Assembly (NCBI RefSeq): GCF_025685625.1
Contig: NZ_JAGSYI010000002.1
Location: forward strand, 496,001 to 560,000
DNA: 64,000 bases
Direction: 5' to 3'
DNA from: Acidicapsa acidisoli
Lineage (GTDB): Bacteria; Acidobacteriota; Terriglobia; Terriglobales; Acidobacteriaceae
Shown here: positions 1 to 64,000 of the stretch, one piece after another
Layout: each line of letters starts with the position of its first letter
Numbering within the stretch: position 1 is the first letter of the stretch
The notes under the pieces: generated by a model
What the model was told of the DNA's origin: nothing
Seen by the model: only the letters and a program-made list of their open reading frames with translations
The model's database searches: none
Position numbers and translations under genes: made by a program

Positions 1-398
1 TGCATGTTGCTGGCGCTGTTGGTTCCAGTCTGGGGAACGGTGATGCCAAGGCGCTCTAACGTCGAGAGCAGCGTCTGAACCGGGTAAACCGTTTGCTGCG
101 TGTCCCCGGTTCCGCGCAATCCAACGACGATTCCGTATCCGATCAGTTGGTTGTCGCGGATGCCTTCAATCGACGCAACATCTTTGACGCGGGTGAGTTG
201 GGCGACCGGGGCTGTTTCGGTTGTCTTGCGCATGAGATCTGTCGACGTCGAGTTCAGCGTTACCCGTGATGGCGGAAAGGCCTGTCCGGACGTCTGCGCA
301 TTCCCCATATCGACAGAAACAGCGGTTGCCAGACAGATGCCGGCCACCAAGTACTGAACCGGCGTAAAACTCCCCGTCCCCCATCCATCCATCGACAC
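1..398 (-). CDS. flgI: Flagellar P-ring protein FlgI (5' part only)
   Basis: N-terminal part of the periplasmic P-ring protein, which forms the bushing around the flagellar rod in the peptidoglycan layer; the rest lies beyond base 1. The minus-strand frame reads a hydrophobic signal segment ([15 protein letters not shown]) and then the FlgI hallmark stretch [19 protein letters not shown], followed by VVGLRGTGD and [16 protein letters not shown] at 398 has AAGGAG seven bases upstream and is the preferred start; the in-frame ATG at 392 is the alternative. It follows flgH by 47 bases at the distal end of the flgFGAHI set. Identity is clear; only the start is uncertain. Confidence 0.93.
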
Positions 399-445
399 TC
401 TTCGGCTCCTTTTCCGCGATGCCCCATCTATCGCTTTGCACAAAA

Positions 446-1231
446 TCAGAAGACCAGCAGCTTCTGCAAGAACCGCCATACAGGATTCTGACGGTAGGTA
501 TAGTCGTTGATGATGCCCTTGCCGGTTACTTCCAGTTCCAGATCGGTCATGGCAGTCGAAAGCACCTGATTCTGCGCGCTCACATCTTCCGGTCGAACCA
601 ATCCCCGCAGCTTGATCAACTGCGTTTGTTGCGAAAAGGTCAGCTGGCGGGTCGCCTGCACGACCAGCATGCCGTTGGGCAGCACATCCACAACCTCCCC
701 GCCAAACGTCGTCGCAAGGCTGGAGTTGGTCACGCTCTGTCCTTGGGCGGTGAGGCCCGACGCGGCATTCTGCCCGAGCAGATTCTGCAGCCGGTTGGAT
801 GCGCCGAGGCTGCCGAAGAGGCCCGTGAATCCGGAACTGGCATTCGATGCGCGGGAGTTCTTCACCTGGCCGTCGGTTTCAGCAGCGACGCTTTCCGCTA
901 CCACGATTGAAACCACGTCGTGCAGGCGCACGGCTTTGGCATCCGTCGAAAGCCTCACCAGACGGCCCTGATCGACCCAGATTGACCCCGGCGTCCGCAC
1001 TTCGGTTTCATGCTGTGTGTGGACGCGCTGAATGTAAGCCTTCAGAGCTTCTTCCGGCGGCGTTGCCTTGGCAGGGGTAGCACCAGCGCCGTTCCCCTTC
1101 TTTTTTCCAGGCAGATCGATGGCTGCGGCGTCTGAGTTCCAGCCAAGAGCGGCGAGAAGTACGGTGGCCGCAAGCAATGCAGCCAGGGAAGGCTTTCGCG
1201 AGCCTCGTAAACATGCAGAATGCATCCTCAT
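446..1231 (-). CDS. flgH: Flagellar L-ring protein FlgH
   Basis: L-ring subunit, 261 residues, forming the outer-membrane bushing of the hook-basal body. Recognised from the core [31 protein letters not shown] and the C-terminal [20 protein letters not shown]. The ATG at 1231 has AAGGGG just upstream and sits 11 bases after the flgA stop; the frame stays open further 5' but would run into flgA. The leader is strongly hydrophobic ([15 protein letters not shown]) but has no cysteine at its end, so the usual lipoprotein box of FlgH is missing. FlgA precedes it and FlgI follows, the standard ring-assembly order. Confidence 0.95.
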
Positions 1232-1241
1232 GACTGCCCCT

Positions 1242-1880
1242 TCACGGCTTGACCTCTTCTTCGATCGTCCATCTCGCCTGCCCCGCACCGGTTGCGATGA
1301 CGGAGACGACTTTTCCCGCAATGCCATGCGGCGTAGTCGATCCCGCGCTCAAACGAACTCGCACACTGTCTCCGGTCCTTGCAGACTCAAGTGCCACCGC
1401 CTCAATTTCCGCATGGAGAACCGCCGAGTCCTGCTCAACGATCAAACGATCTCCTGCACGGACCGCAAGCGGCCGAGTGATATTCGGGGAAAACTGCGAG
1501 CCATTCCCGGCAGGAAGGCTGACCTGATTCGACCCGTTGCCCGCTGAGCCGGTCGCAGCGGCGGAATTACCTCCGCGATCTGGACCAGCGCCCGCATTCA
1601 CCAGGACTAGCCTTCCCGGCCAGCCGGGATGTTCTGCATTGCTCTGGATTCTCCAATGAGAACCCAAACAAGGATCGACGAACTCTCGACCGGCTTCACC
1701 TGGAGCTCGAAGCGGATCCACTGGACTAGAGCAGAGTGCAAACGGCACATGCCAGACCGGCGCGACCAACATCAAGCATCCAGCCAGCGCCGAGGTGCGG
1801 CTTATCGCCCACTGGCCGACCGGATGTTCACTTGCTCTCGCGCTTGTTTTGATTCTTGTCGCGATCTTTGTCTCGATCAT
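1242..1880 (-). CDS. flgA: Flagellar P-ring assembly chaperone FlgA
   Basis: Periplasmic chaperone for FlgI polymerisation, about 212 residues. The C-terminal half carries the SAF/FlgA core: RAGDRLIVEQDSAVLHAEIEA, ARTGDSVRVRL and the closing GKVVSVIATG. An N-terminal hydrophobic stretch (ALAGCLMLVAPVWHVPFAL) fits a signal peptide. ATG at 1880 has GGGAG six bases upstream; an ATG two codons earlier (1886) sits too close to it. The middle of the protein is poorly conserved. It lies between flgG and flgH, as in many Gram-negative flagellar operons, which supports the call. Confidence 0.87.
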   Translation of the reverse strand: MIETKIATRIKTSARASEHPVGQWAISRTSALAGCLMLVAPVWHVPFALCSSPVDPLRAPGEAGREFVDPCLGSHWRIQSNAEHPGWPGRLVLVNAGAGPDRGGNSAAATGSAGNGSNQVSLPAGNGSQFSPNITRPLAVRAGDRLIVEQDSAVLHAEIEAVALESARTGDSVRVRLSAGSTTPHGIAGKVVSVIATGAGQARWTIEEEVKP

Positions 1881-1939
1881 GGACATCTCCCTACCGAGTC
1901 ACCTCAGTCCGACTAAACCGACCAGCCGCCAATCCGGCC

Positions 1940-2728
1940 TTAACGGGTCATGTTATTAACCTGCGAATACATGTCGTCCGCCGCCTTGACTACCTTGGAG
2001 TTCGACTCATAAGCCCGCTGCGCTAACACCATCTGCACGAACTCGGTCACAACATCGACGTTCGAGTTCTCAAGATAGCCCTGCTGCAGCGTTCCCAGGC
2101 CTTCCGTGCCTCCCGGATTGCCGAGCACCGGATTGCCTGAACTCAGCGTCTCCTGCAGCAGATTGCTTCCCATGCTCTGCAATCCTCCAGGGTTGGCAAA
2201 GGTAGCGAGCTGAATCTGGCCCAACTGAGTAGGATTGGTCTGTCCCGGCAGAGTGGCGTTCACAACGCCATACTGCGTCACCGTAACCGCGGTTGCATTG
2301 GCCGGAATGGTGATCGTGGGCACCAGGGGGTCGCCGGCTGTGGTCACAATTGTTCCCTGATTGTTCTGGTAGAACTGTCCAGCTCGCGTATAGGCTACCG
2401 TTCCATCCGGGCGCTGCACCTGAAAGAAGCCCGATCCTTCAATCGCCAGATCCAAAGGATTGTTGGTCTGATTCAACTCGCCTTGCGTCATGATTACCTC
2501 AGTCGCAGCTGGGCGAGTGCCAAGGCCGACCTGCAAGCCCGCCGAGACGGTGGTCGGCGACTGGGCTGCACCTGGCGTGATCAGGTTCTGGTACAACATA
2601 TCCTGAAACTCAAGACTCGACTGGCGAAAACCGGTCGTTGAAGAGTTGGCCAGGTTATTGGCGATGGTATCGAGATTGAGCTGCTGTGCGCTCATGCCGC
2701 TGGCGGCCGTATAAAGAGCTCGTATCAC
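1940..2728 (-). CDS. flgG: Flagellar distal rod protein FlgG
   Basis: Distal rod subunit, 262 residues, the usual length. It begins MIRALYTAASGMSAQQLNLD with the rod-family NNLANSSTTGFR motif, has LAIEGSGFFQV and AYTRAGQF in the middle, and ends with YLENSNVDVVTEFVQMVLAQRAYE. The start is GTG at 2728 with AAGGAG eight bases upstream. It follows flgF by 59 bases. The conserved ends form the coiled coil that packs in the rod and act in export by the flagellar type III system. Confidence 0.97.
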   Translation of the reverse strand: MIRALYTAASGMSAQQLNLDTIANNLANSSTTGFRQSSLEFQDMLYQNLITPGAAQSPTTVSAGLQVGLGTRPAATEVIMTQGELNQTNNPLDLAIEGSGFFQVQRPDGTVAYTRAGQFYQNNQGTIVTTAGDPLVPTITIPANATAVTVTQYGVVNATLPGQTNPTQLGQIQLATFANPGGLQSMGSNLLQETLSSGNPVLGNPGGTEGLGTLQQGYLENSNVDVVTEFVQMVLAQRAYESNSKVVKAADDMYSQVNNMTR

Positions 2729-2787
2729 GTTGCTTTCTCCTTCGGATTACTCGAAATCGGATCGGTTCACACCAAACTACGCCCGGG

Positions 2788-3525
2788 CTACACGCGGGGA
2801 ATATCCTCGGATGCCGTCTTATTGAAGTCGGTGTGAAAGATGGTGAGAGCCTTCTGCATGGTCTCTGCCTGGCGCTGCATCATGATCAGGTCGAGACTGC
2901 CCTGAATGACATCCTGATTGGCTGCTTCCAAAGCGCCCTGATGGACAATGGCTGCGGGCGCGAGCGCAGCCTGCACGCGTGCAGGGGCTATGTACCGATT
3001 CTTACCCTCGGGCGTAAGTTGCGTTCCTGCCGGGAAAGCGAACACGCCGACCGCCGCGACCGTGGCTCCTCCGACCGACAACGCACCGTCAGAACCCACG
3101 GAGACCTCGCCTGGCGGCACTGGAATCGGACGGTTCTGCGCAGAGAGCACCGGCTCCCCGGCAGTCGTTACAAGCTGTCCGTCGCGCGCGCGGTGAAAGC
3201 TTCCATCGCGCGTGTAGCGGACGCCATTCTGAGTCTGCACGGCGAAGAATCCCTGCCCCTCGATAGCCAGATCGAGCGCATTGCCCGTCGGCGTGAGAAC
3301 GCCCTGGCCCATGTCAAGATGGTCGCCACCAAGCACGCCAAAGTTATTCACCGTGCCGCCCAGCTGCGAGTCTCCTCCCAGAGGATCAAGCAGAACCGAG
3401 CGAAAGTACTCGCGCTCGGCACGATAGCCTGCGGTCTGCGCATTCGCCAGATTGGATGCTGCAGTATCCAGCGCCTGTGTGCGAGCGACCAGACCCGCGA
3501 AGGCTGCATAGTAGCCACTATCCAT
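2788..3525 (-). CDS. flgF: Flagellar proximal rod protein FlgF
   Basis: Rod protein of 245 residues. It has the rod/hook-family N-terminus (DTAASNLANAQTAGYRAERE), the central LAIEGQGFFAVQTQNG and GVRYTRDGSF motifs, and a family C-terminus ending in SLDLIMMQRQAETMQKALTIF. The ATG at 3525 has GAGGAG upstream. It is shorter and more divergent than the FlgG that follows, and its place directly before flgG matches FlgF. It is the first gene after the terminator that closes the chemotaxis block, so it probably has its own promoter; a weak -24/-12 sigma-54-like site lies about 30 bases upstream. Confidence 0.92.
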   Translation of the reverse strand: MDSGYYAAFAGLVARTQALDTAASNLANAQTAGYRAEREYFRSVLLDPLGGDSQLGGTVNNFGVLGGDHLDMGQGVLTPTGNALDLAIEGQGFFAVQTQNGVRYTRDGSFHRARDGQLVTTAGEPVLSAQNRPIPVPPGEVSVGSDGALSVGGATVAAVGVFAFPAGTQLTPEGKNRYIAPARVQAALAPAAIVHQGALEAANQDVIQGSLDLIMMQRQAETMQKALTIFHTDFNKTASEDIPRV

Positions 3526-3553
3526 CGATCGATCTCCTCTGTGTATGTCAAGA

Positions 3554-3567
3554 GCAGTAGGAGGACC
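3554..3567 (-). promoter_or_regulatory. Possible sigma-54 (-24/-12) promoter of flgF
   Basis: On the minus strand TGG and TGC elements are spaced exactly GG-N10-GC (TGGTCCTCCTACTGC), 29 bases before the flgF start. Seven of eleven consensus positions match, but the CACG part of the -24 box is poor. A sigma-54 activator gene is encoded in the same island, which makes the idea reasonable. Promoter use is inference only. Confidence 0.3.
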
Positions 3568-3619
3568 AAAAGATCTGCGCTGGGATTAGAGATAACTCAG
3601 TAAGTTAAATAAATATGGA

Positions 3620-3678
3620 ACGCATGAAGGCGGAATGGCTCCATATGCATAGGGCCACTCCGCCTTCAGTTGCATGCG
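3620..3678 (-). terminator. Terminator after cheX
   Basis: A long imperfect hairpin: GAAGGCGGAATGGC pairs with GCCACTCCGCCTTC around a short loop, extended outward by ACGCAT/ATGCGT. On the minus strand it is followed by a T-rich stretch. It sits 29 bases past the cheX stop and separates the switch/chemotaxis block from flgF. Confidence 0.75.
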
Positions 3679-3706
3679 TGGGTGCATTTACGCAGTTAAG
3701 CCGTTG

Positions 3707-4228
3707 TTACTGAAGCCCGTCGCAAATGATAGTCACCTCGAAAACGGTGCTCTCAAATTCATAGACGTGATGGAGACGAAACTCCGGAGCCTGGACGTGA
3801 ATATGATAGTTGCTTCCTGTGATGACTGCCGGAATGGACAGTCCGCAGTTTGCGGAAAGATCGGGAGTCCGTCCCTTCCACGCACCAGCAAGCATGTTGC
3901 AAACCTCGCCAATTGCGTCCTTTACCGTGTCGTCAATTTCCGAGAATTCCATTCCCGTCAGCTTCCCCGCTATGGCGAGAGCCGCCGATGCTCCGGAGCG
4001 AAAGACGCACGCTCCGCTCAACAGGCCGCCGAAGCCCACGACGGCCGTAATTGTCTCCGGTTCCTCGGGCATTGCCAGTTCGGTTGGCCGGCAGGCTGCG
4101 CCGAGCATCATGTGAAAGACTTCCTCCACGCTGGAGTCGAGATTCGTCGGATCTGAGACAAGGTGCAGATTCTCCCGCAGTGACAGCGTCATCGCATTCT
4201 CCATTTGATCCAGAGAGCCGGGTCGCAC
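3707..4228 (-). CDS. cheX: CheX-type chemotaxis phosphatase
   Basis: CheC/CheX-family protein of 173 residues, expected to dephosphorylate CheY-P. The key active-site pair is visible in IGEVCNMLAGAWK (E108-x2-N111), and a single such motif is the CheX arrangement. VVGFGGLLSGACVF and ALAIAGKLTGMEF match the family fold. The GTG at 4228 has AGGAG five bases upstream; later in-frame ATGs at codons 9 and 13 are less well placed. It directly follows a CheY-like gene, suggesting a local signalling pair, and is closed by a hairpin terminator. No cheA is present in the window. Confidence 0.85.
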   Translation of the reverse strand: MRPGSLDQMENAMTLSLRENLHLVSDPTNLDSSVEEVFHMMLGAACRPTELAMPEEPETITAVVGFGGLLSGACVFRSGASAALAIAGKLTGMEFSEIDDTVKDAIGEVCNMLAGAWKGRTPDLSANCGLSIPAVITGSNYHIHVQAPEFRLHHVYEFESTVFEVTIICDGLQ

Positions 4229-4295
4229 ACCGGCTCCTGGGAATTTCCCGTTGTATTGAAAGATGAGCCCACAACCGGGCTCGAAAACGTATGTG

Positions 4296-4688
4296 CTACC
4301 GGCCTTCGACAGCAGTCAGCAAGGGCAGAACCCGTTCCTTCACCTGTTCGGCGGTAAAGGGTTTGCGGATGTAGCCCTGCGCTCCGGCGAGAATCGCCTG
4401 CTTGACATGCTCTTCGCTGGATTCGGTGGTAATCATCACCACTGGAACCCCGTCCGCCAGATTCTGGCTGCGAAGCTGCCGCAGAAATTCAAGCCCGTCC
4501 ATGGAGGGCATATTGATATCGGAGAGAATAAGATGCACAGATTGACCGCTCAGCACCTGCAGTCCTTCGACTCCGCTGCCCGCTTCCAGTACCACCATGG
4601 GCTCAAGGCCCGCCTGGCGCAGAGAGCGCTCCACAATCTTCCTCATCACAGACGAGTCATCCACAATCAGCACACGCATTTCACTCAT
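4296..4688 (-). CDS. cheY: CheY-like response regulator
   Basis: Single-domain receiver protein of 130 residues, the size of CheY. It has the acidic pair in LIVDDSSVMRK (D10, D11), the phospho-acceptor D57 in LILSDINMPSMDG, the switch threonine in VVMITTES and the lysine in YIRKPF. No output domain. It would bind FliM when phosphorylated and so control rotation, and cheX just downstream supplies a phosphatase. The chosen ATG at 4688 follows a G-rich ribosome-binding stretch; a GTG four codons upstream is possible. It sits after the MshEN-domain gene. Confidence 0.92.
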   Translation of the reverse strand: MSEMRVLIVDDSSVMRKIVERSLRQAGLEPMVVLEAGSGVEGLQVLSGQSVHLILSDINMPSMDGLEFLRQLRSQNLADGVPVVMITTESSEEHVKQAILAGAQGYIRKPFTAEQVKERVLPLLTAVEGR

Positions 4689-4791
4689 TTGTCCCCCCAC
4701 CTCGTTTGTCGTTATCGGCTCTAGTCTGTCAATCTTGAATCCGTCTTTTTTGCTTCAACGAAATCGCTGTTGCAGGCTTGATACCGAGACT

Positions 4792-5784
4792 TCAGTTCGC
4801 CGCAAGGGAACAAATCACATCTTCGACGTCCGCGATATTCGGCGCGGCTGCCGGTCGCGGATTCTTCCACATGCGAAGCCACAGACAGTCATGCATCCGT
4901 ACTAATCTAGATTCCGCAGGCTTGAACCGTTCGACGGCCTTGGTCAGAACCCTCACCAGCGGAGACTCCGATGCAGCCTCGACCAGCTCCGTTCTTGGAT
5001 AACTTGCGCTCATCATCCGTTCAAATGCGGGCCGGAACTGGGACCCATGCACGAGGCCGGCTTCCACCCGCAAACCAAGCATCCGTTCGGCCGCAAGCAC
5101 TACTACGGGGTCAGGCCGCTCTTCAAATCCGAGGTAGAGGATCTGTCCAGCGGCAACGCGTAACGGCAATGCGCCAAATGCCTCGACAAAGAGCCGGGGC
5201 AGCAGGCTCGCCATGGTGGCGGGATCGTGATGCTCCAGCGGCAACACCGGGCAACTCCATTGAAGCCCCAGAGCCCGCGTAACGAGCGGCTCCGAAATGC
5301 CTTGCTCGTGCACCAGCCAATTGCCCAATCTACCCCGGCCCGCAGCGCGCTGCGCATCCAGTGCCTTGCGCAACTGTTCCGAGGTGATCCAGCCTTGCTC
5401 CAACATCACTAGTCCCAGCGGCAACCGATGCCGATGAGGAGTCGAATCGATGCGTTTGGCCTTCGTTTCGCGGCGCACCGCAGCCTCGATATTCGCCGCG
5501 ATGCATCGAGCGGAACAGCCCCATCCGCCCTCAAAGAATGGGCCGGACCGGCTTCTCCAAATCTGAAGCCACCCGCTGTCGCACCCCGGATTGGAACAGG
5601 TCGAGACAAGTCCGGAAAAGACTCCGCGCGAACCGCGCTGAGGCGCCGGGCGCGACAAACCCGGAGCGCGTCTATCCGGATTGCCGGGTTCACGATCCAC
5701 ACTCCGCAGAGTCTCCCACGAGGTCAGTTTCTCCTTTGAGGACCGCTCTCCCGCGCGATTGAATTCATCGTCTAAAAGAGGCAT
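4792..5784 (-). CDS. MshEN (GspE/PilB N-terminal) domain protein with four-cysteine site
   Basis: Protein of 330 residues of unknown role inside the flagellar operon. The N-terminal part is basic and probably disordered. Residues 63-94 have C63-x4-C68 and C90-x3-C94 framing a tryptophan-rich loop (SGWLQIWRSR), which looks like a metal-binding ribbon. From about residue 120 it resembles the N-terminal domain of type II secretion/type IV pilus ATPases (LPLGLVMLEQGWITSEQLRKAL, then LGLQWSCPVLPL). That domain can bind cyclic di-GMP in the MshE subgroup. No ATPase domain follows. The start overlaps the fliN stop by 13 bases and has GGAG upstream, so it is translated with the C-ring genes. Function unknown. 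Confidence 0.7.
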   Translation of the reverse strand: MPLLDDEFNRAGERSSKEKLTSWETLRSVDREPGNPDRRAPGLSRPAPQRGSRGVFSGLVSTCSNPGCDSGWLQIWRSRSGPFFEGGWGCSARCIAANIEAAVRRETKAKRIDSTPHRHRLPLGLVMLEQGWITSEQLRKALDAQRAAGRGRLGNWLVHEQGISEPLVTRALGLQWSCPVLPLEHHDPATMASLLPRLFVEAFGALPLRVAAGQILYLGFEERPDPVVVLAAERMLGLRVEAGLVHGSQFRPAFERMMSASYPRTELVEAASESPLVRVLTKAVERFKPAESRLVRMHDCLWLRMWKNPRPAAAPNIADVEDVICSLAAN

Positions 5785-6590
5785 CGAATACTCTCCAGTC
5801 GTCTTTGCGGCTCTGCAACCTCTGTCACTCGCAGTCCGAAGTTGCCGTTGACGAGAACGACTTCTCCACGGGCCACGATCTTATCTCCGACAATCAGGTC
5901 AACCGGATCGTTGATGTGCCGATCAAGCTGAACTACGTCCCCGGGTCCAAGGTCGAGGATTTCGCCGAGGGGCATCTCGCGTGCTCCAAATCGGAGAGAA
6001 GCCTCAAGCTCGACATCCAGCAACAGTTCGAGGCCGGGGGAGAGGGATGTCGGCCGAGACGGCGATGCGGTTGTGAAGCTGTCCCACGGGCCGCGTCCTC
6101 CGTTGAATGGCTTGCCCGATGATTCCTGTCTCGCGCTCGCTGCGGAAGCAGTCGACTTGGCGGATGCGGCCAGACGCATCTCGCTGTTGACCTGGATCAG
6201 CCACGTTCTATCTCCGGCCTTCAGTAGAAACGCGCGCGAAAGCTTTCCCTCTTCGGTGATTGCGTCAAAGGCCGTTACATGGCATTTTCTACCAGTCTTT
6301 GCGAGCAATTCTCCCGCTGCAGCATCGGCGACTTCTCTGAGAAGTTCTGCCCAGCCAGCCTTCTGATCCGCTCCCTCGCCGAGGAGATTCGAACCTGCGA
6401 GGGACGCGTCCAGCAACACGGCAAATCGTCCCGCCTCGTCTCCTTCCAACGTCGCCGCAAAGCCGAAGGTTCCAGCCAGCATAGGCTTCGGCAGCGCATC
6501 GGAAAGGACTGGTTCTCCAAGAAGAGCCTGTGAAAATAGGCTGGTAGCTACATTGATCCAACAATCGAGATAGTTCAGTTTTTCACTCAT
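5772..6590 (-). CDS. fliN: Flagellar switch protein FliN with FliY-like N-terminal domain
   Basis: C-ring protein of 272 residues, twice the length of simple FliN. The C-terminal SpoA domain is clear: LLLDVELEASLRFGAREMPL, ILDLGPGDVVQLDR, VDLIVGDKIVARGEVVLVNG. Residues 1-150 resemble the CheC-like domain of FliY, but the stretch EVADAAAGELL replaces the catalytic asparagine of the E-x2-N motif with aspartate, so phosphatase activity is doubtful. It follows fliM by 92 bases and overlaps the next gene by 13 bases. It would bind FliM at the base of the switch and export cargo. Confidence 0.88.
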   Translation of the reverse strand: MSEKLNYLDCWINVATSLFSQALLGEPVLSDALPKPMLAGTFGFAATLEGDEAGRFAVLLDASLAGSNLLGEGADQKAGWAELLREVADAAAGELLAKTGRKCHVTAFDAITEEGKLSRAFLLKAGDRTWLIQVNSEMRLAASAKSTASAASARQESSGKPFNGGRGPWDSFTTASPSRPTSLSPGLELLLDVELEASLRFGAREMPLGEILDLGPGDVVQLDRHINDPVDLIVGDKIVARGEVVLVNGNFGLRVTEVAEPQRRLESIRCLF

Positions 6591-6682
6591 CGTATTTGCG
6601 CTCGCTTAGGGCTCATTTGCAACTCCTCCGTTTGCCTTTCCTGTTCTCCACTTCGATCCAGTGCGACTCGCAGATGCGACCA

Positions 6683-7648
6683 TCATGCTTCAATCTGGCG
6701 GTCGATCGCTGCCTCGATCCGCGCTCCCCGGTGGGGTCCAAGCCGCACTGGCTGCGCATGAAAGAGCAATTGTCCACCCGAGCGCAGTTCCGCGCCGGAA
6801 TTAGCCGCCAGCTTGAACCGAATCAGCTTGCCCACCGCCAGGTCTTCCAGTTCGCGCGCTTCGATCCGGACCGACGGGAGTTGCAGCGTCGTCCCAAACG
6901 ATAGACCTCGCGCCGTCTGCTCAATTCGTTGCCGCGATTCGTCTGCATGCCGCCGGCGGCCTCCCCATTCGCCCGTAAGCCGGCGCAGGATCGTGTTGGC
7001 AACGACCGCAGGAAAGGCCAGATTTAACAGACCGGAAGATTCCTGCATACGGATTTCAAAGCTCAGGCACAACGTCTTTTCTGTAACCGGCATGACCCTC
7101 GCCGCCTGCGTTTGCATCTGGCGGCGCTCAAAGTTAAAGCTCAGTCCGACCGGCTGCCAGGCCATCGTCAGCTCCCGGCACACAATCTCCACGAGCGAAG
7201 CCATGATCGATTCCTCAATATCGGTCAGTTCGCGCAACGATCCGGAATGTCCTTCCCCGCCGAGCAGAAGGTCGATCACAGAGGGCGCGATAGCGAGATC
7301 CAGTTGTAGGATGGACAACGCACCCAGAGGCTCCAGCCGGACGGAAGCAACGTAGGAGATCTCCGGAATTCGCATCAGAAACTCGTTGAAGGCGATCTGC
7401 TCCGCCGACACCAGGTTGACCTGAAGCCGTGTGCGCAGCCACGCCGAGAGATTATGGGTCAGATTGCGAGCGAAGAGATCGTTGAGCATACTGATCGCCC
7501 GTAGCTGATCCGTGGAAATCTCTCCAGCGGAGGCAAAGTTATACGGCACGACGCGGGCCCGTATCTTTGGTTTGGCCTCGGGTGAAGCTGTCGTCCTCGC
7601 CGCCTGAAAGAGCGCGTCAATCTCATCCTGCTTGAGGGTTTTTTCCAT
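6683..7648 (-). CDS. fliM: Flagellar motor switch protein FliM
   Basis: Middle layer of the C ring, 321 residues. The N-terminus LKQDEIDALFQAA is the CheY-P binding peptide, followed by VVPYNFASAGEISTDQLRAI and the CheC-like middle domain (ISYVASVRLEPLG, DLLLGGEG), then a SpoA-type C-terminal domain. The ATG at 7648 has AAAGAG seven bases upstream; a TTG six codons earlier is less likely. Together with CheY, CheX and FliN it forms the direction switch. The gap to fliA is 139 bases, so a separate promoter is possible. Confidence 0.95.
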   Translation of the reverse strand: MEKTLKQDEIDALFQAARTTASPEAKPKIRARVVPYNFASAGEISTDQLRAISMLNDLFARNLTHNLSAWLRTRLQVNLVSAEQIAFNEFLMRIPEISYVASVRLEPLGALSILQLDLAIAPSVIDLLLGGEGHSGSLRELTDIEESIMASLVEIVCRELTMAWQPVGLSFNFERRQMQTQAARVMPVTEKTLCLSFEIRMQESSGLLNLAFPAVVANTILRRLTGEWGGRRRHADESRQRIEQTARGLSFGTTLQLPSVRIEARELEDLAVGKLIRFKLAANSGAELRSGGQLLFHAQPVRLGPHRGARIEAAIDRQIEA

Positions 7649-7787
7649 GTCCTGACTCTTTCGCAACTCGGTTTCCGTGAACAGTAAATTCAGGTCGATT
7701 GATGCCGGGAAATTCCTAAATCAGGCACGGACGCGAGGTCTTCCCAATCTGTTTCAGTCGCCGTCCTCCGCGCCCATGCGGACTTAC

Positions 7788-8732
7788 TCACTGGCTCGCT
7801 GTCATTCTCGGCAGGGCAGCACCCGGCCGCTCCGCGCGTTCAATGCGTTCCGGCGCCTTGCCTGCGCTGCGGCGTGATCGCGGAAGACTCTGCCCGTGAG
7901 AAACAAGCTCCGAAAGCGCCGAACGCAGGTGCAACACGGCGGACGCGTGAATCTGCGAAACTCTCGACTCTACCACCCCCAACGCCATGCCAATCTCCCG
8001 CATTGTCATCTCTTCGTAGTAGTACAGCGTCATAACCAGCCGTTCGCGCTCCGGCAACTCCTGAATCGCTCCAGCCAGGCGACCCTCCATTTCACTGCGC
8101 AGGCAACGAAACAAAGGATCCTCGTCAGGCCGTCCCGGTATGTAGGCCAGCTCTTCCTCGCCTGAGTCTTCGTTGCGCTCCAGGTGTAGCGTGCCAATCT
8201 CAAGGCCCTTCAACTCTCCAAGCAATTGTTGATACGCATCGAGACTGCTTCCCAACTCCAACGCAATTTCCTGTTCCGAGGGCGCGTGACCCAGCCGCGC
8301 CGTAAGCGTTCGAATCGCTTCCTCCACGGCTCGGCCCTTGCGCCGCAGTTCCCGGGGACTCCAGTCCAGCGTCCTCAGGCTGTCGAGAATTGCCCCGCGA
8401 ATCCGGAACTGCGCATAACTGCGGAACTGAACCTGTTTCGTCGAATCGAATTTTGCGAAGGCATCCATCAGGCCGACCACGCCAGCGGAAAACAGATCGT
8501 CCAACTCCACATGTTGCGGCAAACGCTCGTGAATCCGGCGCGCGAGGAAGCGGACGATCGGGAGATGCTCCAGCAGAAGACGCTCCTCTTCGCGCGTCAG
8601 GTCGAGCCGCACTGGAGTGTCTTTGCGATACTCATCCCCACTCGTTCCCGCGGCAGAAGCATCGGCGCTTCCATTCGGATTCGAAACATCGAGTGAAGCT
8701 GTTGGTTCGCCGCTCAATTCTGATCCCTGCAT
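7788..8732 (-). CDS. fliA: Flagellar sigma factor FliA (sigma-28)
   Basis: Alternative sigma factor of about 314 residues. Regions 2 (LPIVRFLARRIHERLPQHVE, DDLFSAGVVGLMDAF, QVQFRSYAQFRIRGAILDSLR), 3 and 4 (LPERERLVMTLYYYEEMTMREIGMALGV) are complete. DWSPRELRRKGR is typical of FliA. ATG at 8732 has AGGAG six bases upstream; the frame is open back to a TTG touching the flhA stop. The N-terminal 50 residues are a low-complexity extension rich in Ser and Ala. No flgM anti-sigma gene is seen. The position right after flhA, without flhF and flhG between, is notable. Confidence 0.94.
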   Translation of the reverse strand: MQGSELSGEPTASLDVSNPNGSADASAAGTSGDEYRKDTPVRLDLTREEERLLLEHLPIVRFLARRIHERLPQHVELDDLFSAGVVGLMDAFAKFDSTKQVQFRSYAQFRIRGAILDSLRTLDWSPRELRRKGRAVEEAIRTLTARLGHAPSEQEIALELGSSLDAYQQLLGELKGLEIGTLHLERNEDSGEEELAYIPGRPDEDPLFRCLRSEMEGRLAGAIQELPERERLVMTLYYYEEMTMREIGMALGVVESRVSQIHASAVLHLRSALSELVSHGQSLPRSRRSAGKAPERIERAERPGAALPRMTASQ

Positions 8733-8806
8733 CTTCGCTCCTGTCATGCACACCCTCGCTTGAAGTTGCGCCAGCCTGCTGCATCGCTGGAGCCAATTGC
8801 CTGAAC

Positions 8807-10936
8807 TCAACGAACGGTTCCCATGGGGCGGAGCCGCGTCTCAGCCGGAATGTCCGCAATTGCAACCACGGCCATCCGGGGCAGCCATGGCTCAATCCAA
8901 CGCCGGATGTAATATCGGGCTGGACTCGGTGCTAAGAGCACGGGAGTGGCCGTTGCGGGAGTGGTCGAGATAAGCTGCTTCAAAGAATCGACCAGGCGGC
9001 GAATCAGGGGCGACGTCGAACGAACCGGCCCGCTCAATTGCCGCTGTCCGGCTCCGGTCTCATGGGACAGGAAGTTCAGAATCTCCTCTTCGAGCGACTG
9101 CTCCATCAACAGAACCGGCAATTGACCGTCGCCATCCAGCAGAGGCTGAATCAACCGCCTTCCGAGCGCGTGTCGAGCCGCTTCCACCAAGGCAACGTGA
9201 TTCTTGTTGATCGCTGCGGTCTCAACCAGCGCCTCCAGGATCGATCCCATGTCGCGAATCGACACCCGCTCGCGCAGTAGCTGCTCCAGCACCCGCTGCA
9301 CCTCGCCGAGAGTCAGCAGCTTGGGGACAAGCTCTTCGAGCAGCTTTGGGTGTGTGTCGTTGAGCCCATCCAGAAGCCGCTTTGTTTCCGCCCGGCCGAG
9401 CAATTCATGCGCATGTTGTCGCAACATCTCACCCAGGTGCGTAGAAACAACTGTGACCGGATCGACAACGGAATAACCGGCTGCAATTGCCTGGTCCTCC
9501 AAAGTGGGAGCAATCCACAATGCAGGCACACCAAAGGCCGGCTCGCGTGTCTCTTTGCCGGGCAACGGACGCCGCACGCCTTCGCCCGAGACAGCGAGCA
9601 ACTGCGTTCCTTCGGTATGCCAACGCCCAATCTCGATTCCGCGCAGAGAGAACAGATACTCGCGAGGCCCCAGGCGCAAATTATCGGAGATATGCACCGG
9701 GGGCACTAGGAAACCAAGCTCTTGCGAAAGATGCCGCCGCAGAGTGCGCACACGGCCCAGAAGCTGGCCGCCCTGTTTCTCGTCGACCAGAGGAATCAGC
9801 TGAAAGCCGATCTCCAGGGTCAGCTCTTCAAGCTTCAGCAGCGCCGCCATCTCGTTTGCCGGAGCCACCGCGCCAGCCTTTGACTGAGCCGCAGTCGCCT
9901 CGCCGCCCGCTGAGGCTGTCTCTGCATCACCGGCAGCGGCACTCTTTCCAAGACTGCGCGCGGCAATTACAAGCGCAAGGGAAACCAGCAGGAATGCGAA
10001 CTTGGGTAGTCCCGGAATCAGGCATAGTGCCGCACTGACTCCCGCAGCCATGTACAACGTCGCTGGGCGATCAAAGAGCTGTGTGCGCAGTTCTCCGGAG
10101 AGTGTCACGGCTGAATTTGTTCGCGTGAGCGTGATGCCTCCGGCCACCGAAACCAGCAGGGACGGAATCATCGTCACCAGGCCATCGCCCACGGTCAGCA
10201 CCGTATAGGTGCGTACAGCCTCGGCAAGATCAACACCTTGCTGCAACGTGCCGATCAGCAGGCCCGCGATGATGTTGATGGCCGTGATAAGAATCGTAGC
10301 CATCGAATCCCGCTGGCTGAAGCGCGCGGCACCGTCCATCGCTCCGTAAAACTCGGCTTCCCGGGCGATTGCCTGGCGGCGACGACGCGCCTCATGTTCG
10401 TTGATCAGTCCGGCATTCAAGTCCGCGTCGATGGCCATCTGTTTGCCCGGCAGTGCATCGAGCGTGAATCGCGCGGTTACCTCAGCGGTGCGGACCGCGC
10501 CATGCGAAACCACGAGAAACTGAATCGCGATCAGCGCCAGAAAGAGCACAAAGCCAACCACATAGTTCCCGCCGACGACAAACTGACCAAAGGCCTCAAT
10601 AACATTTCCCGCCGCCGCCGTGCCTTCCGATCCGTGCAGCAGGATTCGCCTGCTTGAGGCGATGTTGAGGGAAAGCCGGAAGAGTGTCAGCAACAAAAGC
10701 AGTGTCGGAAAGACGCTCAATTCGACAGCACGGCGCACCTGTACTGCAGACAGGAACACGATCACCGACGCGGCAATCGAAAGCGCCAGCAGCATGTCCA
10801 GCACCCCGGACGGGAGCGGAACGAGCATGACAAACATCACGCTGATGGCACCGATTGGCAATAGGAACTCGCCCAACCGGCTCCACATCCCTGCTAGCCG
10901 TGTTCCCGGCGCGTTGACAACAACCGCTGTACTCAT
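8807..10936 (-). CDS. flhA: Flagellar export apparatus protein FlhA
   Basis: Largest membrane component of the flagellar type III export gate, 709 residues. The N-terminal half has about eight hydrophobic segments and the conserved FHIPEP-type cytosolic loop (ARFTLDALPGKQMAIDADLNAG, EHEARRRRQAI). The C-terminal cytosolic domain binds export chaperones (GIEIGRWHTEGTQLLAVSG, DPVTVVSTHLGE). It starts with an ATGA overlap with flhB, so translation is coupled. The fliA start lies just past its stop. Confidence 0.97.
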   Translation of the reverse strand: MSTAVVVNAPGTRLAGMWSRLGEFLLPIGAISVMFVMLVPLPSGVLDMLLALSIAASVIVFLSAVQVRRAVELSVFPTLLLLLTLFRLSLNIASSRRILLHGSEGTAAAGNVIEAFGQFVVGGNYVVGFVLFLALIAIQFLVVSHGAVRTAEVTARFTLDALPGKQMAIDADLNAGLINEHEARRRRQAIAREAEFYGAMDGAARFSQRDSMATILITAINIIAGLLIGTLQQGVDLAEAVRTYTVLTVGDGLVTMIPSLLVSVAGGITLTRTNSAVTLSGELRTQLFDRPATLYMAAGVSAALCLIPGLPKFAFLLVSLALVIAARSLGKSAAAGDAETASAGGEATAAQSKAGAVAPANEMAALLKLEELTLEIGFQLIPLVDEKQGGQLLGRVRTLRRHLSQELGFLVPPVHISDNLRLGPREYLFSLRGIEIGRWHTEGTQLLAVSGEGVRRPLPGKETREPAFGVPALWIAPTLEDQAIAAGYSVVDPVTVVSTHLGEMLRQHAHELLGRAETKRLLDGLNDTHPKLLEELVPKLLTLGEVQRVLEQLLRERVSIRDMGSILEALVETAAINKNHVALVEAARHALGRRLIQPLLDGDGQLPVLLMEQSLEEEILNFLSHETGAGQRQLSGPVRSTSPLIRRLVDSLKQLISTTPATATPVLLAPSPARYYIRRWIEPWLPRMAVVAIADIPAETRLRPMGTVR

Positions 10937-12210
10937 GACTCTCCTCGCTTAGGTGGTAATTGCGACGTCGATTCCGTCGCGGCCTTCGGTTCTCCGTGCG
11001 AACCGTGACCGTCTTCCTTACCGCGCCTGACACGGTCGCGCATACCAGGAATCCGCGCCAGCGCAACTGTGGAACTCGCCGCGGTGCCGGGAACAGATTC
11101 GGACACGCGCGACGATCCATCCCTTCGTGCGGCGGCTGCGCGCTCTCGGCGCTGCTGCGTCTCGCGCTCGACGCGCTGGCGATACAGGAACGCCAGAATC
11201 GAGGCCACAGCAGCATAGAGATCTACCGGAATCGATTCGCCCGGAGCCACAGAGCGATACAGCGACCGCGCCAAGGGCGGGTTCTCAATGATCGGAACTC
11301 CGGCCCAACGAGCCTGCTCTTTAATCTCCTCGGCAAGCAGATTCCTGCCCTTGGTCAGCACCTTCGGAGCTTCCATGGCCCCGAAATCGAACTCCAGCGC
11401 GACCGCATAGTGCGTCGGATTGGTGATCACCACCGTGGCTTTGGCCACATCGGCCTGCACGCGACGCCGCCTGGCCTGACGCTGCAGATTGCGAATTCGC
11501 CCGCGAATCTGCGGATTGCCCTGCGACTCCTTGTATTCATCCCGCATATCCTGCCGGCTCATCTTGAGACGCTGCTCGCGGCTGCGCCATTCCACCGCAT
11601 AATCGATCGCCGCCCACGCAAAGAGCAGCCAGGCCGCAGTCAACAGTAAGCCGTAGACATCGCCGCTCAACGCAATCATGCGCACGGAAGAAAACGGAGG
11701 CATGTCCCACTGCCGCGCCATCCTCTGCACGGCAAAGATCGCAAGCACCGCCGCAGGGATCATCGATTTGCCCAGCCGCGCCGCCGAGCGAAGCGAAAAG
11801 AGATTTTTCAGATTCGACAGAGGATTGATGCGGTCGAATTTCACGCCAAGCAGCTGGGGATGCACCTGAACTCCACCCGTCTGCATTACCCCGGCTGCAA
11901 GCGCAGCTGTGGCAACCCCGGCGCTGGCAAGGCCAACGGGCGCGAGTATCGTCATCGCCAGTCCCTCCAGCGAACGCATCGTCGCATCCGCCGTCTCCGG
12001 CTCCCAGGCGGACAACCTGCCATAACTGAGAAAGCCTCCTGCAGCCTGAACCCAGGCCGAGAGGAGGCGTGGGCCGATGAATCCAAGCAACATCACTCCC
12101 GCAAGCGTCCCGGCCGCCGCACTCAGCTCGCGGCTGTGCAGTACGTCGCCTTCCTTGCGCGCCTTTTCGCGCCGCTGCGGAGTAGCCTGTTCTGTGCGCT
12201 CGCCGGCCAT
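10933..12210 (-). CDS. flhB: Flagellar export switch protein FlhB
   Basis: Export-apparatus membrane protein of 425 residues that switches substrate from rod/hook to filament. It begins with the family ERTEQATPQRREKARKEGDV, has four membrane segments and then the cytosolic domain with the self-cleavage site N264-P-T-H267. GVPIIENPPLARSLY follows. The C-terminal 60-70 residues form an unusually long, Arg- and Glu-rich then Ser-rich tail, longer than in enteric FlhB. It starts two bases after the fliR stop and overlaps flhA by ATGA. Confidence 0.96.
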   Translation of the reverse strand: MAGERTEQATPQRREKARKEGDVLHSRELSAAAGTLAGVMLLGFIGPRLLSAWVQAAGGFLSYGRLSAWEPETADATMRSLEGLAMTILAPVGLASAGVATAALAAGVMQTGGVQVHPQLLGVKFDRINPLSNLKNLFSLRSAARLGKSMIPAAVLAIFAVQRMARQWDMPPFSSVRMIALSGDVYGLLLTAAWLLFAWAAIDYAVEWRSREQRLKMSRQDMRDEYKESQGNPQIRGRIRNLQRQARRRRVQADVAKATVVITNPTHYAVALEFDFGAMEAPKVLTKGRNLLAEEIKEQARWAGVPIIENPPLARSLYRSVAPGESIPVDLYAAVASILAFLYRQRVERETQQRRERAAAARRDGSSRVSESVPGTAASSTVALARIPGMRDRVRRGKEDGHGSHGEPKAATESTSQLPPKRGES

Positions 12211-12212
12211 CT

Positions 12213-13013
12213 CTATCCTCGTCCGCCATGAGCAATCAGCCTCTCGGCCACATCGAGCAGATTGCTGAAGCGGGCCTCAATGAAACGAGGCCAGAGCGCC
12301 AGCGAACCGATCAGCAAAACGAAGCCCGTAAGCGTCTTGGACGGAACCGTTAAAGCAACCACGGGAAGCTGCGGAGAAAGCTTGCCTAGCAGTGCCACCG
12401 AGATCTCAACAAGCACCGTCGCCGCCAGTACCGGAGCAGCCAGCTCCAGCGCAGCGAAAAACGATCCCGAAAGCATCGGCACCAGCGCCTTCGCCGAAAC
12501 AGAAATCGCAGCCAGCGGAAAACTGCCCAGCGGCACCGCGCGCACGCTGCGAACCATCGACGCCAGCAGCAGCCGATCCAACCCGGCCGTGATCAGCACC
12601 AGCGTCCCCATCATCTGAAACAGATCGCCCATCAGCGGCGTTTGAATCTCCGACGCCGGATCGAGCAGATTGACCAGCGAGAAGCTGAACTGCAATCCCA
12701 CAATCTGCCCCGCGATCAAGAGCATCTCGTTCAATAGGCTCAGCGTAAGGCCATAGATCACTCCTATCGCCGCCTCGCCAAGGATCCCCTCAAAGCTCAG
12801 CTCTACTCCAGCGCCATTCCCTTTGGCTGCGGCCACTGCAATCGTCGGCACAAGAAGAACGCACACTGCAAACGAGAACAGCGCTTTCGTCCGCGTCGGG
12901 ATAGCCCGCGAGACAAAGAACGGAGCGAGCGCGATCATCGAGCTCACCCTTACCAGCGCGAGAACGAGAGCCGCACCCATCGAATTCCAATCCGCTGAAT
13001 TCCATTCAGCCAC
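12213..13013 (-). CDS. fliR: Flagellar export protein FliR
   Basis: Integral membrane protein of 266 residues, part of the FliPQR export channel. It is nearly all hydrophobic segments, with family features LVRVSSMIALAPFFVSRAIPTRTK, FEGILGEAAIGVIYGL and PASEIQTPLMGDLFQMMGTL. The start is a GTG at 13013 with GAGGAGG upstream. It follows fliQ by about 40 bases and precedes flhB by 2. The order fliO-P-Q-R-flhB-flhA is the standard one. Confidence 0.95.
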   Translation of the reverse strand: MAEWNSADWNSMGAALVLALVRVSSMIALAPFFVSRAIPTRTKALFSFAVCVLLVPTIAVAAAKGNGAGVELSFEGILGEAAIGVIYGLTLSLLNEMLLIAGQIVGLQFSFSLVNLLDPASEIQTPLMGDLFQMMGTLVLITAGLDRLLLASMVRSVRAVPLGSFPLAAISVSAKALVPMLSGSFFAALELAAPVLAATVLVEISVALLGKLSPQLPVVALTVPSKTLTGFVLLIGSLALWPRFIEARFSNLLDVAERLIAHGGRG

Positions 13014-13054
13014 GCTCGCACCTCCTCGCTTTCGTTGTTACAAACAGCAATCGA

Positions 13055-13324
13055 TCAGTGAAGAAAACGATCGAAGTTGGTGAACAGAGACACGGTGTAC
13101 GCCGTCAGCCGATGCAGAAACCAAGGCATCCCAACGGTCAGAATCGTCACCACTGCAAAGAGCCGAGGCACCGCGGTCAGCGACTGCTCCTGCAACGAGG
13201 TGAGCGTCTGCAACAGGCTTAATAAGAAGCTCAGCAGCGCCGCCGCAAGCAGAATGGGCGCGGCCACAATCATCGCCTCCCGCAATAAATGCCGCATCAC
13301 TTCGGCGACCTGGTCCGGACTCAT
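13055..13324 (-). CDS. fliQ: Flagellar export protein FliQ
   Basis: Small membrane protein, 89 residues with two hydrophobic helices (MIVAAPILLAAALLSFLLS and LFAVVTILTVGMPWFLH) joined by the conserved LLQTLTSLQEQSL loop. It is part of the FliPQR export channel. ATG at 13324 has AGGGG about seven bases upstream; the ATG two codons earlier (13330) is too near that site. It lies 24 bases after fliP. Confidence 0.95.
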   Translation of the reverse strand: MSPDQVAEVMRHLLREAMIVAAPILLAAALLSFLLSLLQTLTSLQEQSLTAVPRLFAVVTILTVGMPWFLHRLTAYTVSLFTNFDRFLH

Positions 13325-13348
13325 CCCCATTCCCCTTTCGCATGCGCG

Positions 13349-14086
13349 TCAAAAGCTCTTCAACAGCGACCCGGTCACCAGATTCCAGCCGTCGACCATC
13401 ACAAACAGCAGGATCTTGAGCGGGGTTGAAACCACCACCGGCGGCAGTTGGAACATGCCAATCGAAGTCGTAATCGCAGCCGTCACCATGTCGATCAGCA
13501 GAAAAGGCAGATACAACACAGCACCGATCACAAACCCAGCCTTCAACTCGGAAAGCATGTAGGCCGGAATGACTGCGCGCAGCGGCAGATCCTCAGGCTT
13601 CGCAGGGCGCGGGATCTGCCCAGCCGCCGTAAATAGCGCCAGATCCTTTTCCCGTGCGTAACGCAGCATGAATGTCTTGATGGGCACAGAGCCACGGTCG
13701 ATTGCCTCCCAGCCAGTGATCTCACCATTGCGATAAGGCGTCACAGCCTGCTGCTCCACAGACACCAGGACTGGCTGCATCAGGAACCACGTCATCACAA
13801 GGCCAAGACCGAGAAGCGTGGGATTGGAGGGCGCGGTCTGCGTCCCAAGAGCCTGTCGCAGAAAGTGAAAGACCACCATAAGCCGCACCATCGGCGTAAC
13901 CGCCATGATCAGCGAAGGCAACAACGTAATCGCGGTCAGAACGAAGAGAATGGTCCAGGGAGTTGAGTCTCCGGGATGCAGCTTGGCGCCCAGATCCGGC
14001 AATACGGGCACAGCCGCACTCGGCACCGCGATCCAGAACGCCAGATGCGCAGGCACGCGGAACAAAAGCATCTGCACGCTTACCAT
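13349..14086 (-). CDS. fliP: Flagellar export protein FliP
   Basis: Core of the export channel, 245 residues, with an N-terminal signal-like segment and four membrane helices. Diagnostic stretches are LFVLTAITLLPSLIMAVTPMVR, VVFHFLRQALGTQTAPSNPTL, the loop RDxALF-like REKDLALFTAA, and the C-terminal DMVTAAITTSIGMFQLPPV. The start overlaps the fliO-like gene by 7 bases. Length and motif order are normal. Confidence 0.97.
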   Translation of the reverse strand: MVSVQMLLFRVPAHLAFWIAVPSAAVPVLPDLGAKLHPGDSTPWTILFVLTAITLLPSLIMAVTPMVRLMVVFHFLRQALGTQTAPSNPTLLGLGLVMTWFLMQPVLVSVEQQAVTPYRNGEITGWEAIDRGSVPIKTFMLRYAREKDLALFTAAGQIPRPAKPEDLPLRAVIPAYMLSELKAGFVIGAVLYLPFLLIDMVTAAITTSIGMFQLPPVVVSTPLKILLFVMVDGWNLVTGSLLKSF

Positions 14087-14547
14087 GAGACCCTGCTCAC
14101 TGGCCTTGCGGACCTCGCCGATTGAGCACTGAAACCCGGTCTTCGGGAGAGCTTTCGTGGAATGGCCAACGGTTTCATCTCTCCTGTAGCAGGGCCGCTT
14201 TCTAGAGCACTTGGGAAGGATTCGTCGCGGCGAGGCTCAGCACTGTTAAGAGAAAAGAAGGACGCGGCTCCATCCGCCGAGGACGCCACTAGCAGTCGTT
14301 GACCCTCGGCCTCAATTAGCGCAACTGTCTGGCGAGCACCCAACTCAATCCGCGCAATCAATGCCAATTGGGCCGGACGTGCCGCCGAAACTTGCCACCC
14401 GCGCACAAAACGAGCAATCAGGCCAGTTCCGAGCTTGTTTGCGAAGAAGTATCCAGGGCTGTCCAGGTGAGTTCGAAGATAGCCCAGATCACCTTCGAGA
14501 TCGGTCATCGCACGTTCTCTCGTATCGACTGCGAGTTTTTGTTTCAT
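14080..14547 (-). CDS. fliO: FliO-like flagellar assembly protein
   Basis: Protein of 155 residues in the fliO slot just before fliP, overlapping it by 7 bases. The central part LALIARIELGARQTVALIEAEG and QRLLVASSADG matches the short conserved core of FliO (basic residue, LG-x-[KR]-Q, then RLL). Unlike most FliO it shows no convincing membrane helix at the N-terminus, which is charged (DTRERAMTDLEGDLGYLR). FliO stabilises FliP during channel assembly. The call rests on position plus this short motif. Confidence 0.65.
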   Translation of the reverse strand: MKQKLAVDTRERAMTDLEGDLGYLRTHLDSPGYFFANKLGTGLIARFVRGWQVSAARPAQLALIARIELGARQTVALIEAEGQRLLVASSADGAASFFSLNSAEPRRDESFPSALESGPATGEMKPLAIPRKLSRRPGFSAQSARSARPVSRVSW

Positions 14548-14630
14548 CGTTCTCCCTGCCTAGTCCGCTGGGTTGTTCCATCCGGTCCGGTTATGCGCGT
14601 GCAACGATTCTGAGAGGTGCGGAAAGGTCT

Positions 14631-15125
14631 TCAGGCAAGTCGCGTAACACGTACCGCCAGCCGGGCATCCACCACTTCAAATTCGCTCCACGCCAGCTGC
14701 ACTTCGCCTGAGGACAACGGCAGATCTTCTCCATGCCCCCATTGCGTTTCGATCAATTCGTCCGGCGCCATCGCGAGCAGATTCCGAACCCGGAAGTCGC
14801 GTACCGGCACTGACACCAGCAGCCCCACCGGCAGCCTTTCCATAGGCGCGGGAAGCCGCATGAGTTCCGCGTCTTCCTCTGTCTTGATTTCACCGTCCGC
14901 CGCAACTTCATTGGCTCGCAATTTACCGCTCTGAACCAGGCCTGAGACACCGTTGGCCTTCCATGAGGACTGGGAGCCAGGGTCGCCATGGACATCGTTT
15001 TTGTGAGCAACGCCATCGTCTGGAACGCCGCTCTGAACGGAGGCCGGATGAGACTGAGATACTGGATGGGATGCAACTGCGGATGCGGGAGTAGGGACTT
15101 GCCTCGGTGGAAACTGGGTAGCCAT
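14631..15125 (-). CDS. Second FliN/SpoA-domain protein
   Basis: Protein of 164 residues. Residues 1-95 are polar and low in complexity. The C-terminal 70 are a SpoA (FliM/FliN C-terminal) domain: LPVGLLVSVPVRDFRVRNLLAM, PDELIETQWGHGEDLPL, and VQLAWSEFEVVDARLAVRVTRL. ATG at 15125 has AGAGGG upstream; the frame is open further 5' without a good start. It heads the fliOPQR-flhBA block, just downstream of the flgE terminator. With the FliY-like FliN at 5772-6590 there are two FliN-type proteins. It may be a second C-ring or export-docking subunit. Confidence 0.75.
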   Translation of the reverse strand: MATQFPPRQVPTPASAVASHPVSQSHPASVQSGVPDDGVAHKNDVHGDPGSQSSWKANGVSGLVQSGKLRANEVAADGEIKTEEDAELMRLPAPMERLPVGLLVSVPVRDFRVRNLLAMAPDELIETQWGHGEDLPLSSGEVQLAWSEFEVVDARLAVRVTRLA

Positions 15126-15275
15126 GTGTGCCCTCTTGCGGAATGGAAGAGCACGTGCGTGTCCCAAGTTGGTGCAATTCAATTAGAAAGATTTCATCTT
15201 CGCTACGAGCGGAGACTATCCGGAAATCGTCCGAATAATTCGGCGCTTCTTCGTCGAGCACGCAGGGATAGAGCA

Positions 15276-15309
15276 TATAAAAGAGGCCGCCGATTCTTCC
15301 GGCGACCTC
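15276..15309 (-). terminator. Terminator downstream of flgE
   Basis: On the minus strand a GC-rich stem (GAGGTCGCCG with CGGCGGCCTC, one mismatch) is followed by TTTTATAT. It lies about 70 bases past the flgE stop and before the second SpoA gene, so it likely ends the flgB-to-flgE transcript. Confidence 0.75.
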
Positions 15310-15328
15310 TCCCGTAGGTATGACAGAC

Positions 15329-15380
15329 TTCCGGCTGTCCGATCCTGCACGGCCTTCCGGCTATCCGATCCTGCACGGCC
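15329..15380. repeat. 26-bp tandem repeat, two copies
   Basis: Two adjacent 26-base units (15329-15354 and 15355-15380), each starting TTCCGGCT and ending CTGCACGGCC, differing at one base (G/A). The second ends directly against the flgE stop codon, between flgE and its terminator. It looks like a recent slippage duplication. Confidence 0.9.
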
Positions 15381-16910
15381 TCAGTGGATCATATTGATGG
15401 TTTCCTGAGCGATCGTGTCGAAGGTGGTAACTCCCTTAGAGTTAGCCTCAAAGGCCCGCTGCGCAATGATCAAGTCCGAGAACTCGGCCGAGATGTTGAC
15501 ATTGGAAGCTTCGAGCGTGTCGTCATTGATCGTTCCCAGCCCGGCTGTTCCCGAGGCTCCAACAGAGGCGGTGCCGCTGGCCTGCGTTGTCGCATAGTTC
15601 CCATCTCCTAACAGCTGCAGCCCCTGCGGATTGGCAACATTAGCCAGCGCCAACTGTCCGACAGCCAATGTCTGGTTATTCGAGAAGGTAGCGTTGACGG
15701 TGCCATCACTGGCGATACTGAAGCCGGTATAACTCCCGGCGGCGAAACCATCCTGTGTCGTCCCCGTAGCGGCGGAGGCCACGTCGCTTTGCGTAATCGT
15801 CGGAGTGCCCGCGCTTCCGAGGATATTAAAGCTCATCGTCATATTCGCAGCGCCATCCGATAAGCCGGAGAAACTTATACCCGAAATATTCGATGCTGGA
15901 TTAGTGAGATCACCGCTCGAATTGAAGGTCAAGGTTCCGGTGGTGTTGGCTGAGACCGGATCCTGGATCACGCTGCCGGCGGTTGAAATGTTGGCTCCGG
16001 AAATGGTCAACTGTCCACCCGGCGTGGAAGCGACGGTCACGCCCGTAAGGCCAGCCGCAGTCACTGCGGTCTGAAGAGAAGTGGCATACGCTGCAACGGT
16101 TTCCCCGGCGGTGACCGGCGGCACAGTGATGGTCGCCGTGCCCGAGGCTGTTGGCCCGGTAATTGTCAGGTTCGTCCCTGGATCCACCGTAGCCAGGGTA
16201 CCGGCGCTCGACCCGAAATTATATGTGATGGTTGTAGCGCCCGCTGCAGTGTTCGAGGCCGCCGTGAGCGTGTCGGGCATCGAGACGTTATAACTCCAGG
16301 TGTTGGTCGCAGTCTTCGTGTAGGTAACAGTTGCGATATGCGACTGTCCCAGCGAGTCATACACCGTCACCTGCGCCGGAAGTGTCGTCCCGATGGCGGC
16401 CGACGAATCCAGATTGGCATTCATGCCGAAACTCGTCGTTGCCTGGGCCGGCTGTACCTGTCCCACAGGCAGGTTGATTCCTGCCAGCGGAGCATTCGTA
16501 TTGACTACCCCATTCGTCGCGGGAAAGCCCATTACCTGCTCGCCCGCCTGGGTTTCCAGACTCCCCGTTTGGCTGACCGAGAAATTACCGTCGCGTGTAT
16601 AGACATTGGCGCCTCCGTCGTTCACAACGAAGAATCCATTCCCGACCAGTTCCACATTGCTCGCGCTATCGGTCGAGATCTGGCTACCCTGGCTGAAGTC
16701 CGACTGAATCGAAGAAACATCGACGCCGGAGCCGACCTGAATCGGATCGCCCGACCCCTGCTCCCCAATCTGCTGGTAAAACGTATCCGAGAAATTGGCC
16801 GTCTGCGCTTTGAAGCCCGTCGTGTTGAGATTGGCCAGGTCGTTGGCGATCGTGTTCAGAGCCGTTGTATCGGCCTCCAATCCAGAAAGTGGAATGTAAA
16901 AGCTTGCCAT
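15381..16910 (-). CDS. flgE: Flagellar hook protein FlgE
   Basis: Hook subunit, 509 residues. It starts MASFYIPLSGLEADTTALNT with NDLANLNTTGFKAQTANF, and carries VGNGFFVVNDGG and YTRDGNFSVSQTG, then a long Thr/Ser/Gly/Ala-rich variable middle, ending with SNVNISAEFSDLIIAQRAFEAN. The ATG at 16910 has AGGAGGAG upstream; the open frame upstream is not coding. The insert (about residues 230-400) makes it longer than the enteric hook protein. It follows flgD, its capping chaperone. Confidence 0.95.
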   Translation of the reverse strand: MASFYIPLSGLEADTTALNTIANDLANLNTTGFKAQTANFSDTFYQQIGEQGSGDPIQVGSGVDVSSIQSDFSQGSQISTDSASNVELVGNGFFVVNDGGANVYTRDGNFSVSQTGSLETQAGEQVMGFPATNGVVNTNAPLAGINLPVGQVQPAQATTSFGMNANLDSSAAIGTTLPAQVTVYDSLGQSHIATVTYTKTATNTWSYNVSMPDTLTAASNTAAGATTITYNFGSSAGTLATVDPGTNLTITGPTASGTATITVPPVTAGETVAAYATSLQTAVTAAGLTGVTVASTPGGQLTISGANISTAGSVIQDPVSANTTGTLTFNSSGDLTNPASNISGISFSGLSDGAANMTMSFNILGSAGTPTITQSDVASAATGTTQDGFAAGSYTGFSIASDGTVNATFSNNQTLAVGQLALANVANPQGLQLLGDGNYATTQASGTASVGASGTAGLGTINDDTLEASNVNISAEFSDLIIAQRAFEANSKGVTTFDTIAQETINMIH

Positions 16911-17049
16911 CGGAACTCCTCCTGAGTGGTTCCCGGTAATTGCCTCCGAAGCACAAAACCTCTCCAGTGGCTCGTGTTGGTTTTCCGCCGACCTGGTTCC
17001 GACGGGCAAGAACGAAATGCAAACGAGAAATCAATTTGCGATACAGTGC

Positions 17050-17796
17050 TTACGACAACGGCCGGGTCGGTATATCCCGAATCGCGTGACCGTGCCCGGC
17101 CATCCGACGACTGCCATCGAGCGCATGAGCGACTTTGTGTGCCGCGTGAGAGTCCGGTGGAGCACTCAGGTTTCCGTGCGCTGTCGCAATAGGACTGCCT
17201 GCCGTTTCGGAGAACGCTGACCCGGTTCCCGAAGACAAGGCCGCATTGACACTCGACCCCGGCCCGGTTGCGCCTGCACCGGAAGCGATCTTTGCAGCGG
17301 CCTGAGCCTTCGCGGATGTGGCATTCCCAGCACCAGTTGCGCTTTGGACTTGTCCCGACGGCTGCGTAGACGAAGAAGCCGTGCCTAATACATCGGACAG
17401 GTTCTGATTGATATCGATCAGTTGCTCCAGGCTGTTGATCTGGACGAGTTGATTGATGTACTCATTCGGATCGGTATCAGCCGTCGGGTCCTGATTCTGC
17501 ATCTCGGTGACAAGAAGCGTGAGAAAGTCATTCGCCGAAATGGTTGCGTCCGATGTATCCGAAGTGGACGAGTTGCTTGAATCCGTTCCTGATGTCATTG
17601 CCCTGGCAACGTTTGCCTTCGAGCTAGCCGCGGGACTCAGACCCAGCTGCCCCACAGATTGTTGCTGCTTATCCGATGACTGCAGGATCGACTGAAATTT
17701 CGCCGCAGCGCCCCCTCCCGGGCTCGGCCCGATTCCGCCTGAAGCGAAGGGTGATTCGCTCGCCTGTGATGCCGCGCTGCTCCAAATGCTGCTCAT
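17050..17796 (-). CDS. flgD: Hook cap/assembly protein FlgD
   Basis: Hook-capping scaffold of 248 residues. The conserved N-terminal core is TISANDFLTLLVTEMQNQDP, DPNEYINQLVQINSLEQL and IDINQNLSDVLG. The C-terminal part is an Ala/Ser/Gly-rich tail and does not show the usual FlgD Ig/tudor-like domain, so this is a short-form FlgD. ATG at 17796 has AGGAG upstream. It lies between the fliK-like gene and flgE, the standard hook set. Confidence 0.9.
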   Translation of the reverse strand: MSSIWSSAASQASESPFASGGIGPSPGGGAAAKFQSILQSSDKQQQSVGQLGLSPAASSKANVARAMTSGTDSSNSSTSDTSDATISANDFLTLLVTEMQNQDPTADTDPNEYINQLVQINSLEQLIDINQNLSDVLGTASSSTQPSGQVQSATGAGNATSAKAQAAAKIASGAGATGPGSSVNAALSSGTGSAFSETAGSPIATAHGNLSAPPDSHAAHKVAHALDGSRRMAGHGHAIRDIPTRPLS

Positions 17797-17885
17797 GCGT
17801 GCTCCTTTCCACTGCGTATTCCGCTGTTCAGGCAAAGCGCTATCGGCCTCGCCGGAGTTCCGCCAACGCCGCGAGACAGCGCGGC

Positions 17886-19853
17886 TCATGCCACGACCGA
17901 GATGCTCTTGCCATTCACTCCCGCCGGAACGACTTGACTCGCAGGAACGCCCTGCGAGTAAGCAAGCCCGGCAGGAACCGCACTCGCCATCGCTGGCAGC
18001 TCTTGCGATCCACTGGAGGGCCGATGTTGACTCGCCCCACTGCCATCACCGGAACTCCCGAAGCCCGATTGCGCTCCAGTGCCGCCATTCGCTTCAGAAC
18101 CCCTGCCGTGGAATGTCCCGCTCTGCGCGTGTTCAGAACCGAGGCCCAGGACCCGGATGCTTTCCACCGGAGTATTGCGTTCGTTCATCCAGCTCGCCAA
18201 CGAACCCAGATGCCCTTCAAGGCTTTCTCCCGCTGCAGTCGACTGCACTCCCAGCGAGGCATGCACACCGCTCCCATCCGCATGCGCTCGCAACTCGACA
18301 TAGCCAAGAACAGGGTCCTGGTGCCCGACCGTCAACTGGTTGGCCACGCTTGATGATTGCTCGATCACGGGACCGCGCCCGCCGTCCATCGCGAGAAACG
18401 GATTGCTGTCCGTCGAGCCCCCGCTGTTATGGAGCGCGTCAGCGCCGCCAGGTCCGGAAACAAGTCCGGAAATCTGTCCCGAACCTGTCGCTCTAGCCTC
18501 CAACCCAGCAGAGTCTGAAAGAGGATGAGATCCCGAAGCCGTAATGAGCGTGCCTGTTACCGCTGGATGCCCCGATGAATTCCCTGAAGGCTGATTCGGA
18601 ACGCTCCCATGCAGGGTGGAGTTTGTCGACCCACCGGAGGCGGAATCGTCAAGTTTCGCGCGCTCATGAACTCCCGTCGGCGTTCCCGCATTCCCGCTGA
18701 TTTTGTTGCCCGTATAGCTCGCGGCTTGCTTAGCAGCTTGTTCAGCGCCTCTGGCTGCGCCGCTCTCATCCGAGACCGTCGATCGACGCGCCGGACCCTC
18801 AATCGCATTGGAAGAAAGACTCGCCGGTGGAACGATGCTGGCTTTGGAAGATGCTGCGGTTTGCAGGTTCAGACTCCCGACAGCGGGGGCATTCCCTTGG
18901 CCAACATACGCGAGGCTCACATCCGAAGAATCATTGCCCGACAGACCAGCCAAATCCAAAGCCGCATCGTTCAGCGGACTCGCGAACCCTGAACCCTCGG
19001 CATCGAATCGCAGACTGCTGTTAGAAGCCGGATGAATTGACGTCGAGCCGATCGATCCCGAAGCCGGTTGGCTGTCAGGAACAATTCCACCGATTGGAGA
19101 AACCGACAGATCAGAAACCGACAGGCCATTGGATCGGCCCATCCCTGCTGCACCGTCATTACTCGGCGCGGCCAATCCAGCGATATCGACCGCAACGGAT
19201 TGCTTCCCTGCTCCTACCTGGGAACCATGATCTAAGGATGTCTGACCTCTTGAGGCCTGATCATAGCCACTCTTCCAGTCGCCCCCGGCCGGTAACAGAT
19301 TTGTCAATCCATAGCCCGGCGACGGTAAGTTCTCCAATTGGAGAGATGGATCGAACTGAGCCGGTGCGGTGCGATGCGAATTCTCCGTACGCGACTTGGA
19401 CTCTCGCAGACCATCTGACAAGTTCGAGCTGTTCGCGTGACTCCGGGTCGACAACCTTTGCTCCTGAACCCCTCTGCTGGTCGATGGATCCGCCTCGGGG
19501 AGAGGTTGAGAGCCCCGCGCCGGTACCGCGTCCCTACTTTGCAACTTCGTAGCAGAACCAGACGAGGACTGTTGCGAAGCTGCAGGAACGCTGCGGGAAC
19601 GTAAGGCCGGTTCAACCTCCGATGCAGGATCGGGCGATCCCGTCTCCCGCTCCAAGAGGCTAGTCTGCTCGGCAAACTCCTGACTCCAATTCCGGGAGTC
19701 TGACTCCGAGTCGATCTTGACCTTTGTACCCGGTACAGTTCGCGTGATCGGTGCCTGAGCCGCTGAAGACTTCCGCCCTCCGGCTTTTTGCAGCTCCAAT
19801 CCTGCCTTGTTCCCTACGACAGTCAATCCGTCGACGATAGTTCCAGGGTTCAT
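17886..19853 (-). CDS. fliK: FliK-like hook-length control protein
   Basis: About 655 residues, extremely rich in Ser, Gly, Ala and Asn over the first 500, as expected of the stretched ruler part of FliK. Near the C-terminus PVLGYVELRAHADGSGVHASL and LASWMNERNTPVESIRVLGL resemble the conserved FliK C-terminal domain that acts on FlhB. Position between fliJ and flgD supports it. Start is uncertain: ATG at 19853, or TTG at 19865. No strong ribosome-binding site is seen for either. Confidence 0.78.
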   Translation of the reverse strand: MNPGTIVDGLTVVGNKAGLELQKAGGRKSSAAQAPITRTVPGTKVKIDSESDSRNWSQEFAEQTSLLERETGSPDPASEVEPALRSRSVPAASQQSSSGSATKLQSRDAVPARGSQPLPEADPSTSRGVQEQRLSTRSHANSSNLSDGLRESKSRTENSHRTAPAQFDPSLQLENLPSPGYGLTNLLPAGGDWKSGYDQASRGQTSLDHGSQVGAGKQSVAVDIAGLAAPSNDGAAGMGRSNGLSVSDLSVSPIGGIVPDSQPASGSIGSTSIHPASNSSLRFDAEGSGFASPLNDAALDLAGLSGNDSSDVSLAYVGQGNAPAVGSLNLQTAASSKASIVPPASLSSNAIEGPARRSTVSDESGAARGAEQAAKQAASYTGNKISGNAGTPTGVHERAKLDDSASGGSTNSTLHGSVPNQPSGNSSGHPAVTGTLITASGSHPLSDSAGLEARATGSGQISGLVSGPGGADALHNSGGSTDSNPFLAMDGGRGPVIEQSSSVANQLTVGHQDPVLGYVELRAHADGSGVHASLGVQSTAAGESLEGHLGSLASWMNERNTPVESIRVLGLGSEHAQSGTFHGRGSEANGGTGAQSGFGSSGDGSGASQHRPSSGSQELPAMASAVPAGLAYSQGVPASQVVPAGVNGKSISVVA

Positions 19854-19973
19854 GCCGGATAACAAAGCAGCTGAAAGTCCAAAGACAACCGCAATGTGTT
19901 AGATGGATTTCATGAAGTGAGGCATCGGTCTCGGCTCTTCGCTTTCAAGCCTTTGAATTCTTCAACGTTATGC

Positions 19974-20453
19974 CTACTCAGCCATCGAAGCCGGATTGTC
20001 TTCCATTCCAAGTCGATCCTGCTTGCGTGACCCGCGCCTGCCATACCCGTCGTCCAGCGTCTGTTGAGCACGCCGGGCTGCCTCTTCCCGCAAGGCGGCC
20101 TGCTCCGCGCTCACCAGCGTCTCCACCTGGCGCCGCGCTGTGCGGTGCTCCAAAAACTCGTTGCGCTGACGCTCCACTTCAGCGTTTGCAGCTTCCAACC
20201 TTGCTGCAATGCGCGGCTGCTCTTTGCGGGCCTGTTCCATCTCAATCATTCCCGCAGCGCGGCCAGTCCTGTCGCGGTCCGAAATTCCGGCCACAAATGC
20301 GCTCCGCCCTTGCGCCTGACGATTCTTCGCTTCCACCAGTTCCTGCGCCACGCGATTCCGCTGACCGACAACTGCCTCCAACTCCACGCGGCCCTGTTCC
20401 TCCCGCAGCTCCCGAATCCGCAGCAGTCTTTGCAATACGCGTTTGCCCGGCAT
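19974..20453 (-). CDS. fliJ: Flagellar export chaperone FliJ
   Basis: Protein of 159 residues, almost entirely predicted coiled coil and rich in Glu, Arg, Gln and Ala (RVLQRLLRIRELREEQGRVEL, RQVETLVSAEQAALREEAAR). FliJ is the stalk of the FliI ATPase ring and links it to FlhA. ATG at 20453 sits 8 bases after the fliI stop with GAGG upstream. Sequence is weakly conserved, but size, coiled coil and place right after fliI make the call safe. Confidence 0.85.
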   Translation of the reverse strand: MPGKRVLQRLLRIRELREEQGRVELEAVVGQRNRVAQELVEAKNRQAQGRSAFVAGISDRDRTGRAAGMIEMEQARKEQPRIAARLEAANAEVERQRNEFLEHRTARRQVETLVSAEQAALREEAARRAQQTLDDGYGRRGSRKQDRLGMEDNPASMAE

Positions 20454-20461
20454 GGCTAACC

Positions 20462-21817
20462 TCAAATTTCGGCAGAGAGCTTCATCAGCCTGTCGAGACA
20501 TTCGGAGTAACTCATCTTCTCTGCAGCCCCCTGCGTCAGAAATTCGCGCAACAGAGGTCGCGCCCCGAGCGCCCTGTCCAGATCCTCATCTGCGCCCGGC
20601 TTGTACGCGCCTATCCGCACCAGATCTTCGGAACGGGCATACGCGGCAAGAAGGCGGCGGACCAGGCCCGCGGCCTCGCGATGGTCAGGCGCGGCGACAG
20701 CAGGCATGAGTCGGCTGATCGAGTCCAACACCTCAATCGGTGGATACCACCCCTCGGCGGCGAGAGGCCGTGAGAGCACCACATGGCCGTCCAGCAGAGA
20801 CCGCACCGCATCGACAAGTGGGTCCTGCTGATCGTCTCCCTCCATCAGCACTGTGTAAAAAGCAGTGATGGAACCGACCTTGAAGTTGCCCGCCCGCTCC
20901 ACCAATTTGGCCAGACGGGCAAAGACAGACGGCGTATAACCCTTCGCTGTCGCCGGTTCGCCCGCCGCGAGGCCAATCTCCCTGGCTGCCATAGCGAAGC
21001 GGGTAAGCGAATCGAGCACCAGCAACACATGCTGCCCCTGCGCCGCGAAATACTCAGCCACCGTAGTCGCCGAGAGCGCGGCGCGCATGCGCATCAATGG
21101 GGATTGATCGGAGGTCGAAACCAGAACCACCGACCGTTTTCGTCCCTCTTCTCCGAGAGCATCTTCCAGAAACTCACCAACCTCGCGCCCACGCTCGCCC
21201 ACCAGTCCAACGACCGTAATGTCGGCGCTGGTATTGCGCGTCATCATCCCGATCAGCGTGCTTTTCCCTACCCCGGAACCGCCAAAGATCCCCACCCGCT
21301 GCCCTCGTCCAACCGTCAGGAGAGAGTCGAGTGCGCGAATCCCCGTTCCGAGCGGCTCGCGAATCGGTAGACGCGCCAGCGGCAGCCGCACCGTTCCGTC
21401 GATTGGCAGGGTTGCGACCGCCGCCGGCCGCCGACGGCCAGCGGCGCCGTCTATCGGCTCCCCCAGCCCATCCAGCACGCGGCCCAGCAACTCTGGTCCA
21501 ACGCCGATCTCGGGAGCTGTCCCCAATGCTTCGACCGCGTCGCCGAAACGAATTCCCTCCGGCGAGTTGACCGGCATCGAAAGCACTGTCGAACCGCGAA
21601 AGCCGATCACCTCCGCCAGATGCGGCCGCCCAAAGCGATCCATGATCTCACAGCACTCTCCCACAGACGAGTTTGGACCAATGGATTCAATTGTCTGTCC
21701 CACGGCCTGCGAAACCTGTCCCTGCCAGCGCCATGGTTGGCCGCGTAGCAAGTGCCGCCTGTACGATTCCAGAGAATGGACCGCAGGTTCAGCCTCAATG
21801 GGTGTCTCAAGGCTCAT
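20462..21817 (-). CDS. fliI: Flagellar export ATPase FliI
   Basis: Cytosolic ATPase of 451 residues that energises export, related to F1-beta. It has Walker A GIFGGSGVGKSTLIG, the FliI/YscN signature DVTVVGLVGERGREVGEFLE-like stretch, Walker B LLVLDSLTRFAMAAREIGLA, and GEPATAKGYTPSVFA. The ATG at 21817 lies one base after the fliH stop, so the two are coupled. It is followed by fliJ. Confidence 0.97.
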   Translation of the reverse strand: MSLETPIEAEPAVHSLESYRRHLLRGQPWRWQGQVSQAVGQTIESIGPNSSVGECCEIMDRFGRPHLAEVIGFRGSTVLSMPVNSPEGIRFGDAVEALGTAPEIGVGPELLGRVLDGLGEPIDGAAGRRRPAAVATLPIDGTVRLPLARLPIREPLGTGIRALDSLLTVGRGQRVGIFGGSGVGKSTLIGMMTRNTSADITVVGLVGERGREVGEFLEDALGEEGRKRSVVLVSTSDQSPLMRMRAALSATTVAEYFAAQGQHVLLVLDSLTRFAMAAREIGLAAGEPATAKGYTPSVFARLAKLVERAGNFKVGSITAFYTVLMEGDDQQDPLVDAVRSLLDGHVVLSRPLAAEGWYPPIEVLDSISRLMPAVAAPDHREAAGLVRRLLAAYARSEDLVRIGAYKPGADEDLDRALGARPLLREFLTQGAAEKMSYSECLDRLMKLSAEI

Positions 21818-21818
21818 C

Positions 21819-22772
21819 TCAGTTCCCACTTTCCCGAGGCGCAAATGTCCTGTCTGCCAGAGATTCCGGCGCGGATGCTTCCGCATCACTCCCGCCCGCC
21901 CCAAATGGGTCACCAAGCCGATAGAAGAAACCTTTCTCAATCGTCTTCAACTGAGCCCACAGGCCCAGATCAGCCGAGCCGATCTCCGTTTCCATCCGGC
22001 ACTCTCCCAACTCCATCGTCGCATCGCCGATTACCTTGGGCCGAATCGCCAAACCCGGCATCAGCATGAGCGATTCTTCCCACATCGCCTGATCCTGGGC
22101 CGGAACCTTGACCCGTACCGCGGTTGAGTCCGACAACTGCCCCAATGCCACACGGACTGCTCCAATCAACAACAACGGATCTGTCTGCGCCTCGCGGCGA
22201 AGAATACGCGCCGCAATCGCCAGCGCCAGCCGCACCGCCTCCTGCTCCAGTTGGTGGAGACAACTGTCGCGAGCCTCAGAAAAACTCGCCAGCAGCGCCC
22301 CAGCCTGGGCCGTCAGACGCTCCCGCTCTTTCTTCAATTCACCGGAAGCCGCTTCCCGGCCCTGAGCCAGTCCAATCTGGATTCCCTGAATTCGTCCCCG
22401 CTCTTCGGCCCGTTCGATCTCCTCAGCGAGCGCCTCCTCTGAGAATTGCTTGAACTCACTGTCGCTCACAACCGCCGAAGCTGCCTCTCCCATCGATTTT
22501 GAATCGCCGGGAACCGATCCGCCGGAACCAACGGAATCCGATTCCGCTCCTGAAAGAACATCGGTCGTTTGATCCCGGTAACCATCGAAAGCCGATCCGG
22601 CGTCCGGAAACTCCATAGGGAGCGAGTCGCTCCACTGACTCAGCTTCTGGGTCCACGCTGAATTGGAGTAGCGGAAAGATTCAATCTCCAGCTCTATCGC
22701 CCGCGTATTTGTCTGCGCGCCTTCCAAGGTCCATCCTTCCCAGGTTCCGATCCTTTCCGGCAACCATTTCAC
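21819..22772 (-). CDS. fliH: Flagellar assembly protein FliH
   Basis: Regulator of the FliI ATPase, 317 residues. The first 110 are polar and variable. A helical part follows with GRIQGIQIGLAQGREAASGEL and AEEIERAEERG, then the V/F-ATPase E-subunit-like domain (EAVRLALAIAARILRREAQTDP, VRVALGQLSDSTAVRVKV). A GTG at 22772 is used as start and has only a weak GGAAGA upstream, so the exact start is unsure. It lies between fliG and fliI. Confidence 0.9.
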   Translation of the reverse strand: MKWLPERIGTWEGWTLEGAQTNTRAIELEIESFRYSNSAWTQKLSQWSDSLPMEFPDAGSAFDGYRDQTTDVLSGAESDSVGSGGSVPGDSKSMGEAASAVVSDSEFKQFSEEALAEEIERAEERGRIQGIQIGLAQGREAASGELKKERERLTAQAGALLASFSEARDSCLHQLEQEAVRLALAIAARILRREAQTDPLLLIGAVRVALGQLSDSTAVRVKVPAQDQAMWEESLMLMPGLAIRPKVIGDATMELGECRMETEIGSADLGLWAQLKTIEKGFFYRLGDPFGAGGSDAEASAPESLADRTFAPRESGN

Positions 22773-22807
22773 ATAATCTTCCAGACCGATCTTTCGAAAT
22801 CAGCGGC

Positions 22808-23857
22808 CTACGCCAGCATCTCGTCCCCGGTCTCCATCTTGAGAATCACCTTCCCCTCGGATTCAAGACGGCGCGCCAGGTTAAGAATCTCCTGTTGCGC
22901 CGCGGCAACTTCGCGCGAACGAACCGGGCCCATGACCTCCATATCTTCCTTCAGCATTTCCACGGCTCGGGAGCTCATGACCTTGAAGACCTGCGCCTTC
23001 AGTTCCTCGTTGGCTCCGCGTAAGGCCAGCGCAAGCTGCCGCTTGTCGACACCGGAGACTATCTCCCGAATGCTCACAGCCGGAACTGTGACAAGGTCCT
23101 CAAAGGTGAACATCAGATTGCGAATGTTAAGAGCCAGTTCAGGCTGCGCGCTCTCGATCGATTCCAGAATTCTCTTGGACTCTTCCGGATTGACCCGATT
23201 CAACAGATCGGCCACCGCCCGGAAACCCGAATAGCTCTTCCGTTTGGAATCTCCCACGTTCTCCAGCCGCCGATGCAGGACCAGCGCAACCTTCTGCGCC
23301 ATTTCCGGCGAAAACTGGCGCATCTCGGCCAGCCGCTTGATCGAGACCACCTTATGATCCTCGCTGAGATTGTCAAAAACCTGCGAGGCACGTTTCGGGT
23401 CGAGATGAGCCAGCACCAGCGCAATGGTCTGCGGATGTTCCGAATCCAGCAACTTGCCCAACTGCTGCGGATCGGTCTTCTGCAATTTGCCAAGATTGCC
23501 CTGGCTGGCTTCCTGAGCGCGCCGCACCAGCATCAGCAGATCCTCTGCGCGCTGCTTGCCGAAGGTGTCGTGCAGAAGACGCGAAGCAAAATCCAGCCCG
23601 CCGTGCATCATCACGTGCTGAGTCTCAAGCAGTTCCCAGAACTCTTCCAGAACGGCGCTCGAAACCTCCGGCGGAACAGACCTGAGATCGGCCAGTTCTT
23701 CCGTAATCCGCTGCACATCCATCTCCGGAAGAGAACGAAGAATTTCTTTGGCGATGTCCTCGCCAACAGCGACCATCAGTATCGCCGCCTTGCGCACTCC
23801 GTTCATCTGCGCAGTCAGCCTCCGCTGCGGCGCTGCATCCTGTCCAAACTCGGCCAA
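22808..23857 (-). CDS. fliG: Flagellar motor switch protein FliG
   Basis: Torque-generating C-ring protein, 349 residues. Clear motifs are RKAAILMVAVGEDIAKEILR, HPQTIALVLAHLDPKRASQV and EDLVTVPAVSIREIVSGVDK, then LALALRGANEELKAQVF with charged residues of the stator-facing helix (SSRAVEMLKEDMEVMGPVRSR). The start is TTG at 23857 with AGGAGG six bases upstream. It follows fliF and precedes fliH. Confidence 0.97.
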   Translation of the reverse strand: MAEFGQDAAPQRRLTAQMNGVRKAAILMVAVGEDIAKEILRSLPEMDVQRITEELADLRSVPPEVSSAVLEEFWELLETQHVMMHGGLDFASRLLHDTFGKQRAEDLLMLVRRAQEASQGNLGKLQKTDPQQLGKLLDSEHPQTIALVLAHLDPKRASQVFDNLSEDHKVVSIKRLAEMRQFSPEMAQKVALVLHRRLENVGDSKRKSYSGFRAVADLLNRVNPEESKRILESIESAQPELALNIRNLMFTFEDLVTVPAVSIREIVSGVDKRQLALALRGANEELKAQVFKVMSSRAVEMLKEDMEVMGPVRSREVAAAQQEILNLARRLESEGKVILKMETGDEMLA

Positions 23858-23915
23858 CGCGATCCTCCTGTCCAGCCACTTGCAGTTTCTGTTGCACGTT
23901 GTCGACTTCGAGAAT

Positions 23916-25571
23916 TTAGTCGGAGTGAATCCAACTCTGCAGCAATCGGGAGCTCTGTGCCGGATCGCGCTTCAACGTTTCCGTGACCTGATCGAAGACG
24001 CGTTGCACGCGTTGCCGTTCCGAATCCAACGATGCCTGTTCCGGGGTAAGCAGACCCTCCGGTTGGGCGGGCGGCGCGGCAAGAACCGGCTGTTTGCCTG
24101 CGGGGAGTGCCGACTCCCTGGCATGTTTCAGCGCCGGCCGGATGGCAAGCGTGATCAGCAGTACCAATCCCACCAGCAAAGTCGCAAACTTCACGAGAAC
24201 AGGCGATCGTTCGATCATCGCCAATGCCCTGCTCAAAAGTGACGGAGATGCAGCATTGCGGTTCTCGTCGAAGCTCATATCCTGCACCGTCACAATATCG
24301 CCCCGGCTCCCGTCAAATCCGACCGCTGCCTGAGCCAGTGAAGTCAGCATCCGCAACTCTTCAGCGCTGCGTGGCTTCCAACTGGGATTCTTGCCGTTCG
24401 GATCTCCGGCTGCGGCTTCCATGCGGTCGTTGACCACGATGGCTGCCGTCAGACGGCGAATGTGTCCCGGCTCCTGCGTCACATGCCGAACGGTCTTCGA
24501 CGCTCCATACGTTCCACTCTCGGTTTTGGCGCTCTGCGGCGGCGTCACCTGCTGTGGATAGACCGGAAGAGCCTGAGAGTTGGGGGCATTGCTCGCCGTT
24601 CCCGGAACCCCCACCGGCACTTGTTGAGGAGAGGTCGTCTGCTCGGTGCGTTGCATGGAAAGCGTAACCACCTTGGCGGGGTCGTAACTCTCTTCCGTGA
24701 CGTCCGTGGATGTAGGATCATAATCCACCGTTACAGATGCGCGCACATTTCCCTGTCCGGTTACCGGTTCGAGGGTTTCGACCAGCTTCGCTTCCAAACC
24801 TTCTTCCATCCCCAGCCGGATCGCCTCGCCGGTCTTCGGACCCAGCGGCAGATGACCGCTCGCATCGATCAGAGACACCTGCGCCGGAGACAACCCATCG
24901 ACGGCCGACGCCACGAGGTTGCGAATCGCTTCATCTTCGCCATCCGCCAGCGTACGATGACGCAGCGTCAACACGACCGCCGCTTTGGCGGGTCGCTCTT
25001 GGTCGCGAAAGAGCGATTCATGCGGCATCACCAGATGCACGCGCGCCGACTGTACATCGGCCAGCGTAGCGACCGTATGCTCCAGTTCGCCCTCCAGCGC
25101 TCGCTGGTAGTTCACCTGTTCGTCGAACTCCGATCCGACCCAGTTGGGCTTATCGAAGAGCTCAAACCCCATCCGTCCGCTGCGCGGTCCGCCCTTGGAC
25201 GCGGTCGCAAGACGCGCCTTGTCCAGCTGCGGAGCGGGAACTCGAATCGCCGTTCCGTTGGCCGCCAGATCGAATGGTATCTGCGCCTGGGTAAGAACCT
25301 GCGCCATCTGCCGCGAATCCTCCGGATCGAGACCGGCATACAGCGTTCGCCAATCCGTTCGAGTGCCGTACCAGGCCATACCAGAGATCGTTGCCAGGAT
25401 GAGGGCTGCTCCGATCAAAGCCCAATTGCGCTGCCGAGGCGGCAACAGCGCCCATTGCGCTGCACCTTTGCTCCAGTAATCCCCGAAGACTCCGAGCGCA
25501 CCCTGCGCTCCGACCGGCTCTGGAATCCCCGGAGTCGGCGATTTCTTATCTAACTGTGCTCCAGCTGCCAT
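23916..25571 (-). CDS. fliF: Flagellar MS-ring protein FliF
   Basis: MS-ring subunit of 551 residues, founding the basal body in the inner membrane. It has an N-terminal membrane helix (LIGAALILATISGMAWYG), the ring-building motifs LYAGLDPEDSRQMAQVL, YQRALEGELEHTVATL and SARVHLVMPHESLF, a second helix near the C-terminus (FATLLVGLVLLITLAI), and a tail that contacts FliG (RDPAQSSRLLQSWI). Length and order are normal. ATG at 25571 has GGGGAG upstream. Confidence 0.97.
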   Translation of the reverse strand: MAAGAQLDKKSPTPGIPEPVGAQGALGVFGDYWSKGAAQWALLPPRQRNWALIGAALILATISGMAWYGTRTDWRTLYAGLDPEDSRQMAQVLTQAQIPFDLAANGTAIRVPAPQLDKARLATASKGGPRSGRMGFELFDKPNWVGSEFDEQVNYQRALEGELEHTVATLADVQSARVHLVMPHESLFRDQERPAKAAVVLTLRHRTLADGEDEAIRNLVASAVDGLSPAQVSLIDASGHLPLGPKTGEAIRLGMEEGLEAKLVETLEPVTGQGNVRASVTVDYDPTSTDVTEESYDPAKVVTLSMQRTEQTTSPQQVPVGVPGTASNAPNSQALPVYPQQVTPPQSAKTESGTYGASKTVRHVTQEPGHIRRLTAAIVVNDRMEAAAGDPNGKNPSWKPRSAEELRMLTSLAQAAVGFDGSRGDIVTVQDMSFDENRNAASPSLLSRALAMIERSPVLVKFATLLVGLVLLITLAIRPALKHARESALPAGKQPVLAAPPAQPEGLLTPEQASLDSERQRVQRVFDQVTETLKRDPAQSSRLLQSWIHSD

Positions 25572-25598
25572 GGCTCCCCATCAATCCGACTTGAACGG

Positions 25599-25940
25599 CT
25601 AGAACTGCATTCCCATGACCTGCTGGTAGGCCGCCAGCGCCTTGTTGCGCACCGAGAGCACCAGCTCAAAACCCATCCCTGCCTTTTGCGATGCAATCAT
25701 CGCCTCGTGCACATCCACGCCCTTGCCCGTCATCAGGCCTTCGATTGCCGTCTTCGCCTGCTTCTCAAGCTGCTCCACCTGCCCCATGGCGTCGGTGAAA
25801 ACGTCGGCAAAGGGAGCCGGAGCGCCCGCAACAGCGCCGTGTAAATCCGTAATGCCGGGCGCGAATGCCACACCGTTCGCCGGACCGGCCTCGAGCGGTG
25901 CACCGAAGAGAGAAACTGGAGTCTGCGTCACTGGCAACAT
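25599..25940 (-). CDS. fliE: MS-ring/rod junction protein FliE
   Basis: Small protein, 113 residues, linking the MS ring to the rod. The C-terminal half has the family signature GKGVDVHEAMIASQKAGMGFEL and ending VRNKALAAYQQVMGMQF. It stands between flgC and fliF, the classic order. ATG at 25940 has AAAGG upstream. Confidence 0.95.
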   Translation of the reverse strand: MLPVTQTPVSLFGAPLEAGPANGVAFAPGITDLHGAVAGAPAPFADVFTDAMGQVEQLEKQAKTAIEGLMTGKGVDVHEAMIASQKAGMGFELVLSVRNKALAAYQQVMGMQF

Positions 25941-25977
25941 GCATCTGCCTTTCTGGTTTGCGATTCGGCAGCCGGCT

Positions 25978-26481
25978 TCACTTGGAGATATCCAAGGCCG
26001 AACTGATCATCGATTTCTCGGCCTGCACTGCCGAAGCATTCAGGCCGTAGGCCCGCGTCGCTCCCATCAGGTCGACCATCTCGGTAAGCGGGTTGATATC
26101 CGGATAAGAGACATATCCCTCAGCGTCCGCGTCTGGGTGGCTGGGATCGTAGCGCTTCAGCGGAGGCGCCGTATCCTGCACAACCGCTGCAATGTGTACT
26201 CCCGGTGCGATATTGCCGCCAGCGAGCGACCCCGTAGGCAACCCGGGCGCAAATCCGGAAAAGGGACCCTGGCCCGGAGCAGCCATCGACGCATCAAGCT
26301 GATTGGCAAACTCCGGGTCGCCTCTGCCAGCCGCAAAGACCACGTGCTGGCGGTGATAGGGCGTGCCCGCAGAAGTCCGTGTCGTTTCCGCGTTGGCCAT
26401 GTTGGCCGCCACCACTTCGGCGCGCATTCGCTCCGCCTGCATCGCCGATCCGGATTGATCGATCATTCCAAAGAGATTCAC
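25978..26481 (-). CDS. flgC: Flagellar proximal rod protein FlgC
   Basis: Rod protein, 167 residues. It has the family N-terminus (MQAERMRAEVVAANMANAETT) and C-terminus (YVSYPDINPLTEMVDLMGATRAY, then AVQAEKSMISSALDI). The middle holds a Gly/Pro-rich insert. The start is GTG at 26481 with GGGAG upstream, 24 bases after flgB. Confidence 0.95.
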   Translation of the reverse strand: MNLFGMIDQSGSAMQAERMRAEVVAANMANAETTRTSAGTPYHRQHVVFAAGRGDPEFANQLDASMAAPGQGPFSGFAPGLPTGSLAGGNIAPGVHIAAVVQDTAPPLKRYDPSHPDADAEGYVSYPDINPLTEMVDLMGATRAYGLNASAVQAEKSMISSALDISK

Positions 26482-26505
26482 TCGTCGGCTCCCGTTCCCG
26501 CGTTT

Positions 26506-26868
26506 CTATTTCGCGTCCGCGTGGATCGCGTCCATGATCCCGTTGTACTGCCCCTTGAGCAGCGCCACTCCGGCCTTGAACCGCAACTGCGCCTCGGCCA
26601 GATTCAAGCCCTCCCGGTCCATCGAGACGTTGTTTCCATCCGGCCGCACAATCAGGCCATCCTCGGCGATCAACTGCGGCTCAGGAAGCGCCTCGTCCGA
26701 GTCGATAGCATTCATCGCCTGCCGCATCTCGCCCTCAAAGTCCATCCCTACAGCGCGATAGCCGGGAGTATCGATATTTGCCATATTGGCGGACGTCAAC
26801 TGGATCTGACGGGTATTGAGGTCCAGATACCTGGCAATTTTGTCGCTTAAATCCGTAGCTATCTGCAT
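26506..26868 (-). CDS. flgB: Flagellar proximal rod protein FlgB
   Basis: Rod protein, 120 residues, first structural gene of the flgB-flgC-fliE-fliF operon. It shows KIARYLDLNTRQIQLTSANM followed by ANIDTPGYRAVGMDFEGEM, and the C-terminal NLAEAQLRFKAGVALLKGQY. ATG at 26868 has AGGAG five bases upstream. The 132-base gap before it carries a 19-bp palindrome. Confidence 0.95.
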   Translation of the reverse strand: MQIATDLSDKIARYLDLNTRQIQLTSANMANIDTPGYRAVGMDFEGEMRQAMNAIDSDEALPEPQLIAEDGLIVRPDGNNVSMDREGLNLAEAQLRFKAGVALLKGQYNGIMDAIHADAK

Positions 26869-26959
26869 ACTCTCCTGACTTCCTCTGCGCTTTCGGAACT
26901 CGCTGGCAGAGTTGCATTCGCTCAACCACGCGAACCAGACACAGCCTAGAAACTTCTAA

Positions 26960-26978
26960 TGCAATTCCCGGAACTGCA
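26960..26978. promoter_or_regulatory. 19-bp near-perfect palindrome upstream of flgB
   Basis: TGCAATTCCCGGAACTGCA: nine-base arms with one mismatched pair around a central base. It lies 92-110 bases before the flgB start, in the gap after the sigma-54 activator gene. Read on the minus strand its last part, TTGCAT, would also fit a -12 box, but the matching -24 GG is missing. It could be an operator for the flagellar operon; this is inference. Confidence 0.45.
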
Positions 26979-27000
26979 TCACAGCACAAACAAAGCTTCT

Positions 27001-28446
27001 TCAATTCACCGGGACCAAGCCAAAATCAATCTCATCCCGAGAAATCACTGGCTCGTCTCCAGCCAGAATCGCGGCTCGCTCCAACACATGCTCCAACTCC
27101 CGCACGTTTCCTGGCCATGGGTGACCGGAGAGCTTTGACATGGCGCCGGGATCGATCCGCTTCACGGGCGACTTACGCCCCATCCTCTCCAGGAAATGAC
27201 CCACGAGTTGCGGCAGATCTTCCATGTGTTCCGACAGAGCCGGAGTCCGAATCAGAAAAACAGCCAGCCGGTAATACAAGTCGGCGCGAAACAGCCCCTT
27301 CTGCGCTAATTCCGCCATAGGCTGGTGGGTCGCGGCAACAATTCGCACATCTACCTTGACCCTCTCGTTATCCCCAATCCGCTGCAACTCGCCGCTCTCG
27401 AAGAACCGCAGGAGCTTCGATTGCAGCGCCAGCGGAATCTCACCGATCTCATCCAGAAACAGCGTTCCGCCGTCGGCCGACTCAATCCTCCCGATTCGCC
27501 CCTGTACCGCGCCGGTAAATGCACCCCGAGTGTGACCGAAAAGCTCCGCCTCAAGGAGTGCCTCGGGAATAGCCGCGCAATTGATGGCAACAAATGGTTT
27601 ACGGCTTCGGGTCGAAAGGCGGTGCAGCGCCTCGGCTACCAGTTCTTTTCCCGTCCCGGTCGGCCCCTCAATCAACACTGGAGTCGACCTGGCGGCAACC
27701 AAACGGATGCGGCGGCTCACATCCAGCATGACCGCGCTGGATCCGATCAGCTCCGGAATAGGTTCCGTCTGGGCCTCGCGGCGGGCAACAATCATTGCGG
27801 GCACTCCACCTCCGGCAAGAGAAACGGGAATTCCGGCTCCTTGCTGAGGCGACTGAGCCAGCCGAGTCAGATCGGTCGATTTGTCATTGCTGCTCTGCCT
27901 GGACGGGCTCTCCGAAGCCGACATACATACAGGATTTCTGAGCCCAGAGTCGAACGCTTGAGGGCGTTGTTGTCCACGGGCAAGAAAGAGTTGCGCGATG
28001 GAATCACTTCTTTCCTCCAATTCGGGCGCTGCCTGCCAGGACGCCGTGTCACTCTCCAGGCTCCGCAGTGCGTACAGTAACTCCTGGCGGTGAGGACTGC
28101 GAGTGCCCTCTTGAAATGGTGTGCCGTCGGTCATCATCACGTCGACAAGCGGGTTTTCGCGATGAAACTCCGATAGAAACTCGTTCACTTCCAGATCGGC
28201 CAGCCACGGATCGATGACCATCGCATCCAGTTGCGGCATCGCCGTTTTGGCAGCCAGCCAGGCTTCCGCGCCGCCGGGAGCTTCCAGAACCTGCCAGCGC
28301 AGGCCAGACAAACATTCGCGCAGCCGTGCGCGAAGGCTCGCATCGGCACTCGCAATCAGGACAGTCTTTGTTCGCGACCGGGTCGACACCAGCGGAGCGG
28401 TCGGTGCAACGATCGAATTTGCGGACGAAATGACACTGTGCAACAT
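27001..28446 (-). CDS. Sigma-54-dependent transcription activator lacking an HTH domain
   Basis: AAA+ activator of 481 residues. The N-terminal 27-130 resembles a receiver domain with D79 at the phospho-acceptor place, but the acidic pocket (IASADAS) and the end of the domain are degenerate. The central ATPase is intact: Walker A GPTGTGKELV (261-270), the sigma-54 contact loop GAFTGA (308-313), Walker B GTLFLDEIGEIP. The protein stops at residue 481, right after the AAA+ lid, so no Fis-type DNA-binding helix-turn-helix is present, as in Helicobacter FlgR. It stands directly upstream of flgB, so a role as master regulator of rod/hook genes is likely. RBS AGGAG before ATG 28446. Confidence 0.88.
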   Translation of the reverse strand: MLHSVISSANSIVAPTAPLVSTRSRTKTVLIASADASLRARLRECLSGLRWQVLEAPGGAEAWLAAKTAMPQLDAMVIDPWLADLEVNEFLSEFHRENPLVDVMMTDGTPFQEGTRSPHRQELLYALRSLESDTASWQAAPELEERSDSIAQLFLARGQQRPQAFDSGLRNPVCMSASESPSRQSSNDKSTDLTRLAQSPQQGAGIPVSLAGGGVPAMIVARREAQTEPIPELIGSSAVMLDVSRRIRLVAARSTPVLIEGPTGTGKELVAEALHRLSTRSRKPFVAINCAAIPEALLEAELFGHTRGAFTGAVQGRIGRIESADGGTLFLDEIGEIPLALQSKLLRFFESGELQRIGDNERVKVDVRIVAATHQPMAELAQKGLFRADLYYRLAVFLIRTPALSEHMEDLPQLVGHFLERMGRKSPVKRIDPGAMSKLSGHPWPGNVRELEHVLERAAILAGDEPVISRDEIDFGLVPVN

Positions 28447-28511
28447 GCGCTGCTCTCCTTGGATAGCGTTATGTAACTAAGAGTTGAGAATCGCTCTCTG
28501 AGTTCACTGCT

Positions 28512-29309
28512 TCAGGCGATCGGGACCGGACTGGATTCAGAACTGTTCAGCGGATCAGGATGCGCTATCGGAACCGTGCCCGCCAATGCGTTCCGGCTGT
28601 TTTGGGCTGCAAGCAAAGCCTGCACCGAAACCTGCATCTCCGTCTCGGTTGGCACCACATACCCCTGCCCGCGAACAGTGCGCAACAGGAAGCCCGGGGG
28701 AGGATCTTTCAGCTTGCGGCGCAAGTAGTTGATGTACACGTCGACGATGTTGGTCGTCTGGGCCGGCTCCATATCCCACACCGCATCCAGTAGTTCGACC
28801 CGGGAGACACACTGGCCTCGATTCAGCATCAGGTGCTCCAGCAGCGCGAACTCTTTGTTGGTCAGAGCGATTACCTGATTCCCCCGCCTTGCTGTATGCT
28901 CCAGCCGGTCTAGTTCAAGGTCTCCTGCTCGGAGAATCAATCTCGCCTCCCGTTTCCGCCGGACAAGTGCCCTGCACCGTGCGCGCAGTTCGTGCAGGCT
29001 GAACGGCTTCACCATCAGGTCGTCTGCGCCCAGATCAAGACACCGAATGCGCGTTTCCACTTCCTGCCGGCCGGTCAGGATCAAGATCGGCAGCTGAGGG
29101 TCGATAGCTCGCATTTCGGCAAGCGCCTGCTCCCCGTCCAGCACCGGCAGATTCAAATCCAGAATCGTCAAATCCGGGAGTTCGTCCCGAAATGCCCCCA
29201 GAGCCTCGACGCCGTCATAAGCACAACGCACCCGGTGACCGTCTGCTTCCATGCCTCGCCTCAAGAACATCGCCAGCGCCTGGTCGTCTTCGACTATCAG
29301 CAACTTCAT
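28512..29309 (-). CDS. OmpR/PhoB-family response regulator
   Basis: Two-domain regulator, 265 residues. The receiver has LIVEDDQALAMFLRRGME, the phospho-acceptor in LTILDLNLPVLDG and the lysine in DDLMVKPFSLHEL. The winged-helix output domain is typical (ALTNKEFALLEHLMLNRG, DVYINYLRRKL, VRGQGYVVP). About 30 residues follow the usual end. ATG at 29309 has GGGAG upstream. No histidine kinase is adjacent. It lies 65 bases upstream of the sigma-54 activator, so the two may be co-transcribed and act in a cascade. Confidence 0.9.
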   Translation of the reverse strand: MKLLIVEDDQALAMFLRRGMEADGHRVRCAYDGVEALGAFRDELPDLTILDLNLPVLDGEQALAEMRAIDPQLPILILTGRQEVETRIRCLDLGADDLMVKPFSLHELRARCRALVRRKREARLILRAGDLELDRLEHTARRGNQVIALTNKEFALLEHLMLNRGQCVSRVELLDAVWDMEPAQTTNIVDVYINYLRRKLKDPPPGFLLRTVRGQGYVVPTETEMQVSVQALLAAQNSRNALAGTVPIAHPDPLNSSESSPVPIA

Positions 29310-29553
29310 GAACTCGCTCCCGGAGGTCAGACGCCATGTATTTTTGCTGGCGGCAACTGCCTCACCTCCACACTGCCCTGTGAGCCGAAGGTGCCTCAAT
29401 GGAATTCCATTAGGAGAATCTGGAGAGTTCCGGGATTGGGAGAAGTTGAAAGGCATTCCCAAAAATGCTTCCAAATGGAACACTTCTGAGGGGAAGATCA
29501 TTGGAATCCTCCCACCGCGCCCGACAGCCTTCACAATCTGTTGGGGAAGGTAG

Positions 29554-29580
29554 AGCGAAAATAGTTCTGGCTATTTCGCT
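29554..29580. promoter_or_regulatory. Inverted repeat at the lexA promoter, candidate SOS box
   Basis: Arms AGCGAAAATAG and CTATTTCGCT around TTCTGG, perfect apart from one extra A in the left arm. It lies 22 bases before the lexA ATG and overlaps the expected -35 region. LexA usually represses its own gene through such a site. The sequence matches neither the E. coli nor the Bacillus box that I know. Confidence 0.6.
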
Positions 29581-29602
29581 TTTCATTCGCTAGAATGCGC
29601 CC

Positions 29603-30208
29603 ATGGCTGTTACACGCAGACAAAAAGAGGTTCTCGACTTCCTGGAATCGTTCGTCAACCGCAATGGCTACTCGCCTTCCTTTGAAGAGATCGCGCGAGG
29701 ATTGGATCTGAAGTCGCTTGCCACTGTTCACAAGCACATCACCAACCTCGAAAAGAAGGGGCTGCTGGACCGGGTTCACAATCGGAGCCGTTCCATCGAC
29801 GTTGTGCCTGTCGGCACGCGCACCCGGACCAGCGAGCGCTTGCCCCTGATGGGTAGAATTGCCGCCGGTCTTCCGGTCGAGGCGGCCGAGAACACCGAGA
29901 GCATCTCCTTGCATGATGTGGTGGGAAACAAGGATGTCTTCGCACTTGAGGTGCGGGGTGATTCGATGCGTGACGAGCACATCATCAGCGGCGACTACGT
30001 CCTCGTCGAACGCACCCGCACCGCCCGTCAAGGCGAGATTGTGGTCGCCCTGGTGCGCGGGTCGGAAACCACCTTAAAACGCTTTTATCTGGAAGGCGGC
30101 CAAGTACGCCTGCAACCGGCGAATCTAGAAATGGACCCCATCTTCGTCCCTGCCGCGCAGGTCGCAATTCAGGGACGAGTCCTTGGAGTCATCCGCCGCT
30201 ATCGCTGA
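29603..30208 (+). CDS. lexA: SOS repressor LexA
   Basis: Repressor of 201 residues, normal length. The N-terminal winged helix includes RQKEVLDFLESFVNRNGYSPS and SLATVHKHITNLEKKGLL. The protease domain has the Ala88-Gly89 self-cleavage bond in GRIAAGLP, the nucleophile Ser121 in RGDSM and Lys159 in TTLKRF. RecA-stimulated self-cleavage would release SOS genes. No ribosome-binding site precedes the ATG, while TAGAAT lies seven bases upstream, so the mRNA may be leaderless. It is transcribed divergently from the flagellar regulators and has a palindrome at its promoter. Confidence 0.96.
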   Translation: MAVTRRQKEVLDFLESFVNRNGYSPSFEEIARGLDLKSLATVHKHITNLEKKGLLDRVHNRSRSIDVVPVGTRTRTSERLPLMGRIAAGLPVEAAENTESISLHDVVGNKDVFALEVRGDSMRDEHIISGDYVLVERTRTARQGEIVVALVRGSETTLKRFYLEGGQVRLQPANLEMDPIFVPAAQVAIQGRVLGVIRRYR

Positions 30209-30227
30209 CTTATGGCTGTCTTAGAGA

Positions 30228-30267
30228 CAAAAAAGCGGCCAGGCATTAAAGCCGCCGGCCGCTTTTT
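30228..30267. terminator. Bidirectional terminator between lexA and trxA
   Basis: A symmetrical hairpin: AAAAAGCGGCC pairs with GGCCGCTTTTT around a 16-base loop, giving a T-run on both strands. It serves the convergent lexA and trxA genes, 20 bases past the lexA stop and a few bases past the trxA stop. Confidence 0.9.
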
Positions 30268-30273
30268 GATGTC

Positions 30274-30627
30274 TTAATTCACGCTGGCAGGAGACAATGC
30301 CAGAACGCGATTGACCTTTTCTTCGATCACTTCCCGGGGCACATACCCGACAATCTGATCTGCAACCTTACCACCCTTGAAGATCAGCAATGCCGGAATT
30401 CCGCGGATTCCATAACGCGAAGGCGTAGCGCCATTCTTGTCGACATCCACCTTGACTACCTTCAGTTTACCGGCATACGCCGTCGCTAAATCGTCAACGA
30501 TCGGGGCGATTGCCTTACAGGGGCCGCACCAAACCGCCCAAAAGTCTACCAGGACAGGCTGCTCCGATTGCAGCACTTCCTGATCGAACGTTGCATCACT
30601 CACTTCAAACACTGCGTTTCCGGCCAT
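30274..30627 (-). CDS. trxA: Thioredoxin
   Basis: Cytosolic disulfide reductase of 117 residues. It has the active site WCGPC in VLVDFWAVWCGPCKAIAPI, the buried lysine/aspartate core KVDVDKNGATPSRYGI, the cis-proline RGIPALLIFKGG, and VGYVPREVIEEKV. ATG at 30627 has GAGGAG upstream; the frame is open for 12 more codons. A 15-bp perfect palindrome lies just before the ribosome-binding site. It converges on lexA across a shared terminator. Confidence 0.96.
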   Translation of the reverse strand: MAGNAVFEVSDATFDQEVLQSEQPVLVDFWAVWCGPCKAIAPIVDDLATAYAGKLKVVKVDVDKNGATPSRYGIRGIPALLIFKGGKVADQIVGYVPREVIEEKVNRVLALSPASVN

Positions 30628-30641
30628 GATTCTCCTCGCGG

Positions 30642-30656
30642 TCTTGACAGTCAAGA
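30642..30656. promoter_or_regulatory. 15-bp palindrome in the trxA leader
   Basis: TCTTGACAGTCAAGA: two perfect seven-base arms around a central base, 15 bases before the trxA start codon and directly upstream of its GAGGAG. It may be an operator or a small leader stem. The rest of the 366-base gap to thrB (30628-30993) shows only the hairpin at 30795-30828 and no gene. Confidence 0.35.
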
Positions 30657-30794
30657 TTGCCACTCTCTGTCAGTCTAACCGCACCTGCCAGTTTATGAGA
30701 TGCAATTGATCGCCGGAAGTCGCAAAGGCAACGGTCTAGGGCTAAAAACCCAGAGCCCAAACTGCACCAAGCCCAAAATGAACCTGAATATAAA

Positions 30795-30828
30795 AGCGCC
30801 CGGACTCCATCAAGGAATCTCGGGCGCT
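30795..30828 (-). terminator. Terminator downstream of thrB
   Basis: Perfect 8-bp stem AGCGCCCG/CGGGCGCT with an 18-base loop; on the minus strand it is followed by TTTTA. It lies about 165 bases past the thrB stop, within the gap upstream of trxA, and probably ends the thrC-thrB transcript. Confidence 0.65.
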
Positions 30829-30993
30829 AGAGCAGCCCTCCCCCAGAACTGCCCACACGGTGAATCTAGGTTTTCTTCCGATCAAAAGCAAGAAATCTTA
30901 GGTAACACTGAAGGTAATCACCATCGGGGGATGTATTACTTGCTAACTACCATGGAATAAGCGGTTCAGCGGCGATAACTCCTTGCCTCTCCC

Positions 30994-31941
30994 TTATCTT
31001 TCCGCCGGTTCTAATTCATTGATGGAATTCAAGTTTCTTGTCACACCTCTTCGCTCAAACCGGACCGCCAGGATCTCCGCTTCCGCCTGTCCGGAAATAG
31101 CATCCCGAACCGCCTCGCAGGCGCCCGCGACCCATTCGTCTCCGGAAAGTACGAGCAAGACCGATGGTCCCGCGCCGCTCAAGGCTGCGCCCAGAATTCC
31201 CTCGCTCCCGGCTAGCGGAAGCAGAAGCGGCAGCAGCGGACAGATCTCCGATCGATATGGCTGGTGAATCCGGTCGGCCATCGCCGGACGCAGCAGGTCC
31301 CCGCGTCCCTGCGCAAAGGCGAGTCCCAGAAGAGCCGCCGCCTGAATATTTGCGACCGCATCGGCGCGCGAATACCTCTCCGGGAGCACGGCCCGCGCTT
31401 TGCTGGTGGCCAGCGGCGCCGTGGGCATCACAACCATCGCTCGCCAATCAGCGGGAGGCTCGACCCGCGCCGAGTGAATCACCCCACCTTCATAAGCGGC
31501 GACAACCATCCCTCCCAGCCAGCACGCGGCCGCGTTGTCCGGATGCCCTTCCAGCGCACACGCCTCTGACAGAATCCGCTCGCTGCTCCAGTTCAACCCG
31601 CCAAAATGCGAGGCAAGCGCAATCGCCGCCAGCCGTCCAGCCGCGGAAGAACCGCAGCCCATGCCCAACGGAATCTGATTCTCCATCCGCAGGGCCAGCG
31701 GAACCACGTCCCGCCCTTCCCGCGCCAGCAGAGTGCGATATGTCTCCAGAATGAGGTTGTCTTCCAGCCGCGAACACAAATCCGCATTCCGGCCCGCCGC
31801 AGAAATGGAGAATCGCTCAGCCTCTTCCGCTTCGACAATCAGATGAAAACCTAGCGCGACGGCGGCCGTATCAAAGGCTGCTCCCAGATTGGCCGAGGTC
31901 GCCGGCAATTGAAGTCGAATTGAGTCCACTGTCAGACCCAC
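30994..31941 (-). CDS. thrB: Homoserine kinase
   Basis: GHMP-family kinase of 315 residues that phosphorylates homoserine with ATP for threonine synthesis. It has the N-terminal LPATSANLGAAFDTAAVAL, the ATP-binding motif QIPLGMGCGSSAAGRLAAI, and the C-terminal GAALSGAGPSVLLVL. The GTG at 31941 overlaps the thrC stop by 10 bases and has AGGA upstream. It is translated together with threonine synthase, the next enzyme of the pathway. Confidence 0.95.
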   Translation of the reverse strand: MGLTVDSIRLQLPATSANLGAAFDTAAVALGFHLIVEAEEAERFSISAAGRNADLCSRLEDNLILETYRTLLAREGRDVVPLALRMENQIPLGMGCGSSAAGRLAAIALASHFGGLNWSSERILSEACALEGHPDNAAACWLGGMVVAAYEGGVIHSARVEPPADWRAMVVMPTAPLATSKARAVLPERYSRADAVANIQAAALLGLAFAQGRGDLLRPAMADRIHQPYRSEICPLLPLLLPLAGSEGILGAALSGAGPSVLLVLSGDEWVAGACEAVRDAISGQAEAEILAVRFERRGVTRNLNSINELEPAER

Positions 31942-33296
31942 CTGTCCTGAATTTCCTTGAGCGCCTTCAGCACTGCGTCCGGCGTGGCCTCAACTTCGAC
32001 AGCATTCCGGCGAAGCGGCTCCATCGTTGCAAGCACGGGTTCAGCCTCTTCCGGTTGCAGCAGCGTTCCACGGTGAAAATCGATCGTGTAGTCGGCATCC
32101 TTGAGAGTATGTCCGGTCAGGAGCAGCACGACTGTATCGGAGGGCGCAACCTTGCCTTCGGCCACCAGCTTTTTCAAGCCCGCCAGCGTCACTGCCGAAG
32201 CTGGCTCGCTGCCGATTCCCTCGCGGCCAATCTCGGCCTTGGCGACGGCGATTTCTCCCTCGCTCACATCCAGGCACCATCCGCCCGTCTCGTGAATCGT
32301 ATGCGCCGCCTTCCGCCACGAAGCCGGACTCCCGATCCGGATGGCTGTAGCCCTCGTATGCGCGGCCACCGGCTCCAGCTTCTTCCCGTCGTTCGCAGCA
32401 AAGCTCCGCGCCAGAGGATTCGCGCCCTCAGCCTGAATCACCGAGATCTTCGGCAATCGCGAAATCAGCCCCAGAGCCTTCATCTCGCGCAATCCCTTGC
32501 CCAGCGCCGAACTGTTTGCGAGATTCCCGCCGGGAACCAGAATATGCTCCGGTACGCTCCAGTCAAAGTACTCCGCAATCTCCAGCGCTGGTGTCTTCTG
32601 CCCTTCGAGCCGATATGGATTGACCGAGTTCAGCAGATAGATCGGCGCCTGCTGCACAATCGTCGAAAGCACACGTACGCAGCCGTCAAAATCCGTGTTG
32701 AGCTGGCATGTCACGGCGCCATAGTCCATCGCCTGCGACAGCTTTCCCCACGCAATCTTTCCCTGCGGAATCAGCACCAGGCACTTCAGTCCTGCCCGAG
32801 CCGCGTAAGCCGCCATCGCCGCCGAGGTGTTTCCCGTCGACGCGCAGGCCACCCACTCAAAACCCCGCTCCTTGGCAACGCTCAACGCTGCTGTCATGCC
32901 GGTATCTTTGAACGAGCCGGTCGGATTCATGCCCTGATGCTTGGCAAAAACCTGATCCACGCCAAGCGCCTTGGCCGTCCTCGGCAGGTGGTACAGAGGA
33001 GTGTTTCCCTCCTGCAACGTCACGGCATTTCCGAAGCTATCCAGAATCGGCAGCAATTCGCGAAAACGCCAGACACCAGAGCGGTCAAGGAGTTCAGAAG
33101 ACGCCCGCCGTTCGCGCCACAACCACTTCAAGGCCCCGGCATTGGGACGGTCCGTGCCGCCCACCAGGCCCCAGCCCGGATACTCCACTTCAAAGAGGTC
33201 GCCGCACTCTTTACAACGAAAGATCGAACCAGCCTGATCTCCGCGAATGCGCACACCGCAGCCGAAACAACGCAACTGATGCAGATTGTCGTTCAT
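31932..33296 (-). CDS. thrC: Threonine synthase
   Basis: PLP enzyme of 454 residues converting O-phosphohomoserine to threonine. An N-terminal zinc-ribbon-like part has CFGCG and CKECG. The PLP lysine lies in NPTGSFKDTGM, and ASTGNTSAAMAAYAARAGLK and VPGGNLANSSALGKG bind the cofactor phosphate. This is the longer plant-type/archaeal-type threonine synthase. ATG at 33296 is preferred. It forms an operon with thrB, which overlaps it. Confidence 0.95.
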   Translation of the reverse strand: MNDNLHQLRCFGCGVRIRGDQAGSIFRCKECGDLFEVEYPGWGLVGGTDRPNAGALKWLWRERRASSELLDRSGVWRFRELLPILDSFGNAVTLQEGNTPLYHLPRTAKALGVDQVFAKHQGMNPTGSFKDTGMTAALSVAKERGFEWVACASTGNTSAAMAAYAARAGLKCLVLIPQGKIAWGKLSQAMDYGAVTCQLNTDFDGCVRVLSTIVQQAPIYLLNSVNPYRLEGQKTPALEIAEYFDWSVPEHILVPGGNLANSSALGKGLREMKALGLISRLPKISVIQAEGANPLARSFAANDGKKLEPVAAHTRATAIRIGSPASWRKAAHTIHETGGWCLDVSEGEIAVAKAEIGREGIGSEPASAVTLAGLKKLVAEGKVAPSDTVVLLLTGHTLKDADYTIDFHRGTLLQPEEAEPVLATMEPLRRNAVEVEATPDAVLKALKEIQDRWV

Positions 33297-33356
33297 CCTA
33301 AGTGTTAGCCTACCAGCAAGCACCCAGAAGCCGGGTGAACATCGAAAGAAGACCCA

Positions 33357-34211
33357 ATGTTCGAATTCCTGAACCGTTCTAAATCGATATCGCAGATCGT
33401 CGTAAAACGAGACCCCGCGTGCCGGCCGATTTTCATGGCCATGGCCCTCGCGCTTCTGGCCATGGTGTCGACGTCAATCTCCGCTCACGCCCAGACGGCT
33501 CCCCTGCGCATCGCCGCGGCAGCTGATCTACAGCCTGTCCTGCCGCCCATTCTGAATCAGTTCCGCGAGTCCACCGGGATTGAGGTTCAAGCCACCTACC
33601 AGGCTTCCGCCGCCCTCACGACGCAGATTCTCAACGGCGCTCCCTTCGATCTGTTTCTCTCCGCTGATCTCAGCTATCCCAAGCGCCTGCTGGATGCCGG
33701 AAAGGCAGACACAGCGGGCCTTTCTAACTCCGCGTCGCCCGTCTCCTACGCGCGCGGCACGCTCGTACTGTGGACCCGCAAGGATGGTCACTGGCCCAAC
33801 CCAACCCTTGAAACCCTTCGCGATCCATCGCTGCAACGCATCGCCATCGCCAACCCCGACCGCGCCCCCTACGGCCGCGCCGCCATCGCCGCACTCACCA
33901 ATCTCAAACTGCTAGATACCCTCAAGCCAAAGTTCGTAACCGCTGAAAACATCTCCCAGACAGCGCAGTTCGCCGAAACCGGCAACGCCGATGCCGGACT
34001 GATCTCTCTCACCTCGGCTAAAACCGAGCACCTTGCGTCCATCGGCAGTTACTTCGTCATCCCAGGTAATCTCTATCCTCCCATCGAGCAGGGCGCGGTC
34101 ATCGTCAGCAACACACCGCAGCGCCAGAATGCCCATCGGTTCCTGGAATTCCTCCTGTCCCCGCCCATCCAACAGCAGCTCGCCAAAAGCGGCCTTACAC
34201 CCGTGAATTAG
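33357..34211 (+). CDS. modA: Molybdate ABC transporter substrate-binding protein ModA
   Basis: Periplasmic molybdate-binding protein, 284 residues. A signal peptide lies at residues 25-47 (MAMALALLAMVSTSISAHAQ), preceded by an unusually long basic N-terminus, so an internal ATG at 33435 is a possible true start. The mature part begins PLRIAAAADLQPVLPPIL and has YQASAALTTQILNGAPFDLF, ADLSYPKRL and ANPDRAPYGRAA, all typical of ModA. It is followed after three bases by modB. Confidence 0.92.
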   Translation: MFEFLNRSKSISQIVVKRDPACRPIFMAMALALLAMVSTSISAHAQTAPLRIAAAADLQPVLPPILNQFRESTGIEVQATYQASAALTTQILNGAPFDLFLSADLSYPKRLLDAGKADTAGLSNSASPVSYARGTLVLWTRKDGHWPNPTLETLRDPSLQRIAIANPDRAPYGRAAIAALTNLKLLDTLKPKFVTAENISQTAQFAETGNADAGLISLTSAKTEHLASIGSYFVIPGNLYPPIEQGAVIVSNTPQRQNAHRFLEFLLSPPIQQQLAKSGLTPVN

Positions 34212-34214
34212 CCC

Positions 34215-34925
34215 ATGGATTGGCAGGCTCTCACACTCACCCTCAAACTCTCCGCAATCACCACCGCAATTCTGCTCTGCCTCGCAATCCCTCTTGCCGC
34301 ATGGCTTGCCTTGGGGCGCTCTCGCTGGCGTCTTCTCGCACAGGCCGTCACGGGGCTGCCGCTCGTCTTGCCTCCTACCGTGCTGGGATTCTACCTCCTG
34401 ATTCTGCTCGGCCCCCGAACCGGCTTCGGCCGCGCTATCGCATCGCTCCTCGGTCATCCTCTGGCCTTTTCCTTTGAAGGACTCGTCGTCGGCTCCGCCA
34501 TCTATAGCCTGCCCTTCGCCGTACAACCCATCGTCGCTGGATTCGCCGCAGTCGACTCGTCACTGATTGACGCTGCGCGCCTTCTCGGAGCCAGCCCGCT
34601 CCGCCTCGTCCGGACAATCCTCGTCCCCCTGGCCAGCCGCTCGCTGCTTGCCGCCGCTGTACTCAGCTTCCTGCACACCATTGGCGAATTCGGCGTCGTC
34701 CTCATGCTTGGCGGAGACATCCCCGGAGCCACACGCACCCTCTCGCTCGTCCTCTTCAACCAGGTCGAGGGATTCGACTACGCCGCCGCAAACCGAACCG
34801 CAACTCTGCTCTTCGTCCTGTGCCTCGCCGCTTTGGTCGTCGTCTACGCTGGGCCGAATAATCTCGCAACCGGTCCAACCAGCAGCAATTCCCGCAGTCG
34901 CAATCGTGGGAGTGGCAATGATTGA
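34215..34925 (+). CDS. modB: Molybdate ABC transporter permease ModB
   Basis: Membrane permease of 236 residues with about five helices. It has LTLKLSAITTAILLCLAIPL at the start, the ModB hallmark LPPTVLGFYLLILLG, and the ABC-contact loop DAARLLGASPLRLVRTILVPL, then HTIGEFGVVLMLGGDIPG. It starts three bases after modA and overlaps modC by eight bases. The last 30 residues are a polar tail. Confidence 0.95.
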   Translation: MDWQALTLTLKLSAITTAILLCLAIPLAAWLALGRSRWRLLAQAVTGLPLVLPPTVLGFYLLILLGPRTGFGRAIASLLGHPLAFSFEGLVVGSAIYSLPFAVQPIVAGFAAVDSSLIDAARLLGASPLRLVRTILVPLASRSLLAAAVLSFLHTIGEFGVVLMLGGDIPGATRTLSLVLFNQVEGFDYAAANRTATLLFVLCLAALVVVYAGPNNLATGPTSSNSRSRNRGSGND

Positions 34926-35622
34926 GTTCCAAATCGAAGCCAAACGCGGGGGGTTCCACCTTGAAATCGAGTGCTGCCTATCCGCCCCCTGGACCGTAGT
35001 CTTCGGCCCATCCGGCGCGGGCAAGAGTACCTTACTGCGCATCATCGCTGGACTCGAAGAACCGGATTCCGGCCACATCACCATTTACGGCCAACCCGTA
35101 ACGAACACACGAGCGAGGTTAAACCTTCGCCCCGGGCGCCGCTCCACCGGGCTTGTCGCGCAAAAATCCGCGCTGTTCCCACACATCTCCGTTGCTGCAA
35201 ACGTTGCTTACGGCCTTGCGAGTTGGACTCAGATCCCCCGGCAGCAGCGAGTCGCTGACATGCTCGAGCTCGTCGGAGCTGCACACCTCGTCGACCGCTC
35301 GCCGCGCGCACTCTCCGGCGGCGAGGCCCAGCGCGTCTCCCTGGCCAGAGCACTCGCGCCTATGCCGCGCCTGCTGCTGCTCGACGAACCGCTCTCCGCA
35401 CTCGACGCAGACGCGCGCGACCAAATCCTAATCCGGTTGCAGGCCTGGCTACGCGAACAGGCTATCCAGACCATCCTCGTCACCCACGACGCCGCCGATG
35501 CCCTGGCCACCGAAGCCGAAGTCGCGCTCATCCGCGAAGGAAAGCTGGCAGCCCTCGGCCCGGCCAGCGAAGTTCTCGCCACCGAACGTCAACGTCTGCT
35601 CGCTCGGCTGAATGCCGGCTAA
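34918..35622 (+). CDS. modC: Molybdate ABC transporter ATP-binding protein ModC (short form)
   Basis: ATPase subunit of 234 residues. Walker A is FGPSGAGKSTLLRIIAGL, the signature RALSGGEAQRVSLARAL and Walker B RLLLLDEPLSALDADARD, with the switch histidine in LVTHDAADAL. The C-terminal molybdate-binding MOP domain of longer ModC is missing. The ATG at 34918 overlaps the end of modB. Its last four bases overlap the end of murB on the other strand. Confidence 0.95.
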   Translation: MIEFQIEAKRGGFHLEIECCLSAPWTVVFGPSGAGKSTLLRIIAGLEEPDSGHITIYGQPVTNTRARLNLRPGRRSTGLVAQKSALFPHISVAANVAYGLASWTQIPRQQRVADMLELVGAAHLVDRSPRALSGGEAQRVSLARALAPMPRLLLLDEPLSALDADARDQILIRLQAWLREQAIQTILVTHDAADALATEAEVALIREGKLAALGPASEVLATERQRLLARLNAG

Positions 35623-36650
35623 AATCCAACCAGAACAGGCTCCATGGTTAGTGCTATGCCATCACGCGCCAGTCGCCCAACGATCAGATCTCGCAGCGCA
35701 AGGATGTCACTCGCCGACGCGCCGCCGAGATTCACTAGCGCCAGCGTGTGCCGCGAAGAAATCCCCGCGCGCCCCAGGCGAAACCCCTTGGGAAACCCTG
35801 CCTGCTCAATCAGCCAGGCCGCAGGCAGCTTCACCTGGCCCGCGCCGGCCGGATAGTGCGGCGGTTCCTTACCCAATCTTGCAGTCAATTCCTCGAAGCT
35901 CTCCATCGAAACAATTGGATTCTTGAAGAAGCTCCCTGCGCTCCGGCAGTTCTCATCCCCATCCACCAGCAGCATTCCCTTGGAAAGCCGAATGCGCCGG
36001 ACTTCCGCGGCAATCTCCGCCAGAACGGGATCAGAACCCGCTGAAAAAACCCGCTGCAGATCTGCGTACCTGAGATTTGCCTTCCCGCCAGGAGTGAGCC
36101 GGTAATCGACTCGCAGCACTAGATATCGTCCCTTCGCCGAAGAATTGAAGACACTGCTCCGGTATGCGAAGCCGCACGCCTCCCCAGACATTTCCTGAAA
36201 ATTGAGCGACTCCAGATCAAGAACCCGGACACGCTCGATTGTCTCCGAAACTTCTTGCCCGTAGGCCCCCACATTTTGCACCGGAGTTCCGCCTACCGAC
36301 CCCGGAATCCCGGCAAGACACTCGATTCCCGAGCACTTCTCTGCAACCGCTCGCTGGACAAATCCATCCCAGTCTTCTCCAGCAGCCACGCGAAATTCCC
36401 GCCGGCCGCCGTCTTCTTCCGCCTCAACGCCCTTGAGCGCCATCCGCAGAACCAACCCAGCAAAACCTGCATCCGAAATCAGCAGATTGCTCCCACCGCC
36501 CAGCACGAAGAGCGGAAGCAACCGCTCTCGCGCCCAGGTCACCGCATCCACTATCTCCGCCTCGCTGGCAGCCTCCGCGAACCAGCGCGCCGGGCCGCCA
36601 ATCCCAAATGTCGTGAACGGCGCGAGCGCCACATTCTCTTGAATCTTCAT
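35619..36650 (-). CDS. murB: UDP-N-acetylenolpyruvoylglucosamine reductase
   Basis: FAD enzyme of peptidoglycan precursor synthesis, 343 residues. FAD-binding motifs are NVALAPFTTFGIGGPARWF and LFVLGGGSNLLISDAG, with CLAGIPGSVGGTPVQNVGAYG and the catalytic serine in CRSAGSFFKNP. ATG at 36650 is chosen because family homology starts there; the open frame extends 41 codons upstream. Convergent with modC by a four-base overlap, divergent from the bacilliredoxin gene. Confidence 0.95.
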   Translation of the reverse strand: MKIQENVALAPFTTFGIGGPARWFAEAASEAEIVDAVTWARERLLPLFVLGGGSNLLISDAGFAGLVLRMALKGVEAEEDGGRREFRVAAGEDWDGFVQRAVAEKCSGIECLAGIPGSVGGTPVQNVGAYGQEVSETIERVRVLDLESLNFQEMSGEACGFAYRSSVFNSSAKGRYLVLRVDYRLTPGGKANLRYADLQRVFSAGSDPVLAEIAAEVRRIRLSKGMLLVDGDENCRSAGSFFKNPIVSMESFEELTARLGKEPPHYPAGAGQVKLPAAWLIEQAGFPKGFRLGRAGISSRHTLALVNLGGASASDILALRDLIVGRLARDGIALTMEPVLVGF

Positions 36651-36775
36651 TTCCGTCAGCCTACAACAGTCGGCAGACCACGAAATGAAGCCTGGAACCC
36701 GAAGCGCGAGGATACGCTCAGCCACCTTTCCGGTAGAATAGAGGAACAGGCGATCACGCCCTGCCGGAGGCAACG

Positions 36776-37201
36776 ATGTACCCAGAGATTATGGTTATAC
36801 CCATGCGCGAAGAGTTGACCCGCGCTGGCATTCAGGAAGCGCGCACCGCCGAAGAAGTTGACGCGGCGCTCGCCAAGCCGGGCACCACAATGCTCGTCGT
36901 CAACTCCATCTGCGGTTGCGCAGCCGGCAAGATGCGACCCGGCGTCCGCATGGCTCTCACCCACTCCACGCTGCCCGACCAGAGCATTACAGTATTCGCC
37001 GGTCAGGATCGCGAAGCCACCGAGCGCGCCCGCTCCTATTTTGAAGGCCATCCGCCCACGTCTCCAGCGATCGCCATCCTGCGAGACGGCAAGCTTGTCT
37101 GGCTGATGCAGCGCTTCATCATCGAGTCCAGCACTGCCCCCCAGATCGCCGGTGAAATCGTTAAGGCCTTCGATGCCCTGTGCGCTAAGGCAACCGCGTA
37201 A
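36776..37201 (+). CDS. Bacilliredoxin (BrxA/BrxB, YphP/YqiW family)
   Basis: Thioredoxin-fold protein of 141 residues with the family CGC active site in VNSICGCAAGKMRPGV and AGQDREATERARSYF, PPTSPAIAILRDG, and MQRFIIESSTAPQIA following. It removes bacillithiol from oxidised proteins. Its presence suggests the organism uses bacillithiol, though no biosynthesis gene lies in the window. Starts MYPEIMVIPMREEL as in other members. Ends 22 bases before a perfect palindromic terminator. Confidence 0.92.
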   Translation: MYPEIMVIPMREELTRAGIQEARTAEEVDAALAKPGTTMLVVNSICGCAAGKMRPGVRMALTHSTLPDQSITVFAGQDREATERARSYFEGHPPTSPAIAILRDGKLVWLMQRFIIESSTAPQIAGEIVKAFDALCAKATA

Positions 37202-37222
37202 CAAAGTTTTTCAGCCTCACGC

Positions 37223-37250
37223 AAACGGCCTCCGGATCCGGAGGCCGTTT
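37223..37250. terminator. Bidirectional terminator
   Basis: A perfect 28-bp palindrome (arms AAACGGCCTCCGGA) between the convergent bacilliredoxin and permease genes. Both strands end in TTT, so it likely serves both. Confidence 0.8.
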
Positions 37251-37274
37251 ACTTTGCAACTTACAATGAACGGC

Positions 37275-38807
37275 TCAATCCGCCTCAACCGCCTGCGGCA
37301 GATTCTGCACCTTGCTGTGCTTCAGCGAATACCCGAAATAAACAACCAGGCCCAGCAACAACCACCCAATCATCACCGCCCAGGTGATAAAGGCCAGTTG
37401 CGTCATCAGATAGCCAGCCGAAAGAATACCGAGAATCGGAACCAGCGGCACCAGCGGCGTCTTGAAGGGCCGATGCATCTTCGGATGCCGCACCCGTAGA
37501 ATCCAGACACCTGCGCACACAATCGTGAAAGCAAGCAGTGTGCCGATATTCACCAGGTCGGCCAGGTTGTCGATGGGCAGAAATGCCGGCATGACGGCAG
37601 CAAAAACGCCAAAGACGATGGTTGTGATCCAAGGCGTGCGAAACCTCGGATGGATAGCTGACGCCCACTTCCAGAGCAACCCGTCTTTTGACATCGAATA
37701 GAAAACCCGCGACTGGCCGAGCAGCATTACCAGCATCACGGTAGCCAGGCCGAATACCGCTCCCACCTTGACCATCGTCGCGCCCCAACTGATGCCCGTC
37801 GCATCAATGCCAACCGCCACGGGAGCGCCTACATTCAAGGTGCTGTAAGGCACCAGGCCCGTCAGAACCGTCGACACCAGAATGTAGAGAACGGTACAAA
37901 CGGCAAGTGAACCCAGGATTCCGATGGGCATATCCCGTTGCGGCTTCTTGGCCTCCTGCGCCGCAGTCGAGACAGCGTCGAAGCCGATGTAGGCGAAGAA
38001 TATCCGCGCCGCACCTCTGGGGATTCCGCCCCAGCCAAAGTTGCCATGGCCGTCGGACGGCGGAATGAATGGATGCCAATTCGCCTTCGCGACCTCGGGA
38101 TGCCGAAACAGGAAATAACCTCCAATAGCCAGAAAAACACCCACGATCCCAAGCTTGACGATCACAATCGCCGAGTTGAAGTTCGCAGACTCCTTGATTC
38201 CAACCACAAGAATTGTCGTAATCACCATGACAATCGCCACCGCAATCAGGTTGCAAATTCCGGTGACATGCGGCAGCCCAGTCGCATCGATGCCGGGCGG
38301 CAGTGTCATCAACGGAGTCCACTGTTCCTTATAGAACACCAGCACGTTGCCCGTGGTCGTTGTCAGTTGCGGCGGAATATAGATGTGGTACTGCTGCAAG
38401 AGACTATTGAAATACCCCGACCACCCGGAAGCGACTGTCGCGGCACCAAACGCATATTCGAGCACCAGATCCCAGCCGATGATCCATGCCACCAATTCCC
38501 CAAGCGTTGCGTAGCCATAGGTGTACGCCGAACCGGCAATGGGAATGATCGAGGCGAACTCGGCATAGCAAAGTCCCGCGAAGGCGCAAGTGATTCCGGC
38601 AAGCACAAAGCTCAATGCCACCGCCGGCCCCGCGTACTTGGCAGCCGCCTGACCTGTCAGCACAAATATTCCGGCGCCAATCACCGCACCGATGCCAAGG
38701 GTGATCAGGTTCAACGCGCCCAGCGAGCGCTTCAGCGTATGCTCACCCTGTTCGCCTGCCTCTTGCGAAAGCATCGACATCGGTTTAATGCGAAGTAGTC
38801 TTGACAT
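37275..38807 (-). CDS. APC-family amino acid permease (cationic amino acid transporter type)
   Basis: Inner-membrane transporter of about 510 residues with 12-14 hydrophobic helices. The first helix reads LNLITLGIGAVIGAGIFVL, the APC substrate-binding motif; ARIFFAYIGFDAVSTAAQEAKKP and GQSRVFYSMSKDGLLW are typical of the YhdG/CAT group. Likely imports a basic or branched amino acid; the substrate cannot be told. ATG at 38807 follows AGGAGG at a rather long distance; TTG 38810 or GTG 38819 are alternatives. A second APC permease lies just upstream. Confidence 0.88.
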   Translation of the reverse strand: MSRLLRIKPMSMLSQEAGEQGEHTLKRSLGALNLITLGIGAVIGAGIFVLTGQAAAKYAGPAVALSFVLAGITCAFAGLCYAEFASIIPIAGSAYTYGYATLGELVAWIIGWDLVLEYAFGAATVASGWSGYFNSLLQQYHIYIPPQLTTTTGNVLVFYKEQWTPLMTLPPGIDATGLPHVTGICNLIAVAIVMVITTILVVGIKESANFNSAIVIVKLGIVGVFLAIGGYFLFRHPEVAKANWHPFIPPSDGHGNFGWGGIPRGAARIFFAYIGFDAVSTAAQEAKKPQRDMPIGILGSLAVCTVLYILVSTVLTGLVPYSTLNVGAPVAVGIDATGISWGATMVKVGAVFGLATVMLVMLLGQSRVFYSMSKDGLLWKWASAIHPRFRTPWITTIVFGVFAAVMPAFLPIDNLADLVNIGTLLAFTIVCAGVWILRVRHPKMHRPFKTPLVPLVPILGILSAGYLMTQLAFITWAVMIGWLLLGLVVYFGYSLKHSKVQNLPQAVEAD

Positions 38808-38862
38808 CAATGAGGGCACTCCTCCTCAACAGCTTGGTTCGAATTGATTTAAGCCAGCGGAG

Positions 38863-40431
38863 CTACGCAATCTTGGGCCGCCGCGACCAGAAAAGATAAA
38901 CAGGAATGCCGAGCAATACGATGATCAACCCTGGCCAAGTGTATTGTGGCTTGTACCGCAATAATACGACACATATCCATGCAGCCATCACAATATACAG
39001 CGCTGGCAGAAATGGATATCCCAGCGCCTTGTACGGCCGCGGTTCCCCCGGTCTCTTCACGCGCAGCACAAAGAGCCCAACGATGGTCAGAATATAGAAC
39101 AGCAGAACGGCAAAGACGATGTAGTCCAGCAGTTGCCCGTACGATCCCGAGATACACAGTACCGCAGCCCACACTGCCTGCACCACCAGCCCGGCAACAG
39201 GCGTACGATACTTCGGATGCAGCTTGCTGACCGATGAAAAAAAGAGCCCGTCGCGGCTCATCGTGTAATACACCCGCGCTCCGGCAAGCGTCAGCCCGTT
39301 GGCGCAGCCAAAGGTCGAAATCAGGATCGCTCCCGCCATCAGAAACGCTCCACCGCCGGGGAAAATCTGTTCCAGCGTCGCCGTGCCAACACGCTCTTCC
39401 GCGGCATATTGCACTCCGCGCGCCAACACCGTCGCGCCGTGCGGGTCACCATGAAGTGGGAGCACCAAAATGTAAGCCAACGAAGCCAGAAAGTAGACCG
39501 TCAGCACAAAACCCGTTCCCATCACCAGCGAGAGCGGAATATTCCGCTTCGGATTCTTTACCTCGCCAGCCGTGAAGGTGATGTTGTTCCACGCATCCGC
39601 GGAAAAGAGCGACCCGGTCTGCACGACCGCCAGAATCACCAACAGATTCACCAGCACAGTCGGACCGCCGACGCCAACCTGCACCGGATGCAGCGAAGAC
39701 CACCCAGCATTCCGCCAGAACTGCTGCAATCCAGGGCCAAAATTTGCCGCCCAGGCAATCGGATTGCGCCCAACCGTAAAGCCCAGCAGCACCAGCGCCG
39801 CCAGCGAAAGCCCTTTCGCCGTCGTAAAAACATTCTGAATCATCGCCCCGATATTCAATCCGAAGATATTCAGGAACGCCAGCAGAAAAACAATCAGAAT
39901 CCCCACCAGGTTTGCCGTGCTGATGCCGATATCCATGTTCCCCAGCACCATCGGCCCAAACGGAATCGACGGAACATGCGCAATATGCCAGAGCCAGTGC
40001 GTACTGGAAATCGACGGGAAAAACACGCCAAGAAACTTTCCGAAACCCACCGCAACCGCAGCGATCGTCCCCGTCTGAATCACCAGAAACAAAGTCCAGC
40101 CGTACAGAAACCCGCATAAAGGGCCAAGCGACTCACGCAGATACACATACTGGCCACCGGCCTTGGGCATCATGGCCGCCAGTTCGCCATAGCTCAGCGC
40201 GCCAATCATGGTCATGACAGCCGTCACCACCCACGCCGCGAGAAACAGCGCAGGGGAGTCGGTCAGCCGCCCGATCTCGGCGTCCACCAGAAAGATTCCC
40301 GATCCGATCATAGAGCCGACAACAATCGTCGTGGAGCTGAAAAGCCCAAGCGACTGCACCAGTTGAGGACTGGACGGAATCGATGCCGGAACAGGTGGAG
40401 CTTCTCTAAGGGAACTGGTCGAGTTCGTCAT
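38863..40431 (-). CDS. APC-family amino acid permease (LAT-like)
   Basis: Second transporter, about 522 residues and 12 helices. The N-terminal GLFSSTTIVVGSMIGSGIFLV is the APC motif; SYGELAAMMPKAGGQYVYLRE and LFSADAWNNITFTAGEVKNPKR are typical of the L-type amino acid transporter group. It shares only family-level similarity with the permease after it, so this is not a recent duplication. The gap of 55 bases suggests one transcript. ATG at 40431 lacks a clear ribosome-binding site. Confidence 0.86.
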   Translation of the reverse strand: MTNSTSSLREAPPVPASIPSSPQLVQSLGLFSSTTIVVGSMIGSGIFLVDAEIGRLTDSPALFLAAWVVTAVMTMIGALSYGELAAMMPKAGGQYVYLRESLGPLCGFLYGWTLFLVIQTGTIAAVAVGFGKFLGVFFPSISSTHWLWHIAHVPSIPFGPMVLGNMDIGISTANLVGILIVFLLAFLNIFGLNIGAMIQNVFTTAKGLSLAALVLLGFTVGRNPIAWAANFGPGLQQFWRNAGWSSLHPVQVGVGGPTVLVNLLVILAVVQTGSLFSADAWNNITFTAGEVKNPKRNIPLSLVMGTGFVLTVYFLASLAYILVLPLHGDPHGATVLARGVQYAAEERVGTATLEQIFPGGGAFLMAGAILISTFGCANGLTLAGARVYYTMSRDGLFFSSVSKLHPKYRTPVAGLVVQAVWAAVLCISGSYGQLLDYIVFAVLLFYILTIVGLFVLRVKRPGEPRPYKALGYPFLPALYIVMAAWICVVLLRYKPQYTWPGLIIVLLGIPVYLFWSRRPKIA

Positions 40432-40487
40432 TTGGAATGGTTTTACCGGAATTGCAATAAAAAGTCTTCTGCTTTCTTTATATCGCG

Positions 40488-41123
40488 TTAACCCAGCGTT
40501 GCCATCCACCGGCTAAACTCCACCGCCGGGTCCTGCGACCGAAAGATCGCAGCGGATACAGCAACCACATCTGCACCCGCCCTTAAAATGGCCGGAGCCG
40601 TGTCAAGCGTGATTCCCGCTGCTGCCACCAGCACGGGCTTCGCTCCAGCCGTTGCACGAAAACGCGCCACGCCCTCCACTCCAATCGGCGGAACGGAGGT
40701 CTGCTTCGTCGTCGTCGGAAAGACCGGCCCAAACGCGATGTAATCCGTTCCACGAGCCAGAGATTTCATCAACTGCGCCTGTGTGCTTGCCGAAGTCCCA
40801 ATCAGCGCCGCTGCTCCCAGCAGCTTTCGCGCTTCGGCAGGTGGCAAGTCGCCCGCATCCACATGAACGCCGTCGAAGGCCGCCGCCAGCGCCACGTCCA
40901 CGCGATCATCCATCACCAGCTTCGCCAACGGCATCGCTACCCGCAGAATCCGGGCGTCCGACAGCACTTCAGCATCTGTCCCGATCTTATTGCGGTATTC
41001 CATCAACCGTACACCCGCATCGGCCAATGAACGCCCCAGCCGATCAAGAAACTCCCCCCGGCCAACGGCAGGAAAAACAGAAACATCCAGAATCGGATAA
41101 ATCTTCGGAAAAACGAAACCCAT
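40488..41123 (-). CDS. thiE: Thiamine-phosphate synthase ThiE
   Basis: TIM-barrel enzyme of 211 residues joining the thiazole and pyrimidine halves of thiamine. It has LMEYRNKIGTDAEVL (pyrophosphate binding), VDVALAAAFDGVHVDAGDLPP, ALIGTSASTQAQL, DYIAFGPVFPTTTKQ and VLVAAAGITLDTAPAILRAGA. No TPP riboswitch element was seen in the 129 bases before it. It stands alone, away from other thiamine genes, and precedes the permease by 56 bases. Confidence 0.92.
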   Translation of the reverse strand: MGFVFPKIYPILDVSVFPAVGRGEFLDRLGRSLADAGVRLMEYRNKIGTDAEVLSDARILRVAMPLAKLVMDDRVDVALAAAFDGVHVDAGDLPPAEARKLLGAAALIGTSASTQAQLMKSLARGTDYIAFGPVFPTTTKQTSVPPIGVEGVARFRATAGAKPVLVAAAGITLDTAPAILRAGADVVAVSAAIFRSQDPAVEFSRWMATLG

Positions 41124-41252
41124 GAATCAAGACTAATCGACAGAAAAGAGAAGAACAGGGACCAGAACGAGAGTTCAAGGATCAAAACATACGTCACATA
41201 CGTCGAGCCAAACGAAATCTCTTCTGCTCCCCGATTCCTATCCCTGCTTACT

Positions 41253-41756
41253 TCACATTTCATCCGCTGAAGGCCCGTACACTCCGGGAACTTTTGCGCC
41301 CAGCAAACGCAGATCGACGCCAAGCTGTGCTCGGTGATGTACCGTGTGGTTCAGCACCCAGTTACGAAAGACGTTATAGCGTGTGTCGTCAATCCAGGTC
41401 TGATCGCCCGCCACCATCTTCCAGTTGTCGTCCCACTTAGCCGGGTCAAACCCACCCAGTGCCGCTTTCGCCTCAGCCGATTCCTTGTCGAAGCGCTCCA
41501 GTAGAGCGGCCTTGTTCGCAGGAATGTACGGCTTCCAGTCTTCGCTCGGCTTCCACTCAAGTTTGTCCGTGGTCAGCGTGGAAATCGCCCACTCACAGGG
41601 AGTCTCTGCCACATGCCCCGCCAAACGTCCCAGCGTAAAGGACTTCGGATGCGGTTTCCAGCTGAAATCCGCATCTTCCGGAATAGCATCCAGCACTCTG
41701 CGGGTCAATGCCACTTCACGATCGAATTCGGCGATCAGTTCCTTTTGAATGTCCAT
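41253..41756 (-). CDS. DinB-family protein
   Basis: Four-helix-bundle DinB/YfiT-like protein of 167 residues. The three metal-binding histidines are visible: one in LAGHVAE and two in LNHTVHHRAQL. WKPHPKSFTLGRLAGHV is the common DinB motif. Members are thiol transferases or metal hydrolases, often for bacillithiol; the substrate here is unknown. ATG at 41756 has GGAGG six bases upstream. It lies downstream of accC and upstream of thiE. Confidence 0.88.
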   Translation of the reverse strand: MDIQKELIAEFDREVALTRRVLDAIPEDADFSWKPHPKSFTLGRLAGHVAETPCEWAISTLTTDKLEWKPSEDWKPYIPANKAALLERFDKESAEAKAALGGFDPAKWDDNWKMVAGDQTWIDDTRYNVFRNWVLNHTVHHRAQLGVDLRLLGAKVPGVYGPSADEM

Positions 41757-41860
41757 AAGCAACCTCCAATCGTTGCGGAATAAGCATACGGGAAGTTGCG
41801 TGACAATACGAATAAAAAGCGAAACAAAGAGGAATTATTTGCGAACAAATCGCCGCCGGC

Positions 41861-43210
41861 TCAGGAACGCTTCGCCAGGAATCGCTCCATGAACTTCGTA
41901 TCAAAATCCCCCGCGCGAAAGTCCGGATCGGCAAAGATCTCCTGGTGCAGCGGAATCGAAGTCTCGATCCCCTCCACCACAAACATCCCCAGCGCCCGTT
42001 CCATGCGCGCAATCGCCTCTTCGCGGTCCTTGCCATGCACAATCAGTTTGGCGATCAGCGAGTCGTAATACGGTGGCACAACCCCCTCCGCGTACTGCGC
42101 CGTATCCACACGCACTCCATTCCCGCCCGGCAGATTGAAGACCGTAATCTTCCCCGCCGAAGGAGTGAACTTGCGTGGATGCTCCGCGTTGATGCGGCAC
42201 TCAATGGCATGGCCCCGAATCTCGACCTTCTTCGGCAGAATCTCATCCAGCCGTTCGCCGGAAGCAATGCGCAACTGCGCCTTCACCAGATCGATGCCCG
42301 TAATCGCCTCCGTTACCGGATGCTCCACCTGGATGCGCGTGTTCATCTCGATAAAATAGATCGACCCGTCCTCATCCATCAGGAACTCGATCGTCCCGGC
42401 ATTCTGGTAGCCAATTTCAGTCAGGCAACGCTTCAGCGTGCTGCTCAGGTGCTCGCGGATCTTCGGCGTTACCTTCAGCGATGGCGCTTCCTCGATCAGC
42501 TTCTGATGCCGCCGCTGAATCGAGCACTCGCGCTCAAAAAGCACTTCGACATTGCCGTGCTCATCGGCCAGTATCTGAAACTCGATATGCCGCGGCCGTT
42601 CGATGAACTTCTCCATGTACAGCTCGCCGTTGCCGAAAGCGTTCGCAGCCTCAGTCGATGCAGCGTGATAAAGATTCGGCAACTCCTCGGCGCTTCGAAC
42701 GATCCGCATGCCGCGTCCGCCGCCGCCAGCCTTGGCTTTCAGAATCACCGGATAGCCGACTTCTGCAGCCCACTTCAGCGCATCCTCGGCATCGGCAACC
42801 ACCCCATCCGAACCCGGCAGAATCGGCACCTTGGCCTTCTTCATCGCCTGCCGCGCCTTTTCCTTCTCGCCCATCAAGCGAGTCACTTCCGGCGGAGGTC
42901 CGATGAACTTGATGTTCGACACCCGGCACACCTCGGCGAAATTCGCATTCTCGCTCAGCAGTCCATAGCCGGGATGAATCGCGTCCACGTTGGCGATCTC
43001 AGCCGCCGAAATCACTGCCGGCACATTGAGATAGCTGTCTCCCGGTCGTGGTGGCCCGATGCAGATGGCTTCATCTGCAAACCGCACATGCAGCGAATTG
43101 CGATCCGCCTCGCTGTACACGGCAACCGTGCGAATGCCCAGTTCCTTGCAGGCACTAATGACGCGCAGCGCAATTTCGCCGCGATTGGCAATCAGAACTT
43201 TCCTCAACAT
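41861..43210 (-). CDS. accC: Acetyl-CoA carboxylase, biotin carboxylase subunit
   Basis: ATP-grasp enzyme of 449 residues that carboxylates biotin on AccB. It has [37 protein letters not shown], the glycine-rich ATP loop [36 protein letters not shown] and the C-terminal [17 protein letters not shown] at 43210 fits the family N-terminus and lies 7 bases after the accB stop, so the pair is co-translated. Confidence 0.97.
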
Positions 43211-43217
43211 GGGCAAA

Positions 43218-43757
43218 TTACGATACTCGAATGGCAAAGAGAGGTTGGCCGTACTCGACGGGCTGGCCGTTGGTGACAAGGCGCTTGACGATTTCGCCGC
43301 TGGCGTCGGCTTCAATCTCGTTCATCAGCTTCATCGCTTCCACGATGCAGACGACTTGGCCTTTTTCAATGCGGTCGCCGTTGGAAACGAAGGCCGACGA
43401 GCCGGGTGAAGGCGATTCGTAGAACGTGCCGACGATCGGCGATTTGATAATGTGCAGGCTCTCGGCCTCTACCGCAGGCGCTGAAGGCGCAGCACCAGCA
43501 GACGGAGCAGACGCGGGATCAACAGCCAGCGGCGCTACGGCCATCGCCGGCGCTGCCGCGCCCGGCTGGGACAATCCCATTAGCCTCGCCAAAGAAACCA
43601 GATCCAGACCCGATGCAGGAGCCGCAGGCGGCACAACCGCCGAAGCAAACTTCAATCTCACCTTGAAATCGCCCCGATCCAGATCAAATTCGGCGATCTC
43701 GTTCTCTTTCAAAAAAGCAATCAGTTCTTTTAACTCTTCCAAACCGTCTGGTTTCAT
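43218..43757 (-). CDS. accB: Acetyl-CoA carboxylase, biotin carboxyl carrier protein
   Basis: Carrier of 179 residues. The C-terminal biotinyl domain has the modified lysine in [13 protein letters not shown] and the thumb-type [19 protein letters not shown]. An Ala/Pro-rich flexible linker fills residues 60-95. The N-terminal part ([23 protein letters not shown]) is usual for AccB. First step of fatty-acid synthesis together with AccC. It follows a pepP-like gene by about 108 bases. Confidence 0.96.
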
Positions 43758-43797
43758 ACTTGGCTCTTGCTCTCCAACTCATTCCAACTCAAAAAGT

Positions 43798-43824
43798 GTT
43801 GTCATCCTGAGCGCAGCGAAGGAT
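43798..43824. repeat. Dispersed-repeat-like motif (GTCATCCTGAGCG type)
   Basis: GTCATCCTGAGCGCAGCGAAGGATC between pepP and accB matches, from memory, a motif often scattered between genes of Acidobacteriota and some other phyla. One clear copy is in the window; a decayed variant may be at 56242-56260. Function unknown. Confidence 0.5.
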
Positions 43825-43865
43825 CGGCTTCCGTCTTTCCTGATCCTTGATTTCTGTCCCTGGCT

Positions 43866-44975
43866 TTAAAGCTCAATCAGCGCCTTCGGGGACTTCGTGA
43901 GCACATTCCCACCCGTCCTCGTCACCGCCACCATGTCTTCAATGCGAACGCCAAACTCTCCTGCAAAATAGGCCCCGGGCTCAATCGTAATCACCATGCC
44001 CGGCGCCAGCTTGTCTTTCTGCCCCGCGCCAATCCGCGGGCCCTCATGAATCTCCAGCCCAACGCCGTGCCCGGTCGAATGGCTGAACGCCTCGGCCATG
44101 TCGGCCACACGCAAGACCCCTCGCGCAGCCTCATCCACCTCGCCGCATTCCACTCCCGCAGACACAGCAGCCACGGCAGCTTCCTGCGCCGCAAGCACCG
44201 CTTCGTACACCTCGCGCTCACGAGCGGTCGGCTTGCCCAGGCAGACGGTACGCGTCATATCCGAGCAGTAACCCTTGAGGATAACACCGAAATCCAGGGT
44301 GAGTAACCCTCGCCGGGGCAGCCGAGCCTGGCTCGCGCGGCCATGCGGCAGCGCGGACCGCTCACCCGCGGCCACAATGCTCTCAAAGGACATCCCCTCA
44401 GCCCCGCGCAACCGCGCCTGATACTCAAGCTCTGCCGCAACCGCCGCTTCCGTCAACCCCGGCCGAATGAAACCAAGCAGATGCTCGAACAAGCTGTCGC
44501 CCAGCCTCGCCGCCTCAGCCATGATGCCCAACTCGTCCTCATCCTTCAGCCAGCGCAGCGGTTCGATGAGCGACTTCCCCGGCATCAACAGCTTCCGCCG
44601 CAGCTTCGCAGGCAGCGCCGTCTTGAACCGCTCTAATTCCGCCACCGAAGTATGAGCCGAATCAAACCCGACCGTCGCGCCCTGAGCCGCACCATCCCCC
44701 AACGCAACCTGCGCCGCCAGCCACTCGACCGCCGCCACAGCCGGAGCCGAAGGCACAATCTCCACCTTCGCAACCTGCACTTCCTCGGCAGCCTGCACGA
44801 TGTAGCGTCCATCGGTAAACAATCGAACCGCCCGGCGAGTTACCGCCAGCGCCGCACTCGACCCCGTAAATCCACACAAATAGCGAACATCCGGCAGATG
44901 CGTTACCAGCAGCCCCTGCAACCCCGCCCCACTCATCCGCCGCCGCAACAACCCGATGCGTTTCGAATAATTCAT
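43866..44975 (-). CDS. Xaa-Pro aminopeptidase (M24B family)
   Basis: Metallopeptidase of 369 residues that removes residues before proline. An N-terminal creatinase-like domain (LLVTHLPDVRYLCGFTGSSAAL) is followed by the pita-bread catalytic domain. Metal ligands are the two Asp in LDFGVILKGYCSDMTRT, the His in STGHGVGLEIHEGP, and the Glu residues in VITIEPGAYF and GVRIEDM. ATG at 44975 matches the family start. It heads the pepP-accB-accC order. Confidence 0.93.
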   Translation of the reverse strand: MNYSKRIGLLRRRMSGAGLQGLLVTHLPDVRYLCGFTGSSAALAVTRRAVRLFTDGRYIVQAAEEVQVAKVEIVPSAPAVAAVEWLAAQVALGDGAAQGATVGFDSAHTSVAELERFKTALPAKLRRKLLMPGKSLIEPLRWLKDEDELGIMAEAARLGDSLFEHLLGFIRPGLTEAAVAAELEYQARLRGAEGMSFESIVAAGERSALPHGRASQARLPRRGLLTLDFGVILKGYCSDMTRTVCLGKPTAREREVYEAVLAAQEAAVAAVSAGVECGEVDEAARGVLRVADMAEAFSHSTGHGVGLEIHEGPRIGAGQKDKLAPGMVITIEPGAYFAGEFGVRIEDMVAVTRTGGNVLTKSPKALIEL

Positions 44976-45124
44976 CCGGTTAGGTATATCACGCCACAGG
45001 ACTCGGCACCCAGAGCGCCTACGGCGCGCCGTCATCCCAGCCCAGGCCACCGGCCCGCCCTCAATAAGTTAAGAATCAATTCGGCTTGCCGATCACACAG
45101 ACGTGATGTGGAAACCTGTCAGTT

Positions 45125-45571
45125 TTACTTAGGTATTGACCGTGGATAGGGACTCCAAACCTCCAGCCGTGTGATGTCGGTCATTTCGCCGCTGTTCAGG
45201 CCCATGTGGCCGTGCATATTTGCGGCGAACCTTCCAGTGCAGATGACATATTGGTCGTTGACGGCCTTGATTTGTCCTTGTGTCATTTCCTTCGGGACGT
45301 CAATCCAAAGCCCATTCTTTGTAAGACTGTAAAGGAAGTCATCGCTGTGCAAGTAAATAACGTTTCCTTCGAATTCCAAATGAAGAAAGCCTGTTATCCG
45401 CACCCTCTTGTTGTCAAAAGCCTGTGGATTTGCAATCAGCTGAATCAGGCTGACATCCTCGCCCCCAACATCGGGGCCGCCCTTAGGGTAATATCCGTCC
45501 ATTTGAGCATGTGCGGAGCAATTGGGCGCGAGGAGGAGAATTCCCAACGCAAACATCCCAAGACGGTTCAT
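45125..45571 (-). CDS. Secreted protein of unknown function
   Basis: Protein of 148 residues with a clear signal peptide (LGMFALGILLLAPNCSAHAQ). The mature part reads VSLIQLIANPQAFDNKRVRI then TGFLHLEFEGNVIYLHSDDF, which suggests a small OB-fold-like beta domain, and ends MTDITRLEVWSPYPR. I recognise it as a common uncharacterised type but cannot give a function. ATG at 45571 has GGAG upstream. It lies between the excisionase-type HTH gene and pepP. Confidence 0.75.
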   Translation of the reverse strand: MNRLGMFALGILLLAPNCSAHAQMDGYYPKGGPDVGGEDVSLIQLIANPQAFDNKRVRITGFLHLEFEGNVIYLHSDDFLYSLTKNGLWIDVPKEMTQGQIKAVNDQYVICTGRFAANMHGHMGLNSGEMTDITRLEVWSPYPRSIPK

Positions 45572-45727
45572 AGGGCTACTCCAATTGAGTAGAGTTTGGG
45601 TAAATTGTATCGCCCGACGAACGGGAGCCACTGGTTCTGGTCGGATGGTCGCCTACCCGGAAGTCACTGTCAAGAAACTGGCAGAGGCATCAACTTGTCG
45701 CTTTTCCCGCTGGAAATAGCGACAAGC

Positions 45728-46000
45728 TTAATACGCCGCCTTAACCGGCTTCTTCTGCTTCGCCCCCACCGCCGGCTCCGGCACAGCTGTAGCCATATCC
45801 GACTGGCGATCCATCCACTCATCCAGCCGCGAACGCTTAAATCGCCACCGGTTTCCCAGCTTGAAAGCGGGCACAAAGGCCTCCGAGGCATACTTATACA
45901 GCGTATCCGGCGAAATTCCCAGGTAATCCGAAGCCTGGCGAATGTCCATGACCTCGCGAATCTCCGGAACCAGCAGGTTGGACTTGACAGCATTGCGCAT
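45728..46000 (-). CDS. Excisionase-type helix-turn-helix protein
   Basis: Small DNA-binding protein of 90 residues. VMDIRQASDYLGISPDTLYK, YASEAFVPAFKLGNRWRFKR and SRLDEWMDRQ match the MerR-like HTH_17/excisionase fold. A basic tail follows (AKQKKPVKAAY). ATG at 46000 has GGAG upstream. No integrase or phage gene lies near, so a chromosomal regulator is more likely than an excisionase. Target unknown. Confidence 0.85.
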   Translation of the reverse strand: MRNAVKSNLLVPEIREVMDIRQASDYLGISPDTLYKYASEAFVPAFKLGNRWRFKRSRLDEWMDRQSDMATAVPEPAVGAKQKKPVKAAY

Positions 46001-46432
46001 GAGGGAGTCTCCGAATAAAGTTCGTTGCGATCCGTGAAAGTCGGGGGACCGATGAGCCGTTATCCCTGTGTATAACGCGAATTCAACCCGAAATTCAAGG
46101 CTGACGCAAGGCTATTCCTGTAATTCTCCATGAAACCTCGGTCCTAGTCCGCTTTTATGGTTCGCCCAATTCTCCTTCTCAATCCCCCCAATCCCATCCT
46201 GTTGGGCATCAGACTTTCCCCGATACATTCCCTTGTACCGTTGCGGCAAATGGTGCGAATCTCCCTGAAAACGTCCGCCATGCACTCCGAATTTGATCCA
46301 GCCCAATTACAACTTCCGCCTAAAGGCAGTGTTCTATTTCGCAGTAGTTGGCGGTGAGCATCCATCCGCCTATGATTCCGGCAGGAGATTCATCTCCACA
46401 TCCTCTCGTCCAGTCCGCTAGGAGGAATCACC
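46001..46432. other. 432-base gene-free stretch
   Basis: Divergent region between the HTH gene (minus) and the DUF1800 gene (plus). It must hold both promoters. No convincing gene, hairpin or repeat was seen; short open frames here have no family features or ribosome-binding sites. Confidence 0.6.
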
Positions 46433-48658
46433 GTGCAAAGGGCCTCAAACCAGTCCGCCTCAATGATTCGCTCCGTCACGGCAGCTCTCCTTTGCGCATT
46501 ACTCCCCGGCCAATTCGGACAATTTGCCTGTGCTCAAATCGGCACTCAAGTTGGCTCGGCCCTCGGGGCACGTCTGGGAACACAAACCGGCAAGAAGCCC
46601 GCTCCCGTCGCAACAATCGAGTCCTCGCCCGATGCGGCAAAGCCCACCACCGATCCACGCATCCTGCACCTTCTCAGCCGCTTCACCTTCGGCCCCACAA
46701 CAGAAGAGATCGCCTACATCCATGCCCTTGACGGCAAGCACGACGGGAAACATGATGTGGATCAATGGTTTGAACAGCAACTCCACCCCGACCGCATCCC
46801 CATCTCCACCGGTGACCGCTTTCTCGCTGACCGTCTCTCCGAATTCCCCGCGCTGCTACTGCCCGTCGACGAACTCCTCGCCCGTTTTCCCAGCGGCGCC
46901 ATGATCCGCCAGTCCGCCAACGGCAAACTGCCCATCCCCGACGACCCCTATCTTTACGCCATTTATCGCCGCCACATCGGCATGTTCGAAGAAAAACAAG
47001 CCCAAAAGGAACAATCCAAAGCCACGCCGGAATCCCCAAAACCCGCCCCGGCGAAGCAGGAACTGGCAGGCAAAATGAACATAACGGCCCCGCCAGCGGT
47101 CGAAACCAATCCCGCCGCAACCACCGAGCCAGCCAAGCCCACCCCAACCAAGCCTGAAACGGCCAGTGCAGCACGTCCCGCCTACGCCGACCTGCTGGTG
47201 AAGAACGTTCTCGCCCTGCCTCCGGCAAAACGAGTACAGCGCATTCTCTACATGCAGCCCGCCGAATACGAACAGTTCCACTCCGCCCTCAAAGGCCCGC
47301 AAAAATCCCAGCTAATCGCAGACCTGAATCCCGTAGAGCGCGAACTACTCTCCGACTTCGATAACCCGACCCGCACCATCGTCGAAGAACTCCAGGCCCA
47401 GCGCCTGTTACGCGATATCTACAGCTCTCACCAGTTAGAAGAAGTAATGACCACCTTCTGGCTCAACCACTTCAACGTCTATCTCCATAAGAACGAAGAA
47501 ACGCCCTACTATCTCGTAAATTACGAACGCGATGTTATCGCTCCGCGCGCCCTCGGTAACTTCGAAGACCTGCTCGTCGCCGTCGCCAAGAGCCCGGCCA
47601 TGCTTCTCTATCTCGATAACTCCAGCAGCACCGGCCCCGACTCGGTCGTCTCCGAAAAGCAAAAGGAACGCGCCGCGCTCGGCAAAGCAACCAAAGCCAC
47701 CCCTCCGGGCTTAAACGAAAACTACGCCCGCGAACTGATGGAGCTGCACACCCTCGGCGTCAACGGCGGCTACACTCAAGCCGATGTAACCGAAGTGGCC
47801 AAAGTCTTCACCGGCTGGACCGTCGACCGCCCGCAACTCGGCGGCGGCTTCAAATTCGACGAAACCCGCCACGAACCGGGCAAGAAGCTCGTCCTCGGCC
47901 ATGTCATCAAAGAGAGCGGCCAAAAGGAAGGCCTGCACCTGCTGCACCTCCTCGCCACGAACCCTGCAACCGCGCACTTCATTTCGCAGAAGCTGGCCGT
48001 CGCCTTCGTCAGCGACAACCCGCCGCCCGCGCTCGTCAACCGCATGGCCCAGACCTTCCTCGCCAAGAATGGCGAAATTGCAGCAGTCCTCCGCACCATG
48101 GTTCACTCGCCGGAGTTCTGGACTCCTGAGGCCTATCAGGCCAAGGTCAAAACGCCTCTCGAATACGTCGTCTCAGCCGCCCGCGCCAGCGGCGCCAACA
48201 TCACCAATGCCCAGCCCCTCGTGAATGCGCTCAACCAGATGGGAATGCCTCTGTACGCCTGCGTCCCACCCACTGGCTATTCAGACAAAGCCGACACCTG
48301 GGTCTCGACCGGCGAACTGGTCACCCGCATGAACTTCGCGCTCTCGCTCGCCACCAACCACTTCGGCGGCGTCCGGCCACAATGGGCCCCAGCCTCACTG
48401 TTGACGGGGTCTCCAACCGAAGCTGAGCAAAACCTGGAAGCCCAACTCATCCCAGCAGGAGTCAGCGAAAAAACCCGCGCCGCAGTCCTTAATCAGAACC
48501 AATCCGCTGCATCAGCTCAAGTATTTCCGCAACCAGTCACCGACCAATCCCTGAGCGGAAAGCCTCCAACTCCAGCCGGACTGGCCAATGCGATCCAACA
48601 GCAAAACGGCCAGATAGCGGGCCTTCTCCTCGGTTCCCCCGAGTTCCAACGCCGATAG
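46433..48658 (+). CDS. DUF1800 domain secreted protein
   Basis: Protein of 741 residues with an N-terminal signal peptide (VTAALLCALLPGQFGQFACA). It has the DUF1800 start LLSRFTFGPTTEEIAYIHAL and DQWFEQQLHPDRI, then VMTTFWLNHFNVYLHKNE, NENYARELMELHTLGVNGGY and TEVAKVFTGWTVD. A Pro/Ala/Lys/Thr-rich linker sits at about residues 190-255. The start is GTG 46433 with AGGAGG seven bases upstream. It forms an operon with the DUF1501 gene 16 bases on; such pairs are common and of unknown function, thought to act at the cell surface. Confidence 0.9.
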   Translation: MQRASNQSASMIRSVTAALLCALLPGQFGQFACAQIGTQVGSALGARLGTQTGKKPAPVATIESSPDAAKPTTDPRILHLLSRFTFGPTTEEIAYIHALDGKHDGKHDVDQWFEQQLHPDRIPISTGDRFLADRLSEFPALLLPVDELLARFPSGAMIRQSANGKLPIPDDPYLYAIYRRHIGMFEEKQAQKEQSKATPESPKPAPAKQELAGKMNITAPPAVETNPAATTEPAKPTPTKPETASAARPAYADLLVKNVLALPPAKRVQRILYMQPAEYEQFHSALKGPQKSQLIADLNPVERELLSDFDNPTRTIVEELQAQRLLRDIYSSHQLEEVMTTFWLNHFNVYLHKNEETPYYLVNYERDVIAPRALGNFEDLLVAVAKSPAMLLYLDNSSSTGPDSVVSEKQKERAALGKATKATPPGLNENYARELMELHTLGVNGGYTQADVTEVAKVFTGWTVDRPQLGGGFKFDETRHEPGKKLVLGHVIKESGQKEGLHLLHLLATNPATAHFISQKLAVAFVSDNPPPALVNRMAQTFLAKNGEIAAVLRTMVHSPEFWTPEAYQAKVKTPLEYVVSAARASGANITNAQPLVNALNQMGMPLYACVPPTGYSDKADTWVSTGELVTRMNFALSLATNHFGGVRPQWAPASLLTGSPTEAEQNLEAQLIPAGVSEKTRAAVLNQNQSAASAQVFPQPVTDQSLSGKPPTPAGLANAIQQQNGQIAGLLLGSPEFQRR

Positions 48659-48674
48659 ATTCAGGAGTCTCCGC

Positions 48675-49925
48675 ATGACCAGCACACGACGCATCTTCCT
48701 TCGCAACGGCGCACTCGCCCTCGCCGGAACCACCGCGCTTCCCGCATTCCTGACCCGCGCAGTGATGGCCGCGACGACTACGGCAACTGCGCAAGGCAAG
48801 AAGCTCGTCGTTATCTTCCAGCGCGGAGCCGCAGACGGCCTCAACATCGTCGTTCCCTGGCGCGAACCGAACTACTACGCAATGCGCCCCACCATCGCCA
48901 TCCCGCAAAATCAGGTCCTCGACCTCGACGGATTCTTCGGTCTGCACCCGGCCATGGCATCGCTCCAGCCGCTCTACCGTCAGGGGCATCTGGCCATCAT
49001 CCACGCCACCGGCTCACCCGACGGCACCCGCTCCCACTTCGACGCCCAGGACTTCATGGAATCCGGCACACCCGGCACCAAGAGCACGCGGGACGGCTGG
49101 CTCAACCGCGCCCTGCAAGCCGAAGACCTCCGCCGTCGTCAGGAACACACCGCATTTCGCGCGGTAGCTCTAGGCTCCGACGTCCCCCGCACCCTCGAGG
49201 GCAAAATCCCCGTCCTGGCCATCAGCAACGTGCAGGACTTCGCCGTCGGCGGGCGCGGTCCAAAGCCTGCGCCAACAGCAACGGCATTCGAAGCCATGTA
49301 CGACCAATCGAGCGATTCCCTGCTCCACAACGCTGGAGACAATTCCTTCGAAGCCATCAAGATGCTCCGCGCCACCGACCCCGCGCACTACACCCCCTCG
49401 CCCGACGCCAACTACCCCGACAGCCCCTTCGCCAAGAACATGAAGCAGATCGCCCAGCTTCTCAAAGCCAACCTCGGCCTCGAAGCCGCCTTCACCGATA
49501 TAGGCGGCTGGGACACCCATCAGAACCAGGGCAGCACCGACGGCCAACTCGCCAACCGCCTCCGCGACTTCTCCGACTCGATAGCCGCCTTCTGGCGCGA
49601 TATGGGCCCTGACGCCGAAAGCATCACCCTCGTCACCATGTCCGAATTCGGGCGCACCGCCCACCAGAACGGCACCGGCGGCACTGACCACGGCCACGCG
49701 AACGCCATGTTCGTCTTAGGAGGCAACGTGAGAGGCGGCAAAGTCTACGGCAAATGGCCCGGCCTCGCCGATCACCAGCTCAACGAAGGCCGCGACCTCG
49801 CCATCACCACCGACTACCGGCAGGTCCTGGGCGAAGTAGTCAGCAAGACAATTGGCGCCAACAACCTGGAAGTAACCTTCCCCGGCGCAAAGCTAAACCC
49901 CAAACAATTCCTGGGATTGGTATAG
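48675..49925 (+). CDS. DUF1501 domain Tat-exported protein
   Basis: Protein of 416 residues with a twin-arginine leader (TRRIFLRNGALALAGTTALP). The body is of the DUF1501/alkaline-phosphatase-like fold: KKLVVIFQRGAADGLNIVVP, FGLHPAMASLQPLYRQGHLA, DIGGWDTHQNQGSTDGQL, TLVTMSEFGRTAHQNGTGGTDHGHAN. The many Asp and His residues suggest a metal site. Partner of the DUF1800 protein just upstream. AGGAG precedes the ATG. Substrate unknown. Confidence 0.92.
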   Translation: MTSTRRIFLRNGALALAGTTALPAFLTRAVMAATTTATAQGKKLVVIFQRGAADGLNIVVPWREPNYYAMRPTIAIPQNQVLDLDGFFGLHPAMASLQPLYRQGHLAIIHATGSPDGTRSHFDAQDFMESGTPGTKSTRDGWLNRALQAEDLRRRQEHTAFRAVALGSDVPRTLEGKIPVLAISNVQDFAVGGRGPKPAPTATAFEAMYDQSSDSLLHNAGDNSFEAIKMLRATDPAHYTPSPDANYPDSPFAKNMKQIAQLLKANLGLEAAFTDIGGWDTHQNQGSTDGQLANRLRDFSDSIAAFWRDMGPDAESITLVTMSEFGRTAHQNGTGGTDHGHANAMFVLGGNVRGGKVYGKWPGLADHQLNEGRDLAITTDYRQVLGEVVSKTIGANNLEVTFPGAKLNPKQFLGLV

Positions 49926-49945
49926 TCTCACCCGCAAAAGCAGAT

Positions 49946-49973
49946 GCCCGGTTCTCGTAAGTAAGGACCGGGC
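49946..49973. terminator. Hairpin between convergent genes
   Basis: A 7-bp stem GCCCGGT/ACCGGGC with a 14-base loop, between the ends of the DUF1501 and GNAT genes. No long T-run follows on either strand, so terminator function is only probable. Confidence 0.5.
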
Positions 49974-50012
49974 AACATTCACACATAGTACCAATCTGTC
50001 AGGGCAACCTAC

Positions 50013-50483
50013 TCAGATCACCTTCCGATAACGCAAACCATCCTCGCCCCACCCATAAAACTCCGCATCCACTCCAAACCGCAGATACCCGCAGCCTTCA
50101 TACAAAGCCACAGCATCGGAGTTCCGCTCGGAAACATGCAACTCTATCGCCGAGCAGCCCGCCTCGCGCGCGCTCTCCTCCACGCGAGCAAGCAACTGCC
50201 GCGCCACGCCCATCCGTCGAAAGGCTGGCAGCACCTCAATGGTCCAGATATAAGCGGCGGAAGGATCGTCCTCGCTCGATAGCCCCAGAATGGCAAACCC
50301 GGCGCGGACATTGTCTACAATCCCCAGCCACGTCCGGCAATTGGGATCATGCGCCAGCGAACGCATCAACCCGCGGCTGAATCGCAGCGGAGGAGCAAAG
50401 CAAACCTCCTCCACCGCATACAACGCCCGCAGATCGGAAACCTCAAAAAGCCGCGAAGTCACAGTAGAAACTACATTCGTCAC
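50013..50483 (-). CDS. GNAT-family N-acetyltransferase (RimI-like)
   Basis: Acetyltransferase of 156 residues. The acetyl-CoA binding motif is VLPAFRRMGVARQLLARVEE, followed by AIELHVSERNSDAVALYEGC and GYLRFG, the RimI-type arrangement. Substrate unknown; a protein N-terminus or small amine is possible. The start is GTG 50483 without a clear ribosome-binding site, so the first 10 residues are uncertain. Confidence 0.87.
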   Translation of the reverse strand: MTNVVSTVTSRLFEVSDLRALYAVEEVCFAPPLRFSRGLMRSLAHDPNCRTWLGIVDNVRAGFAILGLSSEDDPSAAYIWTIEVLPAFRRMGVARQLLARVEESAREAGCSAIELHVSERNSDAVALYEGCGYLRFGVDAEFYGWGEDGLRYRKVI

Positions 50484-50539
50484 GAATGCTTAGATCGTAT
50501 CCGACGCCTTTTCGTTTCACGGTACATTGAACGGAGGTA

Positions 50540-50565
50540 CCCAGGCTTCAATTCTGAAACCTGGG
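50540..50565 (-). terminator. Hairpin downstream of the phosphofructokinase gene
   Basis: Ten-base arms CCCAGGCTTC and GAAACCTGGG (one mismatch) around a six-base loop, 33 bases past the stop of the phosphofructokinase gene. No clear T-run follows. Confidence 0.5.
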
Positions 50566-50597
50566 CCTTGGTCATGAACCAGAAGCCAAAAGCTACC

Positions 50598-51632
50598 CTA
50601 AACCTTCGCTTCCAGATCCGAAATCACGTCAAAGAACCGCTGATCCAGCCGCCGATTCGTCGCAATTGCTTCCTTGATCGTGATGTCCGTAATATCGGTG
50701 CCCTTGAGCACCGCGATCCGGCCCCACTTCTGCTGGTGCACCATGTCGATGGCGTGCAGCCCATACCGCTGCCCGAGCAACCGGTCATACGCCGTCGGAG
50801 AGCCCCCGCGCTGCGTATGCCCCAGGTTCACCGAGCGCGTCTCAAAGCCCGTCTTCTCCTCGATCAGCTTCGCCAGCGCCTCGCCAATCCCCGAAAGCCG
50901 CGCATGGCCGAACGAATCGACCTGCTTCGACCCGATCACCTGCCCAACCTCCGGCAGATGGCACCCCTCAGCCACAACCACAAGCCCATAGGTCTTGCCG
51001 CGATCGTAGTTGTACTTCAGCAGGGCCGAAACGTGATCGATATCGATCTCCTTCTCCGGCACCAGCACCACATCCGCGCCGCCTGCCACGCCGGATGCAT
51101 ACGCGATCCAGCCCGCATCGCGGCCCATCACCTCGATCACGATCACGCGATTGTGCGAATCCGCCGTCGTCCGAATGCGATCCACAGCCTCGGTCGCAAT
51201 CGAAACCGCCGTGTCGTAGCCAAAAGTCGCGTCCGTACCGTTAATGTCGTTGTCGATCGTCTTCGGCACACCCACGCCCGGGATGCCAGCATCCGTCAGC
51301 GCCAGCGTCACTGACTGCGTATCGTCGCCGCCCAGGGCAATGAGCGCATCGATCTTGTTGGCCTTCAGCACCTGCTCAACCTGCTCGATGCCGCCCGGAA
51401 TCTTCTTCACATTGGTCCGCGAAGAGTGCAGAATCGTCCCGCCCAGCAACTGAATGCCATCCACCCGTTCCAGCGTCAGCGGAATCCACTTGTTGTCCAG
51501 CACGCCGCGCCAGCCATTTAAAAAGCCGACAAACTCATCGCCATACTTATTGATTCCCTTCCTCACCGCGGCATAGATCACCGCATTCAATCCCGGGCAA
51601 TCGCCACCACCGGTCAACAGCGCAACTCGCAT
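50598..51632 (-). CDS. 6-phosphofructokinase, PPi-type signature
   Basis: PFK-A family enzyme of 344 residues that phosphorylates fructose 6-phosphate. TGGGDCPGLNAVI opens the nucleotide loop, and EVMGRDAGWIA and LGHTQRGGSPTAYDR are family motifs. The two phosphoryl-donor residues are Asp104 (IALGGDDTQS) and Lys124 (GVPKTIDND) instead of the Gly pair at the same numbers in E. coli PfkA. Asp plus Lys is the pattern of pyrophosphate-dependent enzymes, which work reversibly. GAGGAG precedes ATG 51632. Confidence 0.92.
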   Translation of the reverse strand: MRVALLTGGGDCPGLNAVIYAAVRKGINKYGDEFVGFLNGWRGVLDNKWIPLTLERVDGIQLLGGTILHSSRTNVKKIPGGIEQVEQVLKANKIDALIALGGDDTQSVTLALTDAGIPGVGVPKTIDNDINGTDATFGYDTAVSIATEAVDRIRTTADSHNRVIVIEVMGRDAGWIAYASGVAGGADVVLVPEKEIDIDHVSALLKYNYDRGKTYGLVVVAEGCHLPEVGQVIGSKQVDSFGHARLSGIGEALAKLIEEKTGFETRSVNLGHTQRGGSPTAYDRLLGQRYGLHAIDMVHQQKWGRIAVLKGTDITDITIKEAIATNRRLDQRFFDVISDLEAKV

Positions 51633-51834
51633 CGCTTCATCTCCTCAATAATCGATCTGGCTGACGCAAACACCCGCCAAACCGTCCTCCGACAGTGTAC
51701 CCGCTCCAACTCCGGCAACGCGCCAAACCCCTGAGTTTTGAAACGTTCGGCCTCGACCGTTCACTAACTGGTGATGGAAAGGCCCCGCCTGGAGTGTTCA
51801 ACGGAGAGCCAGCCATATCCACGAGGAGAACTCC

Positions 51835-54042
51835 ATGACAGAATTCACAAATCCCTTTGAAAGACCCTTCGAAATCGAGCGAAGGCATTTCATCCCGCGG
51901 CTGCTCACCAACCCGAACTACTTCGGAAACCTGCCTGACAGCCCGTACAAACCCGTCAAGGAAATCATCGCCAACACCTCCTACGAGGAACTGAAGTGCA
52001 TTGGCTTCAACCCTCAGCTCAGCCGCATCGAGGGGGTTGTCTGGATCAAGCAATCCACCGGATACAACGGCGGCCTCTGCACCAACGGCTCGCTGGAATA
52101 CGTCAGCTTTTATCTGTCCTACGACAACGGCGTCACCTGGCTCTTCCAGGGAACGACGAATTTCCAGGTCTTCGACGTCGATATCCATCATCCGCTCGAA
52201 TACGCAGTCGATCTCGCCATCTCACCCGAACGAAAACTTTGCCGCGAGGCCAACCTGCCTCTGCTGCGCGGAGTTCTCTCCTGGGCCACGCCGCCCACCA
52301 GTCCAACCATTCCGCCCGTGTGGGGCAACATCCTCGAAACCCGCATCCAGATCGCGCCCTATCTCCGAAAAATTCCGATTCACGATTTCTTCCAGACCGT
52401 CGATGTCAAACTGCCGAGCGATGTCGCCGAACTCATCTCCACCAGCGCCACCATCGACCTCGCTGAACCCAAGGAACTCTCTCCGGCCGAATTGCAAAAA
52501 CTATACGGCGATACCTCGGTTCCCGCTCATCGCTATCTGCACAAAACCGTCCAGAAAGCGCTGAATTTCCCGGCTGGACTGACAAAATCGACCAGCCTCT
52601 TCAGCGGCCTGGACATCGACATCGCCGCCATCATCGCAGAGCTGGAAAACCCCAACGGCAGCACCGAATTCGAGCAGCTCGAATGCATCGGCCTGGACGA
52701 AGGCGGAATCGTAGACGCCCTCGTTGGAACCCTCCAGATCAAGCTTCCCATCGGCTACTCCGGCGGCCTGTGCACCGCTGGCAGCACCGAGTATGTTGCC
52801 TTCTGGATCGACTGGGGCAGCGGCTGGGAGTGGGCGGGAACGCCGTCCGTGAGAGTCTTCGACATAGCCTCAATTCCCAGCGAAGGTCTGAGCTACGCCG
52901 TCTATTGGCCGGTCGACCTCAACTCCCATCGCAAACCATGCACCGAAGGACCGGTAACCGCGAAAGTCCGGGCCATCCTCTCCTGGGATATCGCTCCGCC
53001 CGCAACCGATCCGGACTACGTTCCAGTCTGGGGCAATCGCCTCCAAACGCACATCCTCGTCGACCCAGGCGTACCGGTCCAGACCGGTAACTACACGCCG
53101 TTCCTGCAATCGATCTGCGACGTCGCCGTCTGCGATATCGACCAGACAACAGGCTGGGCGCCCGGCGACAGTCCCTTCGGAGCCTCAATCTCCATCTTCG
53201 GTTACATCCCGGGCGCGCCAACGCTGGATGTCATCCTCGCCGGCAATGCACCGCTCTATCAGATCACCGTGCAGCAATGGGATACCGCAACCAACACCGG
53301 CATCGGCAGCCCGCAAATACTCACCGATCCGTTCTCCGTCACTGTCACTCAGCAAATTGGCGGCGGAGCCGTAACCAGCTTCCCTCTTACGCAGAGCGCC
53401 CCCGGAGGCTTCTTCACCTACCAGAATGCGACACCCGGCCCAGCAGGCTGGCGAAGCATTTCTCCCGACGGGCTCCTGGCCATCTGGAACTCCGCAGCAT
53501 CAACCGGCACCTGGATGATCTCCATGGTAGTAACCGACCCCGTATCCCATGCGACATTCCTCGGAGGTTCGATCGACTGCTCGAATGGAACAACGCGGCA
53601 AGGTGTAGTGATCGATCTGGATCAGCTCGCCCCAGTCACCGATCTCGAGATCACCGGCTACATTCCAGCCGGAAGCTCCGGTCCGTGCCAGTCGGCTGTC
53701 AATTGCCAGACCTTCACCGTGGGCGACACAATCTGTGGCACCTACAGCGTCAGCGACGAGCATCTCGGCAGCTTCAGCCTGAGCGAGGAGCCGTTCCCCA
53801 ACCCAGCCGCCTTCACCATCGACGGCAACCCGGTGGACGGGCTCTCGTATCCCAATCCACTGCTTCCGCTCTCCGGAACAAAATCCGGCGTGTGGACCTT
53901 CGACACCACCGGCCTACCAGCCTGCGGTTACACGATCCAGCTTCTCTCCGGAGACAGGACGATCGTTGACTGCGTAACCAACTGGGAAAACAACTCCGAG
54001 TTCAAAGGCTTCTGCCTGAAAGAACCCGGAGCGGCCAGCTAA
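51835..54042 (+). CDS. Unknown 735-residue protein with two repeated beta-type domains
   Basis: I do not recognise a named family. No signal peptide. Residues 49-174 and 279-410 are two copies of one domain sharing E-x-L-x-CIG, GYxGGLCTxGSxEYVxF, a later Cys, an R-x-x-LSW motif and PVWGNxLxTxI. A 100-residue helical linker joins them. Residues 425-735 look like two further beta-sandwich units (GASISIFGYIPGAPTLDVIL; DLEITGYIPAGSSGPCQSAV) with several Cys. GAGGAG precedes ATG 51835. The next two small genes follow after 3 and 4 bases, so the three are one operon. A structural or surface role is only a guess. Confidence 0.8.
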   Translation: MTEFTNPFERPFEIERRHFIPRLLTNPNYFGNLPDSPYKPVKEIIANTSYEELKCIGFNPQLSRIEGVVWIKQSTGYNGGLCTNGSLEYVSFYLSYDNGVTWLFQGTTNFQVFDVDIHHPLEYAVDLAISPERKLCREANLPLLRGVLSWATPPTSPTIPPVWGNILETRIQIAPYLRKIPIHDFFQTVDVKLPSDVAELISTSATIDLAEPKELSPAELQKLYGDTSVPAHRYLHKTVQKALNFPAGLTKSTSLFSGLDIDIAAIIAELENPNGSTEFEQLECIGLDEGGIVDALVGTLQIKLPIGYSGGLCTAGSTEYVAFWIDWGSGWEWAGTPSVRVFDIASIPSEGLSYAVYWPVDLNSHRKPCTEGPVTAKVRAILSWDIAPPATDPDYVPVWGNRLQTHILVDPGVPVQTGNYTPFLQSICDVAVCDIDQTTGWAPGDSPFGASISIFGYIPGAPTLDVILAGNAPLYQITVQQWDTATNTGIGSPQILTDPFSVTVTQQIGGGAVTSFPLTQSAPGGFFTYQNATPGPAGWRSISPDGLLAIWNSAASTGTWMISMVVTDPVSHATFLGGSIDCSNGTTRQGVVIDLDQLAPVTDLEITGYIPAGSSGPCQSAVNCQTFTVGDTICGTYSVSDEHLGSFSLSEEPFPNPAAFTIDGNPVDGLSYPNPLLPLSGTKSGVWTFDTTGLPACGYTIQLLSGDRTIVDCVTNWENNSEFKGFCLKEPGAAS

Positions 54043-54045
54043 CCA

Positions 54046-54378
54046 ATGAACGACCTGTATCGCCTGCTGCTCGGCGTTCTATGCGTCTGGCGAATCACGC
54101 ATCTCTTCCAGGCCGAAGATGGCCCATGGGACGTGATCGTCCGCATCCGCCAAGCGGCAGGCGACGGGATTGCCGGTCAACTGCTCGATTGCTTCTATTG
54201 CCTGAGCCTGTGGATTTCCATCCCGCTGGCCTGGGCAATAGGGCATTCGATCCAGGAAAAAATCCTGATGGGTCTGGCCTTCTCAGGTGGAGCAATCCTG
54301 CTGGAACGCTCTACCTCAAAGGCCATCCCGGACGCTCCAATCATCCAGGCGTTGTTTGAAGAAGACAAGGAGAAATAA
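54046..54378 (+). CDS. DUF1360-like small membrane protein
   Basis: Protein of 110 residues with two hydrophobic parts (LYRLLLGVLCVWRITHLF; CLSLWISIPLAWAIGH). VWRITHLFQAEDGPWDVIVRIR and LLDCFYCLSLWIS with a C-x2-C match the DUF1360 pattern. Function unknown. It starts three bases after the 735-residue gene and is followed after four bases by the CCGQ gene. Confidence 0.75.
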   Translation: MNDLYRLLLGVLCVWRITHLFQAEDGPWDVIVRIRQAAGDGIAGQLLDCFYCLSLWISIPLAWAIGHSIQEKILMGLAFSGGAILLERSTSKAIPDAPIIQALFEEDKEK

Positions 54379-54382
54379 CCAT

Positions 54383-54628
54383 ATGACTTGCTGCGGTCAA
54401 GGAAGAGGCAAAGTCGCCATGAACGGAAAACTCACCCGTCCGGCGCAACGCCCAACACCCGTTTCGAGCGCCGTTCTGTACCAGTACACGGGAACCACAG
54501 GAATGACGGTCACGGGGCCAATCAGCGGCGCAAGATACCGCTTCGATCAACCTGGCGCAAAGGTCCAGATCGATCGACGCGACGTCTCTTCGCTCACCGG
54601 TCTGCCCAATCTCAGCCGCCTGACCTGA
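54383..54628 (+). CDS. Small CCGQ-type protein, third gene of the unknown cassette
   Basis: Protein of 81 residues starting MTCCGQGRGK. The centre SSAVLYQYTGTTGMTVTGPI followed by SGARYRFDQPGAKVQID looks like a compact beta domain, and the end is DVSSLTGLPNLSRL. The Cys-Cys near the N-terminus may bind metal or anchor the protein. AAGGAG lies about 10 bases before ATG 54383. It ends 9 bases from the end of the convergent histidine kinase gene. Too short for a firm family call, but the tight spacing makes it a real gene. Confidence 0.7.
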   Translation: MTCCGQGRGKVAMNGKLTRPAQRPTPVSSAVLYQYTGTTGMTVTGPISGARYRFDQPGAKVQIDRRDVSSLTGLPNLSRLT

Positions 54629-54637
54629 CCGGACATC

Positions 54638-56215
54638 TCAAAGAGCGCTTTGAAGAGCCGCTTCCTCTTTTGCAGCACTTGCCGAAATCTCGCCGGAGGG
54701 CAGGAACACAGAAAACGCAGTCCCGCTGCGGCCCTCTCGCTGCGTGCTCCACACCCGGACGTGCCCATGCTGCCGCTCCAGCAGCTGCGCGACCACCCAC
54801 ATGCCAAGCCCGGTTCCCGTCTCCGTCTTCGTCGTAAAAAAGGGCTCAAAGATGCGCCGCATCGTCACCCGGTCCATGCCTACGCCGGAATCACAGAAGG
54901 TCGCCCGCATCCCGGCTTGCTCCCGGTTCCGCCAGTCGCAGGAAGACTGCAGCCGTATCACCAGACGGCCCCCTTGCGGCATCGCCTCGACGGCATTCGA
55001 CATAAGATTCGCGAAAATCTGTTGCGTCTCGCTCGGCAGGCAGGCGATGCTCGCCTCGCTCTCCGCACGCACTTCCACTGAAATTCCCGCAGCCACTAAC
55101 TTGCCGCGAAACAGAGTCAGAACCGCATCAATCAGCTCCGACAGCTTCGTGGTCTTTGGTGAGCCATTCTGGCGGTGGAACTTCAACGTCTGCTGCGTAA
55201 TCAGCGAGACTCGCATCAGCTCATCCATCGCCTGGCGTGCGTGCGCATGGGCAGTCTCAGTCGTGTCAGCAAGGGTAACCAGAAAAAGCAGGTTTGCGAC
55301 AGCAGCAAGAGGATTGTTGATCTCATGCGCGACCGAGGCCGCCAGCCGTCCCACGACGGCCAGCTTCTCGGCACGCAGCATCGCCTCGTCGGCCTGCTTG
55401 CGCCGGGTTACGTCCGACAGAACGCCCATCACCCGCGTCAAACGCCCCGCGCTATCCCGCTGGCATTTGCTCTGCGACTCCAGCCAGCGCACCGACCCAT
55501 CCGGCCACACGACGCGATATTGGTGGTGGTAATCTGCCACACCCTCGCGAATCCGCCTGGCCGCCTCCTGCACTCCATCCACGTCCTCCGAATGAACATA
55601 CCGCAACCAGGACTCACCAGAAGGCTCGATGGAGCCAGGTTCCAGACCGATCATCCGGTACATTTCGTCGGACCAGTAGCCCGTACCATCTTGCAGATCC
55701 CAGACCCACAACCCCATGCCATTCGACTGCAAGGCAATTTGCAGCAACTCATCGCGGTCTTGCACTGCCTCACTGGCACGGGCGCGTTCCTCAGCCAGCT
55801 GCCGCTCCGCATTGGCAAGGCTTAGCCGCCCGCGCAGTCCTTCCATCGCAATCTGAGCGCGCTGTTGCGCCAGCCGCCGGATTGTGTAGCCCAACAGGAT
55901 CGAGATCGTGAGAAAGACCGCCAGTCGCAATTCCTGCGGAGCGCTTCCCACCGAGAACCGGAACTGGGATCGCGTGAGATACGAATCAACGAGGCTCGCT
56001 TCGGTAAGGGCACAGGATACTCCACCCCACATCCCCAGAAACCACGAGCTCAGAATCACCGCCGGAAACGCGAGAAGCAATGGAAAGGCGCGAAGCGGCT
56101 CAAGCGAGTAAGTCAGACCCGCCGCAATCCCGGCCGCGCAGCAGCCCAGCAATGCGCGGACCATCCATGGCAGCCCTTCCAAGGCCGTGACAGCGGGAAA
56201 CTTCAGTACCTTCAT
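54638..56215 (-). CDS. PAS-domain membrane histidine kinase
   Basis: Sensor kinase of 525 residues. Three to four N-terminal membrane helices (ALLGCCAAGIAAGLTYSL, FPLLLAFPAVILSSWFLG) are followed by a coiled coil, a PAS domain at about residues 155-285 (NGMGLWVWDLQDGTGYWSDE), the phospho-His box LAASVAHEINNPLAAVANL, and a complete ATPase domain (ANLMSNAVEAMP, DSGVGMD, FEPFFTTK, GTGLGMWV). No regulator gene is next to it. Signal unknown. Confidence 0.92.
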   Translation of the reverse strand: MKVLKFPAVTALEGLPWMVRALLGCCAAGIAAGLTYSLEPLRAFPLLLAFPAVILSSWFLGMWGGVSCALTEASLVDSYLTRSQFRFSVGSAPQELRLAVFLTISILLGYTIRRLAQQRAQIAMEGLRGRLSLANAERQLAEERARASEAVQDRDELLQIALQSNGMGLWVWDLQDGTGYWSDEMYRMIGLEPGSIEPSGESWLRYVHSEDVDGVQEAARRIREGVADYHHQYRVVWPDGSVRWLESQSKCQRDSAGRLTRVMGVLSDVTRRKQADEAMLRAEKLAVVGRLAASVAHEINNPLAAVANLLFLVTLADTTETAHAHARQAMDELMRVSLITQQTLKFHRQNGSPKTTKLSELIDAVLTLFRGKLVAAGISVEVRAESEASIACLPSETQQIFANLMSNAVEAMPQGGRLVIRLQSSCDWRNREQAGMRATFCDSGVGMDRVTMRRIFEPFFTTKTETGTGLGMWVVAQLLERQHGHVRVWSTQREGRSGTAFSVFLPSGEISASAAKEEAALQSAL

Positions 56216-56534
56216 TCGGCGTAGGCTCTTCGGAAAGCGTCGTCAACCTGAGCGCGAAACCACGCCCGGATGCACCTATTAGAAATGTCGCGCTGTCCCA
56301 ACAGGAATATTACATAGAAGGGAGCCGCCACGCCAGCTTGGGCTGGCGTCCCTGCGACGCCGTCCAAACCCGAACAGTATTTCGCGAAAACGGACAAGGA
56401 CACTCTCCCGATCCAACAACCGCAAACGGTCAAACCACCTCTTTGCAACCACTTCCAACAACCCGGACCATCCTCTCGACAGGCCATGAAATTGCTACGA
56501 GTGGATGCCAGAAGCACGATCAACGGAGGCATAG
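56216..56534. other. 319-base gene-free stretch with a hairpin
   Basis: Divergent gap between the histidine kinase and the recombinase-domain gene. It holds one perfect hairpin at 56330-56349 (ACGCCAGC, loop TTGG, GCTGGCGT). Nothing else was recognised; promoters for both genes are expected here. Confidence 0.55.
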
Positions 56535-56972
56535 ATGGCGCACTTTGAACGCATTCGCGACGTAATCTCCGGGCCAATGAGCCCCGAGATCATCCAGCAG
56601 CGAACTAAAGCCGGTTGGCAGATGGTTTCGATCGAATGGCGGCGCGAGCTGCCCGATTCGGAGACCCCCTCCGAAGGCGCATACGACGAAGACATCCCCT
56701 ACGGCCTGCGCATCTCCAACGACGGACAGCGTCTCGAAGTCGACCCCACCGAGAACCGCGCCCTCATGCTAATGATGGATCTCCTCGGCCAGGATTTCTC
56801 CTACTCCGCCATCGTCAGCGACCTCAACGAAAAAGGCTTCCGCACCCGCTCCGGGCATCCCTGGACCCGCGTCGCCGTTTTCAACATGATGCCGCGTCTG
56901 ATCGAAGCCGGCCCGCGCATCTTTCACTCCGAAGAGTGGAAAGCCGCTCAACCCTCCCGCCGCGACAGCTGA
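56535..56972 (+). CDS. Recombinase-domain-like small protein
   Basis: Protein of 145 residues. The C-terminal half, LEVDPTENRALMLMMDLLGQ and IVSDLNEKGFRTRSGHPWTR then VAVFNMMPRLIEAG, resembles the Recombinase DNA-binding domain of large serine recombinases. The catalytic resolvase domain is absent, so it cannot be an active recombinase by itself. The N-terminal half is unfamiliar. It may be a domesticated DNA-binding protein. A ribosome-binding GGAGG lies about 8 bases before ATG 56535. Confidence 0.7.
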   Translation: MAHFERIRDVISGPMSPEIIQQRTKAGWQMVSIEWRRELPDSETPSEGAYDEDIPYGLRISNDGQRLEVDPTENRALMLMMDLLGQDFSYSAIVSDLNEKGFRTRSGHPWTRVAVFNMMPRLIEAGPRIFHSEEWKAAQPSRRDS

Positions 56973-57056
56973 TCAGAAGGAACAGAAGAAGACAGAAAAG
57001 AAACAGGCCCTTGAATCCAAGGGCCTATTTTGTGTCAGCTCAAGTTGTCATAAATA

Positions 57057-57446
57057 TTAGCGATGCCCGTGCGGAGCCTCGTGTCCGTGCTCGTCATGCA
57101 TCGCCTGACCGTGAAATTCCGCGCGGTGATCTGCCGGATGTTCTCCACGTGCCGGCAGAGGACCATGGTATCCATGCCGATAATCGAAATGGTGATCCAC
57201 GTGTCCGTAGAATCCATGTGGCCCATGGAACCAGGGTCCCGCGCCGATGAACACACCGCCCGTGAACCACTCCGGCCCATAATACCCATCCGGCGCGCAA
57301 TTATACGGAGGAACTTCGTAGTAGCCGTACGGGCAAACCGGCGGCGCACCAATTTCCACGGCCACTTGTGCAGGGGCCCGATTCGCCGCCCCAAAAAGCA
57401 GGCCGGCAGCAAGAGCTGTCAAACCAAAATACTTCAACATAGGCAT
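57057..57446 (-). CDS. Small secreted Gly/His/Tyr-rich protein
   Basis: Protein of 129 residues with a signal peptide (YFGLTALAAGLLFGAANRAPAQ). The mature part has CPYGYYEVPPYNCAPDGYYG, then FHGPHGFYGHVDHHFDYRHG, and a His-rich end (HDEHGHEAPHGHR). Many His could bind metal. Similar small exported proteins are frequent in Acidobacteriota but have no known function. ATG at 57446 has GAGG upstream. Confidence 0.75.
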   Translation of the reverse strand: MPMLKYFGLTALAAGLLFGAANRAPAQVAVEIGAPPVCPYGYYEVPPYNCAPDGYYGPEWFTGGVFIGAGPWFHGPHGFYGHVDHHFDYRHGYHGPLPARGEHPADHRAEFHGQAMHDEHGHEAPHGHR

Positions 57447-57736
57447 AGTCTTAACCTCAGACCATTGGAAGGGCAGCAGGCACAAATGGTTGTTCGGCAA
57501 TCTTTTTTGCGGCATAAGATATCTGACCACCCCGTCCCAGACCTGTATCGAACCGGACACCAGCCGCACGCAGATCAACCTGCAACCAGTCATGATTCAA
57601 TGAGATATGGCTAAAACTGGAACGCTGGCCCAGCAGTTTACAGAGTGGAAGATCCAGTAACCCGCTAGGCTGGAACTAAGCGTTTCGTCAGGCGGTTTAG
57701 TCTGACTAGGATTCCCTTTTTCGAAAGGCCTTCTCA

Positions 57737-58144
57737 ATGAGCACCGTCAAGCTATGGACCGAGGAAGAAGTCGCAGCAGATCCGCGCGTAAAAGCGGTCT
57801 TCGAAGACATCCGCGCAACTCGCAAATCCGACTTCGTCAATAATTTCTGGCGCGCACTCGCCAATCAACCGGCACTCCTTGAACGCACCTGGTCGAGCAT
57901 CAAGGAAGTCATGGTCCAACCCGGTGCGCTCGACCCGCTCACAAAGGAATTGATCTATATCACGGCTTCCACAATCAACGGCTGCAGCTACTGCATTCAT
58001 TCCCACACCGCAGCAGCCCGCGCCAAGGGTATGACCGACCAGCAACACGCCGAACTCCTCGCCGTAATCGGCATGGCCGCCGAAACCAACGCACTCGCGA
58101 ACGCTCTCCAGATCCTTGTAGATCCGGAGTTCTCAGTGAAATAA
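57737..58144 (+). CDS. Carboxymuconolactone decarboxylase/AhpD-like protein
   Basis: All-helical protein of 135 residues. The AhpD-type redox site is in TINGCSYCIHSHTAAARAKG (C-x2-C followed by H-x-H), and LDPLTKELIYITAST precedes it. Members act as peroxidase partners or decarboxylases; the CxxC plus His suggests a thiol-peroxidase role. Alone in its transcript, as far as can be seen. Confidence 0.88.
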   Translation: MSTVKLWTEEEVAADPRVKAVFEDIRATRKSDFVNNFWRALANQPALLERTWSSIKEVMVQPGALDPLTKELIYITASTINGCSYCIHSHTAAARAKGMTDQQHAELLAVIGMAAETNALANALQILVDPEFSVK

Positions 58145-58269
58145 GTACCTGTCTGGAGAGATTCGCGGCCTTCGCACAGGTCTTCAGGTAGGGTGATTTG
58201 AATCCTTCGACGCGCCTGTCCCGCGCCCATCCTTGGAGAAACCCTCGCAAGGTGTTTCAATAGAGCCAC

Positions 58270-58920
58270 ATGCCTCAAACCGGAACGCTGGTCCTGCTGC
58301 TATTCATCGTGCTCGTAGCCGCCGCCCTCCTGGTGGTCCTGCAGCTCACGCGTCTCGGCTATCTGGTTCGAACATCCATCCCCGACCGTCCCCGCCGTCG
58401 CGTCTTTCTATCCTCGGTCGCGTTCTTCGTAACCTTCCTCGGAGTTCGTCTGCTCGTCTACCTGGTCGATAGCGGCAAGGGTCCATTCCACTGGGTCGTG
58501 ATGGGCGGCCGGCATATCCATCACCTCGTCTGGGGAATTTTGATCCTGCTCCTCGTCGGCTACGGATGGCTGCTTGATCTTGGACGCGCGCACTCGCCGA
58601 TGTCCATCCTGCTCAGCCGCATCATGTCCATCGCCTACGGCGTCGGCGCAGCGCTCACATTGGATGAGTTCGCCCTCTGGCTCAACCTCGACCCCGATGT
58701 CTATTGGGTCAAGACCGGCGGACGTCTCAGCGTTGACGCCGTCGTGCTTTTCGGATCGCTGCTCATGGTCGGCGCCTGGGGCGCGCCATTTTTTCAATCT
58801 CTTCAGCGACTATGGACCCGAGGCGGAACACTCCGCCGCAGAATGGTCAAGCCTATTCGCCGCGTGAAGTGGCCTCATCGGCGTAAAGGCCCGCGATCAA
58901 CTCCGCGTATCGCTCCGTAA
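58270..58920 (+). CDS. Multi-pass membrane protein of unknown function
   Basis: Protein of 216 residues with about five hydrophobic segments, starting VLLLFIVLVAAALLVVLQL. Polar motifs between them stand out: GGRHIHHLVWGI, LTLDEFALWLNLDPDVYW and GGRLSVDAVVLFG. A basic tail ends it. I do not recognise the family. Its last 68 bases overlap the end of the acyl-CoA ligase gene on the opposite strand, the strongest coding overlap in the window. Confidence 0.75.
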   Translation: MPQTGTLVLLLFIVLVAAALLVVLQLTRLGYLVRTSIPDRPRRRVFLSSVAFFVTFLGVRLLVYLVDSGKGPFHWVVMGGRHIHHLVWGILILLLVGYGWLLDLGRAHSPMSILLSRIMSIAYGVGAALTLDEFALWLNLDPDVYWVKTGGRLSVDAVVLFGSLLMVGAWGAPFFQSLQRLWTRGGTLRRRMVKPIRRVKWPHRRKGPRSTPRIAP

Positions 58921-60697
58921 TCACCCGCCGCTTCAGTTTCATGCTGGGCGTTAATTCACCTGAATCCAGCGCCCACTCATCGGCAACCACCCGGAAACGC
59001 TTCATCGTTTCGAAGTTCGCCAGCGTTGAATTCACCTTCGCCACGATCTCCCCGTATTGCGCCGTCACCCTCGGATCAGCCACCAGATCGCGCCGCGTCA
59101 GAGCCCCGATTCCCTGCTGCCGCGCCCAATCCTCCAGCGCCGCAAAATTGGGCGAAATCAGCACCGAAACAAACTTGTGCTTATCTCCCACCAACGCCGC
59201 CTGCGCAACCAGCAGATTGGTCTTGAGCCTGCCTTCGATCGGCTGCGGAGCAATCAGCTTTCCGCCCGAAGTCTTCAGCAGCTCCTTCTTGCGATCCGTA
59301 ATGTATAGGAAGCCGTCGCCGTCGATCTTCGCGATGTCTCCGGTATAAAACCAGCCGTCCGCATCGAAAATTTCGTGCGTAGCCACCAGCTTCTGCCAAT
59401 ACCCCTGAAAGATCCCCGGCCCACGCACCAGCAACTCATCATCCGCTGCCAGCCGGCACTCCACATTCGGCAGCGGCTTACCCACCGTTCCCATCCGATG
59501 CACTCCAGGCGTATTGATGGCAATCACAGGAGAGGTCTCAGTCAATCCATACCCCTCCAACACTGAAATCCCCACCGAAGCAAACCAGTTGCCCGTATCG
59601 ACCCCCAGCGGCGCGCCACCTGAAATGAACTTCGTGATTCGCCCGCCAAAAGCCTCGCGAATCTTCAAATACACCAGCTTTTCCGCCAGCCTCCAAAACG
59701 GCGAGCCAGGCCGTTTCCCGTCGTGAATCATGTCCTTGTAGCCTGCTCCCAGACCAACCGCCCAAGCCAGAATCCGGGCCTTCATCGGCGACACGTTCGA
59801 TTTCTGCTCCACCCCTTGCCGGATCTTTTCATACACCCGCGGCACGCCCACAAAGAGGGTCGGCCTCACCTGCTTCAACGCAAGAATCAGCTTATCGAAC
59901 TGCGTGCAGTACGCCACCTGGGCGTCCGAATAAAACATCGCATAATCCAGCGCCCGCGCCGTGATATGCGACAGCGGCAGATAGGAGATCGACGAATCCT
60001 CCCGTCCCAGCCCAAAGTCTCGCGTGGCATAACTGGTATTTGAGGCCAGATTGCCATGCGTCAGCATCACACCCTTCGGCTCTCCGGTCGTCCCCGAGGT
60101 GTAGATGAGCGTCGCCAGTTCATTCGGCTGCACCGACTCCACAAGCGCGTCAAATTCCGCGTCGCGGTCCAAACCCCGCTCGTCCAGCGATTGCGTCAGC
60201 ATCGAAAACATGACCGCGTCCGGAGGAACAGCGATGGAATCCATCATCACCACATGCTCCAGCGACGTCTCGCCGCGGATCGGATGCACCTTGTCATACA
60301 TCGCCCTCGTCGAAACCACGGCGACCTTCGCGCCCGAGTCGCGCAGCAACTCCCCAATCTGCTCCGTAGTCAGCGTCGGATAAATCGGCACATCCACCGC
60401 GCCAATTCCCAGCACGGCAAAATCCGTAATCTGCCACTCCCAGCGGTTCTCGCTCAAAATCGCAATCCGGTCGCCGCGCACGATGCCCCACTCCCGAAAA
60501 GCCTTCGCCAGAGTCCGCACACGCTGGTAGACCTCAGCAGAGGAAATCCCCTTCCACGCGCCAGCCTCGTCCTGATACAGCATCGCGTCCGTGCGCTTCG
60601 AAGCAGCCACGCGCAAAAACAGCTCATTCACCGTTCGGATATCCCGATTCAGGCCCGTCGTCTCTATCGCTTCCGTCTTCAATTCCGTCCCGCTCAT
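58853..60697 (-). CDS. Long-chain acyl-CoA synthetase (AMP-binding)
   Basis: Adenylate-forming enzyme of 614 residues that activates fatty acids with ATP and CoA. The phosphate loop is LIYTSGTTGEPKGVMLTHGN, followed by EGYGLTETSPVIAINTPG, GWFYTGDIAKIDGDGFLYI and DRKKELLKTSGGKLIAP. It belongs to the long (FAA-type) branch. ATG at 60697 matches the family start with GGAG upstream. The gene end overlaps the membrane-protein gene by 68 bases. Chain-length preference cannot be read. Confidence 0.93.
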   Translation of the reverse strand: MSGTELKTEAIETTGLNRDIRTVNELFLRVAASKRTDAMLYQDEAGAWKGISSAEVYQRVRTLAKAFREWGIVRGDRIAILSENRWEWQITDFAVLGIGAVDVPIYPTLTTEQIGELLRDSGAKVAVVSTRAMYDKVHPIRGETSLEHVVMMDSIAVPPDAVMFSMLTQSLDERGLDRDAEFDALVESVQPNELATLIYTSGTTGEPKGVMLTHGNLASNTSYATRDFGLGREDSSISYLPLSHITARALDYAMFYSDAQVAYCTQFDKLILALKQVRPTLFVGVPRVYEKIRQGVEQKSNVSPMKARILAWAVGLGAGYKDMIHDGKRPGSPFWRLAEKLVYLKIREAFGGRITKFISGGAPLGVDTGNWFASVGISVLEGYGLTETSPVIAINTPGVHRMGTVGKPLPNVECRLAADDELLVRGPGIFQGYWQKLVATHEIFDADGWFYTGDIAKIDGDGFLYITDRKKELLKTSGGKLIAPQPIEGRLKTNLLVAQAALVGDKHKFVSVLISPNFAALEDWARQQGIGALTRRDLVADPRVTAQYGEIVAKVNSTLANFETMKRFRVVADEWALDSGELTPSMKLKRRVITERYAELIAGLYADEATSRGE

Positions 60698-60803
60698 ATA
60701 GCTCCGCAGCAAATCGCCTGGAAAAGCAATGGCCAACGTGCAAGTGTAGCAGCGATGCCATGGGAACGCGCACGCCATGTCATCCTTTCCGAAAGGCCGT
60801 CGA

Positions 60804-61802
60804 TCATTTCCACCACTCCGACCGCAACTCCCTTTCAGGCACAACTTCCGCCGGAAGACCCGGCTCAGGCGCCCACAGCTTCACGCCCTCCGCAGCAAAA
60901 ATGCACTCGATCGGCTGTCTCCACGCATGAAGCGCAAGATTGAAGAGTCCCCAATGAATAGGCATCAACAATCCCGTGCCGCCCATTGCCCGGAACATCC
61001 TTACTGCGCCCTCGGGCCCCATGTGAATATCAGCCCACAGCGGATCAAACGCTCCAATCTCCAGCATGGTCAGATCGAACGGCCCATACTCCCGCCCAAT
61101 CTCCGCGAACCCATCCCATTCCCCGGAATCCGCGCCGTAATAGACTCGATGGTTTGGCCCCGCCAGCACAAATGAAGTCCACAAAGTCTGAAAGCGGTTG
61201 AACAGACTGCGCCCGGAAAAATGCCGCGCCGGAACCGCGATAATTTCCAGACCGCCCACAGAGACGCCGTCTGTCCAATCCAGCTCCGTAATACGCTCCG
61301 CTGCAACACCAAGCCCAGCGAGAATCGAGCCCACCCCAAGCGCCGTCACCCAGCGCGCCCCGCGCACAGCCTCCAACCGCGCCAGGTTTGGAATGGTACG
61401 TGCGCCAAGATGGTCATAGTGATCGTGTGAAAGCAGAACCGCATCAATGCGCGGCAACTCTTTCAACCGCAGCGGAGGAGCAAAAAATCGCTTCGGCCCC
61501 GCCCAAGCCATCGGCGCGGCGCGCTCATCCCAAACCGGATCCACCAGCACCCGTGCTCCGTCGATCTCGATCAGCATCGTCGAGTGCCCCATCCACGTCA
61601 CGCGCAGCCCGCTCGCAGGCGCCGTCTCATAGATGCGTGCATCTGTCCGAAAAGGCCCTAAAGCTTTCTTCGGAGTCGTCTCAGCCCTGTTTGTCAGGTA
61701 ACGGCCGAGCACTTTGAAAAGCATTCCAGGATCGCCGACACCCGTCGGCACCGGGTTCAGAAACTTCCCATCAACCCTCTCCGCACGCCTGATCATCGTC
61801 AT
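60804..61802 (-). CDS. MBL-fold metal-dependent hydrolase (NAPE-PLD-like)
   Basis: Metallo-beta-lactamase-fold protein of 332 residues. The metal-binding motif is LLSHDHYDHLG, with VTWMGHSTMLIEIDGARVL before it and VYYGADSGEWDGF and LMPIHWGLFNLALH after. The N-terminal GVGDPGMLFKVLGRYL and the overall order match the NAPE-hydrolysing phospholipase D group, so a lipid phosphodiester may be the substrate. The acyl-CoA ligase gene lies downstream on the same strand, which fits lipid metabolism. ATG at 61802. Confidence 0.9.
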   Translation of the reverse strand: MTMIRRAERVDGKFLNPVPTGVGDPGMLFKVLGRYLTNRAETTPKKALGPFRTDARIYETAPASGLRVTWMGHSTMLIEIDGARVLVDPVWDERAAPMAWAGPKRFFAPPLRLKELPRIDAVLLSHDHYDHLGARTIPNLARLEAVRGARWVTALGVGSILAGLGVAAERITELDWTDGVSVGGLEIIAVPARHFSGRSLFNRFQTLWTSFVLAGPNHRVYYGADSGEWDGFAEIGREYGPFDLTMLEIGAFDPLWADIHMGPEGAVRMFRAMGGTGLLMPIHWGLFNLALHAWRQPIECIFAAEGVKLWAPEPGLPAEVVPERELRSEWWK

Positions 61803-61922
61803 TCGTCGCCATCACTCCCATCGCAGCTTCTCTCTGAGATCGTCTCATCCCGCGCACGGCCCGAACCCACTTCGATTGCACCCATTCCAATTCAAGCCGA
61901 ATAGCGGAATTCCAAAAGTAAA

Positions 61923-63566
61923 ATGGAGCTTGGCCAGATTCTTGGAAGATCGCTTCCTTTTTCTTTCATACAAATGAGGATTTCTTTGATTCGCCGCTGT
62001 TTTAGCAACCCGCTCTTCCTGCTCGCCTTCGCCGCGGGCCTCATCGCCTTCGCTATCCAATCCGGAGAACTGGGCACCGCCGACACCACCCACCGCCTCC
62101 AGTCCGCCCACGCCTTCTGGACCTCCGAGCCACCCGTCTTTCCCAACGAATTCCCCGAATTCGGCGTTCACGGCCGCGGAGACACCCTGCAAAGCTGGTA
62201 CGGCATCGGCCAATCCCTGCTCATGCTCCCCGCCGACATCGTCGGCACCGAGATCGAGCACCTGCCCATCTTCGCCAACTACTTCGGCAACGACCCCGCC
62301 GTCCGCAGCATCCTCGTCAGCTTCAGCACCAACATTCTGCTCTCCGTCCTCGCCGCGCTCATCTGCTTCCGATTCCTGCGCCAATTCCACTTCACCATCA
62401 ATCAATCCGTCGCCGGCACGCTCGCCCTGCTTCTGCTCACCACCCACCTCCACTACACGCAAAACATGATGGAGAACAACTACATCTTTCTCCTCACCAT
62501 CGCCGGCTTCTCTTTCCAATACGAGTGGCTGCAAACCGGCTCCCGGCGCGCGCTCCTGATCGGCTCAGCCGCATTCGGACTCAACCTGCTCACCCGCCTC
62601 ACTACCGGCCTCGATCTCCTCGCGGGCAGCCTGTTCATCCTGCTCGTACTTCTCTTCGAACGAACCAGCAGCCGCGCCTTCTGGCTGCAATGCCGCACCT
62701 ACCTCGCGACCACCCTTCCTGTCTACGCCGTCTTCGGCCTGTTAGACCGCCTCTACCAGTTCTACCGCTTCGGCTCGTTCACCAACACCTACGTCAGCGT
62801 CGTCGCCAAAGAAACTCTGGCCCGCCATCCCGATTGGCCCAAAACCTACCCCTTCGAAACCCCATTCCACATCGGCTTCTACGGCGCGCTCTTCGCTCCC
62901 GAAAAATCCATCTTCCTCTTCGACCCTCTTCTGATCCTGACCATCCTGCTCATCGCCACATCCTGGAGAAGATTCAGCCCGGCCATCAAGGCCTACACCA
63001 TCACTATCTTCACGCTGCTCCTCACCTACATCTGCTTCTATGCACGCTACACCGTCTGGAGCGGCGACGATGCCTGGGGTGATCGCTACGTCTCCACCAC
63101 CGTCGAGCTAGCCACCCTCCTCGCGCTTCCGCTACTACTCCGCCATCGCCGCCAACTCCCGGCATTCCTCTTGCCCACCGGGATCGCTCTCCTCGCCATC
63201 AGCGCCGTCGTCCAGGCTGCATCGCTTGCATTCTGGATCCCGCTCGAGCTTTACCAGATCGACAACTTCGGCCATCCCATCTTCACCATCGGCCTGCGCC
63301 TCGAAAACATCGCAGCCTTCGCCCTCGGCAAAATGGACGCCTGGGGCCTCAACACCCCAGCCATGACCCAGGACCAATGGGACTACGTCCACATCACCAC
63401 CTGGAACTTCCTACCCTTTTTGTTGAAACGCGTCGGAGCAACCCCGGCCTGGGTGGTTAACATCGCCTTCGCCATCTGGTATGCATCGCTGGCTGCTCTC
63501 GCATCTGTCCTCTGGCAACTCCGTCGAGTCCTCGCGCCCAGCGATTCCACCATCGCCCACCGCTAA
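61923..63566 (+). CDS. GT-C-like multi-pass membrane protein
   Basis: Protein of 547 residues with about eleven membrane helices. An N-terminal loop with SGELGTADTTHRLQSAHAFW and GVHGRGDTLQSWYGIGQSLL after the first helix resembles the catalytic loop of GT-C glycosyltransferases (family 39/83 style), but the acidic motif is not certain. YTVWSGDDAWGDRYVSTTVE lies in a later loop. It could use a lipid-linked sugar. The start is uncertain: ATG 61923, or ATG 61974 just before the first helix. Confidence 0.7.
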   Translation: MELGQILGRSLPFSFIQMRISLIRRCFSNPLFLLAFAAGLIAFAIQSGELGTADTTHRLQSAHAFWTSEPPVFPNEFPEFGVHGRGDTLQSWYGIGQSLLMLPADIVGTEIEHLPIFANYFGNDPAVRSILVSFSTNILLSVLAALICFRFLRQFHFTINQSVAGTLALLLLTTHLHYTQNMMENNYIFLLTIAGFSFQYEWLQTGSRRALLIGSAAFGLNLLTRLTTGLDLLAGSLFILLVLLFERTSSRAFWLQCRTYLATTLPVYAVFGLLDRLYQFYRFGSFTNTYVSVVAKETLARHPDWPKTYPFETPFHIGFYGALFAPEKSIFLFDPLLILTILLIATSWRRFSPAIKAYTITIFTLLLTYICFYARYTVWSGDDAWGDRYVSTTVELATLLALPLLLRHRRQLPAFLLPTGIALLAISAVVQAASLAFWIPLELYQIDNFGHPIFTIGLRLENIAAFALGKMDAWGLNTPAMTQDQWDYVHITTWNFLPFLLKRVGATPAWVVNIAFAIWYASLAALASVLWQLRRVLAPSDSTIAHR

Positions 63567-63684
63567 AACAACAAAATCCGGCGTGCGGGAACCGCAACAC
63601 CCCTGATCTTCGTTCTGACAAAAGCAGTTTCCGCTGTACCATCAATCCAGATCAGAATCAGGATCAGAATCGGTTCCCGACCCC

Positions 63685-64000
63685 ATGAGCACCTCCGCCG
63701 CACAACCCGAAGCCACCGGCGAAGCTCGCACCAAAGCTCAGACACCGGCGCCTACCGCATTGTCCATGCGCGAAGTCCTGCGCATCCCCACCATGCGCCG
63801 CCTCTGGTACGCCCAGATCGTCTCCAACTTCGGCGACTTTCTCGCCCTCTTCGCCGTCATCGGAGTCCTCACCTTCAAACTCCACGCCACCGCCCAGCAA
63901 GTCACCGGCGTGCAGATCTCCTACCTCGTCCCCATTGCTATCCTCGGCATCCTCGCCGGAGTCTTCGTCGACCGCTGGCCGCTCAAGCGCACTCTCGTCT
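63685..64000 (+). CDS. MFS transporter (5' part only)
   Basis: First 105 residues of a transporter that runs past the window end. A polar, Ala/Thr-rich start is followed by IPTMRRLWYAQIVSNFGDFL, a first helix (LALFAVIGVLTF) and VTGVQISYLVPIAILGILAG with VFVDRWPLKRTLV, the conserved MFS loop between helices 2 and 3. ATG at 63685. A short direct repeat (GATCAGAATC, two copies) lies 10-35 bases upstream. Substrate cannot be told. Confidence 0.82.
   Translation, partial: MSTSAAQPEATGEARTKAQTPAPTALSMREVLRIPTMRRLWYAQIVSNFGDFLALFAVIGVLTFKLHATAQQVTGVQISYLVPIAILGILAGVFVDRWPLKRTLV

Follow-up and report, generated by a model that had tools for sequence, protein, structure and literature searches.

DUF1360 (Pfam PF07098; phrog_781) is a family that we found in the open literature only as a list entry in one paper, and its description includes, as far as we found, no partnership with a small cysteine-cluster protein and a large protein. 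The CshA-type fibrillar adhesins and the GEVED stalk domain serve here as a reference (PMC10952558); further points of comparison are YqbF, a small protein of the phage head cluster in the B. subtilis skin element, and operons encoding an ECF sigma factor, an anti-sigma factor and a TPR-CHAT protein. Literature searches on YjcA and YqbF, and on the CHAT/ECF operon, returned nothing useful. The three-gene cassette reported here includes a 110-residue protein that belongs to DUF1360 by the Pfam cut-off and also matches the phage family, and its smallest protein has a core that superposes on YqbF at a level within the chance range. Its largest protein and that protein's counterparts elsewhere are, like the CshA-type adhesins, large beta proteins of mosaic build whose domains have been shuffled, and some relatives give weak GEVED matches (two of seven family members, best E 0.017). 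However, GEVED stays below threshold in all those tested (19.7 bits against 24.4 in the L023 protein), the duplicated module of the cassette's own protein gives no match to PF20009, and that protein lacks both a wall anchor and the N-terminal signal peptide that is a criterion for a secreted fibrillar adhesin. As far as the tools and open literature searched show, no known system has this composition.

The window, the whole 64,000-nucleotide stretch of Acidicapsa acidisoli DNA that was analysed, carries the cassette at positions 51835-54628 as an isolated plus-strand unit between two minus-strand genes, a 6-phosphofructokinase-like gene upstream and a histidine kinase gene downstream, the latter ending 10 bases past the cassette. 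The large protein gene (51835..54042, +; 735 aa, 15 Cys) is preceded at ribosome-site spacing by a Shine-Dalgarno-like GAGGAG (51823..51828, +), and is followed by the gene for the DUF1360 membrane protein (54046..54378, +; 110 aa) and by that for the 81-residue CCGQ protein (54383..54628, +), the window's member of what we call the CCG family. CCGQ starts at an ATG inside a longer, mechanically called ORF, with a Shine-Dalgarno-like AAGGAG at 54367..54372 (+), again at ribosome-site spacing. The gaps of 3 and 4 bases confirm the tight packing described in an earlier sequence-only reading, and all three ORFs are conserved in other genomes and are therefore real genes. A chance operon is ruled out by the recurrence of the same gene order in three phyla, which also supports the earlier suggestion that the genes act as a set. 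A promoter and terminator scan of the cassette gave chance-level matches only, and the downstream histidine kinase has no orthologue conserved across the genus. A DUF1800-DUF1501 gene pair lies near the cassette in two phyla (46433-49925 in the window, L098:2745-6050; Pfam-confirmed), probably by coincidence (2/17 loci).

The DUF1360 assignment, which the sequence-only reading had proposed, is borne out by a Pfam match above the gathering threshold (24.7 bits against 21, E 2.3e-5) and by phrog_781 (E 5.6e-7). We searched a DUF1360 profile against 297 genomes of the host's own phylum, 395 of the phylum to which the Ignavibacteria genome belongs and 380 of that to which the Chloroflexi genome belongs. 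It was present in six, eight and two genomes respectively and a CCG gene was found in every one of these, adjoining DUF1360 in all six of the first group; the second group gave strong matches (1e-31 or better), which a separate profile confirmed. With the addition of L014 there are 17 bacterial DUF1360 loci; CCG directly adjoins DUF1360 in 16, and in L104 the two are 3.6 kb apart on one strand. The loci L098-L104, L127 and L128 did not contribute to the CCG profile and so provide an independent test of the pairing, which held in 9/9. Within the own-phylum draw, CCG occurred in seven genomes, six with DUF1360 and one without (Fisher p 8e-12). No DUF1360 was found in plasmids.

Viral contigs yielded 14 further DUF1360 loci, of which L047 starts too near its contig end and was left out of the adjacency count; a CCG-type domain is adjacent in 13/13 of the rest. 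In L044 and L045 the CCG gene overlaps the end of DUF1360, while in the other 11 a cysteine cluster followed by a small beta domain lies directly upstream, either free-standing or forming the C-terminal end of an ORF that encodes a glycosyltransferase (Pfam bears out the fusion for L046 and L048, the remaining ones being assigned by reading). Aligned with hhalign, the profile of the phage domain matches that of the bacterial CCG proteins at 97.6% (columns 1-80 against 1-84), compared with no more than 0.6% for unrelated controls, and by this profile comparison CCGQ qualifies as a homologue of the phage domain that adjoins DUF1360. Viral scans with CCG queries returned only contigs already known. 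DUF1360 and CCG are thus inseparable, the former never having been seen without the latter at any testable bacterial or viral locus. The viral contig of L044 also holds a terminase ORF with an intein-like-looking insert (L044:9363-12032).

The AlphaFold2 (AF2) model of CCGQ comprises an N-terminal cysteine cluster, a disordered linker and a confidently predicted b-b-b-b-a-b domain (residues 30-79/80, 54470..54619, +; pLDDT about 90), in agreement with the compact beta core read earlier from the sequence. Neither CCGQ nor the large protein has a family in Pfam, NCBIfam or PADLOC or a convincing one in PHROGs, such that profile searches provide a curated family for DUF1360 and for neither of its neighbours. 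The large protein also has no PDB match by sequence, and its best PHROG match (E 0.17) is to a family of unknown function and not to a structural one; the searches matched it to no enzyme family and no phage tail protein family, either of which would have spoken against the earlier reading.

The duplication within the large protein was confirmed: a cysteine-bearing beta module at about residues 46/48-175 (51976..52359, +) recurs at about residues 275-411 (52657..53067, +) with 39% identity (residues 46-175 against 275-411, E 5e-27, z about 39 against shuffles). The lack of a signal peptide was likewise upheld, by a hydropathy scan that shows no N-terminal hydrophobic stretch. As to the Ig-like C-terminal units suggested earlier, the AF2 model is indeed strand-rich, but it was built from four sequences and its mean pLDDT of 46 is very low and too poor for a fold search. 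Relatives of the protein occur in four genomes near the host, in two further genomes of its phylum and in records whose titles name Methanosarcinaceae, Chloroflexi and Ignavibacteria, a sparse and patchy distribution. The large gene is followed by DUF1360 and CCG in the window, L014, L022 and L010, by CCG alone in L013 and by neither in L008, L009, L011, L012 and L023. The expectation that the three genes stay together across genomes therefore holds for DUF1360 and CCGQ, but not for the large gene, whose family occurs without the pair in 5/10 loci and can thus act alone.

Some of these relatives have features of their own. The archaeal copy (L008:1820-4384) has an extra N-terminal helix-hairpin-helix domain, and the glycosyltransferase-CCG protein of phage locus L046 also ends in such a domain. 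The Chloroflexi copy (L009:10022-11819) is interrupted and lacks its N-terminus, and is probably a pseudogene or an assembly error. The L023 protein has a signal peptide by hydropathy, a single-module relative with a signal peptide exists in L024, and patatin-like and PLD genes lie beside the solo gene of L023 (L023:962-6988). A Trypsin-PLD protein adjoins one cassette (L043:4339-6606); PADLOC matches of the PLD neighbours to DrmC reflect merely generic PLD similarity.

What precedes the pair is not constant. A large protein is encoded directly upstream in 14/17 bacterial loci, and these proteins belong to six or more groups (the window's family in four loci, L042/L102, L040/L103, L098/L099, L041/L127, L043, L128), several of which are alike only in the C-terminal region; those of L040/L103 have transthyretin and carboxypeptidase-regulatory domains. 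In L100 and L101 the pair stands with a different protein of 435 aa, and in L104 no such protein is adjacent. A family of 435-453 aa with the motif TTLLPGEKVR is found beside the pair in L099:11248-12609, L100:7799-9106 and L101:7828-9141, and a Pfam search of one member gave no match. The pair is thus constant and the large gene exchangeable.

Some of the large proteins nonetheless have something in common at their C-terminal end. In the window this region spans about residues 427-735 (53113..54039, +), and by hhalign the window family's C-terminal half recurs, with differing N-termini, in L042/L102 (86%), in L025, whose large protein stands without the pair (96%), and weakly in L040/L103 (39%), while the last 26 residues of the L041 protein match the family's C-terminus at 81%. 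A short signature, CGYTIQL...DRTIVDC...GFCL (residues 697-728, 53923..54018, +), was searched in full-length sequences with leave-one-group-out profiles. L041, L127, L043, L128, L025 and 6/9 members of the window's family outscored every shuffled decoy, and in all of these the best match fell at the C-terminus or close to it; the copy in the window itself is weak, 20/900 decoys reaching its score. The short motif was not detected in L042/L102 or L040/L103, and L098/L099 were negative by both motif and hhalign. These profile comparisons suggest a picture of large proteins with variable N-terminal parts and a partly shared C-terminal end.

We tentatively favour, at somewhat less than even probability, the reading that DUF1360 and CCG are a phage-derived membrane anchor and adaptor, repurposed in bacteria to hold or display adhesin-like cargo that lacks a signal peptide. 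DUF1360 would be located in the inner membrane, a topology predicted from hydropathy peaks that are no more than moderate; CCG would dock on it, perhaps via its own cysteine cluster and the invariant C-x-x-C of DUF1360; and the pair would then serve to hold the large protein at the membrane, to assemble it there or to display it, with its C-terminal region as the probable recognition site. The adaptor domain, often fused to a glycosyltransferase in phages, would be the connecting part that stays the same and the third protein a cargo that can be replaced, with descent presumably from phage to bacterium. This reading is drawn because the membrane-type partner is never seen without the small cysteine/beta protein, because the small domain is fused to an enzyme in phages and free-standing beside a large protein in bacteria, and because the large proteins vary while the pair persists. 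Counted against it are the large-protein groups in which no C-terminal signature was detected, the solo loci of the window's large family, the three loci without the usual large protein (L100, L101, L104), and the absence of the large protein from both the phage records and the viral contigs searched. Of the particle, the envelope structure and the effector proposed in the sequence-only reading, display at the envelope or membrane fits best. A bolder version, to which we give a low probability, is that the cassette is an undescribed cargo-display device, in which the phage-born pair recognises a shared C-terminal domain and places signal-less large proteins on or through the membrane, the cargo being swapped across lineages and phyla by horizontal transfer. 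Most of the probability that remains is shared among four other explanations.

It is improbable, though foremost among these four, that the cassette is what remains of a domesticated phage morphogenesis module and still assembles a particle, or an appendage resembling a tail, with the large protein as its fibre. The earlier idea of a particle gains an indirect basis from the pair's place in phage morphogenesis clusters: viral DUF1360 has such genes as neighbours (a tape measure gene in L047, a terminase gene in L044), and a DUF1360-like gene of Microbacterium phage A3Wally is flanked by terminase and portal. The CCG core also gives weak matches, mostly to small phage proteins, in a viral fold library. 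It superposes on YqbF over 45 residues (Z 5.1, rmsd 1.7), where a Z of 5 is in the chance range for so small a fold, and a CCG-homologous domain lies in structural clusters at the phage DUF1360 loci. A PDB fold search with CCG returned many small GINS-like and ribosomal domains at Z 3-5, which were taken as background. However, no capsid, portal, terminase or tail gene was recognised in the bacterial cassette loci read, and the large protein has neither a PHROG family nor a relative in 50,697 phage records (tblastn) or in the viral contigs searched.

The conserved cysteines raise the further possibility, also improbable, of a thiol/disulfide or metal relay in which DUF1360, with its C-x-x-C in the membrane, and CCG, with its cysteine pair, would mature the cysteine-containing large proteins. 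Across 29 aligned DUF1360 sequences, the positions that never vary are an Arg, E-D-G-P (54115..54126, +; 29/29) and C-x-x-C (54190..54201, +) followed by x-S-x-W, of which both Cys and the Ser are found in 29/29 and the Trp in 28/29; the CCG N-terminus carries its cysteine cluster in bacteria and phages alike; and the large proteins have 7-39 Cys each. Against such a role, the phage partner is a glycosyltransferase, and DUF1360 has no PDB match by sequence and no similarity that we could see to a known oxidoreductase.

We consider it similarly doubtful that the cassette is a satellite of an ECF-sigma-controlled, caspase-like (TPR-CHAT) stress or conflict system, with the large protein as target or sensor and CCG as a regulator heading the sigma operon. 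In L013, L014 and L022 the genes for an ECF sigma factor, a zf-HC2 anti-sigma factor and a TPR-CHAT protein lie directly downstream of a complete or partial cassette (the large gene and CCG in all three, DUF1360 in two). The CCG genes here (L014:11172-11405, L013:7827-8042, L022:11130-11345) and in L105 (L105:4471-4818) are of a second subtype, ending about LxTRLFRxxR, which directly precedes or overlaps the sigma gene, the overlap being seen in L105, where neither DUF1360 nor a large protein is present. The association is genuine but confined to a few loci: 37/150 genomes of the family have a CHAT orthologue, CCG was found upstream in only one (L105) of 20 CHAT loci inspected and DUF1360 or a large gene in none (0/20), and no trio locus outside the host's own family has the operon. 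In the window's genome it lies on contig C4 (C4:283824) and the cassette on C2. CHAT linkage as a general function is ruled out, since the operon is common without the cassette and unlinked to it in this genome. The C4 operon itself (L030, C4:272000-290000, at 9069-14245) is a conserved set of genes for the ECF sigma factor, the zf-HC2 anti-sigma factor, a 292-aa protein that belongs to no known family, and TPR-CHAT; in genomes of the family the sigma, anti-sigma and CHAT genes are usually accompanied by one more, of about 300 aa.

Least probable of all is a holin-like release cassette in which DUF1360 lets the signal-less large protein leave the cell, since despite the suggestive adjacency of a small hydrophobic phage protein to a signal-less large one, the phage pair sits in a structural cluster with no recognised lysin beside it and DUF1360 matches no holin family in Pfam or PHROGs.

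Whichever of these explanations applies, two uncharacterised families, one of which (CCG) has no database model, prove to be a pair that spans phages and at least three bacterial phyla. The pairing offers a concrete starting point for work on DUF1360, and an interaction between DUF1360 and CCG is its testable prediction. If it is true, as the anchor and adaptor reading proposes, that the pair handles interchangeable cargo without signal peptides, this would be a new route by which proteins are placed in the envelope.
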